From contig CALKGK010000036.1 of the NCBI GenBank assembly GCA_938085105.1, positions 1 to 64,000 on the forward strand: a stretch of DNA of 64,000 nt. The letters run 5' to 3'. The notes beneath the pieces are model-generated. The model had not been told where the DNA came from. It saw only the letters and a program-made list of their open reading frames with translations, and searched no databases. The position numbers were made by a program, and so were the translations under genes. This document shows, piece after piece, positions 1 to 64,000 of the stretch; position 1 is the stretch's first letter; each line of letters opens with the position of its first letter. The DNA comes from an uncultured Flavobacteriales bacterium. Its GTDB lineage: Bacteria; Bacteroidota; Bacteroidia; Flavobacteriales_D; Sanyastnellaceae.

Positions 1-399
1 GTGGAGCCGGCGGGAGTCGAACCCGCGTCCAAATGAGGAACTTTCAAGCTTTCTACATGTTTAGACAATGCCTAATTTTCGACCGGTAGCCGACCATTGT
101 CCTACTACTACCGGCTTAGCTTGTGTTGATTTCGATCAGGCGTGCAAGCTCGGCCTTTTCTAGCTCCAATTTTACGATACCTCAGTGCTAATAGGAAAAG
201 AGCGATACCTATTGGCGAGGTAGCTCGTTCCGCCTCCTAGAGGCTGGAATTAGGTTAACAGACTTGGTCTGATTAAGCCGCGAGCGCGTAAGAAGTGTTG
301 TCATTTCTGACTTGTGCATTAAGATTAACGAGTCACCACACAAAAAACTCGACATGCTTACAGGATCATTCATCTCACTGTCAAATCCAGATCGGCCCC
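1..399 (-). ncRNA. ssrA: tmRNA (ssrA), lacking only the last bases of the CCA end
   Basis: Transfer-messenger RNA, which rescues stalled ribosomes and tags the nascent peptide for proteolysis. Read on the minus strand, the 5' end begins GGGGCCG at 399 and pairs with CGGCTCC near position 2-8, followed by discriminator A and the first C of CCA at position 1; the T-arm GGTTCGACTCC lies just before it. The tag frame ends at stop codon 273-275 and encodes a C-terminus NDNTSYALAA (276-305), the expected YALAA degron. The resume codon is not certain: AGA (306-308) aligns with the E. coli resume position, but a few codons upstream are also open. The window cuts the 3' end by about two bases. Confidence 0.95.
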
Positions 400-434
400 A
401 GAATAAAAGAACTTTCCTTATTTAAAAAGGGGTA

Positions 435-442
435 CAAAGATA
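435..442 (-). promoter_or_regulatory. -7 element TATCTTTG of the ssrA promoter
   Basis: Minus-strand match to the Bacteroidota -7 consensus TAnnTTTG. It sits 36 nt before the mature tmRNA 5' end, which fits a short leader removed by RNase P. No clear -33 TTG box was recognised. Confidence 0.6.
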
Positions 443-457
443 CGACCATTTAAAGAA

Positions 458-742
458 CTAGCGACGAACTGGTCGATTTTCTATCCGTTCCACTTCTACA
501 CCAAGTACTTTGATGCGTACTTTTGTGGGAACCCCGTCTTTACTACTATCTCCACCCAGATTCAATCTGCGCTGAAGTTCTCCGCCCAGTTTAGAACCAA
601 AATAGCCCACCACTTCCCAAATACCGCTTACCTTTTCGGTTTGCTCAACTTGAGGCGACGTTTTCACCACGGTAGTATCGGATTGCGCAAGGGTGCAAAT
701 CGAAATACCGAATAGCAGTAAGGTGAACAACATTTTTCTCAT
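458..742 (-). CDS. small secreted protein of unknown function
   Basis: A 94-residue protein. The chosen start (742) places a signal peptide, MRKMLFTLLLF..LAQ, at the very N-terminus; an upstream in-frame start at 802 would bury it behind 20 extra residues and run into the divergent gene at 803. The mature part is short and polar, with a central GIWEVVGYFGSKLGGELQRR segment and a basic tail. It lies between tmRNA and a divergent DUF3667 gene. I do not recognise the family; periplasmic or surface location is inferred from the signal peptide only. Confidence 0.6.
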   Translation of the reverse strand: MRKMLFTLLLFGISICTLAQSDTTVVKTSPQVEQTEKVSGIWEVVGYFGSKLGGELQRRLNLGGDSSKDGVPTKVRIKVLGVEVERIENRPVRR

Positions 743-802
743 GGTCGTTATCAAGACGCTTAGGCGCAGTGAAAAGTTACCAAAACTTTCTAAATTCCCC
801 AC

Positions 803-1543
803 ATGGAAACAAAAGAGGGTTGTAAGAATTGTGGTTTCTCCCTGTCGGCATCATTTGCTTTTTGCCCAAATTGTGGTCAGGAAACCAAAGACCGTTCTCA
901 ATCGATCGGTGAATTTTTCAATCATTTCCTTCGCGACTACTTCACCTTTGACAGCAAAATTTTCAAGAGTGTTTCCCCTTTACTCTTTCGACCTGGTTTC
1001 TTAACCAAAGAGTACTTTATTGGTCACCGAGTGCGCTACATACCGCCCCTCCGCCTTTACATTTTTATCAGTATTCTTTTCTTTCTCTTATTGAATTTGT
1101 TTTCGGGTACGAGCAATGAAGTCCTTCTTACCGAAGATCAGGATTGGAATCAACTCTTTGAAACCTACCTCCCGAAGTTGTTCTTTGCCCTGCTCCCATT
1201 GTTCGCACTGATTCTTTTGCCCCTCTACCTTCGAAGTAAAGCCTCTTTCATCAAGCATTTTGTTTTTTCTCTCCATTTCCACAGTTTTCTTTTTTTGGCC
1301 GGAAGTGCGTATTTGCTTTTGAGTGAAATATTCGACCAGCTTAACTTACTCTGGGTCAACAGTATTCTCGCGGCCGGCTTTGCTTTATTGTATGTCCTAT
1401 ACCTCTTTCTCGCGCTGAAGAGGGTCTATAACCAAGGAAAAGGAAAAACGTTTTTAAAACTCGTGCTTCTTGTTGCGATCTATGGAGGAGTGCTCTTTTC
1501 GAGTATCCTCGTGGTGTATCTTCTCTTGTTGAAGCAAGGCTGA
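803..1543 (+). CDS. DUF3667 family membrane protein with N-terminal zinc ribbon
   Basis: A 246-residue protein. Four cysteines (C7, C10, C21, C24) form a treble-clef/zinc-ribbon-like knuckle ending in CPNCGQ, followed by the DUF3667 core with the features 'RPGFLTKEY..GHRVRYIPPLRLYIF'. About five hydrophobic segments follow (roughly residues 80-103, 126-143, 150-178, 182-206, 220-243), so it is an inner-membrane protein with a cytosolic ribbon. DUF3667 proteins are common in Bacteroidota and have no established biochemical role. It is monocistronic, divergent from the small secreted gene and followed by the dehydrogenase at 1593. Confidence 0.8.
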   Translation: METKEGCKNCGFSLSASFAFCPNCGQETKDRSQSIGEFFNHFLRDYFTFDSKIFKSVSPLLFRPGFLTKEYFIGHRVRYIPPLRLYIFISILFFLLLNLFSGTSNEVLLTEDQDWNQLFETYLPKLFFALLPLFALILLPLYLRSKASFIKHFVFSLHFHSFLFLAGSAYLLLSEIFDQLNLLWVNSILAAGFALLYVLYLFLALKRVYNQGKGKTFLKLVLLVAIYGGVLFSSILVVYLLLLKQG

Positions 1544-1592
1544 ATCCACTGAAAATTGGTATTTTCGCCTCCAACCATAAAACCGGATCTCC

Positions 1593-2804
1593 GTGAAAGT
1601 AGGCATCATTCGAGAAGGAAAAACTCCACCAGACAAACGTGTACCACTCAGCCCAGAGCAATGTGCCTTGGTCAAAAAGCAGTACTCCAATATCGAATTG
1701 GTAGTTCAACCCAGTCCGATCAGAAAATTCCAAGATGATGCATACCGTGAGCAGGGCATTGACCTTCAAGAGGATTTGAGCGATTGTGATGTGCTTTTTG
1801 GAGTGAAAGAGGTTCCGATGGACATGCTCATCCCCAATAAAACTTACTTTTTCTTCTCCCATACCTTCAAACTTCAGCCCTACAATGCGAAGCTTCTTCG
1901 GACGATTTTGAATAAAAAAATTCGTTTGGTTGACTACGAAGTGATCAAAGATGAAAAGGGCAAACGTTTAATTGGTTTTGGTAGATACGCGGGAATTGTA
2001 GGCTGCTACAACGGTATTCGAACTTACGGTTTGAAGCACGATTTGTATGATTTGAAGCCCGCCCATTTGTGTGAAGACCGGCTCGAAATGGAATCCGAAT
2101 TAAGTAAAGTGAAGTTCCCTGCCAACACCAAATTGGTGCTCACCGGCTTTGGAAGAGTGGGACACGGAGCTCGCGAAACCTTGGCCAAATTAGGGATGAA
2201 AGAAGTGGATAAAGAAGCCTTTCTTTCAGAGAAATTTGATGATGCGGTATTTACGCATCTGAACACTCAAGACTACAACCGCAGAAAAAGTGATGGAGGC
2301 TTCGATAAGTCTGAATTCTACAAAGATCCATCGGGTTATGAATCTTGTTTCATGCAATATGCAAGCGTAGCCAACATGTACATTCCTTGCCACTATTGGA
2401 GTGAAGGTTCACCTTTCATTTTTACCCGCTCCGATATGAAAGAGGAGGCTTGGAACATTTCTGTTGTGGCTGATATTTCTTGCGACATCGATGGCCCTGT
2501 GGCTTCAACCATTCGCCCTTCAACCATTGCTGACCCTATTTATGGCTATGACCCAAGCGCAGAATCTGAAGTAGATTTCACCAATCCAAACGCCATTGCT
2601 GTAATGGCCGTAGACAATTTACCTTGTGAACTTCCCAAAGATGCATCTGCCGATTTTGGAAGCGAACTCATCAAGCACGTCTTGCCCGCTTTGTTCGGAG
2701 AAGACCCTACGGATATCATCGGTAGAGCTTCAGAAACCAACTTAAAAGGGGAATTGACACCACAGTTTTCTTACCTGCAGGAGTATGCAGACGCTGCAAA
2801 GTAG
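1593..2804 (+). CDS. AlaDh/PNT-fold dehydrogenase, lysine-ketoglutarate reductase (saccharopine dehydrogenase, lysine-forming) type
   Basis: A 403-residue protein with a GTG start directly followed by KVGIIREGKTPPDKRV, the N-terminal signature of the alanine-dehydrogenase/transhydrogenase fold. Segments such as CDVLFGVKEVP, FFFSHTFKLQPYN and TGFGRVGHGA (Rossmann nucleotide loop, about residues 184-193) match what I recall of the lysine-forming saccharopine dehydrogenase/LKR branch better than true alanine dehydrogenase. The likely reaction is NAD(P)-dependent condensation of lysine with 2-oxoglutarate, in either direction. A saccharopine-dehydrogenase partner is encoded at 57157-58491. It converges on the TonB-like gene with 3 nt between stops. 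Substrate is inferred. Confidence 0.65.
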   Translation: MKVGIIREGKTPPDKRVPLSPEQCALVKKQYSNIELVVQPSPIRKFQDDAYREQGIDLQEDLSDCDVLFGVKEVPMDMLIPNKTYFFFSHTFKLQPYNAKLLRTILNKKIRLVDYEVIKDEKGKRLIGFGRYAGIVGCYNGIRTYGLKHDLYDLKPAHLCEDRLEMESELSKVKFPANTKLVLTGFGRVGHGARETLAKLGMKEVDKEAFLSEKFDDAVFTHLNTQDYNRRKSDGGFDKSEFYKDPSGYESCFMQYASVANMYIPCHYWSEGSPFIFTRSDMKEEAWNISVVADISCDIDGPVASTIRPSTIADPIYGYDPSAESEVDFTNPNAIAVMAVDNLPCELPKDASADFGSELIKHVLPALFGEDPTDIIGRASETNLKGELTPQFSYLQEYADAAK

Positions 2805-2807
2805 CTC

Positions 2808-3545
2808 TTAATTGTTCTGAGGAATGAAGCGGTAAACGATTTTGCCCGGACTCTTTTTCGGGGCATTGCTTTTTGCTGCGAACTTTGATTTGAGTGCACT
2901 ATTTACGGCCTCCTCTAGGAGACAATCGTCTTGTGTGCTCTTGGTTTCATCTACCGAGGCAGACACCACGTAACCGGCCTGATCAACTACAACGAGTACC
3001 TCCACCTTTCCACCACCCTTACAAAGGTATCCTGGGATGTGTATATTGCTTGGATTTCTGCCCGGGACATCCGCTAAAGCTGTCACGTTTCCATTGAAAG
3101 ACTTCCCGAAATAATCGTAGTTCTCCAAGGGTTCCTTTTGCTCCTTGTTGTTATTATTGGTTTTTGAAGGATCATTTTCTTGTTCTCCCGCTTCTCGTTC
3201 TTGCCGAAGACGCTCAAACTCCTCCTGTTCGAATCGATTTAACTCATCCTCCACATCTTTTGACATCTTCTCGCTGGGTAGCGAATAACTCGATCTTTCC
3301 TCACTAAGCTCACTATTGGCATTGGCCATGAGGTTGGCGATTTGTTCATTCACACGGTCAGCGATTTGATCTTCCAGCGAAACCTCCTCTGCCACCTCTT
3401 CTACTTCACCCAAAAAATCCACTTCGATGTAAGCCTCTTCTACTCCACCGTAATCGATTTGCTGGAAAGAGAAATAAACCAAAGCAATGGCATGAACAAG
3501 CAGGGTAATGATGATAGCATACAGGATGATCTGCTTTTTCGACAT
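2808..3545 (-). CDS. TonB-like energy-transducer protein
   Basis: A 245-residue protein with one N-terminal membrane helix (about residues 6-28), a long charged and Glu-rich periplasmic linker with predicted coiled-coil character (about 55-150), and a C-terminal TonB-type domain carrying VEVLVVVDQAGYVVSASV and a final 'SPGKIVYRFIPQ' strand. TonB proteins couple the inner-membrane proton gradient to outer-membrane receptors; no ExbB/ExbD genes are adjacent, so it may be a TonB-family protein with another role. A perfect TAnnTTTG element lies only 4 nt upstream of ATG, so the mRNA is predicted to be leaderless. Confidence 0.7.
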   Translation of the reverse strand: MSKKQIILYAIIITLLVHAIALVYFSFQQIDYGGVEEAYIEVDFLGEVEEVAEEVSLEDQIADRVNEQIANLMANANSELSEERSSYSLPSEKMSKDVEDELNRFEQEEFERLRQEREAGEQENDPSKTNNNNKEQKEPLENYDYFGKSFNGNVTALADVPGRNPSNIHIPGYLCKGGGKVEVLVVVDQAGYVVSASVDETKSTQDDCLLEEAVNSALKSKFAAKSNAPKKSPGKIVYRFIPQNN

Positions 3546-3549
3546 GGAA

Positions 3550-3557
3550 CAAAGATA
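3550..3557 (-). promoter_or_regulatory. -7 element TATCTTTG, 4 nt before the TonB-like gene start
   Basis: Minus-strand TAnnTTTG match; the spacer to ATG is TTCC. With transcription starting 4-5 nt past this element the A of ATG would be +1, giving a leaderless mRNA. One of eight such arrangements in the window. Confidence 0.65.
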
Positions 3558-3581
3558 AACAAGCTTTTCCCTTTGAGCTCT

Positions 3582-4301
3582 CTAGTCAATAAGAACTACG
3601 CTTCCACTACCATTATTGCTGATCGTGCTGTTTTGTGGAGATCCGGAGTGTCGAATATCACCGCTACCACTCAAAGAAAGGCTCATTTCGTCTTTAGCGT
3701 AGATCGATAAGGTTCCGCTACCATCGTTGCTTGCATCAACCGTATTGGCTTTTAGACTCAAAGAATTCACATCTCCACTTCCATCCAAATCGATCTCCAA
3801 ATCATTGGCGTCTCCGCTCAACATGATGTTTCCCGAACCACTTGCATCCACCTCCAAATCACTCGTTTTGATTTTGCAAGAGAGGTCGCCACTACCTTCA
3901 GAAACAATTTTAAAATCATCTGCCTTCAAAGCACCCAAAGTCTCCACACTTCCAGAGCCGCTGTGCACCAACTTTACAATGCCGTTAGTAATGATCTCTA
4001 CTTGAATTTCTTCCGTAGGGCGGATGCATTCGCTGAGTTCTACTGTTAAGCGATCGCCGTTTACATCCGTTTTGATGAATGGGAGCAAGTTTTCTTGAGC
4101 CTTCACCAAGATTTTATTTTGATCTGTAAGTCCCGCTTGTCGCACCAAAACATTCAACTCACAATCTATGTACAAGACATCATACTCTTCTACCGATCTT
4201 CGCTCTTCCAAGTTCGTACCAGTTCCATCAATGCAATCTGCGCAGGAAATAAAAAGGAGAGGGAGGATAAAAAAGAGGGCTATGTTGAAACGATTTGTCA
4301 T
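3582..4301 (-). CDS. DUF2807 (GIN/head domain) lipoprotein
   Basis: A 239-residue exported protein. The N-terminus is a hydrophobic signal ending in a lipobox-like LLFISC|A (Cys near residue 20), so it is probably a lipoprotein. The mature part holds the right-handed beta-helix-like repeats of DUF2807: recurring GSGxx steps (GSGSVETLG, GSGDLSC, GSGNIML, GSGDVNS, GSGTLS, GSGDIRHSG, GSGSVVL) and an initial segment about what 'Y D V L Y I D C' residues suggest is the conserved strand. Such proteins are common at the Bacteroidota surface and have no firm function. It faces the TonB-like gene on the same strand, 36 nt upstream. Confidence 0.8.
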   Translation of the reverse strand: MTNRFNIALFFILPLLFISCADCIDGTGTNLEERRSVEEYDVLYIDCELNVLVRQAGLTDQNKILVKAQENLLPFIKTDVNGDRLTVELSECIRPTEEIQVEIITNGIVKLVHSGSGSVETLGALKADDFKIVSEGSGDLSCKIKTSDLEVDASGSGNIMLSGDANDLEIDLDGSGDVNSLSLKANTVDASNDGSGTLSIYAKDEMSLSLSGSGDIRHSGSPQNSTISNNGSGSVVLID

Positions 4302-4404
4302 GTTGGTACGTTTGTTGATTTAAGTTATTTGTGAATTTGAGTTTTCAATGGACACTCAGTTTACTTAAAAAAAGTGTAATTTTAACTCAAACGAATTGAA
4401 CAAT

Positions 4405-4803
4405 ATGAAAAAATTATTTCTTCTATTTGGATTAGTAGCATTTTTCGCAACTGCTGCTAGCGCTCAAACCACAGCGGCCAAAGAAACAAAAGCGAAAACA
4501 GAAAAAGTAGCTAAGAAGGCAGACAAAGAAACTGCGACAAAAAAGGAATGCGCTAAAGAAGGTGCTGCTTGTTGTTCTAAAGACAAAGCCAAAGGTAAAG
4601 ATGGAGCTGCATGCTGCTCAAAAGATAAAGCATCGAAAGATGGTGCATCTTGTTCTAAAGACGGAAAGAAAAAAGGAGCTTGCTGTTCTAAAGATGGAGC
4701 CAAAGCTGAAGCTAAGCCGGCAGCAAAAGAAGCTGCAAGTGGAAAAGCTGCTGCCCCGAAAAAGAAAACCAGTGGAAAATCTGCTTCTTTGAAGAAAGGA
4801 TAA
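4405..4803 (+). CDS. secreted Cys/Lys-rich low-complexity protein with CCSKD repeats
   Basis: A 132-residue protein. ATG 4405 starts a good signal peptide (MKKLFLLFGLVAFFATAASAQ); a TTG three codons upstream is less likely. The mature part is almost entirely Lys, Ala, Ser, Asp and Cys. It contains eight cysteines, mostly as CC pairs in the repeat units AACCSKD, AACCSKD, ASCSKDG, GACCSKDG between residues about 50 and 95, then a Lys/Ala tail. I recognise no family. Metal binding or disulfide cross-linking in the envelope is inference from the Cys content. It is a single-gene unit closed by a strong terminator. Confidence 0.75.
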   Translation: MKKLFLLFGLVAFFATAASAQTTAAKETKAKTEKVAKKADKETATKKECAKEGAACCSKDKAKGKDGAACCSKDKASKDGASCSKDGKKKGACCSKDGAKAEAKPAAKEAASGKAAAPKKKTSGKSASLKKG

Positions 4804-4820
4804 TTTCTCCAAACGATATA

Positions 4821-4856
4821 AAAAAACCCTTGTTCCAGATGGAGCGAGGGTTTTTT
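4821..4856. terminator. bidirectional intrinsic terminator
   Basis: A 16-bp stem (AAAAAACCCTTGTTCC paired with GGAGCGAGGGTTTTTT, two G-U pairs) with loop AGAT, T-rich on both strands. It lies between the Cys/Lys-rich gene (+) and lhgO (-), and can serve both convergent genes. Confidence 0.85.
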
Positions 4857-4881
4857 ATTTGACCTTTTTTTGTTGTGTAGA

Positions 4882-6096
4882 TTAGAATGAGAAGTGCTTC
4901 TCCACCATCTCTGCCACCTGCTCACCAATAGCCAAAGAAGCCGTAGCCGCTGGCGATGGAGCATTCAACACGTGAATACTGTGATCGGTGTACTCAATCC
5001 GAAAATCATCTCTTGTATCACCATCCTGTCTCAAAAGCAAAGCACGAACTCCTGCTCTACCCGGACGAATATCTTCCATTGTCAAAGAAGGAATCATTCG
5101 CTGGAGCGTCGAAAGAAAGAGTCTTTTAGAGAAAGCCCTTCTGTATTCATTGATTCCAAAAGACATGTTTTTCATGAAGAGTTTCCAAGTACCAGGATAG
5201 CTTAGGGCATCCATGGTATCCTTCAAATCGAAATCGGTTTTACCGTAGCCTTCTCTCTTAAAAGTGAATACTGCATTGGGTCCGCACTCGATCTCTCCAT
5301 CCGTCATTCGAGTAAAATGCACTCCCAAGAAGGGGAAATCTGGATTCGGCACAGGATAAATCAAGTGTTTTACCTTATGTTTTCCCTGATCTGTGAGTTC
5401 GTAGTAGTCTCCACGGAAGCCCACAACCTTTTCTTTCAGTGCTACTCCGTCCTTTCGTGCCAAACGATCTGCCTGCAAACCACCACAGAATACGAGCACT
5501 TTAGCGCGGTATTTATTCTTGTTGGTGATCACGATAGCGCCATCTTGTAATTTCTCGAAACTCTGAGCTTCTTCATTCAAGTGCACTGCGCTTTCAGACT
5601 GCTGTGCAATGGCAAGTTCCGCCATTTTATTTGTTGCCCCACGATAATCGATGATCCCTGTGCAAGCCACATGCAAACCGTCAATCGCTTCAACGTGCGG
5701 TTCTATTTCTCGTATCTCCGCAGCATTGATTCTCGTCAGACCTTCAATCTCATTTTCAATTCCTGTGCGATGGATTTTCTCCAAGTTTGGAAGTTCTTTT
5801 TTGTCGGTAGCCACCACTACTTTTCCGCAAACATCATGATCAATGCCGTATTTCTGGGCAAATTTCACCAATTCTCTTCGCCCTTTGATACAGTTCACTG
5901 CTTTCAAGCTGCCCGGTTTATAATACAATCCGGAATGGATCACTCCTGAATTGTTTCCGGTTTGATGGTTGGCCAGCTCTTCTTCTTTTTCGAGGAGAAG
6001 AATACTTTTATTGGGGTGGCGTTCTTGAAGTTTGAACAGTGTTGCTGCACCGACAATACCTCCGCCAATAATGATAATATCAAATTGTTGTTCCAC
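4882..6096 (-). CDS. lhgO: L-2-hydroxyglutarate oxidase, FAD-dependent (DAO family)
   Basis: Oxidises L-2-hydroxyglutarate to 2-oxoglutarate, passing electrons to the quinone pool or oxygen. The dinucleotide-binding motif IIIGGGIVGAATLFKL is at the N-terminus, followed by NNSGVIHSGLYY and, near the C-terminus, RPGRAGVRALLL, all typical of LhgO/L2HGDH. The start is set to GTG 6096 (404 residues): the in-frame ATG at 6129 lies upstream of the TACCTTTG promoter element (6116-6123) and so would not be transcribed. It diverges from the UMF1 transporter. In bacteria the enzyme salvages L-2-hydroxyglutarate, including that from lysine/glutarate breakdown. Confidence 0.88.
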   Translation of the reverse strand: MEQQFDIIIIGGGIVGAATLFKLQERHPNKSILLLEKEEELANHQTGNNSGVIHSGLYYKPGSLKAVNCIKGRRELVKFAQKYGIDHDVCGKVVVATDKKELPNLEKIHRTGIENEIEGLTRINAAEIREIEPHVEAIDGLHVACTGIIDYRGATNKMAELAIAQQSESAVHLNEEAQSFEKLQDGAIVITNKNKYRAKVLVFCGGLQADRLARKDGVALKEKVVGFRGDYYELTDQGKHKVKHLIYPVPNPDFPFLGVHFTRMTDGEIECGPNAVFTFKREGYGKTDFDLKDTMDALSYPGTWKLFMKNMSFGINEYRRAFSKRLFLSTLQRMIPSLTMEDIRPGRAGVRALLLRQDGDTRDDFRIEYTDHSIHVLNAPSPAATASLAIGEQVAEMVEKHFSF

Positions 6097-6115
6097 AAGA
6101 ATTCTTTTGAGAGGA

Positions 6116-6123
6116 CAAAGGTA
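6116..6123 (-). promoter_or_regulatory. -7 element TACCTTTG of lhgO
   Basis: Minus-strand TAnnTTTG match, 19 nt before GTG 6096. It lies inside the longer open frame starting at 6129 and therefore decides the start codon. Confidence 0.6.
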
Positions 6124-6157
6124 GTACAAAGCAGTTGTTTGGCTGCTTCTTTCAGCT

Positions 6158-6165
6158 TACCTTTC
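6158..6165 (+). promoter_or_regulatory. candidate -7 element TACCTTTC, 5 nt before the transporter start
   Basis: One mismatch to TAnnTTTG (final C for G), spacer ACTCC, then ATG 6171. Same geometry as the leaderless genes, but weaker because of the mismatch. Confidence 0.4.
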
Positions 6166-6170
6166 ACTCC

Positions 6171-7499
6171 ATGTTATCGAAAACCAACGAAAAGGTCAAA
6201 AAGGCCTGGGCTTTCTACGATTGGGCCAACAGTGTTTACCCATTAGTAATCAGCACTGCTATCTTCCCCATGTTTTATGAGGCCGTTACGGGAGCTGAGA
6301 ACAATCCTTCAGGTACAGACCATGTTCTTTTCTGGGGGATTGACTTTGTAAACACAGAGTTGTATTCTTACGTCATTGCCGTCTCTTTCCTTTTTGTCAT
6401 CATCCTATCTCCTCCGCTATCGGGAATTGCGGACGCTGGTGGTAAAAAGAAATTTTTCTTGAGTCTGTTCTGCTACTTGGGGGCACTTGCTTGTGCGAGC
6501 TTGTTCTTCTTCGACCCCATGCATCTTGAATGGAGCATGCTCCCTGTAATGATTGCAAGTTTGGGCTATTGGGGAAGCATCGTTTTTTACAATGCCTTTC
6601 TCCCCGAAATTGCTCCTCCAGAAGAACACGATAGACTGAGTGCTCGCGGGTTTTCCATGGGTTACATTGGTAGCGTATTGCTCTTAACGGTTAATCTTGG
6701 AATGATACTCGGCCTGGAAAACGGAACCGATTATATTCCTTGGTGTTTTGTGATGGTTGCCCTTTGGTGGGCAGGGTTTGCACAAGTCACCCTCCGTAAA
6801 CTCCCCGATAATCCTTACGCTAAAAAAATCCAAGGTTCTGCTTGGAAAGCGGGATTTAGTGAGGTTAAAAAAGTGTTTCATCAAGTGCTTCAAACCCGTC
6901 GTTTATTGCGCTACCTCATCGCTTTTTTCGTATTCAGCATGGCCGTTCAGACCATCATGTTGATGGCTCAATTTTTCGGGATGAAGGAAATACATCAGGT
7001 CATTGATGGCGTTGAAAAAACCGGACTCACCTCTGCACAATTCATCATTGCCATCTTGCTCATTCAAGTAATTGCGATTCCCGGGGCTTTTCTTTTTTCT
7101 CGAGTTTCTGAAAAGTGGGGAAATATCTTCACCTTAAAAATTGCCCTTTTCTTATGGATCGGTGTTTGCATTTTTGCCTATGCTATTGTCGACACCCCAA
7201 ACGAATTTTACATTGCCGCAGCTTGGATTGGTTTCATCATGGGGGGAACACAATCTCTCGGACGATCAACCTATTCCAAATTTCTCCCTGAGACACAAGA
7301 TCACGCTTCGTTTTTCAGCTTTTACGACATTCTAGAAAAGGCTGGAATCGTGATTGGGATGATCAGTTTTGGTGCAATTGAGGGAATGAGCGATAACATG
7401 CGAACCCCTATTCTTGCTCTGGTACTGTTCTTTGGTGTAGGGATGATTCTCTTGTTCTTTGTTCCGAACAAAGAGCGAACTCTCAAAGCCGAAGCTTAA
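6171..7499 (+). CDS. MFS transporter, UMF1/Atg22-like family
   Basis: A 442-residue integral membrane protein with about 12 hydrophobic segments. The N-terminus KAWAFYDWANSVYPLVI is the hallmark of the UMF1 (unknown major facilitator) family related to yeast vacuolar amino-acid effluxer Atg22; 'GGTQSLGRSTYSKFLPE' in the second half is also typical. Substrate is unknown in bacteria; amino-acid or small-molecule efflux is a family-based guess. ATG 6171 was preferred to 6135 because it fits the family N-terminus and the candidate promoter at 6158. The gene converges on the OmpA gene with 8 nt between. Confidence 0.85.
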   Translation: MLSKTNEKVKKAWAFYDWANSVYPLVISTAIFPMFYEAVTGAENNPSGTDHVLFWGIDFVNTELYSYVIAVSFLFVIILSPPLSGIADAGGKKKFFLSLFCYLGALACASLFFFDPMHLEWSMLPVMIASLGYWGSIVFYNAFLPEIAPPEEHDRLSARGFSMGYIGSVLLLTVNLGMILGLENGTDYIPWCFVMVALWWAGFAQVTLRKLPDNPYAKKIQGSAWKAGFSEVKKVFHQVLQTRRLLRYLIAFFVFSMAVQTIMLMAQFFGMKEIHQVIDGVEKTGLTSAQFIIAILLIQVIAIPGAFLFSRVSEKWGNIFTLKIALFLWIGVCIFAYAIVDTPNEFYIAAAWIGFIMGGTQSLGRSTYSKFLPETQDHASFFSFYDILEKAGIVIGMISFGAIEGMSDNMRTPILALVLFFGVGMILLFFVPNKERTLKAEA

Positions 7500-7507
7500 T
7501 GCGATAG

Positions 7508-8656
7508 TCAGGGAGACTCTACCTTGATGAACAAGCTTTCCAGAATCGCGAACTCCACCCTGCGATTCCTGGCTCTGGCCTCTGCTGTGTTCATTTCTTT
7601 AGCGGGAAGTGCACTACCGTGGTAACGAATATTGAGTCGGTTGGGGTCCACTCCCTTTTCTTTGAGGTACTTCACTACGGCAATGGCTCTATTCCGGGAT
7701 AGTTCCACATTGTAGCCTTCCCTTCCCATCACGTCTGCGTGTCCGTTCACCTCCACAAACATAAAAGCGTGGTTCCGAAGTTGATACGCTGCTTCGTCAA
7801 GAATGACCCTTCCTTCATCGGTGAGTGTGCTATCATCGAACTCAAAATACACCACCTTGTTCTCGATGGTTTTGAACTCCGTGAGTTGCACAGGTGGATC
7901 GGTAAGTTCTGCTTTGATGAGATCGTTTTGACAGCTGCACTCGCTCCGTTTACTCACCGGTTTTACGACTACATCATCCACGTAGAGATATGCCCATGTG
8001 GATGCTGACATTTCAGCATTAGCTTTGGTTCTTTTGATCAAATAGTGGATTCCGTCCGACTTAAAACTTCCAATAGTGATGTATTTCTCTCCTCCTTCTG
8101 CTCTGAAAGTATCTGATATTTTCACCCATTGATTTTGATCATCCAACATGTGAAGGTTGGGATTCTGCACTTGGGGGCGGACTTCGAAAATTGTTTTACG
8201 GTTGGATTGTAAGGGAGACTTGCTGAAGTGCGCCCCAAATCCATCGCTCACATAAGCCGACTTATCTCCACTGCTCACCCAAAATTCCACACAGATCAAT
8301 TCTCCCTTGGCTAGAGGTCGGGACAACTTTTGTTGAAGGTATTCCCGATAATTTCTTTGAGAATCGGCATAGGTTACTAATCCGGCATAAGCATCACCAT
8401 CGAGTGCTTCTTGCTCTCCAAAGGTATTGTTGGGTACACCGGCGAGATCGCTGCAACGGTTGAAGTAATCGGGGGTGGCAGTGTTGGGTTGGGTCCAGTT
8501 ATTCAGGATGCGCAACTTTTGCTGGTTGAAGTTGGACGGGCAATAGGCCTTCTCTTCGAAGCTTCCGTTTTTGATCAGGTTTTGCGCTTCAATCGATTTA
8601 AAAGGGAAGTGCGTCAGAAATAAGATCGCGAATAATAAGGTGAACACTCTTTTCAT
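7508..8656 (-). CDS. OmpA-family outer-membrane protein with N-terminal NGSFE domain
   Basis: A 382-residue protein with a signal peptide (residues about 1-24, ending IEAQ). The N-terminal half starts NLIKNGSFEE and looks like a galactose-binding/jelly-roll domain common in Bacteroidota surface proteins. The C-terminal about 110 residues are an OmpA domain: VYFEFDDSTL, VNGHADVMG, SRNRAIAVVKYL, NRRVEFAI. OmpA domains bind peptidoglycan through diaminopimelate, so the protein probably bridges wall and surface. It is a paralogue of the gene at 9032-10201, from which it is separated by tandem repeats. Confidence 0.85.
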   Translation of the reverse strand: MKRVFTLLFAILFLTHFPFKSIEAQNLIKNGSFEEKAYCPSNFNQQKLRILNNWTQPNTATPDYFNRCSDLAGVPNNTFGEQEALDGDAYAGLVTYADSQRNYREYLQQKLSRPLAKGELICVEFWVSSGDKSAYVSDGFGAHFSKSPLQSNRKTIFEVRPQVQNPNLHMLDDQNQWVKISDTFRAEGGEKYITIGSFKSDGIHYLIKRTKANAEMSASTWAYLYVDDVVVKPVSKRSECSCQNDLIKAELTDPPVQLTEFKTIENKVVYFEFDDSTLTDEGRVILDEAAYQLRNHAFMFVEVNGHADVMGREGYNVELSRNRAIAVVKYLKEKGVDPNRLNIRYHGSALPAKEMNTAEARARNRRVEFAILESLFIKVESP

Positions 8657-8724
8657 AGGCCTTGCAGTCTTGCAATAACGTCAAAATAGGGCAAATAATG
8701 CGCCAAAATTGGTAAGGATGATGA

Positions 8725-8959
8725 TTCAGAGAAAGAATGAGGACGGAGAGCGGAGAGGCTTTTCACCCAAAATTAATCTTGGCGACGTAAATGGATAGCT
8801 TTTTCAGTGTGAGAATGAGGACGGAGAGCGGAGGAGTTATTTCATCCAGAATCATTCTTGGCGACGTAAATGGATAGCTTTTTCAGAGAAAGAATGAGGA
8901 CGGAGAGCGGGGAGGCTTTTCACCCAAAATCATTCTTGGCGACGTAAATGGATAGCTTT
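8725..8959. repeat. three tandem imperfect repeats of about 78-79 bp
   Basis: Units begin with TTCAG at 8725, 8803 and 8882 (period 78 and 79). Each holds GAATGAGGACGGAGAGCGG near its start and GGCGACGTAAATGGATAGCTTT at its end, with diverged bases between. Units 2 and 3 also carry TCATTCT, an inverted copy of the AGAATGA near the unit start. No open frame of note crosses the array. It fills most of the 375-base gap between two OmpA paralogues, the only gene-free stretch above 300 bases besides the tmRNA region. Confidence 0.9.
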
Positions 8960-8974
8960 CCTTCACCTCAAAAA

Positions 8975-9006
8975 AAATCCCCACTGAACTACTTCAGCAG
9001 GGATTT
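8975..9006 (-). terminator. intrinsic terminator of the OmpA paralogue / hemE unit
   Basis: AAATCCC pairs with GGGATTT and CTGAA with TTCAG around loop CTAC, with a two-base internal mismatch. On the minus strand it is followed by a run of eight T (complement of 8970-8977). Confidence 0.8.
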
Positions 9007-9031
9007 CTATTCGTTCTTTCTCAAACAAGCA

Positions 9032-10201
9032 CTACTTCCGAATTGCGAAAGTCACTCTTCGGTTCTGTGCTCTTGACAAATCTGTTTCACGGGTATTCGC
9101 TGGATCCGTATTTTCTTTGGTCAACACAATCAACCTGTTCTCTGCAATGCCTTTCGACACCAAGAATCGTTTGATCTGTTCTGCACGCTGCTTCCCGAAA
9201 TCAACATATCGAGAATTGATCTTCGCTTCGTCAGCCTCATCGTTGTCTACATGACCAATAACTTCAATTTTCCAATCAGGATTGTTTTGTAAAATAGTCA
9301 CCAGATTTTCCAAAGTCGTCACTCCAGCTGCACTCACCGATCTTTTCAAGAAAGGATAGTAAACAGCACTTACTGCAAGTTGATCAGCTTCAGACATGTC
9401 TGGACTTGTAACAATGCTCGATCCATAAATCAAATCAGGCTGAGTTGATGTTCCTACAGAACAAGAGCATTGTGATTTTGCTTCAACAGGGTACAATTTT
9501 ACGTCCTCAATATAGTAGTAAGCGTCAAACGACTGCCCACCAATCACGTCACGTGGACGTTTGTTCTTTTCAATTTGAAGGTCTGCATCTCCGGCAAAAC
9601 ATCCAATGATGAGATACTCTTCTTGTCCAGTTCCAACTACGGTTCCACAAACCGTTTCCCAAGCATCCATTGCTTTGAATACTTTGTTTGTGCGTTCTTT
9701 CACATCGAGGTCGCGTACCATTGCTCCAGTGTTTGGCTGAACGACTTTTCGCTCAGAAACCACCGCACCAATATTATTGACTGCATATTTGGAAAGGTCT
9801 GCCATACTGATGCTGAACTCAACGCAGTACATTTGATCCTTTTCTAATTTCTCCGTCAACTGCACCTCAAGGTACGTGCGGTTTAGTTTCTTGTCTTTGG
9901 TATACGCACGAAAACCAGCGTAGATGTTTCCAGACTGAGCTGCTTGTTTTCCAAATTCGTTGAGAGGAATGCTCACCTTTTCAGATTTAATTCCACCTGC
10001 AAAAATATCGCAAGGAGCTTGGGTTGCGTCAAACCAATTCTCAGTAAATTCAGCCATTTGGCCAAACGACTTCAATCGCTTGGTTTCTGTTGCCTCAAAA
10101 TCGCCGTTGGGCACAAGGTTGGTCTCTTCATCATCTTGAGCGAAAGAGAAGTTGAATGAAAGCACTGCTGCAACAGCAATAAGTAGTTTTTTATACATCA
10201 T
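9032..10201 (-). CDS. OmpA-family outer-membrane protein with N-terminal NGDFE domain (paralogue of 7508-8656)
   Basis: A 389-residue protein with signal peptide (about residues 1-21, ending SFAQ), an N-terminal domain opening NLVPNGDFEATE, and a C-terminal OmpA domain with WKIEVIGHVDNDEADE, KQRAEQIKRFLVSKG and SRAQNRRVTFAIRK. It shares domain order and spacing with its neighbour at 7508 and ends the same way, but the intervening sequence differs strongly. The start codon abuts the hemE stop with no gap, so it is very likely cotranscribed with hemE. Two ATGs (10201, 10198) are possible starts. Peptidoglycan-anchored surface role is inferred. Confidence 0.85.
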   Translation of the reverse strand: MMYKKLLIAVAAVLSFNFSFAQDDEETNLVPNGDFEATETKRLKSFGQMAEFTENWFDATQAPCDIFAGGIKSEKVSIPLNEFGKQAAQSGNIYAGFRAYTKDKKLNRTYLEVQLTEKLEKDQMYCVEFSISMADLSKYAVNNIGAVVSERKVVQPNTGAMVRDLDVKERTNKVFKAMDAWETVCGTVVGTGQEEYLIIGCFAGDADLQIEKNKRPRDVIGGQSFDAYYYIEDVKLYPVEAKSQCSCSVGTSTQPDLIYGSSIVTSPDMSEADQLAVSAVYYPFLKRSVSAAGVTTLENLVTILQNNPDWKIEVIGHVDNDEADEAKINSRYVDFGKQRAEQIKRFLVSKGIAENRLIVLTKENTDPANTRETDLSRAQNRRVTFAIRK

Positions 10202-11233
10202 TTAAGATCTTTTATGGGCCTTAACGGCTTGTATGAAGCACTTTACTTTTTCCGGATCAGTGTCCGGATATACTCCGTGGCCCAAGTTAGCAATATGTGG
10301 ATGTTCACCAAAACCCGTGAGCATCTTTGTTGTGGCTTCTTGGATTTCTTTTTCCCCCGCATACAACACGGCAGGATCGAGGTTTCCTTGAAGCGTTTTG
10401 TTTGTCCCCACGATTTCTCTCGATTTCACGGGATCCATGGTCCAATCCAATCCAATGGTTCTGCAATTGATTTTACTGAAGTCTTCCAACACAAAATGAG
10501 CTCCTTTTGCAAAAACAGTTACTGGAACTTCAGGAATCGCATTGCAAATTTCTTCCATGTAAGGAAGGGCAAACTTTCGATACAAATCATGGCTTAACAC
10601 TCCCGCCCAACTATCAAACACTTGCAACATGTCTGCTCCTGCTTCGACTTGAGCTTTGAGGTATTGGATTGTTCCTTTCGTGATCATCCCAAGCAATTCG
10701 TGTGCCAAGCTCGGGTTCTCAAACAACATCCGACGTGCAATGCTAAATGTTTTTGAACCTTGTCCTTCCACCATATAACATAAAATGGTCCATGGTGCAC
10801 CGGCAAATCCAATCAAAGGAACTCGTCCGTTCAGTGTTTTCTTGGTGAGGCTGATCGCATCTAGAACATATTTCAAGTCTTCATAAGGGTCAGCAACATG
10901 CAGCTTCCCAAGGTCTTCTTTGGAACGCACGGTTTCATCAAACCAAGGTCCTTTTTTCTCCACCATGCGATACGGTAAGCCCATGGCCTCAGGAATCACA
11001 AGAATGTCAGAAAAAATAATGGCGGCATCTACGCCAAGGAGATCAATCGGCTGAATGGTTACTTCACAAGCTTTCTCAGGAGTCTCAACCAGCTCCTTGA
11101 AACCGCTGAGGGCTGAGCGCACAGCCCGGTATTCGGGAAGTATTCTCCCTGCTTGACGCATGAGCCAAACTGGAGTTCGCTCGGTTTTCTCACCACGAGC
11201 GGCGCGTAGAATAAGATCATTTTGCAATTTCAT
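10202..11233 (-). CDS. hemE: uroporphyrinogen decarboxylase
   Basis: Converts uroporphyrinogen III to coproporphyrinogen III in haem synthesis; cytosolic and cofactor-free. The 343-residue length is normal. Diagnostic segments are [14 protein letters not shown] (about 23-36), [12 protein letters not shown] (Asp of the substrate site), GFAGAPWTI and [12 protein letters not shown] near the end. It has its own TACTTTTG element 4 nt before ATG, inside the intergenic gap after holA, so it can be transcribed independently of amn-holA and is predicted leaderless. An OmpA gene follows with zero spacing. No other haem genes are in the window. Confidence 0.96.
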
Positions 11234-11237
11234 CGGA

Positions 11238-11245
11238 CAAAAGTA
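11238..11245 (-). promoter_or_regulatory. -7 element TACTTTTG, 4 nt before hemE
   Basis: Minus-strand TAnnTTTG match with spacer TCCG before ATG 11233; lies just before the holA stop codon complement at 11250. Predicts a leaderless hemE transcript. Confidence 0.65.
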
Positions 11246-11249
11246 AGGC

Positions 11250-12290
11250 TTAGTGAAGAATTTTGAAGCCCAATTCCTTGTAGATCGACTCTTCCGTGAA
11301 TTTATTCCCCATCAACCCTTTACTTTTTTGATCGGCTTCCCTCAGGTACCCCATAATTCTCACCAACTTCCCTGCGCTGTAGTTTTGGCAAGTGATGCTC
11401 AAATCCTTTACAAAGTATGGTGAAACACCACAGGCTTTTGCTGCTTCATATTGATTTGCTCCTGCTCCCAAACCGGCATAAACGATACATTTCGCGAAAT
11501 GACTGTACATCATGGGCAAGACCATTTGTATTGGGTGGGCTTTGGTATTAGCAGAAAACGATTTAAAAATCTGATTGCTCTTCTTGATATCCTTATTTGC
11601 AAGGGCTTTCACCAATTCAAAGACGTTGTAGTCTTTGCTGATTCCAACGTTCTCTTCGATATCTTTAAGACCTATCTCGCTTCCTTGGGGAAGAACAATC
11701 ATCATCTTATCGATTTCATTGGTCACTTTTTTGAGGTCGGCACCCAAGTATTCAGCGAGCAAACGCGCGGCCGACATCCCAATGGTATTGGTTGCAAGGC
11801 CTTCTTTCCCTCTACTCTGTGCAACATAATTCTGAATCCAAGAGGGAAGTGCTTCTTCCTTCAGACCTTTGAATTCAAACATGCATTTCATGGACTTGGC
11901 ACGTTTGAATGCAGACATTCGTCCATCGGGCTTTTTGTGCTTGAAGACGAATACCAGAATTGTACTTGCTACTGGTTTTTTGAGGTACGCATCCAATCGA
12001 TCGTTTCCGTCCTTTCTTCTCCAATCGTCCAACTCCTGTGCTTCCTTTACGATAACCACTTGTCGTTCAGCCATCATCGGGAACCTTCTCGCGGCAGAAA
12101 GAATATCTTCCAGTTTGGCATCCTTGCCATAAACCACCGTTTTATTGAACTCCGCTTCCTCCGGGGGAAGAAGGTTTTCAAAGTAGCTCACGGCCTCGTC
12201 AATAAAATAGGGTTCATCTCCCCAAAGAACATAGCAGGGCTGAAAAACGGGGGATTGTGGATCTCCAATGAGCTCCTTTAAATTTGACAT
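11250..12290 (-). CDS. holA: DNA polymerase III subunit delta
   Basis: The clamp-loader delta subunit, which opens the beta clamp. A 346-residue protein with [16 protein letters not shown] at the N-terminus (degenerate nucleotide fold of the AAA+ domain), [15 protein letters not shown], and [20 protein letters not shown] in the middle, as in Bacteroidota HolA. It starts 1 nt after the amn stop and is cotranscribed with it. The amn-holA pairing next to a divergent HSDR_N gene is a gene order I associate with Flavobacteriia. Confidence 0.9.
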
Positions 12291-12291
12291 A

Positions 12292-13065
12292 TTAAAGCCA
12301 TTTTAGGTGACGAATCGATCGCCCTTCATCCATGATTTCCTTCAGCGCGTCAATTCCAACTTTGATTTGCAAATCAACAAAATTACGGGTGATTTCGTTG
12401 TCACTTGAACTGGTTTTTACACCGTCTGGAGTCATGGGATTATCACTCACCAAAAGGAGGGCTCCAACGGGAATCTTATTGGCAAAACCGACGCTGAAGA
12501 GGGTGGCCGTTTCCATATCGATGGCCATGGCGCGAACCTTCCTTAGGTAATCCTTGAAGTCTTCATCATGCTCCCACACCCTTCTGTTGGTGGTGTAGAC
12601 GGTTCCCGACCAATAATCAATATTGTAATCCCTTACGGTTGAAGAAACAGCTCTTTGTAATGCAAAACTCGGCAATGCAGGGACTTCTGGTGGGAAATAA
12701 TCGTTCGAGGCACCTTCACCTCGAATCCCGGCAAGTGGCAGAATCATGTCTCCCAGTTTATTCTTCTCTTTTAGTCCACCACACTTTCCTAAAAACAACA
12801 CCGCCTTTGGCTTTATGGCGCTCAGGAGATCCATCACCGTTGCCGCATTGGCAGACCCCATTCCGAAATTAATCATCGTAATGTTATTGCTCGTAGCGCT
12901 GTTGAAGGCCTTGTCCAAACCTTCGACTTCCACTTTATGCCACTCGGCAAACTTTTCTACGTAATTATCAAAGTTGGTGAGCAAGACGTATTCACCAAAA
13001 CTATCAATCTTCTTCCCCGTGTACCGAGGCAACCAATTTGCTACTATATCTTCTTTCCGTTCCAT
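12292..13065 (-). CDS. amn: AMP nucleosidase (short PNP/UDP-phosphorylase-fold form)
   Basis: Hydrolyses AMP to adenine and ribose-5-phosphate. The 257-residue protein is the catalytic domain only, without the regulatory N-terminal domain of E. coli Amn. It has the nucleoside-phosphorylase fold motifs FLGKCGGLKEKNKLGD, AIDMETATLFSVGFA (ribose/base site Glu-Thr) and LLLVSDNPMTPDGVKT, the last being typical for this family. First gene of the amn-holA unit; divergent from the HSDR_N gene at 13104, with a 38-base gap in which I see no clear TAnnTTTG. Confidence 0.9.
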   Translation of the reverse strand: MERKEDIVANWLPRYTGKKIDSFGEYVLLTNFDNYVEKFAEWHKVEVEGLDKAFNSATSNNITMINFGMGSANAATVMDLLSAIKPKAVLFLGKCGGLKEKNKLGDMILPLAGIRGEGASNDYFPPEVPALPSFALQRAVSSTVRDYNIDYWSGTVYTTNRRVWEHDEDFKDYLRKVRAMAIDMETATLFSVGFANKIPVGALLLVSDNPMTPDGVKTSSSDNEITRNFVDLQIKVGIDALKEIMDEGRSIRHLKWL

Positions 13066-13103
13066 ATCTTCCTTATTATTGCGTACTTCAGCAGTAGTGA
13101 TTT

Positions 13104-13550
13104 ATGAGAGAGCTTCAACTTCCGCCCTACCCCTTCAAACTTAAGACGGTCAATCAACAAACACAAATATTTGATGAAGTCCGTAAGCGCTGGTACCTCT
13201 GCACTCCAGAAGAATGGGTTCGCCAGCATCTCGTAATGTTTCTGCATCAGCACTTTGCATATCCCTTGGGTCTTTTTGCCTTGGAGAAATCTTTAAAATT
13301 CAACGGCATGCTTCGTAGAACCGACATTCTCATGTACAACGCCAGAGGAGAGGCCAAATTGTTGGTGGAATGTAAAGCCCCAGAAATTGCCCTCACCCAA
13401 TCGGTTCTCGACCAAGCAGCCCGCTACAACATGAGCTTGGGGGTGCCTTTCGTGATGATTTCAAACGGTCTGGAACACTACTGTTTGGCAGTTTCCAAAG
13501 AAAACAAGGTACAGTATCTCGATCGCATTCCCCACTTTTCGGAATTATAG
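13104..13550 (+). CDS. orphan HSDR_N-type PD-(D/E)XK nuclease-like protein
   Basis: A 148-residue cytosolic protein matching the N-terminal domain of type I restriction HsdR subunits (HSDR_N_2). The nuclease-like motif is present: D74 in RRTDILMY and E89-x-K91 in LLVECKAP, with a following QAARYNMSLGVPFVMISNG. There are no helicase, methylase or specificity genes nearby, so it is not a restriction system. Such stand-alone proteins are widespread in Bacteroidota; DNA or RNA cleavage is possible but unproven. Confidence 0.8.
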   Translation: MRELQLPPYPFKLKTVNQQTQIFDEVRKRWYLCTPEEWVRQHLVMFLHQHFAYPLGLFALEKSLKFNGMLRRTDILMYNARGEAKLLVECKAPEIALTQSVLDQAARYNMSLGVPFVMISNGLEHYCLAVSKENKVQYLDRIPHFSEL

Positions 13551-13563
13551 CTACGAAGTTTCC

Positions 13564-13571
13564 TATTTTTG
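13564..13571 (+). promoter_or_regulatory. -7 element TATTTTTG of the DUF5606-M3 peptidase unit
   Basis: TAnnTTTG match 18 nt before ATG 13590; supports that start over the earlier in-frame codon at 13569. Confidence 0.6.
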
Positions 13572-13589
13572 CCGCGCAAACAAAAGAAC

Positions 13590-14039
13590 ATGATCAACTT
13601 AAAAGAAATACTTAGCATTACAGGGAAACCAGGATTGTTTCGCATTGTAACTACCAGCAAAACCAACATCATTGTTGAAAGCATGATTGATGGCAAGAGA
13701 ACTGCCGTTTCTGCAAACAGCAAGATCAGCGCTTTGGACGATATCAGCATCTTCACCTATGAAGACGATATTCCGTTGGCAGAGGTGATGCAATCCATTC
13801 ACGATAAAACGGGTGGCAAAGAAGGACCGAGTCCGAAAGCTCCTCACGCTGAACTTAAAGCATTCTTGGAAGAGATTTTGCCCAACTTCGACCAAGACCG
13901 CGTTTATCACAGTGACTTGAAAAAACTATTCTCCTGGTACAACCAGTTGTTGGCTCACGGTATGTTCTCTGAAGAGTCTGCAATTGAAGATGCGGAGATT
14001 ATTGAAGAAAGCACCGACGACGACAGCAAAGAAGCATAA
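13590..14039 (+). CDS. DUF5606 domain protein
   Basis: A 149-residue cytosolic protein. It opens MINLKEILSITGKPGLFRI, the conserved start of DUF5606, and includes 'SALDDISIFTYEDDIPLAEV' and an acidic C-terminal tail (EESTDDDSKEA). DUF5606 is confined to Bacteroidota as far as I recall, and has no established function; its N-terminal half resembles a small beta-barrel. It is followed after 2 nt by the M3 peptidase and is probably cotranscribed with it. Confidence 0.8.
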   Translation: MINLKEILSITGKPGLFRIVTTSKTNIIVESMIDGKRTAVSANSKISALDDISIFTYEDDIPLAEVMQSIHDKTGGKEGPSPKAPHAELKAFLEEILPNFDQDRVYHSDLKKLFSWYNQLLAHGMFSEESAIEDAEIIEESTDDDSKEA

Positions 14040-14041
14040 CG

Positions 14042-15754
14042 ATGGATATTCCAAGCAAAGCACCGCGAACCTTCCTTTCAGAAAACGTTCAACTCGACGA
14101 TTGGAGTGAACTTGGCTCTTATTTTGACGACCTCGAGAGCAGAAAAATTGCTGCCAAGGAGGAATTCATGAAGTGGCTGAGCGACTTGTCTGAATTGGAA
14201 GCTGTTTTGGAAGAACACCTTGCTTGGAAATACATCAAAATGACCATCGATACTCGGGATGAAGAGCGATCGAAGGACTATCAGCGATTCATCACGGAAA
14301 TCCAACCTTTGATTGCCCCTTTGAGCGATAAGATCAACCGAAAGTTGGTGGCTCATCCATTGGCGGAAAAACTGCAAGAAGAGGCTTTTCGCATTTACAT
14401 TCATAAGAGCGGATTGGAGGTAAAACAGTTTCGAACGGAAAATGTCCCACTCCTCACTCAACTGAGGAAAGAGGCCCAAGAATATGGTGCAATCACCGGC
14501 GGGCTCTCGATTTCCTTTGAAGGAGAAACCCTTACCATGCCTCAAGCCGGAGCAAAACTTCAAGACACGGACCGCACCTTAAGAAAGTCCATTTTCGAAG
14601 CCATTAATGTGGTTCGAGGTGAAGTAAGATCACAACTTGACGAATTGTTATTGTCGCTTGTGAAGGGAAGAAATGAAGTGGCCTTGAACGCTGATTACCC
14701 CAACTTCAGGGATTACGCTTTTGACATGCTTGGAAGGGTAGATTATTCTCCTGAGGACTGCTATCGTTTCCACCAAAGCATTGCCAAAGAGATCGTTCCA
14801 TTGGTGCGTGGCTTTCACGAGGAGCGAAAAACAAAAATGGGGCTCGAGACCTTAAAGCCTTATGATCTGGCTGTTGATCCTGAAGGAAATGCACCACTCA
14901 GTCCATTCAAAGGAGCGAAAGACCTTCTAGAAAAGAGCGTTGAAGTGTTTTCTAGAGTTGACCCTTATTTTGGCTCTTGCCTCTCGACCATGGATAAAAT
15001 GGGACACCTCGATTTGGCTTCAAAACCAGGTAAATCACCCGGTGGATACAACTATCCGCTCTATGAAATTGGGGTTCCGTTTATTTTCATGAATGCAGTG
15101 GGAACTCAGCGAGATATGGTAACGATGATGCACGAAGGAGGGCATGCGGTTCACTCTTTCTTGACAAGAGAATTGCCCATCACCTCCTTTAAAAGTTGTC
15201 CTTCAGAAGTAGCTGAATTGGCTTCGATGGCGATGGAATTGCTGAGCATGGACCATTGGAACGTGTTTTATGAGGATGAAGTGGCATTGAAACGCGCTAA
15301 AAAAGATCATCTCCAAGACCTCCTTTCGGTATTGCCGTGGATTGCAACTGTGGATGAATTCCAACATTGGCTTTACCTGAACCCGGAGCATTCCATCGAA
15401 GAGCGTACTAAAAAATGGCTTGAATTGGGCACGAAATACGGCTCAGGCATGGTGGATTGGAGCGAATATCCCGATGCACTGAGCAGCTCTTGGCAGAAGC
15501 AACTGCACATCTACGAGGTACCTTTTTATTACATCGAATACGGAATGGCTCAATTGGGAGCTATTGCAGTGTATCGCAACTATCGTAAGGATCCTGAAAA
15601 GGCCATTCAGCAGTACAAAGATGCCTTGAGTTTGGGTTACACTAAATCGATTGGTGAAATCTATAAAACGGCCGGTATTGCATTCGATTTCTCCCAAGAA
15701 TATGTGAAAGAACTTGCCAACTTCATCCGAGAAGAATTGAACGCCTTGAACTAA
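14042..15754 (+). CDS. M3 family oligoendopeptidase (PepF-like)
   Basis: A 570-residue zinc peptidase that degrades short peptides in the cytosol. The active site H364-E365-G-G-H368 (HEGGHAVHSF) is intact and the third ligand lies in the downstream helix 'SEVAELASMAMELL'. The N-terminal helical region (about 1-200) is the usual oligopeptidase lobe. No signal peptide. It starts 2 nt after the DUF5606 gene and its last 4 bases overlap dinB, which converges on it. Confidence 0.92.
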   Translation: MDIPSKAPRTFLSENVQLDDWSELGSYFDDLESRKIAAKEEFMKWLSDLSELEAVLEEHLAWKYIKMTIDTRDEERSKDYQRFITEIQPLIAPLSDKINRKLVAHPLAEKLQEEAFRIYIHKSGLEVKQFRTENVPLLTQLRKEAQEYGAITGGLSISFEGETLTMPQAGAKLQDTDRTLRKSIFEAINVVRGEVRSQLDELLLSLVKGRNEVALNADYPNFRDYAFDMLGRVDYSPEDCYRFHQSIAKEIVPLVRGFHEERKTKMGLETLKPYDLAVDPEGNAPLSPFKGAKDLLEKSVEVFSRVDPYFGSCLSTMDKMGHLDLASKPGKSPGGYNYPLYEIGVPFIFMNAVGTQRDMVTMMHEGGHAVHSFLTRELPITSFKSCPSEVAELASMAMELLSMDHWNVFYEDEVALKRAKKDHLQDLLSVLPWIATVDEFQHWLYLNPEHSIEERTKKWLELGTKYGSGMVDWSEYPDALSSSWQKQLHIYEVPFYYIEYGMAQLGAIAVYRNYRKDPEKAIQQYKDALSLGYTKSIGEIYKTAGIAFDFSQEYVKELANFIREELNALN

Positions 15755-16854
15755 AACTCAAAGGTCAGTTGCGTTTCGTTAGATTCATCTGTTTCGTTGA
15801 TGTTCAGTTTAGAAATACCGAGACCCAACAATCGAATATCTTGCGCAATTTGTTCTTGTTGGAGCAGCGCAATCCCCAATGAAGCAAAGTCATTTTGCGA
15901 TATGGGCAAGGCTAAGGTTTTGCTTCTTGTTTGTTGCGAAAAATCTGCAAACTTGATTTTCAAGGTGATGGTTTTTCCCTCTAATTTTTGTCGCTTACTT
16001 GACTTACTCTTCTCCAAACGCTCTTTCAAGCGAAGGGCCAAGGATTCAATGGCCTCATGACACTCTTCCTGTGAGCGAATATTATTGGAATAGGTCTCTT
16101 CGCAACTGATGGATTTTGGTTGACGGTTGGGCTTCACTTCTCGATGATCGATTCCCCTACAAATAGCATAGAAATGGGGGCCAGATTTTCCAAAAAGCTC
16201 TCCCAAGGCCGACTTACTGAGTTCTTTCAGGTCTTTTCCCGTATGAATATTCCTGCGTTTAAGTTTCTCTGCAGTCACTTTACCAATGCCGTAAAAACGT
16301 TCAATGGGAAGAGCATCAATGAATGCAGTAATGTCTTTTGGCGCAATGAGGGTGAGTCCGTTCGGCTTATTAATATCCGAAGCAACCTTGGCCAAAAATT
16401 TATTGACGCTCACTCCTGCTGAAGCCGTCAGTTGGGTTTCTTCGAAGATTCGTTGGCGTATTTCCTCAGCAATCAGCGTTGCCGACTTCATCCCTTTTTT
16501 ATTGTGAGTGAGATCCAAATACGCTTCATCGAGAGAGAGGGGCTCAACGAGGTCGGTGTATTCCAAGAAGATATTTCGGATCTGTTGAGACACGGCTTTA
16601 TAGGCATCAAATCGGTGTTTGACAAAAATCAAATCTGGACATTTTCGAGCAGCGATGGCTCCAGGCATGGCGGATTTCACCCCGTAAGCCCTTGCTTCAT
16701 AACTTGCCGCGGCCACAACACCTCTCGAAGACCCTCCACCCACAGCGATGGGTTTACCTCGCAGTTCGGGACGATCTCTTTGCTCTACGCTCGCAAAAAA
16801 AGCATCCATATCCACGTGGATAATCTTTCTCAAGCCGAAACCATTTTCTTCCAT
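15751..16854 (-). CDS. dinB: DNA polymerase IV (Y family)
   Basis: Error-prone translesion polymerase. The 367-residue protein has HVDMDAFFASVEQRDRPEL (first catalytic Asp), EPLSLDEAYLDLT (catalytic D-E pair), and the steric and helix-hairpin-helix segments FYGIGKVTAEKLKRRNI. The C-terminal little-finger domain is complete and the last residues 'ETQLTFEF' resemble a clamp-binding QLxLF-type peptide. It converges with the M3 peptidase gene (4-base overlap). No LexA-type operator was recognised upstream. Confidence 0.95.
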   Translation of the reverse strand: MEENGFGLRKIIHVDMDAFFASVEQRDRPELRGKPIAVGGGSSRGVVAAASYEARAYGVKSAMPGAIAARKCPDLIFVKHRFDAYKAVSQQIRNIFLEYTDLVEPLSLDEAYLDLTHNKKGMKSATLIAEEIRQRIFEETQLTASAGVSVNKFLAKVASDINKPNGLTLIAPKDITAFIDALPIERFYGIGKVTAEKLKRRNIHTGKDLKELSKSALGELFGKSGPHFYAICRGIDHREVKPNRQPKSISCEETYSNNIRSQEECHEAIESLALRLKERLEKSKSSKRQKLEGKTITLKIKFADFSQQTRSKTLALPISQNDFASLGIALLQQEQIAQDIRLLGLGISKLNINETDESNETQLTFEF

Positions 16855-16907
16855 GCTTATTTGACCCCTATCTTTTTATCGGCGGTCTTGATATGCAAGT
16901 TCAATAA

Positions 16908-16936
16908 AAAAGGAACCCATTTGGCGGATTCCTTTT
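16908..16936 (-). terminator. intrinsic terminator after the 3-hydroxyacyl-CoA dehydrogenase gene
   Basis: AAAAGGAA pairs with TTCCTTTT, with an inner CC/GG step; on the minus strand a T run follows. Separates the dehydrogenase (16987-17877) from dinB, both on the minus strand. Confidence 0.7.
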
Positions 16937-16986
16937 CATTCATTCAAAACACCTTTAACGATCTAAAGACGTATGTATTAATGCTC

Positions 16987-17877
16987 TTATTTTCTGAAAG
17001 TAGGCGCAACATTCAACTCCTTACTTCCTCTAACGTGCGTGTAAAAGCCTTCTCCGGATTTCGCTCCAAGTTTTCCTGCAGTGACCATGTTCACCAATAG
17101 CGGACAAGGTGCATATTTTGGATTTCCGAATCCTTCATACAATACATTCATGATGCTCAAGCAAACGTCCAAGCCAATAAAATCCGCCAAGTGCAATGGT
17201 CCCATAGGATGCGCCATTCCCAGTTTCATTACCGTGTCGATTTCCTCAACACCCGCAACTCCCTCGTGCAAAGTGATGATGGCTTCGTTGATCATTGGCA
17301 TCAAAATACGGTTGGCTACAAATCCCGGGAAATCATTCACCTCCACCGGCGATTTTCCAAGTTGTTTTGAGAGTTGCATAATTTGTGAACACACCTCATC
17401 ACTGGTAGCATAACCGCGGATTACTTCAACCAGTTTCATGATGGGAACTGGGTTCATGAAGTGCATCCCAATCACCTTTTCTGGTCGGGAAGTTTGTGCG
17501 GCAATTTTCGTAATTGAGATCGAAGAAGTATTGCTCGCAAGAATGCATTTTTCGGGAGCATGAGCATCCATATCCTTGAAGATTCTCAGCTTCAAATCAA
17601 CATTTTCGGTAGCCGCTTCAACGCATAAATCAGCATCTGCTATGGCCTTCGATAATTCGGTCTGGGTTTCAATGTTACCGAGTGTAGCAGCTTTATCGGC
17701 TTCTGAAATACGCTCTTTGGCCACCATTCTATCCAAGTTCTTACCGATCGTCGCCAAAGCGCGATCCAGAGAGTCTTGGGAAATATCAACCAAGCTTACT
17801 TTAAATCCTTTTTGTGCGAAAACATGGGCAATTCCATTCCCCATTGTTCCTGCTCCAATTACTGTGATGTTCTTCAT
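16987..17877 (-). CDS. 3-hydroxybutyryl-CoA dehydrogenase
   Basis: A 296-residue NAD-dependent dehydrogenase that oxidises (S)-3-hydroxyacyl-CoA to 3-oxoacyl-CoA, or the reverse. The nucleotide motif VIGAGTMGNGIAHVFA is at residues 5-20; ASNTSSISIT and GMHFMNPVPIMKLVEVI (active-site His in H-F-x-N-P) follow, then the dimerising C-terminal domain with GAKSGEGFY. Length is the short monofunctional type (Hbd/PaaH). It is a single-gene unit with a promoter element 18 nt upstream and a terminator downstream. Substrate chain length cannot be read from sequence. Confidence 0.93.
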   Translation of the reverse strand: MKNITVIGAGTMGNGIAHVFAQKGFKVSLVDISQDSLDRALATIGKNLDRMVAKERISEADKAATLGNIETQTELSKAIADADLCVEAATENVDLKLRIFKDMDAHAPEKCILASNTSSISITKIAAQTSRPEKVIGMHFMNPVPIMKLVEVIRGYATSDEVCSQIMQLSKQLGKSPVEVNDFPGFVANRILMPMINEAIITLHEGVAGVEEIDTVMKLGMAHPMGPLHLADFIGLDVCLSIMNVLYEGFGNPKYAPCPLLVNMVTAGKLGAKSGEGFYTHVRGSKELNVAPTFRK

Positions 17878-17895
17878 GCTTCAAAATTTTCGAGA

Positions 17896-17903
17896 CAAAT
17901 GTA
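17896..17903 (-). promoter_or_regulatory. -7 element TACATTTG of the 3-hydroxybutyryl-CoA dehydrogenase gene
   Basis: Minus-strand TAnnTTTG match 18 nt before ATG 17877. Confidence 0.55.
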
Positions 17904-17931
17904 CCTCCTCAAAATCGGGAGGACAAATTCT

Positions 17932-19224
17932 TTATTCAACAATGAATGCTTTTCTCATTTTGACTTCTGTAAGTTCAAGAACATAATAACCCGCGTGAAG
18001 GTTCAAAGGCACTTCTGCTTGTGATGAATCAAAGTTCCCTTGAGCTACCGCTCGTCCGCTCAAATCCCGAATCATATAGGTTTGCGACTTCAAGTTGATG
18101 TTTGATGAAATCCGAAGAAAAGAACGCGCTGGATTTGGGAATAGGTTCAATTCATTCTGAATGGACACTGTTTCGTTGACATTCACAAATTGACCATCGA
18201 TCAATTCTGGTCGGAGATTCTCCAAATTGAAACGCATCACAGCCACTTGTTCTGCCGTGAACATGTTGATGCAATCATCTTGATTGTAGTCCATGTAATT
18301 CTCAATCATGTTTGGCAGTTCATCATCCGTGCATTCGTCCAAAGAGAAATCGCAATTGTAATTCGCTCCGTTGGCTGCATCTGGAGTATCTGCAATTCCA
18401 TCATCGGTAGTGCATCCATTAAAAAAGGCATCGCCCCAAATGTGTCTCAGCCCTAAAAAATGACCTACTTCATGTGTAAGGGTTCTTCCACCATTGTTAA
18501 AGGCTACACCATCATCGTCGGCTTGAGGGTTATTGCTTCCTACGGCAGTATAATGAACCACAACCCCATCAACATCTTCATCAATAAAATCAAAAAAGCC
18601 CTCCCAATTTGCAGCGCCATTGGGTGGATAGGCGAAGCCAAGAATTTGACCAAACCCCGTATCCTCGATATTGCAAACCCAAATGTTCAGGTATTCATTT
18701 CCCCAAGAATCTGCTCCGCCGCTTTCAGTGAACTTCACTTCATCGAGGGTAATGTCCGTTGAAAACAAATCCAGATCAAAGCCCGTTTCTTCAGTTTCTA
18801 CGCGGACAATTCCATTGGTGGGATTGCCTTGGGGGTCGGTAGAAGCCAAAACAAACTCAATTTCAGCGTCGGCAGCAACATTCGCAAAAATGGCCCGGGT
18901 TTCACTCGCATTGGAATTCAGTCGGCGGTAATCTTGAGTTAAAATCTCAATCTGATTTTCGAAAACCTCATCGGGCAAATTCTGCTCAGGTGTATTGTAA
19001 ACGACATGAAACACCACCGGGATTTGGTAAACTGTGTTGCTTTTGTTTTGAGCTGCTCGTGCTCCTTTCACACTATGTGCAAGTTGGGCCTGCATCGCTC
19101 CCATGAACTGAGGCGACTTTTCAGCCATTCTTTGAAGAACAATATCATGAGCGCAGGTTTCGTGTTGTGCCCAATTCAATAAGGCAAGCGACATTAAACA
19201 AAGTGTTGAGAGCAGTCGTTTCAT
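17932..19224 (-). CDS. secreted M43 (pappalysin-type) metalloprotease with T9SS sorting domain
   Basis: A 430-residue exported protease. Signal peptide residues about 1-19 (ending NWAQ). The zinc motif HEVGHFLGLRH (around residue 250) is the HExxHxxGxxH metzincin signature, and 'ENYMDYNQDDC' gives the downstream Met-turn, both typical of M43B. The last about 75 residues form a type A T9SS C-terminal domain: NLFPNPARSFLRIS, then YYVLELTEVKMRKAFIVE. So it crosses the outer membrane by the type IX system and is probably surface-attached or released. No T9SS machinery genes are in the window. Substrates are unknown. Confidence 0.93.
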   Translation of the reverse strand: MKRLLSTLCLMSLALLNWAQHETCAHDIVLQRMAEKSPQFMGAMQAQLAHSVKGARAAQNKSNTVYQIPVVFHVVYNTPEQNLPDEVFENQIEILTQDYRRLNSNASETRAIFANVAADAEIEFVLASTDPQGNPTNGIVRVETEETGFDLDLFSTDITLDEVKFTESGGADSWGNEYLNIWVCNIEDTGFGQILGFAYPPNGAANWEGFFDFIDEDVDGVVVHYTAVGSNNPQADDDGVAFNNGGRTLTHEVGHFLGLRHIWGDAFFNGCTTDDGIADTPDAANGANYNCDFSLDECTDDELPNMIENYMDYNQDDCINMFTAEQVAVMRFNLENLRPELIDGQFVNVNETVSIQNELNLFPNPARSFLRISSNINLKSQTYMIRDLSGRAVAQGNFDSSQAEVPLNLHAGYYVLELTEVKMRKAFIVE

Positions 19225-19308
19225 GTTTATAATTTTCCGTTTAAATTAAAAAAAAGTCCCGAGGACGCTGACCTTTGTGCGGAAGAAATAATTTGTGAAC
19301 TTGCACTC

Positions 19309-20145
19309 ATGAGCAAAGCACCACATGAAAATAATCCAACGGCATACAATTGGAGGGATCACTGGCATGAAATCATTTTCGAAGCTGAGACTAAAGCAGG
19401 GAAACGTTTTGATGTTGCTCTTTTGTGGTTGATTGTCTTAAGCGTTGCCGTGGTGATGCTGGAAAGTGTTGGCTACATTCATGACGAACATGGAGATCTT
19501 CTTTTCACCTTAGAAATCGTGTTCACGATCATTTTCACCCTTGAATATGTAATGCGCCTGTCGGTCGTTCAAAAACCTTGGAAATACGCCTTCAGCTTTT
19601 TTGGCTTGGTGGACCTCTTGAGCATCATTCCGACATACTTGGCTATCTTCAGCATTGGGAGCAGCAGTCTTCTCGTGATCCGTATTCTTCGCTTGATGCG
19701 AATTTTTAGGGTTTTGAAACTGATTGGATTTGTGAAGGAAGGACAAATGCTGAGAAAAGCCTTGAATGCTAGTCGACACAAAATCTCCGTGTTTCTGCTG
19801 GCCGTTTCGAGTTCAGTTGTTGTTTTAGGCACTATTATGTATTTGGTTGAAGGTCCGGAAAACGGATTTACCAGCATCCCAAGGTCCATTTATTGGGCGG
19901 TAATTACGCTGACTACGGTGGGCTATGGCGACATCTATCCGCACACCGCTACAGGACAAGCCTTGGCATCCATTGTTATGATTTTGGGATACGCCATTAT
20001 CGCCGTTCCAACAGGCATTGTAAGTTCAGAAATGGTGAAAGCCGATACACAAAACAACATGAACACCCGTTCTTGTGCTTCATGTGGAAAAGAAGGACAC
20101 TTCCCAGATGCCAACTTTTGCAGACAGTGCGGAGCTAATTTATGA
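19309..20145 (+). CDS. voltage-gated-type potassium channel with C-terminal zinc ribbon
   Basis: A 278-residue six-TM ion channel. S1-S4 lie between about residues 35 and 145, with the Arg-rich S4 VIRILRLMRIFRVLKLIG; the selectivity filter T203-V-G-Y-G-D208 is intact and followed by S6. The C-terminus adds a compact zinc ribbon with C256, C259, C271 and C274 (CASCG and CRQCG), right after S6 on the cytosolic side, where most relatives have nothing or a coiled coil. Redox or zinc gating is inference. Single-gene unit, divergent from the M43 protease. Confidence 0.9.
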   Translation: MSKAPHENNPTAYNWRDHWHEIIFEAETKAGKRFDVALLWLIVLSVAVVMLESVGYIHDEHGDLLFTLEIVFTIIFTLEYVMRLSVVQKPWKYAFSFFGLVDLLSIIPTYLAIFSIGSSSLLVIRILRLMRIFRVLKLIGFVKEGQMLRKALNASRHKISVFLLAVSSSVVVLGTIMYLVEGPENGFTSIPRSIYWAVITLTTVGYGDIYPHTATGQALASIVMILGYAIIAVPTGIVSSEMVKADTQNNMNTRSCASCGKEGHFPDANFCRQCGANL

Positions 20146-20189
20146 TTTCTTGTGCCGGTGGTTGGAGGAAAAACAACGCGCTTTTTCCC

Positions 20190-20197
20190 TATCTTTC
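20190..20197 (+). promoter_or_regulatory. candidate -7 element TATCTTTC for the acyl-CoA synthetase operon
   Basis: One mismatch to TAnnTTTG (final C); 29 nt before ATG 20227. It lies downstream of the earlier GTG at 20152 and so argues against that start. Confidence 0.4.
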
Positions 20198-20226
20198 AGC
20201 ACAAATATGACTTTAAAACCTGTTGT

Positions 20227-21999
20227 ATGAAGCAACCTACTCGCCTTTTTGACTTTCCATATTACCAGCTTGAGAATCGTCCATTGGACCATATGCTCAA
20301 CACCAAAATCAATGGTAAATGGCAATCTTACAGCACACAAGGATTTATTGAAGACCTCAATAAAATTAGCCGCGGTCTCCTCGAACTTGGAGTAAAACCG
20401 GGTGAAAAGGTAGCACTCATCTCTCACAACAACCGAATGGAATGGAACGTGATGGATCACGGAATCCTTCAAATTGGAGCGATTGATGTTCCCATTTACC
20501 CAACCATGACTCCAGCGGACTATGAATACATTCTCAACCACAGTGAGTCGAAATACTGCTTTGTTTCCAATGAAGAAATTTTTCAGAAAGTAAGCAGCAT
20601 TCAGGATAATGTACCCAGTTTACAAGGAACCTTCACTTTTGAGGAGGTGAAAGGCGCAAAGAACTGGAAGGAAGTACTTGCTCTTGGAGAAAATCAAGAG
20701 CACGCAGAAGAAGTAGAGCGATTGAAAAATCAGGTAAATACAAATGATTTGGCAACCTTAATCTACACTTCAGGAACCACCGGTTTGCCAAAAGGTGTGA
20801 TGCTCACCCACGAAAACATTGCCTCAAACGCCCTTGCCTCTTGCGAGCGACTCCCATCCATCACCGATGCGGAATACCGTTGTTTGAGCTTCTTGCCGGT
20901 TTGCCATATTTATGAGCGAATGCTGCACTACTTGTACATGTACAACAGCGCCAACATCTATTTCGCAGAAAGTTTGGAGACCATCAAAGAAGACATCTTC
21001 TACGTTAAACCACACGTGTTTTCAGCCGTACCTCGCCTATTGGAGAAATTCCACGACGGTATCGTAGCCAAAGGGAAAAGTGCTGGTGGACTAAAAGCCA
21101 TGATTTTTAATTGGGCTGTGGACACCGCATTGGAATGGGAGCCGGAAGGGAAAAGTGGCTGGTACCTTTGGAAATTGAAAGTGGCTCGAAAACTGGTTTT
21201 CAGCAAGGTGAGAGAAGCTCTTGGTCTGACAGAAATTATGGCTGTAGCTTCTGGAAGTGCGGCACTTCAACCAAGACTTGCCCGTTTTTTCAACGCTGCA
21301 GAAATCCCCGTTTTTGAAGGCTACGGTCTTACTGAAACATCTCCAGTGATCTCGGTGAACACACTCAACCGTCCGGGAATGCTCAAAGTAGGAAGTGTTG
21401 GAAAACTATTAAAAGATGTTGAAGTGAAGATTGCAGAAGATGGTGAAATCCTTTGCAAGGGACCGAACGTCATGATGGGGTATTATAAAGACCCAGAAAG
21501 AACGGCTGAAGTACTCAATAATGGCTGGTTTTCAACAGGAGACATCGGGATTATCGAGAATGGTTTCTTGCGCATTACCGACCGAAAAAAGGAAATGTTT
21601 AAAACTTCCGGAGGGAAATACGTCGCACCACAACTGATCGAAAATGCCATGAAGAGTTCACTTTTCATTGAGCAAATCATGGTGATTGGAGAAGCTCAAA
21701 AACACCCTTCTGCCTTGATTGTTCCTTCATTTGAATCTGTGAAAACATGGTGTAAACGACACAGCATTGAATACACCAACCCTGAAGACATCATCACCAA
21801 TCCTCAAGTAACGCAAAGGATTCAGAAAGACATTGATAAAATCAACGCTCAATTTGGTCAGTGGGAGCAAATAAAAAAAGTGCAATACCTGCCTGAGCTT
21901 TTCACCGTAGAAGGCGGACTACTCACACCAACATTGAAGTTGAAGCGGAAACCCATTATGGCGAAGTATGCCGATCTCATTACCCGCATATACGAATAG
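20227..21999 (+). CDS. long-chain acyl-CoA synthetase (AMP-forming)
   Basis: A 590-residue ligase that activates fatty acids with ATP and CoA through an acyl-AMP. The phosphate loop YTSGTTGLPKGVM (A3 motif), YGLTETSP (A5) and WFSTGDIG (A7) are all present, and KEMFKTSGGKYVAPQ supplies the C-terminal catalytic region. ATG 20227 gives the family-typical N-terminus; an open GTG at 20152 adds 25 residues and lies before the likely promoter. It heads a + strand unit with the PAP2 phosphatase (1 nt gap) and crcB (4-base overlap). A role in fatty-acid uptake or membrane-lipid recycling fits the PAP2 neighbour. Confidence 0.93.
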   Translation: MKQPTRLFDFPYYQLENRPLDHMLNTKINGKWQSYSTQGFIEDLNKISRGLLELGVKPGEKVALISHNNRMEWNVMDHGILQIGAIDVPIYPTMTPADYEYILNHSESKYCFVSNEEIFQKVSSIQDNVPSLQGTFTFEEVKGAKNWKEVLALGENQEHAEEVERLKNQVNTNDLATLIYTSGTTGLPKGVMLTHENIASNALASCERLPSITDAEYRCLSFLPVCHIYERMLHYLYMYNSANIYFAESLETIKEDIFYVKPHVFSAVPRLLEKFHDGIVAKGKSAGGLKAMIFNWAVDTALEWEPEGKSGWYLWKLKVARKLVFSKVREALGLTEIMAVASGSAALQPRLARFFNAAEIPVFEGYGLTETSPVISVNTLNRPGMLKVGSVGKLLKDVEVKIAEDGEILCKGPNVMMGYYKDPERTAEVLNNGWFSTGDIGIIENGFLRITDRKKEMFKTSGGKYVAPQLIENAMKSSLFIEQIMVIGEAQKHPSALIVPSFESVKTWCKRHSIEYTNPEDIITNPQVTQRIQKDIDKINAQFGQWEQIKKVQYLPELFTVEGGLLTPTLKLKRKPIMAKYADLITRIYE

Positions 22000-22000
22000 G

Positions 22001-22591
22001 ATGATTTTTGACACCATAGAGCAGCTCGATCAGGAGCTGTTTCTTTTTTTGAACCAATTGAACATGGAAGTACTCGACTTTCCCATGTTCTTGATTTCTT
22101 GGCCTTTATTTTGGCTCCCCGTCTACGTTTTTTTCTTCTACGTGCTTTCAAAACGTTTTCCTAAGCTGAAGTCGATCTTATTGGCACTACTTTGCTTGGG
22201 GGTCTGCATTGCTGGGGCCGATAGCATCTCTACTCGTGGATTTAAGAAAACAGTAAAGCGGTATCGACCCACCCACCATTTGGAAATTGGTCCGCAAACC
22301 CACACTGTACTGAACTTCGATGGAAACGAATACCGCGGCGGGAAATATGGTTTTATTTCAGGGCATGCGGCCAACTTTTTCGGCATCGCTACTTTTTTCT
22401 TTCTGCTCTTTGGAAAACGAAGAAAGTACCTTTGGTTTTTCGCTTGGGCAGGCTTGATTGCATACAGTCGGATCTATCTCGGAGTGCACTATCCATTGGA
22501 CATCGTCGGAGGAATCATGGCCGGCTTGTTCATGGGCTTCGTCTCCTTCCGATTGTTTCAATTCCTTCACGCTAAAATTCAAACTCCATGA
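22001..22591 (+). CDS. PAP2-superfamily membrane phosphatase
   Basis: A 196-residue membrane protein with about five or six TM segments. The three acid-phosphatase motifs are present: KKTVKRYRP (KxxxxxxRP), SGHAANFFG (SGH), and SRIYLGVHYPLDIVGG (SRxxxxxHxxxD). Candidates for substrate are phosphatidic acid, phosphatidylglycerol phosphate or undecaprenyl pyrophosphate. ATG 22001 follows the synthetase stop by one base, and an upstream in-frame codon at 21968 would overlap that gene. It overlaps crcB by ATGA. Confidence 0.9.
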   Translation: MIFDTIEQLDQELFLFLNQLNMEVLDFPMFLISWPLFWLPVYVFFFYVLSKRFPKLKSILLALLCLGVCIAGADSISTRGFKKTVKRYRPTHHLEIGPQTHTVLNFDGNEYRGGKYGFISGHAANFFGIATFFFLLFGKRRKYLWFFAWAGLIAYSRIYLGVHYPLDIVGGIMAGLFMGFVSFRLFQFLHAKIQTP

Positions 22592-22956
22592 ATTATCTCA
22601 TGGTATTCATCGGTGGTGGCTTGGGTAGCATGCTTCGCTTCGCCATCAGTTCCCTTTTCAATAAAAGTGGACTATCACTTCCCGTCGGAACGCTCAGCAG
22701 CAATGTGCTTGCGAGTTTCATTCTTGTACTTGCTACTGCTTACCTCATCCCAAAACTAGGTGCAGAACATTGGAGCTTTTTCTTCATTGCAATTGGCTTT
22801 TGTGGCGGGTTCAGCACCTTTTCCACCTTCAGCTTAGAAAGTTTTCGACTGGCTGAAGCGGGGATGTGGGGCTATTTTGCGGCAAACATCCTCTTCAACC
22901 TCCTTTTGTGTCTTGGGGTGATCTTTTTCATCATCAAACTGAAAAGTCAAGTTTAA
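22588..22956 (+). CDS. crcB: fluoride exporter CrcB/FluC
   Basis: A 122-residue, four-TM dual-topology fluoride channel that expels F-. Typical features are GGGLGSMLRFAISS at the N-terminus, GTLSSNVLASFIL (central Asn), and GFCGGFSTFSTFSLE, which forms the pore Phe and central Na+ site. The start overlaps the PAP2 stop (ATGA), so translation is probably coupled. No fluoride riboswitch is visible upstream of the operon; the gene is simply the last of a three-gene unit. Confidence 0.93.
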   Translation: MNYLMVFIGGGLGSMLRFAISSLFNKSGLSLPVGTLSSNVLASFILVLATAYLIPKLGAEHWSFFFIAIGFCGGFSTFSTFSLESFRLAEAGMWGYFAANILFNLLLCLGVIFFIIKLKSQV

Positions 22957-23005
22957 GATCTAGCGAAATGATGGCTCCTGCCTTTCGCAATCGGTTTTCA
23001 GAACG

Positions 23006-23013
23006 TAACTTTG
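23006..23013 (+). promoter_or_regulatory. -7 element TAACTTTG of the phosphatase/M61 unit
   Basis: TAnnTTTG match 16 nt before ATG 23030. Confidence 0.6.
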
Positions 23014-23029
23014 AAGCAAATCTGCGTTC

Positions 23030-24715
23030 ATGAAAAAATACCTTCTTCTCCTCCTTCTGCCCACTTTGTGCATGTGCCAGCAGCCCAAAACAAATGTGGC
23101 CACTCCTCCATCTCCACCAAAACCTCCTCAAGCGCAAGTTGCTCACCCGTCAGTGACAAAGGAAAAAGCCAAGCTTGTTGTTGGAATTACGGTTGACCAA
23201 ATGCGTTTCGATTACATCACCCGTTATTGGGACGATTATGGAAATGATGGATTCAAACGCTTGATTGATGAAGGATACTTTTTCAAGAACCATCACTTCT
23301 CTTACACGCCCACTTTTACCGGACCCGGCCACGCAAGTATTTACACCGGAACCACTCCTGCCTATCACGGAATCATTGCCAATAATTGGTACTTGCGCTC
23401 TTTGAAGAGAGAGATTTATTGTACCGAAGACAGCACGGTGGCGGGTGTTGGAACCGCCGGACCCGCAGGAATGATGTCGCCCAGAAACATGATTTCCAAC
23501 ACCATGACCGACCAGTTGCGCCTGTCCACCAACATGCGCTCGAAGGTAATTGGCGTTAGCTTGAAAGATCGCGGTGCCATTTTGCCTGCCGGACACGCGG
23601 CCAATGCTGCGTATTGGTTTGTTGGCGGAAATTGGGTGAGCAGTAACTACTACATGAACACACTCCCTTCTTGGGTGCAGAATTATAATGCTGGAGATGC
23701 TGCTGAGCGCAGACTAGCACAAACCTGGAACCTTCTTCGTCCGGAAGCAGATTATGACGAAAGTGCCCCAGACAACAACCCATTTGAGAGTCCGTTTCGT
23801 GGAACCTTGAAGCCAACATTCCCCTACAATCTTCAAGAATTGGCCGCTGATAATGGAGGGATTGACATCTTGAAAGCCACCCCATTTGGAAATGAATTGG
23901 TGGCAGAATTCGCGAAGAAAGCCATCCAAAATGAAAACCTGGGAAAAGGAAACTTCACCGATTTTATCACCGTGAGTTTTTCTTCAACTGATTATGTTGG
24001 TCATCAATTCGGACCACAGAGTATGGAAGCTCAGGACACCTACTTGCGCTTGGATGAAGAAATTGCTGAATTGCTTCGTTTTCTCGACAGTGAAATAGGT
24101 AAAGGAGAATACATTGTTTTCCTCACCGCCGATCACGGAGCTTCACCTGTGCCCAATTATGCTCTTCAACAAAAAGTACCTGGTGGTTACTGGAATCCTG
24201 CTCCCATGGAAGCACTTATCGAACAACGTTTTGATGAAGACTATGGAACGGGTGATTATGTAGAGCACTACTGCAACGAGCAGATTTATCTCAATAAGAA
24301 TACGCTTAAGAACAAAGGAATCTCTTTGGGAGAAGCGAGTGAATTTGCGGCAAACATTGCGATTGAATTTGACGGTGTGCAACGAGTCTTCACCCATGCG
24401 GACATGAGCAGTATGGAATATTCCCGTGGAATTGCGAGCACTTTGCAACTGGGGTTTAGTCAGAAATTCAGTGGTGAAGTCATCTTGGTGCTCGAACCCA
24501 ATTGGATGATCTATGGTCCAACCGGTACGACACATGGTTCGGGTTACAATTACGACACCCACGTTCCATTCCTCATCTATGGCGCGGGAATTCCACAAGG
24601 AGAAACCGTTTTGCGCAGTGAAATTCGCGACATCGCCCCTACCATTTGCCAACTATTGGGCATTGAATATCCAAACGCCTGTTCTGGAAAACCTTTACCA
24701 CAAGTCCTCGATTAA
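23030..24715 (+). CDS. PafA-type alkaline phosphatase superfamily enzyme
   Basis: A 561-residue exported phosphatase. The N-terminal signal (MKKYLLLLLLPTLCMC) has a Cys at its end, so a lipoprotein is possible. The nucleophile segment FTGPGHASIYTGTTPAYHGIIANNW matches PafA (Thr nucleophile in the TGPGHA context), and metal ligands are in TVDQMRFDY and LTADHGASPVPNY, with a terminal THGSGYNYDTHVPF histidine region. PafA enzymes release phosphate from monoesters in the periplasm of marine Bacteroidota. The M61 peptidase follows after 5 nt and is probably cotranscribed. No Pho box was identified. Confidence 0.9.
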   Translation: MKKYLLLLLLPTLCMCQQPKTNVATPPSPPKPPQAQVAHPSVTKEKAKLVVGITVDQMRFDYITRYWDDYGNDGFKRLIDEGYFFKNHHFSYTPTFTGPGHASIYTGTTPAYHGIIANNWYLRSLKREIYCTEDSTVAGVGTAGPAGMMSPRNMISNTMTDQLRLSTNMRSKVIGVSLKDRGAILPAGHAANAAYWFVGGNWVSSNYYMNTLPSWVQNYNAGDAAERRLAQTWNLLRPEADYDESAPDNNPFESPFRGTLKPTFPYNLQELAADNGGIDILKATPFGNELVAEFAKKAIQNENLGKGNFTDFITVSFSSTDYVGHQFGPQSMEAQDTYLRLDEEIAELLRFLDSEIGKGEYIVFLTADHGASPVPNYALQQKVPGGYWNPAPMEALIEQRFDEDYGTGDYVEHYCNEQIYLNKNTLKNKGISLGEASEFAANIAIEFDGVQRVFTHADMSSMEYSRGIASTLQLGFSQKFSGEVILVLEPNWMIYGPTGTTHGSGYNYDTHVPFLIYGAGIPQGETVLRSEIRDIAPTICQLLGIEYPNACSGKPLPQVLD

Positions 24716-24720
24716 TTTTT

Positions 24721-26376
24721 ATGCTGTACTACACCCTTTCCTCCGACGCTCCTCACAAAAGCCTTCTTCGCATTCAGGTTTCCATTCCTGTTGAAGGCCG
24801 AAAAAAAGTGAATTTACAATTTCCGAGATGGCGACCGGGTCGTTATGAACTGGGCGATTTCGCAAAGAACTTGATGTACTTTAAAGTCCTCAATGCTCCT
24901 TTTGAAAACGATGGAAACCATGCTTGGGTGGTAAATAGCGAAGGTTTGAGTGAACTGCAAGTGGAATACGTTTATTCAGCCACCGAATTGAATGCAGGAA
25001 GTACCTTTTTAAGTGAAGAGCAGCTCTATGTAAACCCAGTAAATTGTTTTGTTTACGATAAAGACCGTCAGGATTCCCCCAGTAAAATCACGCTTAATAT
25101 CCCTGAAGATTACACGCTAGCAGGCGGACTTCCACAAACGGAAAAACACAGCATGTTGGCAAAGGATGTTCAGGAATTGATGGATTGTCCGTTCATGGCA
25201 GCTCCAAATATTGAGCAATGGACCTATACCTGTCAAAACATCCCATTTCACATCTGTCTTTTGGGCGAACACCACTTGGACAAAGAGAAGGTAATGAATG
25301 CCTTTCGGGCATTTACTGAAGCTCAACTCAAGGCTTTTGGAGGACTCCCAGTGAAGGAGTATTGGTTTTTGTTTCAACTCCCAGCTTTCCCCGTTCGACA
25401 TGGAGTTGAGCACGAGAACAGCACCGTTATTGCTCTGGGGCCAGGAAAAGAGGTGCACGAGGGCAAACTGTATGATGATTTCTTGGGCATTTCGAGTCAT
25501 GAGCTCTACCACACTTGGAACATCAAGAGCATTCGCCCGAAAGAAATGATGCCTTACGATTTCAGCAAAGAGAACCACAGCAAATTGGGCTATGTGGCCG
25601 AAGGGGTTACCACTTATTTTGGTGACGAAATGCTTTACAGAAGCGGTGTCATCTCTCCAGAAGAATACCTCCGGTGTATGGAAAACCAATTGGAACGCCA
25701 CTTCTGGAATTTGGGTTGGATGAACAAGTCGGTTGCGGATAGCAGCTACGAAACATGGTTGGATGGATACGTGCGCGGAGTTCCGGGAAGAAAAGTCTCC
25801 ATCTACACCGAGGGATGCTTGATAACTTTCATGTGTGACCAAAAAATAAAGCAAGCAACCCAAGGGAAAAGCTCGATGGACGAGGTGATGAAATTGATGT
25901 GGGAGCGCTTCGGTAAATTGGGCAAAGGCTATTCTGAGGACAACTACTGGAAGTGCGTTGAAGAAGTAAGTGGCAGCGATTTTTCTAAAATCAAGACTGC
26001 TCTTGTGCACGGAACGGAAGATTACACGCCTTTTCTAGCCGAAGCCTTCAAACATGCCGGGATGGAGTGGACAGAAGGGTATTTGGGTTATTTTGAAACG
26101 AAGCTGGGCGTGCGACTTTTACCGAAGGGCGGACGTTTTCTCGTTTGGGATGTTTACCCGGGCTCTCCAGCTGATCAGGCCAAACTTTGGTATGGTGATG
26201 AAATTGTCTCCATCAACCACGAAGCGCTTGGTGAGCATTGGAATGATGGAAGAGAAGAAGGACAACTTGAACCAGTTTCATTGACAGTTCTACGCCATGG
26301 TAAAGAGCGTGAAGTTCAACTTCAGCCAGAGAAAAACACCTATTTCACGAAGCATAAATTGGCTTTTCAACAATGA
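24721..26376 (+). CDS. M61 family peptidase with PDZ domain (glycyl-aminopeptidase type)
   Basis: A 551-residue zinc peptidase. The N-terminal beta domain starts LYYTLSSDAP and includes FPRWRPGRYELGDFAKN, the M61 signature; the active site H260-E-L-Y-H264 (HELYHTWNIKSIRP) is intact, with a downstream Glu in GYVAEGVTTYFGDE. A C-terminal PDZ domain (about residues 455-540) carries 'VYPGSPADQAKLWYGDEIVSIN'. No signal peptide is seen, so it is likely cytosolic. Members cleave N-terminal Gly/Ala. It follows the phosphatase by 5 nt. Confidence 0.92.
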   Translation: MLYYTLSSDAPHKSLLRIQVSIPVEGRKKVNLQFPRWRPGRYELGDFAKNLMYFKVLNAPFENDGNHAWVVNSEGLSELQVEYVYSATELNAGSTFLSEEQLYVNPVNCFVYDKDRQDSPSKITLNIPEDYTLAGGLPQTEKHSMLAKDVQELMDCPFMAAPNIEQWTYTCQNIPFHICLLGEHHLDKEKVMNAFRAFTEAQLKAFGGLPVKEYWFLFQLPAFPVRHGVEHENSTVIALGPGKEVHEGKLYDDFLGISSHELYHTWNIKSIRPKEMMPYDFSKENHSKLGYVAEGVTTYFGDEMLYRSGVISPEEYLRCMENQLERHFWNLGWMNKSVADSSYETWLDGYVRGVPGRKVSIYTEGCLITFMCDQKIKQATQGKSSMDEVMKLMWERFGKLGKGYSEDNYWKCVEEVSGSDFSKIKTALVHGTEDYTPFLAEAFKHAGMEWTEGYLGYFETKLGVRLLPKGGRFLVWDVYPGSPADQAKLWYGDEIVSINHEALGEHWNDGREEGQLEPVSLTVLRHGKEREVQLQPEKNTYFTKHKLAFQQ

Positions 26377-26458
26377 TTGTGAGCATCTCACAGATTCAAA
26401 GGCTTTGAATTTGAGATGAATTGGGTATTTTGCTGCATCATTTACTCTTTTTGGGCAG

Positions 26459-26782
26459 ATGGTTACCACTACAAATCTAAACACTTCACTAATGAGCAGT
26501 CTGCTGCTTTCTTCATGGATGATGCCCTGCCCCAGCAAAAAATGGTTGGGCATCGAATGTCCAGGGTGCGGTACTCAAAGGGCTTTGGAGATGTTTTTCA
26601 CGCAATCTCCGTTGGACGCCATTGCATTTTACCCACCTGTATTGCCCCTTTTATTCTTTCTGGGTAGTGCTGGTGTAAATTTGTTTTTCGCTAAGAGCAA
26701 TCGATCCGCCAAGATCACTTTGATTATGGGAGTAATCTACATGGCGAGTCTCATCACTAACTTTATTTTACGACACTTTTAA
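26459..26782 (+). CDS. DUF2752 small membrane protein
   Basis: A 107-residue protein and first of a run of small membrane proteins. The family motif CPGCGTQRA follows a CPSKKWLGIE stretch, then two hydrophobic segments (about residues 50-70 and 80-103). The N-terminal helix is short compared with relatives, and a start at 26492 is also possible. The CPxCG pair next to the membrane suggests a thiol or metal role, but the family has no known function. One base separates it from the next gene. Confidence 0.75.
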   Translation: MVTTTNLNTSLMSSLLLSSWMMPCPSKKWLGIECPGCGTQRALEMFFTQSPLDAIAFYPPVLPLLFFLGSAGVNLFFAKSNRSAKITLIMGVIYMASLITNFILRHF

Positions 26783-26783
26783 T

Positions 26784-27125
26784 ATGGAAGCACTCGATCA
26801 GAACCACAACGATGCAAACCTCAACAATGCCGTTGGCGCATTGATTTTAGGAATACTTTCCATTCTAACTTGCATTTGCTACGGATTTATCGGACTCATT
26901 TTGGCCATTGTTGGTTTGGTTATTTCCAAGGGAGACAATCAGAAAGTACAAAACAACCCGGATGTGCTTTATGCGAACGCGGGGGTACTGAAAGCAGGTC
27001 GGATCCTTTGCATCATTGGTTTGATCTTCAACATCTTGATGCTGCTTTACTTTATTGTAGTCATTGTTTTCGTTGGCATGGATGAGCTCGGTGCTTTTGA
27101 CGACATCATGCGAAACATGAACTAA
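26784..27125 (+). CDS. small two-TM membrane protein with TCICYG motif
   Basis: A 113-residue protein with two hydrophobic regions (about residues 17-48 and 70-97). The first contains TCICYGFIG, resembling the so-called CCC-motif membrane proteins of Bacteroidota related to DUF4190. The loop between is polar (KGDNQKVQNN). Function unknown. It sits 1 nt after a DUF2752 gene and 2 nt before a DUF2085 gene, so the three are almost certainly one transcript. Confidence 0.7.
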   Translation: MEALDQNHNDANLNNAVGALILGILSILTCICYGFIGLILAIVGLVISKGDNQKVQNNPDVLYANAGVLKAGRILCIIGLIFNILMLLYFIVVIVFVGMDELGAFDDIMRNMN

Positions 27126-27127
27126 AA

Positions 27128-27487
27128 ATGAAGAGTCCACGTGAAATAAATATCCCAGGACTAAGCACTTGTCATCGCCGGCCTGATCGATCTTTCTTCT
27201 ACAGGGGAGTTCAGTTCCCCGTTTGTGCTCGCTGTACTGGGATTTTTGTGGGTTTCATTAGCCTGCCCTATTTCCTTATTACCCAAACCAATTTGGGACT
27301 TTTGCTCTCCATCTTGCTGGTTTTACCTACCTATTTGGACGGGTGGATTCAAACCATTTGGGAAGTTGAAAGCACCAATCTGCGGAGAAGCGTCACCGGC
27401 TTAGCTGCAGGTATTGGGCTCATGTCCATCGCCGCTTGGGTCGGACAAAACATTGGAATTTTAATCCTTAATCTCATTCATAATTAA
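27128..27487 (+). CDS. DUF2085 family small membrane protein
   Basis: A 119-residue protein with the DUF2085 hallmark: C-H-R-R-P-D-R-S-F-F near residue 15, then FPVCARCTGIFVGF. Three cysteines and a histidine lie just ahead of the first membrane helix, and about three hydrophobic segments follow. Function is unknown for the family. It is the third member of the tightly packed 26459-27487 unit. Confidence 0.8.
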   Translation: MKSPREINIPGLSTCHRRPDRSFFYRGVQFPVCARCTGIFVGFISLPYFLITQTNLGLLLSILLVLPTYLDGWIQTIWEVESTNLRRSVTGLAAGIGLMSIAAWVGQNIGILILNLIHN

Positions 27488-27505
27488 CAATTAAAAATAA
27501 ACATC

Positions 27506-27718
27506 ATGGAAGAAAAAAAAGATGACTTGGGCATTGGCCTTAAAATCGTAAGTGTGATTTTCCCAATTGTTGGAGCGATCCTTTACTTTGTAAAAAAGAA
27601 AGACGAGCCCGTTGCAGCAAAACAAGCATGCACAATGGCTTTGATTGGTTTCGGTATTGGAATCGTGTTGAATATCATTGTTGCTATAATTGGTGGAGCC
27701 GCTGCGGGCGCAATGTAA
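27506..27718 (+). CDS. 70-residue two-TM protein, unknown
   Basis: A short protein with two hydrophobic helices (about residues 10-27 and 43-68) separated by a KKKDEPVAAKQAC loop, ending in a Gly/Ala-rich tail. A single Cys lies at the start of the second helix. I do not recognise a family, although similar small proteins occur beside TM2-domain genes. It is 18 nt after DUF2085 and 49 nt before the TM2 gene. Confidence 0.65.
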   Translation: MEEKKDDLGIGLKIVSVIFPIVGAILYFVKKKDEPVAAKQACTMALIGFGIGIVLNIIVAIIGGAAAGAM

Positions 27719-27767
27719 CCTTTGATTACTTTAATAGCCACAAACGATCACTCTAAACCTTAACATT

Positions 27768-28010
27768 ATGTCAGAAAACGAAAACACAGAAAACACGGCT
27801 CCACTCAAGCCGGTTCAAAAGAAAACAACCATGGCCTTGATCGCATTCTTCCTCGGAGGATACGGCGTTCACAGATACATGATGGGATACTCGAACTGGT
27901 GGCTGATGCTCATCACCCTTGGTGGATGTGGTATCTGGGCCTTGATTGACTTCATTCAAATCCTTACCGGAAACATGAAAATGGCCGACGGTAGAGATCT
28001 TGCAGAATAA
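27768..28010 (+). CDS. TM2 domain membrane protein
   Basis: An 80-residue protein whose C-terminal about 60 residues are a TM2 domain: LIAFFLGGYGVHRYMMG (first helix and the conserved turn), then two-helix hairpin ending LTLGG..WALIDFIQILTG. TM2 proteins are found in bacteria and animals, with no settled bacterial function. A very similar paralogue lies at 28538. A long terminator hairpin follows. Confidence 0.85.
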   Translation: MSENENTENTAPLKPVQKKTTMALIAFFLGGYGVHRYMMGYSNWWLMLITLGGCGIWALIDFIQILTGNMKMADGRDLAE

Positions 28011-28026
28011 ATTCAACCCAACGTTT

Positions 28027-28063
28027 GTACAAAAAAGGCCTTTTCGAAGGTCTTTTTTTGTAC
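28027..28063 (+). terminator. intrinsic terminator after the TM2 gene
   Basis: GTACAAAAAAGGCCTT pairs with AAGGTCTTTTTTTGTAC (one G-U, one bulged T) around loop TTCG; T-rich on both strands. It splits the small-membrane-protein cluster into 26459-28010 and 28105-28762. Confidence 0.85.
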
Positions 28064-28104
28064 CCAATGCGCTTTACATCATCTCCAACAAGTAACTTGC
28101 ATGC

Positions 28105-28404
28105 ATGGTGAAATCCTACCTTAAAAGTCGCTGGCCCTTTGTGCTTTTGATTGCCTACAGCCTTTTTGCGTTTGGCCTCTACGCTTGGAATGGAACAGAC
28201 ATCATGATTCCTTGCTTGTGGACCACTTTTACAGGGGTAAACTGTCCCGGTTGCGGACTCACCCGAGCACTATTACTTCTTTCCCTGCTTGATTTTCAAG
28301 GAGCATGGAACATGAACCCTATGATATACATTGTTGCTCCAACCATGAGCTATTACATGGTCAAAGACGTTCTCAGTTTTCGCCAGCGAATCAAGCAAAA
28401 GTGA
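28105..28404 (+). CDS. DUF2752 small membrane protein (second copy)
   Basis: A 99-residue protein with a longer N-terminal helix than the copy at 26459 (about residues 10-28), then VNCPGCGLTRALLLL with the conserved CPxCG-x-TRA motif and a second helix (about 72-88). It is transcribed after the terminator at 28027, so it probably has its own promoter; none with a clean TAnnTTTG was recognised. Function unknown. Confidence 0.8.
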   Translation: MVKSYLKSRWPFVLLIAYSLFAFGLYAWNGTDIMIPCLWTTFTGVNCPGCGLTRALLLLSLLDFQGAWNMNPMIYIVAPTMSYYMVKDVLSFRQRIKQK

Positions 28405-28537
28405 CAACCGTAGTTTTTACATGTGAACAAAGACAACTGCACCACACTTGCAATTCCCCAAAAAAATCTTTTGTTTTACAATCTTCAACACAGCATAAGC
28501 TGTGCTTGAATTAACCTAAACCTTTTAAAATAACATT

Positions 28538-28762
28538 ATGGAAAATGCAACTAACTCAGCAGGACCTGGTAAAATGGTACTTGCACTCATTTGCTTCTTT
28601 GTTGGAGGCCTTGGCGTTCACAGATTCATGACCGGTAAAGTGGGAACAGGAATTTTGATGCTTCTCACAGTTGGTGGATTCGGAATTTGGACCTTGATTG
28701 ATTTTATCATGATTCTTACAGGGAAATTCACCGACAAAAACGGTAATCCTATTACAGATTAA
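28538..28762 (+). CDS. TM2 domain membrane protein (second copy)
   Basis: A 74-residue protein, almost all TM2 domain: LALICFFVGGLGVHRFMTGK then two helices ending WTLIDFIMILTGKFTDK. It is clearly paralogous to the gene at 27768. It repeats the DUF2752 then TM2 order seen upstream (133 nt after the second DUF2752 gene). The 14-base gap to the convergent DUF4159 gene leaves no room for a separate terminator. Confidence 0.85.
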   Translation: MENATNSAGPGKMVLALICFFVGGLGVHRFMTGKVGTGILMLLTVGGFGIWTLIDFIMILTGKFTDKNGNPITD

Positions 28763-28776
28763 GCGAATGATGTAAG

Positions 28777-29451
28777 CTATTTAGCTTCACCCATCATCAC
28801 ATATTGAATCATATTGGCCCCGAACTCAAAAGCCCTTTGGCGGAGAGCTTCGGGGTCTTTGTGTACTTCCCAATCTTCCCAAGCATCACCTAAATCGCAC
28901 TCATAATCATAGAAGCAAACCAGTCGGCCTTCGTAGATTAAGCCCAAACCTTGTGGCGGACGATTATCGTGCTCATGCACCTTAGGAAGCCCCTTATTAA
29001 AGTCAAATTGCTGATGGTAGATGGCGTGCTCGAAAGGAAGCTCTATGAACTCCAAATCGGGAAACACCCTTTTCATTTGCGGACGAATAAACTCGTCCAT
29101 TCCATAATTATCGCTGATGTGCAAAAAACCTCCACTTTGGAGATATGCGCGCAGATTATCCACATCCGAAGAAGAAAAAACTACGTTTCCGTGTCCCGTC
29201 ATGTGTACGAGAGGAAAATTGAAGATTTCCGGACTCCCAACATCCACGTAAGGCACCTCTTCTCCGATGTTCATCCCCAAACGCTCATTGCAATAGCTCA
29301 CCAAATTAGGGATGCTGCTTGGATTTGAATACCAATCCCCTCCACCTTTATATTGCAGAACAGCAATCTCATAGGTTCCTTTTTCCATGAAGGCCATAAG
29401 ACTGAAAATGAGTCCGCTAAGCGCAAAAGCAAAAAACAAACGATTCTTCAT
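28777..29451 (-). CDS. DUF4159 exported protein
   Basis: A 224-residue protein with an N-terminal signal or anchor helix (MKNRLFFAFALSGLIFSLMAF). The DUF4159 core resembles a glutamine-amidotransferase-like Rossmann fold: YKGGGDWYSN, FPLVHMTGHGNV, LQSGGFLHISDNYG, and HAIYHQQF. The family is common in Bacteroidota next to genes for envelope or aerotolerance proteins, with no known activity. ATG 29451 is chosen because an element TACCTTTA ends 4 nt upstream, inside the longer open frame that starts at 29481. Confidence 0.82.
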   Translation of the reverse strand: MKNRLFFAFALSGLIFSLMAFMEKGTYEIAVLQYKGGGDWYSNPSSIPNLVSYCNERLGMNIGEEVPYVDVGSPEIFNFPLVHMTGHGNVVFSSSDVDNLRAYLQSGGFLHISDNYGMDEFIRPQMKRVFPDLEFIELPFEHAIYHQQFDFNKGLPKVHEHDNRPPQGLGLIYEGRLVCFYDYECDLGDAWEDWEVHKDPEALRQRAFEFGANMIQYVMMGEAK

Positions 29452-29455
29452 GGAG

Positions 29456-29463
29456 TAAAGGTA
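29456..29463 (-). promoter_or_regulatory. candidate -7 element TACCTTTA, 4 nt before the DUF4159 start
   Basis: One mismatch to TAnnTTTG (final A), spacer CTCC, ATG 29451. Same 4-nt geometry as the leaderless genes. Confidence 0.5.
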
Positions 29464-29567
29464 CAAAACGCCACCTTGCAATGAATAGTAAGTGGCATTT
29501 TAAGCCTTCGTAACCCTCAAGTAATTGTACTCGTAGAGGAGCGTTGGAAAATCCAAGTGCAAATACC

Positions 29568-29575
29568 TATATTTG
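29568..29575 (+). promoter_or_regulatory. -7 element TATATTTG of secDF
   Basis: TAnnTTTG match with a TTG at 29544-29546, 21 nt upstream, as -33 box; 28 nt before ATG 29604, so secDF is predicted to have a leader of ordinary length. Confidence 0.6.
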
Positions 29576-29603
29576 CGCTCTTAAATTTTTATAAACCTTA
29601 GTC

Positions 29604-32573
29604 ATGCAGAACAAAAGTGCTGTATTACTCTTTACTATCCTTCTAGCACTCGCTACGCTTTACACCCTATCTTTCAATTGGGTATCAAGCAATTACGAGA
29701 CCCTCGCTGAAGAAGTTGGAGCGGATTACGCAGATTCCCTTATCGAAGTAGGTGATTTTAGCGATGCCAAACGAGATTCATTAACCACCGTTTACACTCG
29801 CAAATTTCTGCGCGACAGTGCAAATGCCGAGGTTTATCCCGTGTTTGGACACACCTATAATCAGGTGAAACAACAAGAATTGAACCTTGGTCTTGACCTT
29901 AAAGGTGGAATGAGCGTTACCCTCGAGGTATCCATTCCTGATTTGGTGAAGTCTTTGAGTGATTATTCTGATCAAGTTGATTTCAATAACGCCATCAATG
30001 AAGCCGTTGAAGCTCAGAGTTCATCAAACTCAGACTTCATCACCTTGTTTGAGGAAGCTTGGAGCAACCAAGGATCAAGCGTTGAACTTAGACGTATTTT
30101 CTTCAACCCAGAAAACTCAGAACTTTTCCCTGCCAACAGCACGGATGAGCAAATCATCGAGATTCTTAGAGGCGAAGCTGAAACGGCAATCAACAACACG
30201 GAGAACATCATCCGAAAGCGTATTGACCAATTTGGTGTAGCGCAGCCGAACGTTCAGAAAATGGCCTTCAGTGGTCGTATCTTGGTAGAATTGCCAGGTG
30301 TAGATGACCGTGAGCGTGTTCGTCAACAATTGAAGTCTACTGCAAACTTAGAGTTCTGGGAAACCATGGACGCTCAAACAGTATTCGGAGGTTTGGCCAA
30401 CTTGAACAACGAAATTGCTCGTCAGAAATTTCCAGAGCGTATGGCTTTGGTCGATTCTTTGGACGCCCTTTCTCGTGCCAATCCACAAGATAGCACGATT
30501 GCTCCTTTGACCGACTTCCTCACTCAGGATGAAATTCGTGAAATCTCGCCCATCTTCTCTCGTCTTGACACCCGTATCGCTAATGGAATCATCCTTGGTG
30601 CTGCCGCTGTAACAGATGCTGATGAATTGAGCCAAATGTTTGAGAGCCCTGAAGCGAAAGCGACACTTCCTCCAAACGTAAAATTGGCTTGGGACGCGAA
30701 TCCAAATGGAAACGCTGTAATTCTTTACTGTCTTTTGGATGAAAGCGGAAAAGGACAGCCAAAGTTGGACGGAAAGTCAATCATCGATGCTTCACACGGG
30801 TATGACCAAATTGGTAAGCCTGCTGTAAACATGAGCATGGACGCTGAAGGAACACAGATGTGGGCTGAAATGACCCAAAAAGCATCGAGCAATGGTCAAC
30901 GACCAATTGCCATCGTTCTAGATAACCGTGTAATTTCTGCACCTAGTGTTCGTCAACCGATCGAAGATGGAAGCTCTCAAATCACATTTGGTGGTGCGGG
31001 AAGCTTGAACGAACAATTGAAAGAAGCTGAAGATTTGGCTGGTTTGTTGAAAGCCGGTTCACTTCCTGCTCCAGCGAAAATCGTTGACGAAGTATCTGTT
31101 GGTGCTTCTCTCGGTGAAGACAACATTCAGAAAGGACTCATGTCGTTCATCATCGCCCTCTTGGTGGTGTTGATTTATATGATCTTCTATTACAGAGGTG
31201 CCGGACTTGTTTCTGACATCGCCTTGATTGCCAACCTCTTTTTCCTCATTGGTGCACTCGCCGCTCTTGGAGCAGCATTAACCCTACCTGGAATTGCAGG
31301 TATCGTATTGACCATCGGTATGGCGGTTGATGCCAATGTACTGATCTATGAAAGAATCAAAGAAGAAATGCGTAACGGAAAAGGTCTGAACCTTGCCGTG
31401 AAGGATGGATACAGCCGCGCATACTCTGCGATTATCGATGCCAACATCACAACCTTGTTGACTGCAGTAGTTTTGAAAGTGTTCGGTTCAGGTCCAATCC
31501 TTGGATTCGCCAACACACTCATCATTGGTATCTTTACCTCTCTGTTCTCTGCGATTGTTTTGACAAGATTGATCTTCTTCTCTCGTTTGGAAGGGAAAAA
31601 AGGCATCAGCTTTTACAACTCAATGACCAAGAACTGGTTTGCGAACACCAACTTCCAATTTGTTGGAAAGCGTAAAATATTCTACGGAGTTTCTGCAGTT
31701 GTTATCATCGTAGGAATCGCCTCTTTGTCTACAAAAGGACTCAAGCAAGGTGTTGACTTCTCTGGAGGTACTTCTTTTGATATCGCTTTTGTAGAGTCAG
31801 TAAACATTGACGAAGTAAGAAGCAATTTGTCAGACGCTTTCACTGAAGACGGAACAAAAGGTAACCCAACCGTTCAGAAAAAAGAAACCGATCGCGACTA
31901 CAGAATCACCACCAACTTCATGATGAACAGCAATGCTGCTGACGTTGATGAAGCCATCAATGGAGCATTGGCCGATGGTCTTTCACCTTTGGGAGTTGAT
32001 TATGAAATCACACGTTACAACAAAGTAGACGGAAACATTTCTGATGACTTTAGAAGAGGAGCTACTTATGCTACCATCTTCGCGCTGTTGGTGATCTTCC
32101 TTTACTTGGTATTCCGTTTCCGCAAATGGCAGTTTGGTTTGGGAGCATTGATAGCAATGGTACACGATGTACTAATCGTAGTATCACTCTTCTCGATTTT
32201 CTCAGGAATCTTGCCATTCACCATGGAAATTGATCAAGCCTTCATTGCAGCCATCCTTACTGTAATTGGTTACTCCATCAACGATACCGTTGTTGTGTTT
32301 GACCGTATTCGTGAGTACCTCGGACTGTATGGAAGCAAGAAATCAGGTGATATGATCATTAACGATGCATTGAACAGTACTTTGAGCCGTACCATCAACA
32401 CCTCGGTTTCGACCTTTATCGTGTTGCTCATCATCTTCCTATTCGGAGGTGATAACATCAAAGGCTTTGTTTTTGCCTTGCTTGTTGGTGTGGTTGTGGG
32501 TACTTACTCATCCATCTTTATTGCAACACCTTCTGTTCTCGATTTCTCGAAGAACCTTGGAGTGAAAAAATAA
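29604..32573 (+). CDS. secDF: protein translocase SecDF fusion
   Basis: A 989-residue fused SecD and SecF, which uses the proton gradient to pull exported proteins through SecYEG. SecD half: DLKGGMSVTLEV at about residue 96, the P1 head domain, and TM region with GMAVDANVLIYERIKEE. SecF half from about residue 680: VDFSGGTSFDIAF, then VIGYSINDTVVVFDRIRE. Twelve TM segments are expected. The fused form is typical of Bacteroidota. The gene is a single unit with a promoter and a strong terminator. Confidence 0.97.
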   Translation: MQNKSAVLLFTILLALATLYTLSFNWVSSNYETLAEEVGADYADSLIEVGDFSDAKRDSLTTVYTRKFLRDSANAEVYPVFGHTYNQVKQQELNLGLDLKGGMSVTLEVSIPDLVKSLSDYSDQVDFNNAINEAVEAQSSSNSDFITLFEEAWSNQGSSVELRRIFFNPENSELFPANSTDEQIIEILRGEAETAINNTENIIRKRIDQFGVAQPNVQKMAFSGRILVELPGVDDRERVRQQLKSTANLEFWETMDAQTVFGGLANLNNEIARQKFPERMALVDSLDALSRANPQDSTIAPLTDFLTQDEIREISPIFSRLDTRIANGIILGAAAVTDADELSQMFESPEAKATLPPNVKLAWDANPNGNAVILYCLLDESGKGQPKLDGKSIIDASHGYDQIGKPAVNMSMDAEGTQMWAEMTQKASSNGQRPIAIVLDNRVISAPSVRQPIEDGSSQITFGGAGSLNEQLKEAEDLAGLLKAGSLPAPAKIVDEVSVGASLGEDNIQKGLMSFIIALLVVLIYMIFYYRGAGLVSDIALIANLFFLIGALAALGAALTLPGIAGIVLTIGMAVDANVLIYERIKEEMRNGKGLNLAVKDGYSRAYSAIIDANITTLLTAVVLKVFGSGPILGFANTLIIGIFTSLFSAIVLTRLIFFSRLEGKKGISFYNSMTKNWFANTNFQFVGKRKIFYGVSAVVIIVGIASLSTKGLKQGVDFSGGTSFDIAFVESVNIDEVRSNLSDAFTEDGTKGNPTVQKKETDRDYRITTNFMMNSNAADVDEAINGALADGLSPLGVDYEITRYNKVDGNISDDFRRGATYATIFALLVIFLYLVFRFRKWQFGLGALIAMVHDVLIVVSLFSIFSGILPFTMEIDQAFIAAILTVIGYSINDTVVVFDRIREYLGLYGSKKSGDMIINDALNSTLSRTINTSVSTFIVLLIIFLFGGDNIKGFVFALLVGVVVGTYSSIFIATPSVLDFSKNLGVKK

Positions 32574-32595
32574 GGCATCACTGCCTCAAAATATC

Positions 32596-32634
32596 AAGGG
32601 CTGTTTTTCTCCGCGAAAAGCAGCCCTTTTTTTT
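32596..32634 (+). terminator. intrinsic terminator of secDF
   Basis: AAGGGCTG pairs with CAGCCCTT; the loop contains a further TTTT/AAAA pairing; followed by a run of eight T. Confidence 0.9.
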
Positions 32635-32666
32635 GTGTTGAAATTCTGCAGTGAATCCCTTTTCCA

Positions 32667-32674
32667 TACCTTTG
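32667..32674 (+). promoter_or_regulatory. -7 element TACCTTTG, 4 nt before tatA
   Basis: TAnnTTTG match, spacer CACC, then ATG 32679. Predicts a leaderless tatA transcript. Confidence 0.65.
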
Positions 32675-32678
32675 CACC

Positions 32679-32894
32679 ATGGGAGGAACCGAAATCATTT
32701 TCATTTTTCTAATCTATCTTGTTCTCTTTGGAGCGAAGGGGATTCCCAGTCTTGCTCGAAACATGGGCAAAGCATTGCGTTTTTTCCGGGAAGCCACCGG
32801 AGACATTCAAAAAGAAATGATGGACGGTGCCAACGAGATTAAGAAAGAAGTTGGCAAAATCGAAAGTCAAGCACGCGATTTAAAAGACAAATAA
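32679..32894 (+). CDS. tatA: twin-arginine translocase subunit TatA/TatE type
   Basis: A 71-residue protein that forms the Tat pore with TatC. One N-terminal helix (EIIFIFLIYLVLFGAKGIP), the conserved FGxxxIPxLARxMGKA hinge, an amphipathic helix and a charged C-terminal tail. The ATG cannot move downstream without losing the membrane helix, so the 4-nt spacing to the promoter stands. It is followed after 3 nt by the antiporter gene. No tatC is in the window. Confidence 0.88.
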   Translation: MGGTEIIFIFLIYLVLFGAKGIPSLARNMGKALRFFREATGDIQKEMMDGANEIKKEVGKIESQARDLKDK

Positions 32895-32897
32895 TTC

Positions 32898-33842
32898 ATG
32901 GAATACCTCTTGCTCATTCTTGGGCTGGTTTTTTTGGTGGTGAGCGGTGAATTCCTTGTTCGAGGTGCAGCTGGTATCGCACTGAAATCGGACATCCCCC
33001 CCATCATTGTAGGACTCACTGTTGTTTCCATCGGAACTTCAGCACCTGAGCTTTTCGCATCAGTGAATGCGGCACTCTCTGGGAACCCTGGACTCTCCGT
33101 GGGAAACGTCCTTGGCTCCAACATCGCCAACCTGGGTTTGGTGCTGGCCATCACTGCAATGATCTACCCCATTCCCGTTCCTAAAAGCATGCTGCGTTTT
33201 GATTGGCCCGTAATGATGATTGCCAGCATTGCCTTTCTTCTGGCCATAATCAATTTGCACATCGCAGTTTGGGAAGGAATTGTGATGCTCGTTTTGCTTT
33301 GTGCCTTCATCCTGATCCTCATTCGCAAGGCTCGGAAAGAAAAGAAAGCGGCTGTGTTGAATGACGTGGAAGAAATGAGTGCTTTCCAATCCAAACCGTT
33401 CTCCTTACTTGCCGCCTTTATTTTGATTGGTTGTGTTGGACTGTATTTTGGATCGGGTTGGTTTGTTGATGGTGCTTCACAAATAGCGAAGAACTTCGGT
33501 GTTTCCAATCACATTGTAGGCGTGACGGTAGTGGCATTCGGAACTAGTGTTCCAGAGCTCGCAGCATCCATCATTGCCGCCTTTAGAAAGCAAACCGACA
33601 TCAGTATAGGTAACCTCGTTGGGTCAAACATTTTCAACGTGCTTGCCGTTTTAGGAACCACTGCTGTCATCTCACCGCTTGAGGTAGAAAGCATTGTTTT
33701 GACCAAGGATATTTGGTGGATGATTGGTATCGCTTTTATTATTCTCCCCATGATGTTGATTGGAAAAAATGGCATCAATCGCTGGAAAGGCTTCTTGCTC
33801 CTTTTGGCGTATTTGGGATATCTATACGCAGTTCTCGTTTAA
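32898..33842 (+). CDS. calcium/sodium antiporter (YrbG/CaCA family)
   Basis: A 314-residue membrane exchanger with about ten TM segments and two inverted alpha repeats: GTSAPELFASVNAAL..GNVLGSNIANLG (about residues 50-80) and GTSVPELAASIIAAF..GNLVGSNIFNVL (about 215-250). These carry the ion-binding Glu and Asn residues. It exports Ca2+ in exchange for Na+ or H+. It lies 3 nt after tatA, in one transcript, and 15 nt before alkB. Confidence 0.92.
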   Translation: MEYLLLILGLVFLVVSGEFLVRGAAGIALKSDIPPIIVGLTVVSIGTSAPELFASVNAALSGNPGLSVGNVLGSNIANLGLVLAITAMIYPIPVPKSMLRFDWPVMMIASIAFLLAIINLHIAVWEGIVMLVLLCAFILILIRKARKEKKAAVLNDVEEMSAFQSKPFSLLAAFILIGCVGLYFGSGWFVDGASQIAKNFGVSNHIVGVTVVAFGTSVPELAASIIAAFRKQTDISIGNLVGSNIFNVLAVLGTTAVISPLEVESIVLTKDIWWMIGIAFIILPMMLIGKNGINRWKGFLLLLAYLGYLYAVLV

Positions 33843-33857
33843 ACCAAGAAGGTATCG

Positions 33858-34421
33858 ATGGAGTGTCTTTTTGAAAATGGGAAGGTCCGGCTCACGTATT
33901 ACACGGAGTACTTTGACAACGAGCGTTGGTTTCCATTGCTTCGCGATAGCATTCCTTGGCAACAAAACGAAATCACCATCTTCGGAAAAACGCATCCAGA
34001 GCCCAGAAAAACAGCTTGGTTCGGTCCGGCCTACTCCTATTCATCCATCCATTGGCCCGCGAAAGCACTTCCCCCAATGCTCGTAGAACTCAAACACACT
34101 TTAGAAGGTCTCCTTGGAACAAGCTACAATGCCGTACTCTTGAATTACTATAGAGATGGGCAAGACAGCATGGGCTGGCATCGAGACAATGAGGAAAACA
34201 TCGACCCCACCAGCATTGCTTCTGTGAGTTTTGGTAAGGCTCGCCCGTTCAAATTGCGATCACGGGATAAAACGATCCAAATTGAGCAGTTTCTAGGAAT
34301 GGGTGACGTACTTGAAATGCGTCATCTTCAAAGCAATCACGAGCATGCCCTGCCGAAATCCAAAAGACATTCAGGCGAACGCATCAATCTGACGTTCAGA
34401 AAAATCACCTCTGCCCACTGA
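33858..34421 (+). CDS. AlkB-type 2-oxoglutarate/Fe(II) dioxygenase
   Basis: A 187-residue enzyme that oxidatively removes methyl groups from alkylated bases. Fe ligands appear in [11 protein letters not shown] (H-x-D) and in [17 protein letters not shown] (distal His and the 2-oxoglutarate-binding Arg). [13 protein letters not shown] and the overall length match ABH2/ABH3-like bacterial AlkB. The ATG at 33858 lies 15 nt after the antiporter gene, so the two are likely cotranscribed. Confidence 0.9.
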
Positions 34422-34447
34422 AGCATTTTTATTCAGCGGCAAAAAAC

Positions 34448-34455
34448 TACATTTG
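34448..34455 (+). promoter_or_regulatory. -7 element TACATTTG, 4 nt before panB
   Basis: TAnnTTTG match, spacer TGCT, then ATG 34460. Predicts a leaderless panB transcript. Confidence 0.65.
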
Positions 34456-34459
34456 TGCT

Positions 34460-35275
34460 ATGTCAGTTCAGAAAAAAGTAAAAAGAGTTACCACCAGCAC
34501 ACTTCAAGAAATGAAGATGTCTGGAGAGAAAATAGCCATGCTCACCGCCTACGATTACAGTATGGCCACCGTTATTGACATGGCTGGTATTGATGTGATT
34601 TTGGTGGGTGACAGTGCATCCAACGTGATGGCTGGTCATGAAACCACCCTCCCCATCACCCTCGACCAGATGATTTATCACGCCAGCAGTGTTGTACGTG
34701 GTGCAAATCGTTGCTTGGTTGTGGTTGACTTGCCTTTCGGAACCTATCAAGGAAATTCCAAAGAAGCACTTTCTTCTGCTATTCGTATCATGAAAGAAAG
34801 CGGAGCACACGCCGTAAAGTTGGAAGGTGGTCGTGAAATCAAAGAGAGCATTGACCGAATTTTAACTGCTGGTATTCCAGTAATGGGTCACCTCGGCCTC
34901 ACCCCTCAATCCATTTATAAATTCGGAACCTATGTGGTTCGCGCCCGGGAAGAAGAAGAAGCCAAACAGCTCATCGAAGACGCCAAACTTTTGGAAGAAG
35001 CGGGGTGTTTTTCAATTGTTCTCGAAAAGATTCCTGCAGAGCTCGCTGAACAAGTTGCCGCGTCAGTTAGCATTCCAATTATAGGCATTGGTGCTGGTGC
35101 TGGTGTGGACGGACAAGTATTGGTGAGCCATGACATGTTTGGCATCACCCAAGAATTCTCTCCACGATTTTTAAGAAGGTATTTGGACATGGGAGATCAG
35201 ATGAAGCAAGCTGTTTCTCAATACATTAATGACGTGAAGCGATCTGACTTCCCGAACGAAAACGAACAATACTAA
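34460..35275 (+). CDS. panB: 3-methyl-2-oxobutanoate hydroxymethyltransferase
   Basis: First step of pantothenate synthesis: adds a hydroxymethyl group from 5,10-methylene-THF to 2-oxoisovalerate. The 271-residue protein has [34 protein letters not shown] (Mg2+ ligand Asp), [10 protein letters not shown] and [16 protein letters not shown]. Length and motifs are standard for the decameric enzyme. Leaderless start predicted. rluA follows after 7 nt; panC and panE are not in the window. Confidence 0.97.
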
Positions 35276-35282
35276 GGGGGAG

Positions 35283-36071
35283 ATGAGCGAAAAACATCGG
35301 CAAAAGAATCCCAGTGGTAAAGGACGAGCAAATTGGGCACAAGCACCGAAGAAGCCCATCATCATGAGTAAGCCCAACAACCTGAAGGTGCTCTATGAAG
35401 ACAACCACATTATTGCGGTGAACAAGAGGAGTTCGGACATCGTTCAAAGCGATATTTCTGGAGATACAACCCTCTGCGAAGTTGTTCGTCAATACATCAA
35501 AGTAAAGTACAATAAGCCCGGTAAAACCTTCACCGGAACCATTCACAGGATTGATCGCCCAGTAAGCGGTGTTCTCCTGTATGCTAGAACCACCAAAGGT
35601 TTGAGCCGAATGATCAGCATGTTCAAGAACCGAGAAGTGCAGAAAACCTACTGGGCTGTTGTGAAAAATGCTCCACCCAAATCAGAAGATCGCGTAGTAA
35701 ATTACCTCATCAAGAATGAGAAAGTCAATAAAAGCTATGCACACGACAAACCGGGTGATGGACGAAAAGAGAGTGAGTTGTACTATCGAGTAGTAGGGAA
35801 ATCAGACCATTACTACTTCCTCGAAATCAAACCAAAAACAGGCAGACACCATCAAATTCGAGCTACACTCGCCAGCTTGGGGTGTCCCATCAAAGGCGAT
35901 ATAAAATACGGTGCGAAACGAACGAACGACAACGCTTCGATCCATCTGCACGCAAGAAAAATTGAATTCATTCACCCCGTGAAAAAGGAAGTACTCTGCA
36001 TTGTAGCTCCTCCGCAAGAGGATCCGCTTTGGTCAGCATTCTTAGAATTCGATCAAAAAGAACAAAAATGA
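35283..36071 (+). CDS. RluA-family pseudouridine synthase
   Basis: A 262-residue RNA-modifying enzyme. The catalytic Asp is in TIHRIDRPVSGVLLYARTTKG; later segments RHHQIRATLASLGCPIKGD are conserved in RluA-like proteins. It lacks an S4 domain and begins directly with the catalytic domain after a basic 27-residue tail. ATG 35283 follows a GGGGGAG sequence that looks like a real Shine-Dalgarno, rare here; ATG 35364 is the alternative start. Cotranscribed with panB. Target uridine not predictable. Confidence 0.9.
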   Translation: MSEKHRQKNPSGKGRANWAQAPKKPIIMSKPNNLKVLYEDNHIIAVNKRSSDIVQSDISGDTTLCEVVRQYIKVKYNKPGKTFTGTIHRIDRPVSGVLLYARTTKGLSRMISMFKNREVQKTYWAVVKNAPPKSEDRVVNYLIKNEKVNKSYAHDKPGDGRKESELYYRVVGKSDHYYFLEIKPKTGRHHQIRATLASLGCPIKGDIKYGAKRTNDNASIHLHARKIEFIHPVKKEVLCIVAPPQEDPLWSAFLEFDQKEQK

Positions 36072-36144
36072 AGTCTCTTCGTGAGCGAAAAGGGAGGTCT
36101 TGACGCAAGAGAATCGTTAAATTTAGCCCCGCAAACAAAACATT

Positions 36145-37098
36145 ATGAGTGAAAATACTGAGCACGTAAAATGCTTGATCATTGGATCTGGCCCCGCAGG
36201 ATATACAGCAGCGATTTATGCCGCTAGAGCAGATATGAAACCCGTTCTCTATCAAGGGCTTCAACCGGGTGGACAATTAACCGAAACCACAGAAGTAGAT
36301 AACTTCCCTGGATATCCAGAAGGCATCGATGGTCCGCAAATGATGATCGACCTTCAAAAACAAGCCGAGCGCTTCGAAACTCAAATTCGCACCGGTTGGG
36401 TAACCAAGGTGGATTTTACCGGACCGATCCACAAAGTAGAAATTGACGAAGGGAAGAAAGTCATTACCGCAGACAGTGTGATTATTTCAACAGGAGCATC
36501 TGCCAAATGGTTGGGCTTAGAGAGTGAAATTCGCCTGAGAGATGCTGGTGGTGGTGTATCTGCGTGCGCCGTTTGTGACGGATTTTTCTACCGCGGGCAA
36601 GAAGTTGCCGTTGTAGGTGGTGGTGATACTGCCGCTGAAGAAGCAACCTACCTTGCTAAACTCTGCAAGAAGGTTTACCTCATTGTTCGTAAAGATGAAA
36701 TGCGTGCTTCAAAAGCAATGCAACACCGTGTGCACAACACGCCCAACTTGGAAGTCCTTTACCGCCATGAAACCCTTGAAGTATTAGGTGATACAGGTGT
36801 GACAGGAGCGCGTTTGATCAACAATGAGACGAAGGAAGAAAAGACCATCGACATCACTGGATTCTTTGTGGCTATTGGACACAAACCAAATACCGATGTG
36901 TTTAAACCTTGGTTGGACATGGACGCCACGGGATACATTGTTCCTGTACCTGGAACATCCAAAACCAACATCGAAGGTGTCTTTGTTTCGGGAGATGCTG
37001 CAGACCACGTCTATCGTCAAGCAGTAACCGCTGCAGGAACAGGATGCATGGCTGCTTTGGACGCTGAACGCTACTTGGCTGCAAAAGGCATTCACTAA
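36145..37098 (+). CDS. trxB: thioredoxin-disulfide reductase
   Basis: A 317-residue flavoenzyme that reduces thioredoxin with NADPH. FAD motif IIGSGPAGYTAAIYAA (about residues 10-25), redox-active CAVCDG (about 138-143), NADPH motif VVGGGDTAAEEATYL (about 155-170) and the C-terminal FAD segment GVFVSGDAAD are all intact. It is a single unit; the AT-rich element TAAATTTA upstream (36118-36125) is a near match to the promoter consensus. A terminator hairpin follows at once. Confidence 0.96.
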   Translation: MSENTEHVKCLIIGSGPAGYTAAIYAARADMKPVLYQGLQPGGQLTETTEVDNFPGYPEGIDGPQMMIDLQKQAERFETQIRTGWVTKVDFTGPIHKVEIDEGKKVITADSVIISTGASAKWLGLESEIRLRDAGGGVSACAVCDGFFYRGQEVAVVGGGDTAAEEATYLAKLCKKVYLIVRKDEMRASKAMQHRVHNTPNLEVLYRHETLEVLGDTGVTGARLINNETKEEKTIDITGFFVAIGHKPNTDVFKPWLDMDATGYIVPVPGTSKTNIEGVFVSGDAADHVYRQAVTAAGTGCMAALDAERYLAAKGIH

Positions 37099-37130
37099 GC
37101 ACGAAATTTTAAGAAATTCGCTTACCTTGA

Positions 37131-37161
37131 GCCGTCTTGTTATCAAACAAGGCGGCTTTTT
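37131..37161 (+). terminator. intrinsic terminator of trxB
   Basis: An 11-bp stem GCCGTCTTGTT / AACAAGGCGGC (one G-U) with loop ATCA followed by TTTTT. It ends 4 bases before the next start codon, so any upstream transcript reads through it before the VanY-like gene. Confidence 0.85.
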
Positions 37162-37164
37162 GTT

Positions 37165-37863
37165 ATGAAATCACTCCTCACCATCCTGTTCTTTTGCTCA
37201 TTGAACATGCTGCTCAATGAGACCACCCCCAACTACAGCAAAGATGAGTTGCTTGGAACCTTTGACCCTGCTCAACACGTCGATTTCAAACCTGTTCCCT
37301 CCGAATTCACTCAAAAAACCAACATATATCTGCGCATTGAAGTCCTCCAGCAATTTGACCAAATGTTTCAAAGCGCGAAAAGGGATGGAATTGAGCTCGA
37401 AATTGTTTCCGCCACCAGAAACTACAACTATCAAAAAGGAATTTGGGAGCGAAAGTGGAAAAGAAGCAAATACATGGGCTGGCAAAATATGGACAAGGTG
37501 TTGGACATCATGAAGTACAGCTCCATGCCTGGCACATCAAGACACCATTGGGGAACCGACATCGACCTGAACCATTTGAATAACGATTACTTCGAAACAG
37601 GTAAAGGACAAGAGCTCTATAACTGGCTTGTTGAATGCGCCCCTAACTATGGCTTTCATCAGGTTTACACCAGTAAAGAACAAGGGAGAACCGGCTATCA
37701 AGAGGAAAAATGGCATTGGTCTTACTTGCCATTGAGTGAAGAAATGTTGACGCAGTACAACGAAAAAATTCGTTCCTCTGATCTTCCCTCATTTTCCGGA
37801 GTGGAGCAAGTGGATAGCCTAAACATCTTCCAGCGTTACGTTAACGGTATTGAAACGAATTGA
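37165..37863 (+). CDS. M15 (VanY/DacB-like) D,D- or L,D-carboxypeptidase, exported
   Basis: A 232-residue peptidoglycan peptidase with a short signal peptide (MKSLLTILFFCSLNMLL). The zinc motif segments are SRHHWGTDIDL (H-x-x-x-x-x-x-D) and EKWHWSYLP (second His), with the substrate-binding SATRNYNYQKGIWERKW upstream. Such enzymes trim the stem peptide of peptidoglycan in the periplasm. It begins right after the trxB terminator. Confidence 0.9.
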   Translation: MKSLLTILFFCSLNMLLNETTPNYSKDELLGTFDPAQHVDFKPVPSEFTQKTNIYLRIEVLQQFDQMFQSAKRDGIELEIVSATRNYNYQKGIWERKWKRSKYMGWQNMDKVLDIMKYSSMPGTSRHHWGTDIDLNHLNNDYFETGKGQELYNWLVECAPNYGFHQVYTSKEQGRTGYQEEKWHWSYLPLSEEMLTQYNEKIRSSDLPSFSGVEQVDSLNIFQRYVNGIETN

Positions 37864-37902
37864 CTATTTTAAGCAGGACGCAGCAAACATCCCCTGAAAA
37901 GC

Positions 37903-38979
37903 ATGAACAAACCCAGCATGAGTCAAGAAGAGCACGACCTAAAAAAAGTTGGCTTACCTCCCGGAACATTAATCTATACCGGAAAAAAAGGAAAAGGCTC
38001 AGTGAGCATCGAGCTCATTTCATACAACGAAACGTTTTTTGAACAGAAATTCATTTCCGACCACGCAAACATTGAGCAACATCTGAAGCCGAATGCAGTG
38101 AATTTCATCTCCATCAATGGAATTCATGAAGTTGAAAAAATTGAGGAAATCGGACAAGAGCTGGGAATTCATCGCCTCATTTTGGAAGACATTCTCGAAG
38201 TGAACCAGCGTCCTAAAGTGGAAATCTTCGATGAGTACATTTTCTTCACCATGAAAATGCTTGGCTTGAGCAAGTCGAAAAAGAAAATCCACTACGAGCA
38301 AGTAAGTGCAATCATGGGAGAAAACTTTGTTCTTCTTTTCCAAGAGCAGCAAGGGGATATTTTTGATGGCATTCGCGAGCGGATTGAGAAAAATGTAGGC
38401 ATTATTCGAAGAAAAGGTCATGATTTTCTCGTTTACCGACTTTTGGACACCGTTGTAGATAATTACTACATCATTGCCGACCACCTCGGAAAACAACTGG
38501 ATCGGATGGAGACAGAAATCATCGAAGCTCCGCAAGACACTCATGTTTCCCAATTGATTGAAGTAAAAAAACAGCTCATGAAATTGAGGAGATCCATCAT
38601 TCCGCTCAAAGACTCTGTTTCAAGTTTGGAAAAAGCCCAGCATCCCTACATTCAGAAAAAGAATGTTCCTTACTTCAGAGATGTTTTGGAGCACAACATT
38701 GAAGTAATTGAAGTGATGGAAGTATACCGGGAAACCGTCATGAGTTTGATTGACCTCCACACCTCGCTTGTGAGTAATCAGATGAACAACATCATGAAAG
38801 TGTTGACTATTATCTCTTCGATTTTCATTCCCCTCTCATTCATTGTAGGACTCTATGGAATGAATTTTCACTACATGCCCGAACTCACCTACAAGTATGG
38901 TTACTTTGTCATTCTTGGTGTTATTGCTCTAATCATCCTCGGAATGCTCTATTATTTCCGAAAGAAAAAGTGGCTTTAA
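37903..38979 (+). CDS. corA: magnesium/cobalt transporter CorA
   Basis: A 358-residue Mg2+ channel. The large N-terminal cytosolic domain contains VEIFDEYIFFTMKML, and the two C-terminal helices carry the invariant YGMNFHYMP selectivity loop (about residues 323-331). The last residues YYFRKKKWL are the usual basic tail. ATG 37903 or 37918 (MSQEEHD) are both plausible starts. It converges on tRNA-His. Confidence 0.94.
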   Translation: MNKPSMSQEEHDLKKVGLPPGTLIYTGKKGKGSVSIELISYNETFFEQKFISDHANIEQHLKPNAVNFISINGIHEVEKIEEIGQELGIHRLILEDILEVNQRPKVEIFDEYIFFTMKMLGLSKSKKKIHYEQVSAIMGENFVLLFQEQQGDIFDGIRERIEKNVGIIRRKGHDFLVYRLLDTVVDNYYIIADHLGKQLDRMETEIIEAPQDTHVSQLIEVKKQLMKLRRSIIPLKDSVSSLEKAQHPYIQKKNVPYFRDVLEHNIEVIEVMEVYRETVMSLIDLHTSLVSNQMNNIMKVLTIISSIFIPLSFIVGLYGMNFHYMPELTYKYGYFVILGVIALIILGMLYYFRKKKWL

Positions 38980-39004
38980 GTAAGCATTTCTCACTATCGG
39001 ACAC

Positions 39005-39036
39005 AAAAAAAGGCCCTTCAAATGAAAGACCTTTTC
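39005..39036. terminator. weak bidirectional terminator between corA and tRNA-His
   Basis: AAAAAAGGCCC..TTC against GAAAGACCTTTTC, an imperfect stem with two mismatches and A/T tails on both sides. Can serve corA (+) and the tRNA (-). Confidence 0.5.
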
Positions 39037-39040
39037 TTTG

Positions 39041-39115
39041 GGCGATTGGTGGGGATCGAACCCACGACCTCAGGAACCACAAACCTGCGCTCTAACCAAC
39101 TGAGCTACAACCGCC
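39041..39115 (-). tRNA. tRNA-His (anticodon GTG)
   Basis: Minus-strand cloverleaf with the extra G at -1 paired with C73, D-arm GCTCAGTTGGTTAGAGC, anticodon loop TTGTGGT (GTG), and T-arm GTGGGTTCGATCCCCAC. The anticodon stem carries one mismatch next to the loop. CCA is not encoded. The unpaired-neighbour G-1 is the identity element for histidine. Confidence 0.95.
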
Positions 39116-39191
39116 ATATTTCGGACGGCAAATTAACGAATAATCTTCTTTCTGTGCAATGCTAAATCAACAATTTATAATCTTGCTTTTC

Positions 39192-39199
39192 TATCTTTG
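39192..39199 (+). promoter_or_regulatory. -7 element TATCTTTG, 5 nt before the glycosyltransferase gene
   Basis: TAnnTTTG match, spacer ACCAA, then ATG 39205. Leaderless or near-leaderless start predicted. Confidence 0.6.
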
Positions 39200-39204
39200 A
39201 CCAA

Positions 39205-40383
39205 ATGAAGGAAGGAAAGGACACGCAACTTCGCGTTTTATTTTTGAGCAGTTGGTATCCCAGTTTGGAACATGCCACTTTGGGCAATTTTGTTCAGCGA
39301 CATGCACTTGCGGTGGCGAAAAAACATCGAGTAAGTGTTATTTACGCCAGTCCTTACCGAAAGCGAGGTTTGCCTGAAGATCAAATCATCCACAACAATC
39401 AGCTCACGGAATACATCTCCTACTTCTCTCCTGGGCTGAACACTTTCCACAAAAGAAAGAACGCCTTCATGAGGGCTTTTGACGCATACATGAAGCAAGA
39501 GGGGGCACTTCCTGACCTTGTTCACCTCAACGTCCTATACCCCGCTGGTAATCAAGCGAGATGGCTTGAGAAACAGTTTGGTATTCCCTTTATCGTAACG
39601 GAGCACTGGACTGGCTATCACCCAGAGCACAAAACACGAGTTCGTTGGGATCAGAGAAAGAGCATGCTGAAAACTGCTCAAGCCGCAAAAATTATTGCCC
39701 CAGTGAGCGCTCAATTAGAAACATCCATGAAAAACTGGGGGATCCAAGCTCGCTACGAAGTTGTTCCTAACGTGGTGGACACCGATCTTTTCCTTCCACC
39801 AGCAATTCATATCGAAGCCTCAAAACAAAAGGAAATATTGCACGTTTCCTCCTTGGTGGATGATCACAAAAACATCAGCGGAATGCTTCATGCTGTCTTG
39901 CCCGTTCTTCAAAACAACGCGCAAATTCATTTCAGAATTATTGGTGACGGGGACATTACCCCTTATCAAAAACTAGCCAAAACCATTGGAATCCCCGAAG
40001 ATCAATTCAGCATTGAGGGAGAAAAGAGCATTGAAGAAATTGCCCAAGCCATGCAGAAAGCTGAACTTTTTGTGATGTTTAGTCGCTACGAAAACCTTCC
40101 CTGTGTTATTCTAGAAGCCTTTGCATGTGGCGTTCCGGTAGTGAGCACCGATGTTGGTGGAATCCGAGAACACCTTCAACCAGAACGTGGTCTACTCATC
40201 CAGAATGAAAATCAAGCAGAACTTACCCAAGCCATTGAGCGTGCCCTGAATACCCAGTGGAACCGAGCAGAAATTCGCGACTATGCAGTTCGTCATTTTT
40301 CTGAGGAAGCCATTGCACAAAGCTTCACCCAACTTTATCGTAGTGCCATTGATGATGCTCTATACCACAAAAAGCATGATTAA
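39205..40383 (+). CDS. glycosyltransferase family 4 (GT-B fold)
   Basis: A 392-residue cytosolic glycosyltransferase. The N-terminal domain includes 'LFLSSWYPS..HATLGNFVQRHA', the C-terminal domain VVPNVVDTDLF and the nucleotide-sugar site ENLPCVILEAFACGVPVVSTDVGG with the E-x7-E pattern. Sugar donor and acceptor cannot be read. The flippase gene follows with an 8-base overlap, which points to assembly and export of a surface glycan or lipid-linked sugar. Confidence 0.9.
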   Translation: MKEGKDTQLRVLFLSSWYPSLEHATLGNFVQRHALAVAKKHRVSVIYASPYRKRGLPEDQIIHNNQLTEYISYFSPGLNTFHKRKNAFMRAFDAYMKQEGALPDLVHLNVLYPAGNQARWLEKQFGIPFIVTEHWTGYHPEHKTRVRWDQRKSMLKTAQAAKIIAPVSAQLETSMKNWGIQARYEVVPNVVDTDLFLPPAIHIEASKQKEILHVSSLVDDHKNISGMLHAVLPVLQNNAQIHFRIIGDGDITPYQKLAKTIGIPEDQFSIEGEKSIEEIAQAMQKAELFVMFSRYENLPCVILEAFACGVPVVSTDVGGIREHLQPERGLLIQNENQAELTQAIERALNTQWNRAEIRDYAVRHFSEEAIAQSFTQLYRSAIDDALYHKKHD

Positions 40384-41626
40384 AAGAATCCTCGGCACCT
40401 TAAGTTCCCGTCTCCTCATCATGCTTTTCACCATCGTTGTGGTGATTTTTAATTCGAGGTTTTTAGGGGCGAGCGGACAAGGTACCGCGGCTTTGATTCA
40501 ATTTGGTGTGCTGATCGTAGTGGCCGTCAATAATTTCATTGGGGGGGGCTCTGTGGTTTTTTTGAGCGCCCGAATCGCTCCTCACCGACTAGCACTTCCC
40601 GCCTATGTTTGGTCTTTCTTGGTGGCAACCTTGGCCTTTTTGATCTTCAAATTCACCGAAATTGTCCCGCCAGAATTTGCCCTTGAAGTGGCCCTGCTCG
40701 GACTCCTACAGTCCTTATTTGGCTTTCACTTGATGATCTTAATGGGACAAGAACACATCAAGTCTTACAACATTGCACTCAGCCTGCAGTCCTTGTTTTT
40801 GGCTGGGGCTGTAGTTTTGCTTTATTCTTTGGACGAAGCCAAAATTGAACACTTCATCCATGCACTCTTCATCAGTTTTGGTGCAACATATATACTCTCT
40901 CTAGGGCTTTCTTGGAAAAGGGTTTTTGCAGGAAGGTGGACTTTAAAGCGGGAAGAGATCAGAGAACTTTGGAAATTAGGAAAGTACGGTCAAAGCGGAA
41001 ACCTTCTTCAAATGTTGACCTACCGTAGCAACCTAGTTTTTCTTGAGAAATTCACCGCGGGAAGGTCTTTGGTGGGAATCTACTCCATCGGTTTGTATGG
41101 AAGCGAGGCCATTTGGAACATCAGCAAGAGTTTGGCAACCATCCAATATTCAAGAATTTCGAACATGAGTTCTAGAGAAGAAATCCGAAACCTGACCTTG
41201 GCTTTTTTCCACATCAGTTTCATTGGAACAGCCATTCTCGTCTTCATCATGCTCCTCATTCCCGACGCCTTCTATCAATGGGTGCTTGGCGAAGAAATGA
41301 AAGGGGTTCAGCCAATGCTCTTTTTCTTAGCCCCGGGAATATTGGCCAACGCATGTAGCGGAATTCTTTCGCACCACTTTAGCGGTATTGGCATGCCTTC
41401 AAAGAACACCGTCAGTAGTGGGATCGCCTTAGGTGTGAGCCTTATTTCTGCTATTATCTTGATTCCTATCTTCGGTTTAAAAGGAGCGGCAACAACGGCT
41501 TCCCTCGCCTATATTGCTCAGTTCCTTTCCTTGTTCTTTTCTTTTCTAGCTGAAGAAAAAACGGTCAAAATCAAAGACTTTCTGCCGAAAACTTCATCCT
41601 TGAATTTACTTCGAGAAACCAATTAG
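40376..41626 (+). CDS. polysaccharide/oligosaccharide flippase (MVF/Wzx-like)
   Basis: A 416-residue membrane protein with about 12-14 TM helices, starting MIKRILGTLSSRLLIMLFTIVV, as in Wzx/RfbX-type flippases. The conserved region 'NSRFLGASGQGTAALIQ' is typical of the family. ATG 40376 is preferred to an upstream open codon at 40283, which would overlap the glycosyltransferase by 100 bases; the real overlap is 8 bases. Together with the GT it looks like a two-gene glycan module without a polymerase. Confidence 0.85.
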   Translation: MIKRILGTLSSRLLIMLFTIVVVIFNSRFLGASGQGTAALIQFGVLIVVAVNNFIGGGSVVFLSARIAPHRLALPAYVWSFLVATLAFLIFKFTEIVPPEFALEVALLGLLQSLFGFHLMILMGQEHIKSYNIALSLQSLFLAGAVVLLYSLDEAKIEHFIHALFISFGATYILSLGLSWKRVFAGRWTLKREEIRELWKLGKYGQSGNLLQMLTYRSNLVFLEKFTAGRSLVGIYSIGLYGSEAIWNISKSLATIQYSRISNMSSREEIRNLTLAFFHISFIGTAILVFIMLLIPDAFYQWVLGEEMKGVQPMLFFLAPGILANACSGILSHHFSGIGMPSKNTVSSGIALGVSLISAIILIPIFGLKGAATTASLAYIAQFLSLFFSFLAEEKTVKIKDFLPKTSSLNLLRETN

Positions 41627-41654
41627 CGGAACTTATATTCCATCTTAAGCTGAC

Positions 41655-42377
41655 CTAAGCGAGATCAAAGAAATCCTCAACGAGTGGTGGTCGCTCCACC
41701 GTAAAGCCTTCACCCAACATCGCACCTGCTGGTCGGCCAAAATCCATGGCTCTTGATTTCAGCACGTCAAAAAATTCACTTCCCGAAATGGGCGTTTCCG
41801 GCTCTGGAGAATTGGGATCAAAAAACTGTGATTTATAAGCTTTGATGCTCGCCATCTTGATCTCAAAGAAATCACTGACGTCAATCACAAAATCCGGGTC
41901 AATGTAATAATCTTGAATGTAGTGGTACACTGATTTAGGTCGCCAAGCTTCTTGTGCTTTCCCTTCATTACTGGTCTCAATTTTCCGCAAACCCGAAAGG
42001 AAACAGGCCCTGCTCACCAAACTGGCTCCACGGGCGTGGTCAGGATGACGGTCTTTAATGCTGTTGGCCAAAACCACTTCAGGACGGTATTTTCGAATCA
42101 TTTCAATCACCTTCAGCAAGCTCTCTTGATTTTCCTCGAAAAAGCCATCGCCCAACTGCAAATTTTCTCGGTATTTTACCCCTAGAACCTCTGCTGCAGC
42201 GCTCGCTTCAATTAAACGAAGCGGACCCGATCCTCGTGTACCGAGCTCGCCCATAGTTAAGTCAATCAAACCAACACTTTTCCCACTCTGCACTAGCTTA
42301 GCGATACTTCCACCGCATGAGATCTCCACATCATCGGGATGGGCACCGAAGCCCAATACGTCCAATTTTAACTCCAT
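41655..42377 (-). CDS. bshB1: bacillithiol biosynthesis deacetylase BshB1
   Basis: Removes the acetyl group from GlcNAc-malate during bacillithiol synthesis. The 240-residue protein has the LmbE/PIG-L zinc site AHPDD (residues 13-17) and HPDH (about 112-115), with CGGSIAKLV and DLTMGELGTRG typical of BshB1 of Bacteroidota and Firmicutes. bshA and bshC are not in the window. It starts 1 nt after the glutathione-peroxidase stop, so the two share a transcript. Confidence 0.93.
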   Translation of the reverse strand: MELKLDVLGFGAHPDDVEISCGGSIAKLVQSGKSVGLIDLTMGELGTRGSGPLRLIEASAAAEVLGVKYRENLQLGDGFFEENQESLLKVIEMIRKYRPEVVLANSIKDRHPDHARGASLVSRACFLSGLRKIETSNEGKAQEAWRPKSVYHYIQDYYIDPDFVIDVSDFFEIKMASIKAYKSQFFDPNSPEPETPISGSEFFDVLKSRAMDFGRPAGAMLGEGFTVERPPLVEDFFDLA

Positions 42378-42378
42378 A

Positions 42379-42978
42379 TTATTTCGCTATCCAGGAAAGA
42401 ATTTCTTCATCAATCGGGAGCGTTTGCGGAAGCACTTCCTTTACCAATGCTCCGTTCTCATCGACCAAGAATTTATGGAAATTCCATTGCACTTCGAAAT
42501 CGCCTACTCCGTTTTCCGACTTACTCGTCAACCAGCGGTAAATTTCACACTGCTCCTCCCCTTTCACATGTACTTTTGACATCATCGGGAAGCTCACTCC
42601 ATAATTCTTCTGACAAAAAGCAGCAATTTGATCGTCTGTCCCCGGTTCCTGGGCTCCAAAATCATTCGACGGAAACCCAATGATTTCAAACTGATCTCCA
42701 CCGTGTTCATTATACAGCTCCTGTAACTGCTCATATTGTGGAGTAAGACCGCACTCAGAGGCCGTATTAACGATGAGTACCTTTTTCCCTTGGAGACTAG
42801 AGAGGTCCATTGTTTTACCATCCAATGTGGTAGCGGAGAAGTCGTGAAGTGTTTTCATTGTTTTTTCTTTTGTGCTTGAAAGGTTTGTTGGATTGAGCAT
42901 GTCCGTAGAGCTCATCCCCATAAGGGCAAAAACGGCGAGCAAACTTGCCGTCCAAAACCATCGTTTTCCTTGTTTCAT
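42379..42978 (-). CDS. glutathione peroxidase family (Cys type), membrane-anchored
   Basis: A 199-residue thiol peroxidase. The catalytic tetrad is visible: Cys in TASECGLTPQY, Gln in FGAQEPG, Trp and Asn in QWNFHKFL. Unlike most bacterial members, the catalytic domain (from about residue 42) is preceded by an N-terminal hydrophobic segment WFWTASLLAVFALMGM, so the enzyme may be anchored or exported; ATG at 42855 (before KTLHDFS) is the alternative cytosolic start. The start is set to the second of two adjacent ATGs, giving the 4-nt spacing to the promoter. First gene of a unit with bshB1. Confidence 0.85.
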   Translation of the reverse strand: MKQGKRWFWTASLLAVFALMGMSSTDMLNPTNLSSTKEKTMKTLHDFSATTLDGKTMDLSSLQGKKVLIVNTASECGLTPQYEQLQELYNEHGGDQFEIIGFPSNDFGAQEPGTDDQIAAFCQKNYGVSFPMMSKVHVKGEEQCEIYRWLTSKSENGVGDFEVQWNFHKFLVDENGALVKEVLPQTLPIDEEILSWIAK

Positions 42979-42982
42979 CATT

Positions 42983-42990
42983 CAAAGTTA
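42983..42990 (-). promoter_or_regulatory. -7 element TAACTTTG, before the peroxidase-bshB1 unit
   Basis: Minus-strand TAnnTTTG match. The spacer is AATG, so the first of two consecutive ATGs is 1 nt and the second 4 nt from the element; the 4-nt rule of this window points to the second. Confidence 0.6.
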
Positions 42991-43102
42991 ACAACTCTGC
43001 TTGGAGTCGGTTCATTCCGTCCTTGTGAACAACAATATTTTTCCATTTTGTTCTGTTTAGAACTTTTTGCATTCAACTCAGTATAAGGACTTCAAGTAAG
43101 AC

Positions 43103-43110
43103 TATTTTTG
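43103..43110 (+). promoter_or_regulatory. -7 element TATTTTTG of the M23 peptidase gene
   Basis: TAnnTTTG match 16 nt before ATG 43127. Confidence 0.6.
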
Positions 43111-43126
43111 ACTTTCATTCCTAGCC

Positions 43127-44029
43127 ATGATAAAACGTATAGTAACCAGCATTCTTCTCTTCCCCTTCCTTGCAACCTTCGGACAAGATATGCTCGAACC
43201 GTCTACTGGCGGTGGTTTTGAGGAAAGCATCATCGAACGTCGCTCTGCCCTTGTGCTCAACAACAATGAGCCTAATGAAGAGGCCACTGAAACGGTGGAG
43301 CTTCGCGCGAGCTATGTTGATAGTTTAATGAACTTCCCGGCCCATGACATTTATGATTCTTGGGACAACATCAATATTCACGCATACGATTTTGATTACA
43401 AGGACTACAGAGACACCTTGGAGATTGTGATGAAACGTAGCGAATGCGATTTTAGTCATCCTTTTCGAGGGAACATCACCTCCAATTTTGGAGATCGTTC
43501 TGCGCGTTACCACTATGGAATTGACATCAAACTTTACAAAGGTGACCCCGTTAAGTCGGCATTTGAAGGTGTTGTGAGAATCTCTCAGTACAGCAAAAGC
43601 TACGGAAACGTGGTGGTCGTTCGTCACAACAACGGTTTAGAAACCCTCTATGCTCACTTGAGTGCTCGAAAAGTAAAAGAGGGCGACCATGTAGAAGCTG
43701 GAGCCATCGTTGGTCTTGGAGGAAACACTGGAAGATCTACCGGATCCCACCTTCACTTTGAATGCCGCTTTAAAGGAGAGCCCATCAACCCGAATGAAAT
43801 TATCAATTGGGAAGAAGGTAAATTGGCGTGCGACACTTTGATGCTCACACCAGACAATTTTGCCTATCTCAAAAAAGCCCGTTCGAAGAAATATCACACC
43901 ATTAGATCTGGTGACACGCTCTCAGGCATTGCGAGAAAATATGGCACTTCACTGAGTGCAGTTTGCAGGCTCAACGGTATGAGTCGCAATTCTACCATTT
44001 ACGCTGGAAGAAAGATACGCGTAAGATAG
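43127..44029 (+). CDS. M23 endopeptidase with C-terminal LysM domain
   Basis: A 300-residue exported peptidoglycan endopeptidase. Signal peptide about residues 1-20 (ending TFGQ). The M23 catalytic core has RYHYGIDIKLY (H-x-x-x-D metal ligands), ETLYAHLSAR and GSHLHFECRF (H-x-H). The last about 45 residues are a LysM domain (YHTIRSGDTLSGIARKYGT), which binds glycan. Periplasmic or surface wall remodelling is its likely role. It lies just ahead of the carotenoid operon but is separately transcribed. Confidence 0.93.
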   Translation: MIKRIVTSILLFPFLATFGQDMLEPSTGGGFEESIIERRSALVLNNNEPNEEATETVELRASYVDSLMNFPAHDIYDSWDNINIHAYDFDYKDYRDTLEIVMKRSECDFSHPFRGNITSNFGDRSARYHYGIDIKLYKGDPVKSAFEGVVRISQYSKSYGNVVVVRHNNGLETLYAHLSARKVKEGDHVEAGAIVGLGGNTGRSTGSHLHFECRFKGEPINPNEIINWEEGKLACDTLMLTPDNFAYLKKARSKKYHTIRSGDTLSGIARKYGTSLSAVCRLNGMSRNSTIYAGRKIRVR

Positions 44030-44129
44030 TGCAGCATGAAACTTTCGAGTACCTTTTGAACAAAGAAGGGATATTCAAGGTTTCTACTTTTAAAGGTGGT
44101 ACATTTCACGCACCTTACTGCACTAAATT

Positions 44130-45617
44130 ATGGCGCACAAAGCTCTCATTATAGGATCAGGTTTCGCTGGATTAGCGGCCGCAACTGAAATGGCCCACCT
44201 CGGTCATGAAGTTCACGTTTTCGAAAAAAATGCCGACCTCGGTGGTCGCGCTCGCAAATTCGAAGTGGACGGATTTGTGTTTGATATGGGCCCTAGCTGG
44301 TACTGGATGCCTGATGTTTTCGAGAACTTTTTTGAACGTTACGGAAAAAAAGTTTCAGACTACTATCAATTGCACCGCCTCGACCCTTCTTATAGAGTTT
44401 ATTTTGAAGACGGCCCTATGGACATTCATGCTTCCTTGGAAGAACTAAAAAAGTCCTTCGAAGCGCTGGAACCTGGCTCTGCAGAATTATTCCAAAAATT
44501 CTTGGACGAAGGTCAGATCAAATACGAGATTGGGATGAACAAATTTGTTCAAAAACCTTCTCACTCGATCATGGAGTTTGCCGAGCTGTCCATCGCCAAA
44601 GACGCCATCAAACTTCACATCTTAAAATCATTCAAAGCTTACGTAGCGAAGTACTTTAAGAATGATAAAATCCGTCAACTGCTCGAATTTCCTGTCCTCT
44701 TTCTTGGTGCAAAACCAGAGAAAACACCGGCCATGTACAGCTTGATGAACTATGCAGACACCGTTTTAGGAACGTGGTACCCGATGGGCGGAATGCACGA
44801 AATCGTCAAAGGAATGGTGAGCTTGGCAAAAGAAAAAGGAGTGCACTTCCATGCCGGAGCTCAAGTAGAACAGATCATTGTAGAGAATAAAGAGGTCTGC
44901 GGTTTAATGGTGAACGGCGAGAAGATTTTGGGAGACAGTGTAATTGCTGGAGCCGACTATCACCACGTTGAACAGAAATTACTTGCACCTGAGCACCGCA
45001 TGTATGACGAAGCCTATTGGGACAAAAGAACCATGTCGCCTTCCTCGGTTTTGTACTATCTTGGAGTGAAGCGAAAAGTGAGTGGTCTACTTCACCATAA
45101 CCTCTTTTTCGATACCGACTTCGGAAAGCACTCCGAAGAGATTTATGACGACCAGCAATGGCCTGAAGATCCGTTATTCTATGTTTGCGCCCCTTCAAAA
45201 ACCGACCCCAGTGTTGCTCCGGAAAGCATGGAAAACATTTTCATCCTCATTCCTGTAGCGCCCGATTTGGCAGAGGAAGAAAACACGCGTTCTCACTACC
45301 TTAAATTGGTGCTCGACCGATTGGAAGCACACACGGGAGAGCGCATTCACGACGACATTATTTATGAGCGGAGTTTCGCTCATTACGAATTTAAACAAGA
45401 GTACAATTCATACAAAGGCAACGCTTATGGATTAGCGAACACCTTGGATCAAACCGCTTTTTTGAAGCCAAAATTGAAAAGTAAGAAAGTGTCAGGATTG
45501 TATTTCGCTGGGCAATTAACTACCCCAGGACCTGGTGTTCCACCGAGCATCATCTCTGGAGTTGTTGCAGCAGAAGAAGCCCACAAATACTTACAAAAAC
45601 GCACCCTTGCCCTTTAA
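44130..45617 (+). CDS. crtI: phytoene desaturase (lycopene-forming)
   Basis: A 495-residue FAD enzyme that makes four desaturations of phytoene to lycopene. FAD motif IIGSGFAGLAAATEMA (about 6-21), MGPSWYWMPDVFENFF, and C-terminal YFAGQLTTPGPGVPPSIISG all match CrtI. First gene of the crt operon; a TACATTTC near-match (44100-44107) 22 nt upstream is a candidate promoter. crtB follows after 12 nt. Confidence 0.94.
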   Translation: MAHKALIIGSGFAGLAAATEMAHLGHEVHVFEKNADLGGRARKFEVDGFVFDMGPSWYWMPDVFENFFERYGKKVSDYYQLHRLDPSYRVYFEDGPMDIHASLEELKKSFEALEPGSAELFQKFLDEGQIKYEIGMNKFVQKPSHSIMEFAELSIAKDAIKLHILKSFKAYVAKYFKNDKIRQLLEFPVLFLGAKPEKTPAMYSLMNYADTVLGTWYPMGGMHEIVKGMVSLAKEKGVHFHAGAQVEQIIVENKEVCGLMVNGEKILGDSVIAGADYHHVEQKLLAPEHRMYDEAYWDKRTMSPSSVLYYLGVKRKVSGLLHHNLFFDTDFGKHSEEIYDDQQWPEDPLFYVCAPSKTDPSVAPESMENIFILIPVAPDLAEEENTRSHYLKLVLDRLEAHTGERIHDDIIYERSFAHYEFKQEYNSYKGNAYGLANTLDQTAFLKPKLKSKKVSGLYFAGQLTTPGPGVPPSIISGVVAAEEAHKYLQKRTLAL

Positions 45618-45629
45618 CCGCACACGAAT

Positions 45630-46466
45630 ATGAAAGCCCTTTTTGACCAAGTTTCTACCCAATGTAGCGTGCTCACGACCAAGTCGTACAGCACTAGCTT
45701 TTCGCTGGGCATTAAATTTCTCGATAAGAAATTGCAAGACCCCATATACGCACTATACGGATTTGTACGTTTTGCGGATGAAATTGTGGACACCTTTCAC
45801 GATTTTGACAAAAGACATCTTTTTGAACGCTTCAAAGAAGATACCTACCACGCCATTGAACATAAAATCAGCTTGAATCCAATTTTGAATAGTTTTCAAG
45901 CCGTTTATCATAAATACAACATTGACATTGAGCACGTTAACACCTTCTTGAAATCCATGGAAATGGATTTGGATGAGAAGGAGTACGACAGAGAAGGCTT
46001 TGAAGAGTATGTTCTCGGCTCGGCAGAAGTAGTAGGCTTGATGTGTTTACAAGTGTTTGTAAATGGAGACAAAGAGCAATACGATTTGCTTTATCCTCAG
46101 GCACGAAGACTGGGTGCCGCTTTCCAGAAAATCAATTTCTTGCGCGACCTTCACGCAGACTTCAAAGAATTGGGGAGAGCCTACTTTCCCGGTTTGGATG
46201 TTGAGCAGTTCGATGAAAACACAAAGAAAGTGATCGAAGCTGAAATTGAAGCTGATTTCGCTGAAGCCTACAAGGGAATTCTAAAACTGCCGAAAGAAGC
46301 CCGTTTTGGAGTGTATGTAGCATACGTTTACTACTTCCGTCTATTTAAAAAGATTCAGAAAACGCCAAGCAGTCAGGTATTGCAGGAGCGAATTCGAATC
46401 CCCAATCAAAAGAAATTAGTGCTCTTCGTAGGTTCATACCTGAAGCACAGCTTAAACATTTTGTAG
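45630..46466 (+). CDS. crtB: phytoene synthase
   Basis: Condenses two geranylgeranyl diphosphates to phytoene. The 278-residue protein has both Asp-rich motifs: RFADEIVDTFHD (DxxxD) and NFLRDLHADFKELGRAYFPG (DxxxD then the conserved YFP). KSYSTSFSLGIKFL at the start is typical. It lies 12 nt after crtI and 1 nt before the small unknown gene. No GGPP synthase (crtE) is in the operon. Confidence 0.94.
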   Translation: MKALFDQVSTQCSVLTTKSYSTSFSLGIKFLDKKLQDPIYALYGFVRFADEIVDTFHDFDKRHLFERFKEDTYHAIEHKISLNPILNSFQAVYHKYNIDIEHVNTFLKSMEMDLDEKEYDREGFEEYVLGSAEVVGLMCLQVFVNGDKEQYDLLYPQARRLGAAFQKINFLRDLHADFKELGRAYFPGLDVEQFDENTKKVIEAEIEADFAEAYKGILKLPKEARFGVYVAYVYYFRLFKKIQKTPSSQVLQERIRIPNQKKLVLFVGSYLKHSLNIL

Positions 46467-46467
46467 T

Positions 46468-46938
46468 ATGCTTCGGAGCGCGATCATCCTCCTCATTTTG
46501 ATGTGGTGCAGCATTGCTTCAGCCCAAAAAAACCCTTTCCGACCGTTCTACCTCGTAGAATTGGACAAAGAGAAGTGCACCCAACTATTTGATCTTACCA
46601 AAGAAAAGAGCACCCCTCTCATGAAGGCATATCATGGCGCTTCTTTGGCCATGCTTGCTGACTTCGGTTTCAACATTTCAAAAAAAATGGATCAGTTCAA
46701 TACAGGAAAAGCACTTATTTCCGAGGCCATTGCTGAAGACCCTAACAACGTTGAAATTCGACTCATCCGCTTCAGTATTCAACACGAAGCTCCTGGATTT
46801 CTGGGCTACGACTGCTGTATTGAGGAAGATTTGGCCCTGCTCAAAGAAGCACTCAAAAACCAGTGGTTGGATGATGACCCTGATTACAAAACAAAACTCC
46901 TTGCTTTTTTTGAAGCGAGAGATATTCGCATAAATTGA
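46468..46938 (+). CDS. unknown secreted protein inside the carotenoid operon
   Basis: A 156-residue protein with a signal peptide (MLRSAIILLILMWCSIASAQ). The mature part is helical with EAIAEDPNNVEIRLIRFSIQ, which looks like one TPR-type helix pair, and a terminal KEALKNQWLDDDPDYKTKLLAFFE. A CC pair (DCCIEED) is near residue 115. Not a known carotenoid enzyme. It starts 1 nt after crtB and its stop overlaps the idi start as TGATG, so it is translationally coupled. Function unknown. Confidence 0.8.
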   Translation: MLRSAIILLILMWCSIASAQKNPFRPFYLVELDKEKCTQLFDLTKEKSTPLMKAYHGASLAMLADFGFNISKKMDQFNTGKALISEAIAEDPNNVEIRLIRFSIQHEAPGFLGYDCCIEEDLALLKEALKNQWLDDDPDYKTKLLAFFEARDIRIN

Positions 46939-47462
46939 TGCCCATGGAAGAAGTTATATTGGTCGATGAAAACGACGCGGTGTTGGGAAGTATGGAGAAA
47001 ATGGAAGCCCATGAAAAGGGACTCCTCCACCGTGCTTTTTCCATATTTATCTTTAACTCAAACGGTGAAGTTTTACTCCACCAACGCGCTTTTGAGAAGT
47101 ATCACAGTGGCGGCCTCTGGACCAACGCATGCTGCAGTCATCCAAGAATGAACGAAAGCTTGAGTGAAGCCACAACACGACGCTTGAATGAAGAGATGGG
47201 CTTGGCGTGCAAGATGGATAAAGTGTTCGATTTCATCTACAAAGCTGATCTGGATCAAGGACTATCGGAACACGAGTTTGATCATGTTTTTGTTGGCATT
47301 AGCGATGAAGAACCCAAGCCCAATCCGGAGGAAGTGGCGCACTACAAGTATTTGAGTTTGGAACAAATCGACCAAGAGCTTCAAGATCATCCCGAAGAAT
47401 ACACGGAATGGTTCAAAATCTGCTACCCGCGAATAGCACAATTGATTCGAGAACAACATTGA
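46938..47462 (+). CDS. idi: isopentenyl-diphosphate delta-isomerase, type 1
   Basis: A 174-residue Nudix-fold enzyme interconverting IPP and DMAPP. The catalytic Cys is in TNACCSHPR, and metal-binding His/Glu residues lie in HRAFSIFIF and NEEMGL and in EFDHVFVG. The ATG at 46938 overlaps the upstream stop (TGATG). It balances the C5 pool for carotenoid synthesis; IspH at 54658 shows that the organism also uses the MEP pathway. Confidence 0.95.
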   Translation: MPMEEVILVDENDAVLGSMEKMEAHEKGLLHRAFSIFIFNSNGEVLLHQRAFEKYHSGGLWTNACCSHPRMNESLSEATTRRLNEEMGLACKMDKVFDFIYKADLDQGLSEHEFDHVFVGISDEEPKPNPEEVAHYKYLSLEQIDQELQDHPEEYTEWFKICYPRIAQLIREQH

Positions 47463-48922
47463 AAACAGCCAGCATCATTGGAGCAGGAATCGGTGGCATT
47501 GCTACGGCCATTCGTCTGCAAATCAAGGGGTATCAAGTTGATGTCTACGAATCGGCAAGCGAAGGAGGTGGAAAACTCCGCGATTTCGCCATCGACGGTT
47601 ACCGATTTGATGCGGGGCCATCATTGTTTACACTACCCAACCTAGTTGAAGAGCTATTTCGCCTTGCAGGAAAAGACTCCAAAGCGCATTTTGACTATGA
47701 AAAGCTCGATCGCTCTTGCCATTATTTTTGGGACGATGGAACCCATCTCTGCGCATGGTCTGATTCCGCAAAATTTGAAGAAGAAGTGAGCGAACAACTC
47801 AAGGTTCCTGCGAAGACCCTTCGGAAAAAATTAAAACACAGCGCCTTTCAGTACAATACGCTCTCGGAATTGTTCATGCACCGCTCTCTGCACAAGTGGA
47901 GATCATTCACCAACCTCAAAACCTTGAAAGCCCTGCTCCGAATGCCCTTTCTCGGTTTGACCAGCAGCATGAACAAAGCCAATGAGCGATTGTCCAACGA
48001 CAAGCTCATCCAGCTTTTTAACCGATATGCCACCTACAACGGCTCCAACCCATACAGAGCACCCGCCGTTCTCAACATGATCCCCCATTTAGAGCATGGA
48101 ATCGGAACCTTTTTTCCCAAAAAAGGGATGGTTGACATTCGCAATTCCTTGCTTGAACTTGCCAAAGAACTTGGTGTGCGTTTTCATTACGACTCCAAAG
48201 TTGAATTGATCCTTCATGAAAATGGTGAAGCAAAAGGAATAAAAACAAAAGGGAAGTCCGTTCTTTCTGACCTTGTGGTGAGCAATGCGGACATACATCC
48301 TACCTATCATCATTTGTTGAAAGACCTGAAGCTTCCTGTGAAACAACTCGAGCAAGAAAGATCGAGCAGCGCCCTCATCTTTTATTGGGGGATTGAAGCC
48401 AGTTTTGATGAACTTCACCTGCACAACATCTTTTTTTCGAAGGATTATCAAGGAGAATTTGAGGCCCTCTTTGAAAGTAAAACACTCCATCCCGACCCCA
48501 CCGTTTATGTTAACATCACCTCAAAATGCAAAAGCGACGATGCCCCCGAAGGATGTGAAAACTGGTTTGTGATGATCAATGCCCCTTCTCGTCAGGGTGG
48601 ACTAAGCGAAACTGAAATCGTTGAAGTGAAGGAACAAATCATACGCAAGCTCGAAAAGATCTTGAAGACCAACCTGCGCTCAAAAATCAAATGCGAAGAA
48701 GTGCTGACACCAAGCCTGATTCAAAGCAAGACATCTAGTTACCTCGGAGCACTTTATGGAACGAGCAGCAACAACAGCATGAGCGCGTTCCTAAGGCACC
48801 CTAACTTCTCAAAAAGCTTAAAAAACCTGTATTTTACAGGGGGAAGCGTGCACCCAGGAGGCGGAATTCCGCTGTGTTTGCTTTCGGCAAAAATCATTGA
48901 TGAACTTGTAGAAGATGCTTAA
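47459..48922 (+). CDS. crtD: carotenoid 3,4-desaturase (CrtD-type)
   Basis: A second CrtI-family FAD desaturase, 487 residues. FAD motif SIIGAGIGGIATAIRL, DAGPSLFTLPNLVEEL, and C-terminal FTGGSVHPGGGIPLC; the HPGGGIP form is the CrtD/CrtN-like signature rather than CrtI. The likely start is TTG 47459, which overlaps the idi stop as TTGA and puts the FAD motif at the N-terminus; ATG 47408 would need 55 bases of overlap. With cruF and crtYcd it would introduce the 3',4' double bond of a psi end. Confidence 0.8.
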   Translation: MKTASIIGAGIGGIATAIRLQIKGYQVDVYESASEGGGKLRDFAIDGYRFDAGPSLFTLPNLVEELFRLAGKDSKAHFDYEKLDRSCHYFWDDGTHLCAWSDSAKFEEEVSEQLKVPAKTLRKKLKHSAFQYNTLSELFMHRSLHKWRSFTNLKTLKALLRMPFLGLTSSMNKANERLSNDKLIQLFNRYATYNGSNPYRAPAVLNMIPHLEHGIGTFFPKKGMVDIRNSLLELAKELGVRFHYDSKVELILHENGEAKGIKTKGKSVLSDLVVSNADIHPTYHHLLKDLKLPVKQLEQERSSSALIFYWGIEASFDELHLHNIFFSKDYQGEFEALFESKTLHPDPTVYVNITSKCKSDDAPEGCENWFVMINAPSRQGGLSETEIVEVKEQIIRKLEKILKTNLRSKIKCEEVLTPSLIQSKTSSYLGALYGTSSNNSMSAFLRHPNFSKSLKNLYFTGGSVHPGGGIPLCLLSAKIIDELVEDA

Positions 48923-49550
48923 ACTCCCTCCTTTATCATCGCCAAAAACTTCCATCGCTGTTTTACTCATTCTTCATGGAGTGGGAATTCTTGGGATGCT
49001 TAGTCCGTGGAGCGAGTCGTTTCGGATGCTCACTCCACTTAACCTTATATTGAGTTTATTCTTCCTCTTCCGCCATTACCCCAAACAAGCCTACCTGCCG
49101 AGCTTCATCATTATTTCAGTTGCTTGGTTGGCTGAATTTATAGGCGTTCACACTGGATGGCCCTTTGGCGACTATTTCTACGGACCAACACTCGGTCCAG
49201 CATTCGCTGAAATACCGATCATCATTGGAGTCAACTGGCTCGTGCTTTTATCGGGAATGCATCATTGGAGCGTGCGTTTGAAAATGAAACCTGTCCAAGG
49301 AGCGCTCTTTTCTGCTTTTGGGATGACCCTGTTGGATCTCTTCATTGAACCCGTGGCCATTCAACTGGATTTCTGGACCTGGCTCGATGTTGAAGTGCCC
49401 ATTCAGAATTACATTGCTTGGTTTGTTTTGGCCTTCATTTTGGCCTTTGCCCTGAGAAAAATCCTTCAAGATCGAACGAATCGTGTTGCCGGAGTGTTCT
49501 TCTTTATACAATTTGTTTTCTTTGTTTTATTGAATCTCTTTTTGAAATGA
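48915..49550 (+). CDS. cruF: carotenoid 1',2'-hydratase CruF
   Basis: A 211-residue membrane protein with about seven TM segments, of the DUF422/carotenoid-biosynthesis family. Features are LAEFIGVHTGWPFGDYFYG and MTLLDLFIEPVAI, which match CruF, the 1',2'-hydratase acting on gamma-carotene in bacteria of this phylum and on myxoxanthophyll in cyanobacteria. It overlaps crtD by 8 bases and crtZ by ATGA. Activity is assigned by family and by operon. Confidence 0.88.
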   Translation: MLKLPPLSSPKTSIAVLLILHGVGILGMLSPWSESFRMLTPLNLILSLFFLFRHYPKQAYLPSFIIISVAWLAEFIGVHTGWPFGDYFYGPTLGPAFAEIPIIIGVNWLVLLSGMHHWSVRLKMKPVQGALFSAFGMTLLDLFIEPVAIQLDFWTWLDVEVPIQNYIAWFVLAFILAFALRKILQDRTNRVAGVFFFIQFVFFVLLNLFLK

Positions 49551-50023
49551 TCTTAAACATCCTCGTACTGCTTGCCACTTTCTGCTTCATGGAATTCATG
49601 GCTTGGTTTGCCCATAAATACTTGATGCACGGCCTCATGTGGTATTTCCATGCTGACCATCACGTGCACGAGCCTGGATTCTTCGAAAGAAACGACATCT
49701 TCTTTCTCATCTTCGCCGTTCCCTCTTTCCTTTGCATTTACACTGGATTGAACGCTGGCGGCGACTTCCGGGTTTGGATTGGAGCTGGAATCGCCCTCTA
49801 TGGTTTATGCTATTTCTTGGTGCATGATGTATTCATTCACCAACGATTCTCTTGGTTCAAAAGAAGTGAACACCCCTATTTTATGGCAATTAGAAAGGCA
49901 CACAAAGTTCATCACAAACACCTCGGAAAAGAGGATGGTGAGTGCTTCGGCATGCTCTTCGTTCCTCCAAAATACTATCGCGAAGCCAAAAAAGCAGCTC
50001 AGATGAAACGCAGCCGAGCATGA
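49547..50023 (+). CDS. crtZ: beta-carotene 3-hydroxylase CrtZ
   Basis: A 158-residue di-iron membrane hydroxylase. His boxes HKYLMH, HADHHVHE, HDVFIHQR and HKVHHKHLG are all present. It hydroxylates C3 of a beta-ionone ring. ATG 49547 is inside the ATGA overlap with cruF; a longer open frame from 49418 is rejected because it lacks the family N-terminus. The stop overlaps crtYcd as ATGA. Confidence 0.94.
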   Translation: MILNILVLLATFCFMEFMAWFAHKYLMHGLMWYFHADHHVHEPGFFERNDIFFLIFAVPSFLCIYTGLNAGGDFRVWIGAGIALYGLCYFLVHDVFIHQRFSWFKRSEHPYFMAIRKAHKVHHKHLGKEDGECFGMLFVPPKYYREAKKAAQMKRSRA

Positions 50024-50775
50024 GCCAAAACCTCCTCTACCTCGGTGTAAATGCCTTTTGTTTGTTCGGCCCACTCATTTTGAGCTTCGATAAGAAGGTG
50101 GCTTTCTACAAAACTTGGAAAGCACTTATTCCCGCTTGTTTCCTAACGCTATTGGTGTTTATTCTTTGGGACATTGCTTTCACCGATATTGGTGTGTGGG
50201 GGTTCAACCCAGAATACCTTGTTGGAATTAACATCTTCAACCTGCCCCTGGAAGAATGGCTCTTTTTCATTACCATCCCCTACGCTTGTGTATTCACCTA
50301 TGAAGTTTTTAAGGTAAGACTTCCAAAGTTCAAGTTAAACGCGGTTTGGACCAAAAGAGTGGCTATTTTGATGATCCTCTTCTCTCTGTTCATGATCATC
50401 TTGAATCCCGAGAAACGCTACACGACTTCAGCATTTCTTTTTCTCCTCATCTTGACCCTGAAGCACCGTTTTCTTTTCAAAAAAGACTACCTCGGCAACT
50501 TCTACCCCTCGTATTTGGTGCTTCTGATCCCCTTCATCATTGCCAACGGTGTGTTAACCGGCATCGCATTTTGGGAATATCCCATCGTCTTTACCGACCT
50601 GGCAGAATTAAAAGATCAGATCGTGTGGTACAACAACGAAGAAAACATCGCTGTGAGAATCTTCTCTGTGCCTTTTGAAGACATTTGGTATGGAATGGGC
50701 TTGATCCTAATGAACGTGACCCTCTTCGAGCATTTCAGAGGTGGTGAAGGAAAGATCCGTCTTCGAAAAAAATAG
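50020..50775 (+). CDS. crtY: lycopene cyclase, CrtYcd (fused heterodimer-type) family
   Basis: A 251-residue membrane protein with about seven TM helices. The two halves each carry the cyclase domain pattern: 'NLPLEEWLFFITIPYACVFTY' in the first and 'FEDIWYGMGLILMNVTLFE' with 'SVPFEDIWYG' in the second, resembling fused CrtYc-CrtYd of Bacteroidota. It cyclises one or both ends of lycopene. Start 50020 lies in the ATGA overlap with crtZ. Last gene of the operon, 8 bases from the convergent rhomboid gene. Confidence 0.9.
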   Translation: MSQNLLYLGVNAFCLFGPLILSFDKKVAFYKTWKALIPACFLTLLVFILWDIAFTDIGVWGFNPEYLVGINIFNLPLEEWLFFITIPYACVFTYEVFKVRLPKFKLNAVWTKRVAILMILFSLFMIILNPEKRYTTSAFLFLLILTLKHRFLFKKDYLGNFYPSYLVLLIPFIIANGVLTGIAFWEYPIVFTDLAELKDQIVWYNNEENIAVRIFSVPFEDIWYGMGLILMNVTLFEHFRGGEGKIRLRKK

Positions 50776-50782
50776 ACTCCAT

Positions 50783-51661
50783 TTAGAAGTCCTTCCCAAA
50801 TTTCCCCAAGAAGTTTTTTTCATCCTTGCTCAAGGCGTCGTAGCCTCCTTTTGAAATTTTATCGAGAATACGGTCAAGCTTCTTTTGGCGTTGAATCTTT
50901 TCCTTATTGAAGTCTTCATCACTCTTGTAGGCTTTCGAAGGGGCCTTTACTACGCGAAGATTACTTCGTTTCTTGAAGAGGTCCACAATGCGGTCCAAGA
51001 GTTTTTCAAACCAAGCCCCAATATCTTTTCCCTTCTGCATTTGAGTCATCAACAAGAAACCAAAAAGCGCTCCTCCGAGATGACCGAGGTGTCCACCAGA
51101 ATTGGAACCTCCCAAACTAATGTAATCGAACAGCACATAAAACAAAGCGAGGTACTTCAGCTTCACGGGACCGATAAGAATCAAGCGGATTTGTTCGTTG
51201 GGAAAGTAGGTCGCATAAGCCACAAAGATGGCCATCACAGCAGCACTCGCTCCTTCGGCGGTTCCCATCATTCTCCACTCCGGTAAGAGATGTGCCATCA
51301 CGAAGTAAAGCACAAACCCACTGAGTCCGCCAAGAAGATAGGTACTCAACAACTTCCGAGCTCCAAATCGAGATTCAAACATCCCTCCCAAAAAGTAAAG
51401 GAAAACCATGTTGAAAAAGATGTGGAACAAGCCGGTATGCATGAACATGTGAGTAAGGATACTCCATGGACGGTAGATGAGTTGAGAAGCATCTGCCGTG
51501 GTTTTCAAGGTCATTCCCGTGGTATACAAGTAGCTTCCCTTCTCAAGAAAGAAAAGCTTGATGGTAAATACCAAAAGAAACACCGCTGCATTGATGTAGA
51601 TGAGCTTCTGAAACATTTTGGCCGCATCGTATTTGGCCTTGAGGTCTTGAACTGCACTCAT
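50783..51661 (-). CDS. rhomboid-family intramembrane serine protease
   Basis: A 292-residue protein with about six TM helices and a basic cytosolic C-terminal tail (from about residue 210). The catalytic Ser is in AEGASAAVMAI (Gly-x-Ser-x; GASA rather than the usual GASG) and the His in HLGHLGGALFGF. The W-R/H motif THMFMHTGLFHIFFNMVFLYF is present. It starts directly after the stop of the second rhomboid (TAAATG). Substrates unknown. Confidence 0.88.
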   Translation of the reverse strand: MSAVQDLKAKYDAAKMFQKLIYINAAVFLLVFTIKLFFLEKGSYLYTTGMTLKTTADASQLIYRPWSILTHMFMHTGLFHIFFNMVFLYFLGGMFESRFGARKLLSTYLLGGLSGFVLYFVMAHLLPEWRMMGTAEGASAAVMAIFVAYATYFPNEQIRLILIGPVKLKYLALFYVLFDYISLGGSNSGGHLGHLGGALFGFLLMTQMQKGKDIGAWFEKLLDRIVDLFKKRSNLRVVKAPSKAYKSDEDFNKEKIQRQKKLDRILDKISKGGYDALSKDEKNFLGKFGKDF

Positions 51662-52342
51662 TTAGTAGAAGTGATTTTTATTTTGTTGCCAGCGTTTCAA
51701 TAAAATAAACCCGAAAAGCATTCCTCCGAGGTGGGCGAAGTGAGCCACATTGTCGCCGGCATTGTTGGACAGGCCTGAATACAATTCAATCAAACCATAA
51801 CCAATCACAAAGTACTTTGCTTTAATGCCCACAGGAAAGAAAATGAGGTAAAGTTTGGTATTTGGAAAGAGCATCCCGAAGGCGAGCAGCAAGCCAAACA
51901 AGGCTCCGGAGGCTCCAACAACACCCGAGTAATTGATGTACTGCTGAACTTTCACAGGAAGCGCACTCATTTCAGGAAAGAAGCTCCCAAAACCTTGATA
52001 CACCTCAAATCCAAAAATAAACATGTGCAGAAAAAAGGCTCCCAAACCGGTAAAGAAATAATAAATTAAAAAGCGTTTTGGTCCCCACAATTTTTCCAAA
52101 GTAGCTCCAAAAATAAATACCCCAAACATGTTAAAGAAGATGTGAGAAATGCTTCCATGCATGAACATGTGGGTCACAATTTGTGTGGGAAAGAAAAACT
52201 CAGACAAAGGATAGTGTCCGCTCAAATACATCTGAAACTTTCCCGCCAAATCAGGATTCATTCCCTGCGCGAGCATGCCAAACACGAAAAGAATCGCGTT
52301 GATGATGATGATGTTCTTTACTACGGGTGTTAGCGGCTGCAT
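51662..52342 (-). CDS. rhomboid-family intramembrane serine protease (second copy)
   Basis: A 226-residue six-TM protease core without the long tail of its neighbour. Catalytic Ser in VGASGALFGLL, His in VAHFAHLGGMLFGF, and THMFMHGSISHIFFNMFGVF conserved. Start overlaps the mutL stop by one base (TAATG). Two tandem rhomboids downstream of mutL is an order that I associate with Flavobacteriia. Confidence 0.9.
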   Translation of the reverse strand: MQPLTPVVKNIIIINAILFVFGMLAQGMNPDLAGKFQMYLSGHYPLSEFFFPTQIVTHMFMHGSISHIFFNMFGVFIFGATLEKLWGPKRFLIYYFFTGLGAFFLHMFIFGFEVYQGFGSFFPEMSALPVKVQQYINYSGVVGASGALFGLLLAFGMLFPNTKLYLIFFPVGIKAKYFVIGYGLIELYSGLSNNAGDNVAHFAHLGGMLFGFILLKRWQQNKNHFY

Positions 52343-54258
52343 TAGCGTTTAAATTTTTGATCCAGATCTTCTAAAGTAAAGGTAATGATCGTGGGTAAAC
52401 CTCTTGGAGAGAAATAAGGCACTTCGCAGGCAAAAAGTTCATCCACCAAACTTCTCATTTCTTCGCTTTCCATTTTTGTTCCGGGACGAATGCTGCTTCC
52501 CATGGCCAAACTTTTGGCAGTATCTTCTTTTCCAGGCACTCCACTTCGGTCCGCATCGTGCTTCACACTATCGAGAAAACGTTCAAGCAACTCCTCGGCG
52601 GACAAGCCTCCAGCTTCTACAGGAACGCCTCGAACAATGAGATCATTTTGTCCGAACTCCTCAATATCAAAGCCCAAAGCATTGAGCGAGGGAATGAGCG
52701 CACTGATCAAAGCATGATCGCTAGGGCCTAGACTCACCGTTTCGGGGAAAAGGCTCTGTTGGGTGGATCCTTTGTGATTGGCGAGCACTCCGAGATAATG
52801 CTCAAAAAGAATTCGTTGGTGAGCCCGCTGTTGATCGATCACAATCATTCCAGATCGAATTTGGGTCACAACATACCTTCGATGCAATTGAAAAAGTGCC
52901 TGATCGGTGTGTTGGTCAACTTTGAAGGCTTCTTTCTGCGATTCTTCTAAAGCCGCTCCTGCAGCTGCAAAATCGAGATCTTCCGGACTATTTCTCCCTT
53001 GAGACTCAAGCTCTCTAGTGATGGCATAGAGTTCCTTCCAATTTCCATCGCGTTCTTTTCTGGGTGATGGAGAAACGGTAGCTCCAAAGTCCGAGGATGA
53101 AGAACTACTATGCTCCACAGGGTCAGAACTTCTTTGCTGGGTGCTTTTTGAATCGAAAGGATTGTAATTGGGGTTCACGGAGATGCTTGGGGGCACAACC
53201 GTTTTATTTTCGTCGTAAGCATCTAAATTAAGACTGCTCTCTTGATCAAAATCAAGACTTGGAGCAATATTAAAACGGCCTAATGAACGGCGCACACACG
53301 ATCTTAAAATGGCATAAATGGCACGTTCATCTTGGAATTTTAGCTCCGTTTTTGTGGGGTGAATGTTGACGTCAATGAGGTGAGGTTCAATGCTCAAAAA
53401 CAAGGTATAGAACGGGAAGGATCCTTCGGGAAGGAGATCTTCAAATGCTTTAGAAATTGCATGGTTGAGGTACGTACTCTTGATGAACCGATCGTTCACA
53501 AACAGGTACTGCTCTCCACGAGTTCTTCTTGCAAATTCAGGCTTCCCAACAAATCCCATCACGCTCACGATGTCCGTTTCCTCCTCCACCGGCACCAAAC
53601 GCTCGTCATATTTTGCCCCAAAGGTACCAACAATGCGCTGTCTGCTGCTCTGTGCTTTTAGGTTGAAGAGTTCATTCCCGTTGTGATAAAGCTGGAAAGC
53701 GAGTCCGGCATGAGGAATGGCCAAACGCTGAAACTCTTCAATGATGTGCTTCATTTCCACCGCATCCGACTTCAAGAAATTTCTTCGGGCAGGAACGTTA
53801 AAGAACAAATTTTTAATGGAGAAGGACGTTCCTTTTGAGCATTGACAAGGTTCTTCTTCTTTGATTTTAGATCCTTCAATACACACCATTCTTCCAAGTT
53901 CCTCATCGGCTTGTCGGGTTTTCATCTCCACTTGAGCTACCGCAGCAATCGACGCAAGTGCCTCTCCACGGAACCCTTTGGTGTTTAAACTGAACAATTG
54001 ATCTGCTGATGAAATTTTGGACGTTGCGTGTCTTTCCCAACACATCAGGGCATCGACTTCAGACATCCCTTTTCCGTCATCAATCACTTGAATCAATGAA
54101 CGACCAGCATCTTTCACAATAACCTGAATGGTACTTGCACCAGCGTCAATGGCGTTTTCCATCAACTCTTTGATTACTGAGGCCGGACGTTGAATTACCT
54201 CTCCCGCTGCAATTTGATTCGCCACAGCATCAGGCAACATCGCTATGATGTTTGACAT
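52342..54258 (-). CDS. mutL: DNA mismatch repair protein MutL
   Basis: A 638-residue GHKL-ATPase that links mismatch recognition by MutS to strand removal. N-terminal ATP motifs KELMENAIDAGAS, DDGKGM and TKGFRGEALASIAAV are intact. The C-terminal endonuclease motif is off consensus: DQQRAHQRILFEH stands where DQHAxxERxxxE is expected, and YFSPRGLPT where CPHGRPT is expected. ATG 54258 gives the family N-terminus MSNIIAMLPD; an open codon at 54309 is upstream of it and overlaps the 111-residue gene. Followed by two rhomboids in one transcript. Confidence 0.94.
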   Translation of the reverse strand: MSNIIAMLPDAVANQIAAGEVIQRPASVIKELMENAIDAGASTIQVIVKDAGRSLIQVIDDGKGMSEVDALMCWERHATSKISSADQLFSLNTKGFRGEALASIAAVAQVEMKTRQADEELGRMVCIEGSKIKEEEPCQCSKGTSFSIKNLFFNVPARRNFLKSDAVEMKHIIEEFQRLAIPHAGLAFQLYHNGNELFNLKAQSSRQRIVGTFGAKYDERLVPVEEETDIVSVMGFVGKPEFARRTRGEQYLFVNDRFIKSTYLNHAISKAFEDLLPEGSFPFYTLFLSIEPHLIDVNIHPTKTELKFQDERAIYAILRSCVRRSLGRFNIAPSLDFDQESSLNLDAYDENKTVVPPSISVNPNYNPFDSKSTQQRSSDPVEHSSSSSSDFGATVSPSPRKERDGNWKELYAITRELESQGRNSPEDLDFAAAGAALEESQKEAFKVDQHTDQALFQLHRRYVVTQIRSGMIVIDQQRAHQRILFEHYLGVLANHKGSTQQSLFPETVSLGPSDHALISALIPSLNALGFDIEEFGQNDLIVRGVPVEAGGLSAEELLERFLDSVKHDADRSGVPGKEDTAKSLAMGSSIRPGTKMESEEMRSLVDELFACEVPYFSPRGLPTIITFTLEDLDQKFKR

Positions 54259-54259
54259 A

Positions 54260-54595
54260 TTATCTAAAAGGATTTGTAGGTTCGAGCAGCTCCAGCCACT
54301 TGAGACCACGATAAGCCAAGAAAATTAAGATTGCCAAAATGATCAGTAATCGATAAAATGAACTTCTTGAGCTTTTCGTATAACTGTTTCTTCTTGCGCG
54401 CTTTCCCTTCAGATCAATCCGTTTTGGTGGTGCTTGACCTCCTTCTTCAGCATGCACTCCCATTTCTTCTTCAATCTTCCTTCTCCGCTCTTCCAACTCC
54501 TTTTGTTTCGGGTCATAATGCCGCGATCGAAGCTCAAATCTTCGAGGTTCGGTTCGAACATTACGAAACATGGATGGAATTTTAGGTGCGCGCAT
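54260..54595 (-). CDS. conserved small protein with C-terminal membrane anchor
   Basis: A 111-residue protein. A basic, charged N-terminus with a coiled-coil-like KQKELEERRRKIEEEM segment is followed by one TM helix near the C-terminus (FYRLLIILAILIFLAYRG), so it is tail-anchored. The family is found beside mutL in Flavobacteriia and has been mislabelled as riboflavin synthase beta in some annotations; the sequence has no such motif. It stops 1 nt before the mutL start and is the first gene of the mutL-rhomboid transcript. Confidence 0.7.
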   Translation of the reverse strand: MRAPKIPSMFRNVRTEPRRFELRSRHYDPKQKELEERRRKIEEEMGVHAEEGGQAPPKRIDLKGKRARRNSYTKSSRSSFYRLLIILAILIFLAYRGLKWLELLEPTNPFR

Positions 54596-54599
54596 GGCA

Positions 54600-54607
54600 C
54601 AAATTTA
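54600..54607 (-). promoter_or_regulatory. -7 element TAAATTTG, 4 nt before the 111-residue gene
   Basis: Minus-strand TAnnTTTG match, spacer TGCC, then ATG 54595. Predicts a leaderless transcript for the mutL unit. Confidence 0.65.
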
Positions 54608-54657
54608 AGCCTTTACGCCTGTATTTGCCACTATTCCTCGCTTCAGTTTAACAAGGA

Positions 54658-55890
54658 TCAAGCTTGCTTAACAAATCTTGTACGCAAAACTTCCTCTATA
54701 CTGGTACTTACTTCACCGAAGGCTAGTATTTTTTGAATCACTCGGTCAACCACGGCATCCGGACAAGATGCGCCGCTAGTAACGATGAATCTTGGCTTTT
54801 CGCTCTTCGGCCACCAACCTGACGAACTCTTGACTTCTTTATTTCTCCAATCAAAATGCGCGATGACTTCCTTACTGATGAGTTCATGCTCATTCTTGAC
54901 AAAATAAGTGGGCAACTTCTCTTCACACAACTCCACCAAATGAGAGGTGTTACTGCTGTTGTATCCACCAACAACGATGGCGATGTCTGCTCCTTCCTCA
55001 AGAATACCAATGGTGGCTTGTTGATTATCATTGGTGGCGTAGCAGAGCGTGTCTCGGGTGTCGGCAAAATGCGTCTTGTACGCTTCCTCACCATAAACCT
55101 CGATCATCACTTTTTTTAGATAATCAGCGATGGCCTGAGTTTCTGTAGCCAGCATGGTGGTTTGATTCACTACCCCCAATTTCTGAAGGTCTTTTTCGGG
55201 CTGAAAACCATCTGAGTACCTTCCCTCAAAAATGGAGTCAAATTCAGTCCACGGTCGTTCCCCACGAATAAAAGCTCCCAACAAATGCGCTTCGTCCATA
55301 TCCTGAATCACCATTGCGCCGCCATTTTCTTTACTGTGCGAGAAGGTAGCTCGCGTTTCTTCATGACTGGGTTTCCCGTGGATAACAATGGAATATTGAT
55401 CTTCACCTAGCTTGGCGGCTCGCTTCCATACTTTTTCCACAAACGGACAAGTGGTGTTGTATTGCTCCACCTTCACCCCAATGTTTTCCAACTCCTTTTG
55501 GGTTTCCACGGTGGTTCCAAAAGCAGGGATAATGACCACATCATCCGCCTTCAAAACAGAAAAGGAAATCAAACGTTTTCCTTGGGTATCCATCAAAAAC
55601 TTAATCCCTCGATCTTCGAGATCCGCATTCACCTCTTGATTGTGAATCATTTGTGACAAGAGGTAAACCTGCTTATCGGGATGCTCTTCCAAAGCGCGAT
55701 AAGAAATCTCGATGGCATTTTCAACCCCATAACAAAAGCCAAAGTGTCTGGCCAAGGAGATCTCCAATTCACCAAAATCAACAATACTGGGCGAAAAATC
55801 CTTTTTTCGAGGATCACCAAGTTTTCTAGCAGCCTTTACTTTGCTGATGAATGGACTCTTATAATATTCGGGAATATCGAAGCTTTTCAT
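54658..55890 (-). CDS. ispH: 4-hydroxy-3-methylbut-2-enyl diphosphate reductase (long form)
   Basis: Last step of the MEP pathway, giving IPP and DMAPP. The three Fe-S cysteines are in HFGFCYGVENA (C53), NTTCPFVEKVW and SGASCPDAVVDRV. The catalytic His and Glu regions SQMIHNQEV and VIHGKPSHEET are present. At 410 residues it is longer than the usual about 280-320 and has a 45-residue N-terminal extension, as in cyanobacterial and plant enzymes. It is a single unit with a promoter 17 nt upstream. Confidence 0.93.
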   Translation of the reverse strand: MKSFDIPEYYKSPFISKVKAARKLGDPRKKDFSPSIVDFGELEISLARHFGFCYGVENAIEISYRALEEHPDKQVYLLSQMIHNQEVNADLEDRGIKFLMDTQGKRLISFSVLKADDVVIIPAFGTTVETQKELENIGVKVEQYNTTCPFVEKVWKRAAKLGEDQYSIVIHGKPSHEETRATFSHSKENGGAMVIQDMDEAHLLGAFIRGERPWTEFDSIFEGRYSDGFQPEKDLQKLGVVNQTTMLATETQAIADYLKKVMIEVYGEEAYKTHFADTRDTLCYATNDNQQATIGILEEGADIAIVVGGYNSSNTSHLVELCEEKLPTYFVKNEHELISKEVIAHFDWRNKEVKSSSGWWPKSEKPRFIVTSGASCPDAVVDRVIQKILAFGEVSTSIEEVLRTRFVKQA

Positions 55891-55907
55891 GGGTATAATT
55901 AACTCTC

Positions 55908-55915
55908 CAAAGGTA
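55908..55915 (-). promoter_or_regulatory. -7 element TACCTTTG of ispH
   Basis: Minus-strand TAnnTTTG match 17 nt before ATG 55890. Confidence 0.6.
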
Positions 55916-56052
55916 TCATTTGTTTTCCTTTTGAGCGGAATTCACAAAAGGCCATCTTCCCTTTTTCCTACAAAAGCTTAGGAAGAAATTACCCTAACCT
56001 TATCGCGCTTTCCCCCGTAACAGAATGCATAACCCACTTTAAACTTAACATC

Positions 56053-56580
56053 ATGAAGATTTTAATGCACCTCGCCACCTTTTGTTTTTTAGTTTCAGGA
56101 TTGGATGTTCAAGCCCAAGACATGCTCGAAGCCGATGACGGTGAAAGTGAGGTCTGCATCCACGGAGTAATTAAATCTGGCAGTAAAAAATGCAAAGATG
56201 CATTGGTTCTTGTCTATGACGGGAATGAGCTCGTTACTTCTGAAGTAACAGGGAAAGACGGAAAATTCTACGTCTACCTCGATGCCCAGAACAACTATTC
56301 CATTCAAGTCATTGCCCCCGGACTCCTCTCAAAAACCGTATTGTTTGACACGCATAGCCAAGGCGAACTGCAAGCCTTTTCATACGCGTGCGACTTCAAC
56401 TTGGTTCCCATGGCACTTTTTCAAGGTCAGGACACCGACATCTTAGATTTCCCTGTTGCCATGCTGAAGTATGACGATGAATTGAAAGATTTTAAGATGG
56501 ATGAAGCATACACAGGAAATTATCGAAGAAATTATCACAGTCTACTTCAAGCTACATCTGTAGAGCTCGCCCAAAAGTAG
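56053..56580 (+). CDS. secreted protein with a transthyretin-like/carboxypeptidase-regulatory fold
   Basis: A 175-residue protein with signal peptide (about residues 1-22, ending VQAQ). The core from about residue 33 (VCIHGVIKSGSKKCKDALVLVYDGNE..TGKDGKFYVYLDAQNNYSI) is the seven-strand Ig-like/CarboxypepD_reg-type repeat common at the start of Bacteroidota envelope proteins, here free-standing. Three Cys residues. C-terminal part unrecognised. Function unknown. A terminator hairpin follows. Confidence 0.7.
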   Translation: MKILMHLATFCFLVSGLDVQAQDMLEADDGESEVCIHGVIKSGSKKCKDALVLVYDGNELVTSEVTGKDGKFYVYLDAQNNYSIQVIAPGLLSKTVLFDTHSQGELQAFSYACDFNLVPMALFQGQDTDILDFPVAMLKYDDELKDFKMDEAYTGNYRRNYHSLLQATSVELAQK

Positions 56581-56621
56581 AATAATGAACTTTCGAAAGA
56601 AAGATGCGAGTAAATAGGTTT

Positions 56622-56651
56622 AAGGCAAACTTCAGTATTGAGGTTTGCCTT
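56622..56651. terminator. intrinsic terminator between convergent genes
   Basis: AAGGCAAACTTC pairs with GAGGTTTGCCTT (one G-U) around loop AGTATT, followed by a T run on the + strand. Lies between the transthyretin-like gene (+) and the unknown secreted gene (-). Confidence 0.85.
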
Positions 56652-56654
56652 TTT

Positions 56655-57164
56655 TTAGACTTCTCCCAGCAAATAGGCCTTCCATTTTTTCTTACGACCA
56701 GAACGGTAAAGGGGTCTGAGAGCCTTCTTGTGCTTGTATTTCTTCGTTGCCTTGCTCACCTTCACAACGGTACGAAGCCCCGCTTCATGAATGGCCAAGG
56801 GGTCAGATACGGATGGGTTTTTAATTTGAAACAAGGCCATCCCTTGAAGCATCACAAACAACAAATCGGGGTCCTCATCTAAAAAGTGGAGATGTTCTGT
56901 TTGAAGATGAACTTTCATTTTAGGATGAGCACTCAACCAAAGCATCACATAAGCATTCAGCGCTTCTCGTTCATTCTTACACGTCTCAAGATCTGCTTCG
57001 CACAACCAAAGTAAACAACGCTTGATTTCGCTTTTCGAAGCGTCAAAATCTTCCTCTGTTTCCCAGTTAGCCTCAATTGGTATTTCTGGGGCCTCACAAT
57101 CTTGGGCCTCCGCGAAAGCGAGAAGGAATCCAAATGAGCAACAAAGGACAAAGCGTTTAAACAT
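56655..57164 (-). CDS. unknown secreted protein downstream of saccharopine dehydrogenase
   Basis: A 169-residue protein with signal peptide (about residues 1-20, ending AEAQ). The mature part is helical, has three or four Cys residues (CEAP, RCLLWLCEADLETC), and ends in a strongly basic stretch (KKYKHKKALRPLYRSGRKKKWK). I do not recognise it. Its start overlaps the end of the saccharopine-dehydrogenase gene by 8 bases, so it is cotranscribed with it. Confidence 0.7.
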   Translation of the reverse strand: MFKRFVLCCSFGFLLAFAEAQDCEAPEIPIEANWETEEDFDASKSEIKRCLLWLCEADLETCKNEREALNAYVMLWLSAHPKMKVHLQTEHLHFLDEDPDLLFVMLQGMALFQIKNPSVSDPLAIHEAGLRTVVKVSKATKKYKHKKALRPLYRSGRKKKWKAYLLGEV

Positions 57165-58491
57165 CGAAGGCCGTTTCTTTAAAGGTAATGTTGTATTCCT
57201 TCAATTCCTCCAAAATGGGTTCGTAAATTACTGCATCTGTTGGAAGCTGAACACCGCGCGCCTTTAACTTTCCGGTGAGCAAATGCTTTGCGGCTATTCC
57301 AACTGGCAAACCAACGGTGTTGGACATTGCTGTGTAAGTAGGGTCTTCTCCTTCTACCACCAATGCCGAATGGATTTCTTTCTCCTTTCCTTCCCATTCA
57401 TAATTGAATCGATGCCACATGACAATCATGTCTTTATCCCCTTCATTCAATTGTAATTTACCTTCGAGAAGTTTTTGAAGTACTTGAGCTGGAGTAGCAT
57501 CCTTCAAACCAATTGGGGTCGATTCAAACAAACCGAGCCAAGTTAACTTACTCATCACCTCATCGCTCAATCGAAGAGCAGTTTGTAGCTTTTCTTCTAC
57601 GCTCTTTTCTTGATCGAAGGTGAGGAAAGCATTGGTAAACTGTCTGTAGGTGAGTTCAGCACTGTTCTCCACCACAAAATTATCATCCACCATTCCCAAT
57701 TGAACGAAAACATCCCAAGCGGCACAAAAACCTTTCTTGCGAAGTGTTCCGCGGTAAATGGTTGGAATATTTTCAATCCCATAAACCTTCTTGTAGCTCA
57801 AGGAGTCGCGGTTGGCATAACCTTCAAACTCCCCATGACCAGCAATTTCGATGGGTTTCACTCGTTGAAAAACCTTGTGAACAGGAATGTATTTGAGTAC
57901 ATGGTCCTGCTGAAATTGAGCAGTTCCTCCCTGTCCTGCCAAAACGACATTCCTTGGATTCCAAGTGAACTTGTAGTTCCAAGGATTATTGTCGCTTTCT
58001 GGTGCAATCAATCCACCAGTGAAGCTTTCAAAGCGAAGCAACTTCCCTCCAATGGACTGTATGTGATGAATGATCTTCATCGCGCTCATGTGATCAATTC
58101 CAGGATCAACCCCCATTTCATTGAGGAAAAGGAGGTCTTTTTCCTTTGCTGCTTCGTCCAAAGCAAGCATTTCTTTACTCACATAAGAAGGAGTGATCAC
58201 ATGTTTACCCAGCTCCAAACAATCTTTTGCTACTTCAACGTGCAAACGAGCGGGGAGCATGGAAATCACCAAGTCCATCTTTTCAATCAAAGGCAAACGC
58301 TCCTCTCGATTCAAAGCATTGAAAGCGAAGGCGTGTCCATTCGGATGCCCATCAACCTTGTCCTGAGCCATCTTAAGGTCCTGATCTCCAACATGGATCT
58401 GCCAATTATGGTCTGAAGAATGTTGAAGTAGGTAACGGATCAAAGAAGAGCTGGAACGGCCAGCACCAATAACAAGAACTGATTGACTCAT
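57157..58491 (-). CDS. saccharopine dehydrogenase (glutamate-forming, LYS9-like)
   Basis: A 444-residue protein with N-terminal Rossmann motif VLVIGAGRSSSSLIRYL (about 5-21), then DLVISMLPARLHVEVAKDCLELGKHVITPSYV, MGVDPGIDHMSAMK and FTGGLIAPESDNNPWNYKFTWNPRNVV, which match the saccharopine-dehydrogenase family (LYS9-like). It would split saccharopine to glutamate and aminoadipate semialdehyde, or the reverse. The N-side partner is the dehydrogenase at 1593. Family resemblance to homospermidine or carboxynorspermidine synthases is weaker. Promoter TATCTTTG lies 17 nt upstream. Confidence 0.85.
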   Translation of the reverse strand: MSQSVLVIGAGRSSSSLIRYLLQHSSDHNWQIHVGDQDLKMAQDKVDGHPNGHAFAFNALNREERLPLIEKMDLVISMLPARLHVEVAKDCLELGKHVITPSYVSKEMLALDEAAKEKDLLFLNEMGVDPGIDHMSAMKIIHHIQSIGGKLLRFESFTGGLIAPESDNNPWNYKFTWNPRNVVLAGQGGTAQFQQDHVLKYIPVHKVFQRVKPIEIAGHGEFEGYANRDSLSYKKVYGIENIPTIYRGTLRKKGFCAAWDVFVQLGMVDDNFVVENSAELTYRQFTNAFLTFDQEKSVEEKLQTALRLSDEVMSKLTWLGLFESTPIGLKDATPAQVLQKLLEGKLQLNEGDKDMIVMWHRFNYEWEGKEKEIHSALVVEGEDPTYTAMSNTVGLPVGIAAKHLLTGKLKARGVQLPTDAVIYEPILEELKEYNITFKETAFDV

Positions 58492-58508
58492 AAAGAAAAG
58501 TTTTGCCC

Positions 58509-58516
58509 CAAAGATA
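58509..58516 (-). promoter_or_regulatory. -7 element TATCTTTG of the saccharopine dehydrogenase gene
   Basis: Minus-strand TAnnTTTG match 17 nt before ATG 58491. Confidence 0.6.
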
Positions 58517-58626
58517 AACCTTCACTGAGGGGCAGCAAGGAATGTGCTCACAAATTCATCTTTTTTTGGCACGCGGATTGGTATACTTTGAATATGAATT
58601 AACTTTAGCCACTCAATACGAGCAAC

Positions 58627-59652
58627 ATGAAAAAAGTTCTTTTACCTATCCTTACCCTTTTCACCTTCCTTGGCATGCAAGCACAAGAAGCTGCCACGGT
58701 TGTTTTTACTGAAAATGGAGAGCTATTCACCCTTTATCTTAACGGAGTGAAGCAAAACGAAGCCCCACAAAGCAGCATCGAACTCAATGACTTGAAGATG
58801 GAGTTCTATCAATCACGCATTGATTTTGAAGACCCTGCTTTTGCTGATTTTTCGAACAAAAACTTCGCCGTCAAAAAAGGCATGGTTGTGAGCTACATGA
58901 TCAAACGCAACCGCAAAGGAGAATTCGTGCTTCGCTACCAATCGGAAACAGCAATGACTGACGAACAAGCAGCTCCGGCATTGAGCACTCCTCCGAGGCC
59001 AGCACCACCGACGAGTCCGACTCCCGTTATGGAAAGAACGGAAACAGTACAGGAAACCGTGATTGAAACAGAAACCGGAGTTGAAAACGTCAACATCAGC
59101 ATGGACATGCCAGGTGTAAGCACAACGACAACCAGCACCACCACAACGGTGAAATCTCCAAATGGGGAAAAAGTAAAAATCGATTTAAAGGTTCCTGGTG
59201 TTGATGTAAAATTCGACGTAGATATGGACATGGGAATGGGTGTAGAAATTCGCGAAGAATCAAGCGTTACGACAACGACAACCAGCCAAACCAGCAGTGG
59301 AGGTGTTCAACCTAGAATGACCACCGGTGTCTGGGTGGATGAGGAAGTGGAAGAAATACCGGATTGCTCCGTAGCTTCAAGCGACTTCTCCAAAATGAAA
59401 GCTGCAGTGGATGCTAAAACTTTTGCAGACAGCAAGATGACCACTGCGAAGCAAGCCACTAAAAACAAGTGTTTAACTTGCGATCAAATCAAGGCCTTGA
59501 TGCTCCTCTTTACCTTTGAGGACGATAAACTTGAATTTGCTCAGTATGCTTATGACAATTGTGCTGACAGAGATAACTACTATCTCGTGTACGATGCTTT
59601 TGAGTTCGAAAGCAGCATTGATGAGCTCAATGAATACATTGAAATGAGGTAA
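58627..59652 (+). CDS. DUF4476 exported protein with Thr-rich middle
   Basis: A 341-residue protein with signal peptide (about residues 1-19, ending GMQAQ). The N-terminal part (20-110) has an unrecognised beta-rich region; the middle (about 120-240) is low-complexity with poly-Thr runs (STTTTSTTTTV, VTTTTTSQTSS) and a VDMDMGMGV stretch; the C-terminal about 90 residues (from CSVASSDF) are a DUF4476 domain (KMTTAKQATKN..CLTCDQIKALMLLFTFE). DUF4476 proteins occur in exported Bacteroidota proteins of unknown function. It lies 24 nt before the CsgG lipoprotein gene, possibly in one transcript. Confidence 0.78.
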   Translation: MKKVLLPILTLFTFLGMQAQEAATVVFTENGELFTLYLNGVKQNEAPQSSIELNDLKMEFYQSRIDFEDPAFADFSNKNFAVKKGMVVSYMIKRNRKGEFVLRYQSETAMTDEQAAPALSTPPRPAPPTSPTPVMERTETVQETVIETETGVENVNISMDMPGVSTTTTSTTTTVKSPNGEKVKIDLKVPGVDVKFDVDMDMGMGVEIREESSVTTTTTSQTSSGGVQPRMTTGVWVDEEVEEIPDCSVASSDFSKMKAAVDAKTFADSKMTTAKQATKNKCLTCDQIKALMLLFTFEDDKLEFAQYAYDNCADRDNYYLVYDAFEFESSIDELNEYIEMR

Positions 59653-59676
59653 AACCTCTGAATAAAACTGCCTAAT

Positions 59677-61050
59677 ATGAAATTCTCTCGCTTCATAACA
59701 TATCTCCTCTGTATCGCATTGCTCTCCTCTTGCGCTACTTCCAAATCGTTCCAAAAGAAAGGTTCGAAGCTGGAAGAAGCAGGAATGGTGGAAGAAGCGG
59801 CAAACATGTATTATGTTGCTCTTCAGAAAAACCGAAACAATGTAGATGCTAAAATTGGAATGAAGAATACCGGGCAAGTTGTTTTGAACACCTTGCTGAA
59901 CGACTTCACCCAGAAAAAGGTTTTTGGAGATAAAAAAGAAGCCATCAACGCTTGGGCAGAAGCCATGAAGTTGAAAGACAAAGTGGCCAATTTAGGGGTT
60001 CAGCTCGATGTTCCTGAAATGTATCGCAAAGACTACGAGATGGTGAAAAGCGATTACGTAACGGAACTCTATGAAGAAGGTCTTGATTTAATGGATCAAG
60101 GTGAATTTCAGGAAGCTGAGAAACGTTTTGTCGAAATCAAAAAGCTCGATGCCAACTTTGAAGATGCTCATGAGTTGGCTGATGTAGCCTACGTTGAACC
60201 GATCTACATGAATGCTGTGAAAGCTTACGAAAACGGTCAATACCGCAAAGCTTACAATCAATTCAACAAAGTAATTTCGAGAAAATCAGAGTACAAGGAA
60301 GCAAACATTCTCAAGCAATCTGCCCTAGACAATGGTTTGTTTACCATGGCGCTATTGCCATTTGAGAACGGCACCCGAATCTCCGGTCTTGAAGTAAAAA
60401 TGAGTGCTTACACCTTGGAGGCGCTCACTTCTGCAAACGATCCATTTTTGAAGGTGGTTGATCGAGACAACATTGAATTGATTCTTGAAGAACAGAAATT
60501 GGGTCTTTCGGGAATCATGGATGAGCAAACAGCTGTATCAGTAGGGCAAATCATTGGTGCTCAAGCCATTATTTCTGGAGCGATCTTGAGTTATTCTGAA
60601 AGCATTGGACGACCTCAACGCTACAATCGGACAGGTTATGAGCAATATCGAGTGAAACGTGTCAACGAGGAAACTGGAAAGAGCTACTACCAAACGAAGT
60701 ACCGTCAAAAGAACTATGACGAGTTTGTAGGACAGAATTTAGTTACGGTTTCCTTCCAGTATAAAGTGGTAAGTCTGAAAACTGGCGAAATCCTAAAGTC
60801 TCGAATCATTGAGCGTGAATTGAAAGATGAAATTCACTACGCTTATTACGATGGAGACATGCGCAACCTCTACCCTGCTGGAAACAGTGGAGTGAATACC
60901 TCACGCAATGCGAAAAACCAACTTGCCGCTTTGTTCAATGCAAGAAGAGAGTTAAAAACGGTCGATCAATTGTCCAATGACGCTTTTCAAGACTTAGGAA
61001 ATGAGATGCGAAGAGACATAGAAAAACTCATGACAGAACTGGTTCAGTAA
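59677..61050 (+). CDS. TPR-CsgG/LpoB-like outer-membrane lipoprotein
   Basis: A 457-residue lipoprotein: signal with lipobox LLSSC|A (Cys at about 19). Residues about 20-220 are TPR-like helices (EEAANMYYVALQKNR, KAYNQFNKVISRKSEYKEANIL). From about 225 a CsgG/LpoB-type domain follows: MALLPFENGTRISG, LKVVDRDNIELILEEQKLGLSG, AQAIISGAIL. CsgG forms an outer-membrane nonamer for curli; LpoB activates PBP1b. The next gene starts at TAATG (shared base), so translation is coupled. First gene of a lipoprotein trio. Confidence 0.85.
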   Translation: MKFSRFITYLLCIALLSSCATSKSFQKKGSKLEEAGMVEEAANMYYVALQKNRNNVDAKIGMKNTGQVVLNTLLNDFTQKKVFGDKKEAINAWAEAMKLKDKVANLGVQLDVPEMYRKDYEMVKSDYVTELYEEGLDLMDQGEFQEAEKRFVEIKKLDANFEDAHELADVAYVEPIYMNAVKAYENGQYRKAYNQFNKVISRKSEYKEANILKQSALDNGLFTMALLPFENGTRISGLEVKMSAYTLEALTSANDPFLKVVDRDNIELILEEQKLGLSGIMDEQTAVSVGQIIGAQAIISGAILSYSESIGRPQRYNRTGYEQYRVKRVNEETGKSYYQTKYRQKNYDEFVGQNLVTVSFQYKVVSLKTGEILKSRIIERELKDEIHYAYYDGDMRNLYPAGNSGVNTSRNAKNQLAALFNARRELKTVDQLSNDAFQDLGNEMRRDIEKLMTELVQ

Positions 61051-62411
61051 TGAAATTAAAAACACTCATATCTCTTTTATTGACCTTGGTCTTGGTGTCT
61101 TGCGCTTCCAGAAAAGTACAGGAAACGGTGGTTCCCAAACCTACGTGGGTAGATCAGCGTCCGATAGACAACGCTTACTACATTGGAGTGGGTTCTGCGT
61201 CCAAACAAATGGACCCGTTGAACTATGCCCAAACCGCTAAGAAAAATGCTCTGGACGATCTGAGTTCTGAGATCAGCGTCACCGTTAAAAGCTCTTCTTT
61301 CCTGAACACCATGGAAACGAACAACTTTTTTCGAGAAGAATTCACATCCAACATTGCCACATACACTGATGAACGTATTGAAGGTTTTGAAGTTGTTGGC
61401 GCTTGGGAAGACGAGCAAGATTATTGGATTTTTTATCGATTGTCAAAGTCAAAGCACGAAGCCATAAAGGCGGAAAAAAAGCGTTTGGCCATGAACAGTG
61501 CAGCCAACTTTTACACCAAAGGTAGAAGTGCCGAAGCTGAAGGAAACCTCAGCGCTGCTTTTGACCTCATGTTCCGTGGTTTGTTTGAACTCACGGCGTA
61601 TTGGAACGAGGTAAACGAATACTCTTATGAAGGTAGAAATGTATTTTTAGACAATGAGATTTTCAGTCATCTCAGACAGATGATCAACAACCTCGATCTT
61701 AAAATTACACCTGAAGCTTTGGTTTTGAACCCTGAAAACGGATTTAAAACCGAAGCCCTGGTTTCGCTCACCTTGGATGGAAAACCGGTGCCCAATGTTC
61801 TTCATCGATACAAATTCGACGATGGCAGATACAAGCGATTTAAAGAATTTCGAACCGATGCGAGTGGTTATGCCTCATTACCTATTCGTGAAGCCAACCC
61901 GAAGAACTTCAACAACGAACTGGAAGTGAGTCTTATCTTGGACGACCTCGTTCCAAGCGATTTGGATCCTCAGCTCATTCAACCCTTGGTGGAGACCTTG
62001 CAGCGTCCGAGCACTAGAGTATCCATCTCCATGGAAATGCCCGTGATATATATGCTCAGCACAGAGAAAAACTTGGATCAGGAAGAGCAAAAATGGCTCG
62101 CCTCGGCCATGACAAAAAAACTCAGCTCTGAGGGGTATGTATTCACTGAGCGCATCGATCAAGCGGATTATCTTGTATACATTTCAGCTGAAACCAGAGA
62201 AGGCGGAACATCTCAAGGTTTTCATGTGGCCTACTTGAACATGAATGTACAAGTGAGAACCCACAACGATGATATTATATATCAAAGTAATCTGAACGAC
62301 ATTAAAGGTTTGCAGCTCAATTACCGCGCAGCAGGCATTGAAGCATTTAAAAAAGGCGCCAAGCAACTAGAAAAAGACATCTGTAAAGATATTGTAGATG
62401 CAATTTTTTAA
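61050..62411 (+). CDS. LPP20-like lipoprotein
   Basis: A 453-residue lipoprotein with lipobox LVLVSC|A (Cys near 18). The LPP20-like region (about 30-130) has PTWVDQRP, YYIGVGSAS and TAKKNALDDLSSEISVTVKSS. A second region at the C-terminus (TEKNLDQEEQKWLASAMTKK..) has conserved helices and strands of unknown family. Coupled to the CsgG-like gene by TAATG; overlaps the preceding open frame of the next gene. LPP20-family proteins include FlgP of flagellar outer-membrane rings; no flagellar genes are present here. Confidence 0.75.
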   Translation: MKLKTLISLLLTLVLVSCASRKVQETVVPKPTWVDQRPIDNAYYIGVGSASKQMDPLNYAQTAKKNALDDLSSEISVTVKSSSFLNTMETNNFFREEFTSNIATYTDERIEGFEVVGAWEDEQDYWIFYRLSKSKHEAIKAEKKRLAMNSAANFYTKGRSAEAEGNLSAAFDLMFRGLFELTAYWNEVNEYSYEGRNVFLDNEIFSHLRQMINNLDLKITPEALVLNPENGFKTEALVSLTLDGKPVPNVLHRYKFDDGRYKRFKEFRTDASGYASLPIREANPKNFNNELEVSLILDDLVPSDLDPQLIQPLVETLQRPSTRVSISMEMPVIYMLSTEKNLDQEEQKWLASAMTKKLSSEGYVFTERIDQADYLVYISAETREGGTSQGFHVAYLNMNVQVRTHNDDIIYQSNLNDIKGLQLNYRAAGIEAFKKGAKQLEKDICKDIVDAIF

Positions 62412-62451
62412 TTTGGCACAGTTTATGAATTATCCGAATCAAACAAGCGAC

Positions 62452-63042
62452 ATGAAAAAATTCACTTCAACCAGAAATTTGAGCTTCCTATTGGGAATGT
62501 TCATTTTATCAATAGCTTTCACAAGCTGTAAAAGAAACAAAGGAACAGAAGAGCCAAAACAGCCGGCTGGAGAAGTTCTTATTAACGAGTATTGCTCAGG
62601 AGACAAGTACTATTCAGACAACAAGACTTTTAGAGCTTCAGCTACTGGAGAGTCCATGAGCAGAGAAACGGCGAAGAAAAAAGCACGTTCAAATGCTGAA
62701 GACGAATTAGCAAGAACCATCTCTTCTACGCTTCAAATTGTAACTGATAATTACGTAAACTCTTCTACCTTCAATAACAAAGAAGAAGTTACTGAGACCT
62801 TCAACAACTTGGCAAGAACTGTAGTTGATCAGAAGCTTAGAGGTGCCATCACTATTTGTGAGCAAACCACTCAGAAAGCCAATGGTAATTACGTGAATTA
62901 CATCGCCCTTGAATTATCAGGAGATGACATTGCACAAGCTTACAATGAAAGCTTATCGAAAGACGAGCGCATCAAAGCAGAGTACAACTACGAAAAGTTC
63001 AAGGAAACTTTTGAAGCAGAAATGGAAAAACTAGGAAACTAG
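62452..63042 (+). CDS. LPP20-like lipoprotein (small)
   Basis: A 196-residue lipoprotein: signal MKKFTSTRNLSFLLGMFILSI with lipobox FTSC|K. Mature part starts GDKYYSDNKTFRASATGES, then TAKKKARSNAEDELARTISST, close to the corresponding part of the larger LPP20-like protein upstream. ATG 62452 is chosen because it starts the signal peptide; an earlier open codon at 62398 overlaps the upstream gene. Third of the lipoprotein trio, closed by a terminator. Confidence 0.75.
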   Translation: MKKFTSTRNLSFLLGMFILSIAFTSCKRNKGTEEPKQPAGEVLINEYCSGDKYYSDNKTFRASATGESMSRETAKKKARSNAEDELARTISSTLQIVTDNYVNSSTFNNKEEVTETFNNLARTVVDQKLRGAITICEQTTQKANGNYVNYIALELSGDDIAQAYNESLSKDERIKAEYNYEKFKETFEAEMEKLGN

Positions 63043-63064
63043 TTCCCGAGCTTATCGTATATTT

Positions 63065-63092
63065 AAAGACCTCCATTGTGAGGTCTTTTTTT
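63065..63092 (+). terminator. intrinsic terminator of the CsgG/LPP20 unit
   Basis: AAAGACCTC pairs with GAGGTCTTT around loop CATTGT, followed by a T run. Confidence 0.9.
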
Positions 63093-63131
63093 TTGCTAAC
63101 CTAAACTATTGTGCCTCAATACCTCTTTTCG

Positions 63132-63139
63132 TATTTTTG
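63132..63139 (+). promoter_or_regulatory. -7 element TATTTTTG with TTG -33 box, before the last gene
   Basis: TAnnTTTG match with TTG at 63109-63111, 20 nt upstream; 16 nt before ATG 63156. Confidence 0.65.
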
Positions 63140-63155
63140 GGGTCTATATTATAAT

Positions 63156-64000
63156 ATGAAAAACCGGTCTACCCTCCTCCTTTTCATTGCTGCCTTTTGT
63201 GCATTCTCCTTGTTACCGCACTCCTCTTTTTCTCAAGTTTTTGGAACGCCCCTCTATGAATGGAACTTTACTTCTGGAATTCCGGCAGATTGGGAAAATG
63301 AAAGTGAAGATGGCGTTTCTGAATGGGAGTATCGCGGACCGAATACGACTCCTTCAAATGCCATTGCATCTCGCGGCTCTTGTGCTTCCAGTTCCGTTCC
63401 TTTGGCCTCTGAAACTCTCGCCGATGGTTTTCTCATTTTCGATTCGAATTATTGGGATGATGATGGAGGTGCATGTGGCGGGAACATCGGCGGGGGCCCA
63501 GCACCTGGACCACATCTAGCTTGGCTTACGACCAATAGTTTTAGCCTTGCTGAAAACCCAGAAGCAACGTTAACCTTTCAACAACAATATAAGCACTACC
63601 TCTCTGGAGGAACCACCTCCACAACAAAAGTATATATATCCATCGATGGAGGTGAGTTTGAACTCTTGCTTGACAATAGCTCGGAAGGAATTTCAAACTC
63701 AGAAAATGTGGAGTGGGTTTCGATTCCTCTTACAACCATCGCCGGAGGTTCAAGCGATGTTCGAATACGGTTTGAATTCTCTGGTTTCTACTACTGGTGG
63801 ATGATTGACAATGTAGTTGTTTTTGAACCGAGTGAAAACGACCTTGTGCTCTACAATGCGAACTACAGCACCTTCGTCCAAAATCTTGAAAATATCTTCT
63901 TTGATCAGGAGTACAATTTCTATCCACTCAACATGATCCCGCAGTTGGAACTCAGTGCACGCGGACAAAATATTGGCGGACAAACACAAACCAACACCAA
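63156..64000 (+). CDS. large secreted surface protein, N-terminal part (runs off the window)
   Basis: ATG 63156 opens a frame with no stop to position 64000 (at least 281 residues). Signal peptide MKNRSTLLLFIAAFCAFSLL..SFSQ, then YEWNFTSGIPADWENESEDG, a pattern typical of cleaved-adhesin/MAM-like jelly-roll domains in T9SS cargo of Bacteroidota; FSGFYYWWMIDNVVVFEP closes that domain at about residue 225. The T9SS C-terminal domain would lie beyond the window. Function unknown; adhesion or surface coat is inferred from the domain type. Confidence 0.8.
   Translation, partial: MKNRSTLLLFIAAFCAFSLLPHSSFSQVFGTPLYEWNFTSGIPADWENESEDGVSEWEYRGPNTTPSNAIASRGSCASSSVPLASETLADGFLIFDSNYWDDDGGACGGNIGGGPAPGPHLAWLTTNSFSLAENPEATLTFQQQYKHYLSGGTTSTTKVYISIDGGEFELLLDNSSEGISNSENVEWVSIPLTTIAGGSSDVRIRFEFSGFYYWWMIDNVVVFEPSENDLVLYNANYSTFVQNLENIFFDQEYNFYPLNMIPQLELSARGQNIGGQTQTNT

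Follow-up and report, generated by a model that had tools for sequence, protein, structure and literature searches.

A conserved trio of CsgG- and LPP20-like lipoprotein genes with sigma-54-like sites in Flavobacteriales

Rings made of LPP20, FlgP and FlgT proteins are known as accessories of the flagellar motor. PelC, a dodecameric outer-membrane lipoprotein of exopolysaccharide systems, and CsgG also build rings associated with the outer membrane. CsgG is the curli channel, to which each subunit brings two membrane-spanning beta-hairpins. In E. coli, LpoA (TPR-like) and LpoB (TolB-N-like) are outer-membrane lipoproteins that activate PBPs. The fold common to TolB-N and CsgG is also present in lipoproteins, LptE for example, that to our knowledge do not form rings. 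As for the flagellar examples, FlgP and FlgT, both relatives of LPP20, form outer-membrane-associated rings (PMC12222027), and the H-ring of Vibrio is composed of FlgO, FlgP and FlgT (PMC6375700).

The operon described here, for which no paper was found in the literature searched, brings several of these domain types together. It occupies positions 59677-63042 of contig CALKGK010000036.1 (assembly GCA_938085105.1), within a window of 64,000 nt, by which we mean the whole stretch of DNA that was analysed, and its three genes are on the + strand. It is carried by a set of Flavobacteriales from the sea and from fresh water. Three sets of sequences served for comparison: 60 relative genomes, mostly metagenome assemblies and mutually related, so that they do not make 60 independent tests; 80 named loci, all from Bacteroidota and nearly all from metagenome assemblies labelled Flavobacteriales; and 198 genomes of the phylum. 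The features of the locus are the following.

58565..58580, + strand: sigma-54-type -24/-12 site TTTGGCACGCGGATTG, proposed head promoter (intergenic pattern match, with the start codon of the DUF4476 gene 46 nt downstream)
58627..59652, + strand: gene for a DUF4476 protein that has a signal peptide, probably the operon's first gene (PF14771, E 7e-23)
59677..61050, + strand: gene 1, lipoprotein with TPR repeats and a CsgG/PelC/FlgT-M-type domain (Pfam, AlphaFold2 model)
61048..61052, + strand: TAATG stop/start overlap of genes 1 and 2 (read in the sequence)
61050..62411, + strand: gene 2, lipoprotein with LPP20, helices, Ig/MG4-like and TolB-N/CsgG-type domains (Pfam, structural model)
62412..62427, + strand: sigma-54-type site TTTGGCACAGTTTATG directly after the gene 2 stop, proposed internal promoter of gene 3
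62452..63042, + strand: gene 3, small lipoprotein with a divergent LPP20 domain (corrected start)
63065..63088, + strand: intrinsic terminator, a stem-loop (9 bp stem) followed by a T run

The preliminary description saw here three lipoproteins, joined throughout by TAATG overlaps and closed by a common terminator. The lipoproteins and the terminator stand: the three tandem ORFs each display a signal peptide and a lipobox (LSSC, LVSC and FTSC, as read from the sequence). The overlap holds for genes 1 and 2, which code for 457 and 453 aa and in 33/60 relatives share 4 nt or 1 nt, and not for gene 3. An ATG is indeed found at 62398, inside gene 2, with no signal sequence directly after it; the start at 62452, 40 nt past the gene 2 stop and kept in relatives, opens MKKFTSTRNLSFLLGMFILSIAFTSC, a typical lipoprotein signal. 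With gene 3 starting at 62452 and not at 62398, TAATG coupling is confined to genes 1 and 2. The gap between genes 2 and 3 spans 40-353 nt among the 60 relatives (median 55.5), with 0 overlaps. Upstream, 24 nt separate the end of the DUF4476 gene from gene 1 on the same strand, and this order recurs in 28 loci; the DUF4476 gene probably heads the operon. The preliminary description included neither this gene nor the two sigma-54-type sites.

Gene 1 had been announced as a TPR-CsgG protein, and this is what it is. It matches CsgG (PF03783) with E 1.2e-9 and 38.3 bits against a cut-off of 20.8, it matches TPR models as well, and the CsgG family is found at E 1 or better in 28/28 homologues. The core that reads GSIIGY...STGEIL in CsgG reads GAILSY...KTGEIL in gene 1. 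A direct hhalign comparison with one CsgG sequence, that of E. coli, gave 2% and was uninformative. The AlphaFold2 monomer (pLDDT 87.8) has a TPR arm made of helices, followed by an alpha/beta domain at the C terminus. The best structural matches of this domain are FlgT-M (Z 14.7, rmsd 3.5, 146 residues aligned) and the PelC dodecamer (Z 14.5, rmsd 2.2, 126 aligned), with CsgG at Z 12.7 and TolB-N also among later matches; judged on the model, FlgT-M is tied with PelC as the closest fold. PelC differs in having neither the TPR arm nor a long hairpin. In gene 1 the latter is inserted by a stretch of about 60 residues, tyrosine-rich and charged (11 K/R and 6 D/E in a 62-residue region), at the position of the first membrane hairpin of CsgG. 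Unlike CsgG, gene 1 displays no complete second hairpin in the monomer model. Scores of hydrophobic alternation in its beta-strands are comparable to those of CsgG, and we took them as evidence neither for nor against a membrane barrel.

Gene 2 is a clear member of the LPP20 family (PF02169, E 6.6e-15, 55.8 bits vs a cut-off of 25.9; 29/29 homologues also match), and it goes beyond that family by two further domains. The LPP20 domain (31-131) is followed by two helices, an Ig/MG4-like domain (about 213-330, structural matches with Z up to 10.9) and a TolB-N/CsgG-type domain (about 330-453). The model (pLDDT 86.7) thus has the arrangement of FlgT, an LPP20-like N domain and then a TolB-N-like M domain, and it aligns in the same order with the N and M domains of FlgT (3w1e residues 1-263) at Z 10.3, a value near 10 being middling, with displaced domains and an rmsd of 25. 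A chain of the LPHT ring (8z5n chain 0) is matched at Z 9.9 over 42-453, again with the same domain order. In FlgP, it is the stretch between the LPP20 helix and the second strand that carries the ring-forming hairpin; in the gene 2 model part of that stretch falls under pLDDT 50.

Gene 3 meets the LPP20 profile weakly (E 0.012, 16.4 bits, under the cut-off of 25.9), as do 25/29 of its homologues, and profile-profile comparison (hhalign) relates it to gene 2 with a probability of 92%. By its sequence it is LPP20-like, and not a family member under the curated rule. That there are two LPP20-like proteins, as first proposed, is therefore plain for gene 2 and, for gene 3, depends on the homologues and on hhalign. 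The TAKKxAR..A..L..ISS pattern said to be common to both is out of register, its TAKKs being offset by four residues: the profile alignment pairs TAKKNALDDLSSEIS of gene 2 with KARSNAEDELARTIS of gene 3. The domains look homologous all the same, yet they are very divergent, and the pair is also found without gene 1 in another lineage, so that the duplication suggested as its origin was not borne out. Besides the lipid cysteine, gene 3 has two invariant ones (positions 48 and 136), and its C-terminal helix, rich in invariant residues, is highly conserved. PDB matches of gene 3, and of the LPP20 stretch of gene 2 taken alone, were weak and judged to be due to chance.

How, then, does the trio compare with the H-ring? 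It shares with it an LPP20/SHS2 domain, as in FlgP, the succession of LPP20-like and TolB-N-like domains of FlgT, and association with the outer membrane, and this set of domain types matches FlgP plus FlgT better than a one-domain resemblance would. The comparison first drawn with FlgO and FlgP has in fact gained from FlgT, with which gene 2 aligns over two domains and in which gene 1 finds its best match. There are differences: gene 1 has TPR repeats, and gene 2 carries an extra Ig-like insert and has no counterpart of FlgT-C. In the profile search no match to the FlgO model was listed for the trio proteins, and FlgT_N was marginal (E about 0.04, in 1/29 members for gene 2 and 2/29 for gene 3); going by profiles, they do not appear as FlgO or FlgT members. 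Moreover the genome, 99% complete, has no member of FliF, the sole flagellar family searched, in line with the earlier remark that no flagellar genes are visible. Because of this absence and of the profiles, we say that the trio may work like an H-ring and do not identify it as one. On the FliF result a part of a flagellar motor was ruled out; CsgF was not found in the same genome, which disposes of a curli system.

The three genes travel together. Gene 2 was found in 46/60 relatives and gene 3 in the same 46 (strong matches, E below 1e-70); gene 1 follows, except in two fragmented assemblies (G021 and G027), where only a paralogue was seen, and all three are missing from the other 14. Presence follows families as a block (f1, f2, f4, f5 and f8). 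Since a single presence/absence vector is common to three genes in 60 genomes, their grouping is not a matter of chance. The order 1-2-3 is kept in every locus fetched from relatives, with adjacent genes wherever the contig is intact, and blastp recovers all three genes in 65 of the 80 named loci, many of the remaining ones being cut by contig ends. The neighbourhood is therefore conserved, and the separate distribution that would have spoken against the first proposal was not seen within the 60 relatives. Mean column identity is highest for gene 3 (62%), with 55% for gene 1 and 47% for gene 2.

Farther away, the trio does not always remain a trio. Among the 198 genomes of the phylum, relatives of gene 3 are present in 8 and relatives of gene 2 in 14. 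Genes 2 and 3 also occur in family f19, a different lineage within this class represented by three genomes, and in the one inspected there (locus L152) they are adjacent without gene 1; in three other loci (L104, L107 and L113) gene 3 is placed before gene 2. Constant association thus holds within the relatives, and elsewhere gene 1 is dispensable. From these loci of other lineages, the core would seem to be genes 2 and 3, which gene 1 joined in a subset of genomes or left elsewhere. Two paralogues in the genome lack such company: a CsgG-type one on contig 16 (26% identity), a solitary gene flanked by coaE-like and rpe-like genes and lacking an LPP20 partner, and, on contig 37, a weak paralogue of gene 3, without trio partners.

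The sigma-54 promoter consensus, TGGCAC-N5-TTGC, places a GG and a GC element a fixed distance apart. Counted over the whole genome, the motif shows no enrichment (27 matches vs 42 in the control), so that a single site means little and the claim rests on conserved position. Here conservation is marked. The stretch between genes 2 and 3 aligns poorly except for TTTGGCAC, and TTGGCA is present upstream of gene 3 in 74 of the 80 named relatives, as compared with 5% of background bins. In these 74 internal sites the GG is invariant, and the -12 G stands at sigma-54 spacing in 70; the base that follows it is mostly A and not C (TGA vs TGC). A comparable site is found at the head of the operon in 29/57 relatives vs 4% of background windows, several of them with a canonical TTGC at -12, and L152 has a sigma-54-type site before gene 2. 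Neither the contig 16 nor the contig 37 paralogue has one within 250 nt upstream. The genome encodes RpoN (core-binding domain, E 1.7e-57) and three strong sigma-54 activator domains, with further weaker matches. Scans for other promoters brought little: one with an E. coli-type sigma-70 pattern did not exceed chance, and one for the Bacteroidota -33/-7 pattern (TTG...TAnnTTTG) had no match ahead of gene 1 or gene 3. Genes of envelope stress, quality control, gliding and exported proteins are driven by sigma-54 promoters in Flavobacterium psychrophilum, one of these promoters having been verified by mutagenesis (PMC9723704).

Where would these lipoproteins reside? In Bacteroidetes, lipoproteins are exported to the surface only if acidic residues follow the lipid cysteine (PMC5080379). 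A pair of such residues within positions +2 to +5 is found in 0 homologues of genes 1 and 2 (in a few of these rows the script took a cysteine of the signal peptide, not the lipid one) and in 2/29 homologues of gene 3, where a run of lysines takes their place. This scarcity of the export signal predicts, from sequence, that the trio faces the periplasm.

Putting these features together, we tentatively favour, at somewhat less than an even balance of belief, the view that the operon specifies a periplasm-facing and probably oligomeric lipoprotein scaffold on the outer membrane, controlled by sigma-54. Translational coupling would match the levels of the products of genes 1 and 2, whereas gene 3 would be made from the operon and additionally from a sigma-54 promoter of its own; it might be the most abundant building block, and a second promoter would suit a component required in larger amounts. 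Taking FlgT/FlgP and PelC as analogues, we infer that the proteins would form rings or arcs beneath the outer membrane, making neither a flagellar part nor a curli channel, and that they would be turned on together with further envelope genes under sigma-54.

The main rival, rather unlikely in our eyes, makes the trio regulators of peptidoglycan synthesis or remodelling, that is to say lipoproteins of the outer membrane which would extend across the wall to stimulate a PBP or a lytic transglycosylase, with gene 1 combining domains of the LpoA and LpoB types. It owes this rank to matches of the LpoB model and to a transglycosylase neighbour. Besides CsgG, 24/28 homologues of gene 1 match LpoB (PF13036, best E 9.8e-7), and the union of TPR-like and TolB-N-like parts in a lipoprotein is reminiscent of the E. 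coli pair. In a distant genome (L149), the gene 2 orthologue (E 2.6e-100) adjoins an MltC-like lytic transglycosylase, in the vicinity of an SH3/M48 peptidase and of two further LPP20-type genes; in a second one (L154), an SH3/M48 gene is near an LPP20 pair. However, CsgG outscores LpoB, gene 1 of the window stays under the LpoB cut-off (14.6 bits vs 22.3), no wall enzyme appears among the Pfam-scanned neighbouring genes of the window, and the transglycosylase link was observed in a single genome. The PBP-activating role proposed at the outset gains some support from the LpoB matches of the homologues and from that one neighbour. The preferred scaffold is possibly tied to peptidoglycan too, considering this distant gene 2 homologue.

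Distinctly less probable is a set of separate periplasmic lipoproteins, each serving the sigma-54 envelope-stress response with no common complex. Flavobacterial sigma-54 regulons do span envelope stress and exported proteins of unknown function (PMC9723704), but the perfect co-occurrence of the genes, together with the translational coupling, points to a product made in common. Least probable, and indeed hard to sustain, is a CsgG-like secretion channel of unspecified substrate, in which gene 1 would form the pore, assisted by accessory proteins from genes 2 and 3, for the family match and the tyrosine-rich hairpin at the right place are met by a strong charge on that hairpin, by the lack of a full second one in the model, by the absence of CsgF from the genome and by no curlin-like substrate having been noticed nearby.

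If the scaffold reading is extended to its widest form, which we consider doubtful, the Bacteroidota would possess a sigma-54-controlled, non-flagellar outer-membrane ring built from lipoproteins of the FlgT/FlgP/CsgG types. Such a ring would be a non-flagellar relative of the decorations of the flagellar motor, or else a separate use of such parts, and it might link the outer membrane with the remodelling of peptidoglycan. A conserved set of these domain types in bacteria apparently devoid of flagella would show that those parts have a job other than motility. For aquatic Flavobacteriales, the trio is a testable candidate for a sigma-54 target in the cell envelope.

Outside the trio operon, the same genome (G000) encodes a relative of gene 3 and one of gene 1:

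G000:C37:42485-43036 (= L148:7486-8037), weak gene 3 paralogue, an LPP20-like lipoprotein
G000:C16:10634-11968 (L115), second lipoprotein of the TPR + CsgG type, sharing 26% identity with gene 1

The former, found in most relatives, has no trio partners at its locus and no sigma-54-type site in the stretch examined (up to 250 nt upstream). The latter stands by itself, with a dephospho-CoA kinase-like gene on one side and a ribulose-phosphate epimerase-like gene on the other.

In a distant Bacteroidota genome (L151:7086-8996) an LPP20 domain is fused to an ARPP-1 domain, a fusion resembled by a 636-aa gene 2 relative (L157); judged by eye, the N-terminal domain of an MltC-like transglycosylase (L149:9111-10325) resembles the LPP20/SHS2 topology.

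Further intergenic TTTGGCAC-N7-G sites lie in three loci (L165, L166, L170), 50-110 nt upstream of genes with signal-like N-termini, which are candidate members of the trio's putative sigma-54 regulon.

Downstream of the trio, a run of exported proteins (window 63111-64000 and L116), identified by eye, is accompanied by:

L116:11088-12086, PorP/SprF-like protein (by eye)

Together, these by-eye identifications suggest type IX secretion.
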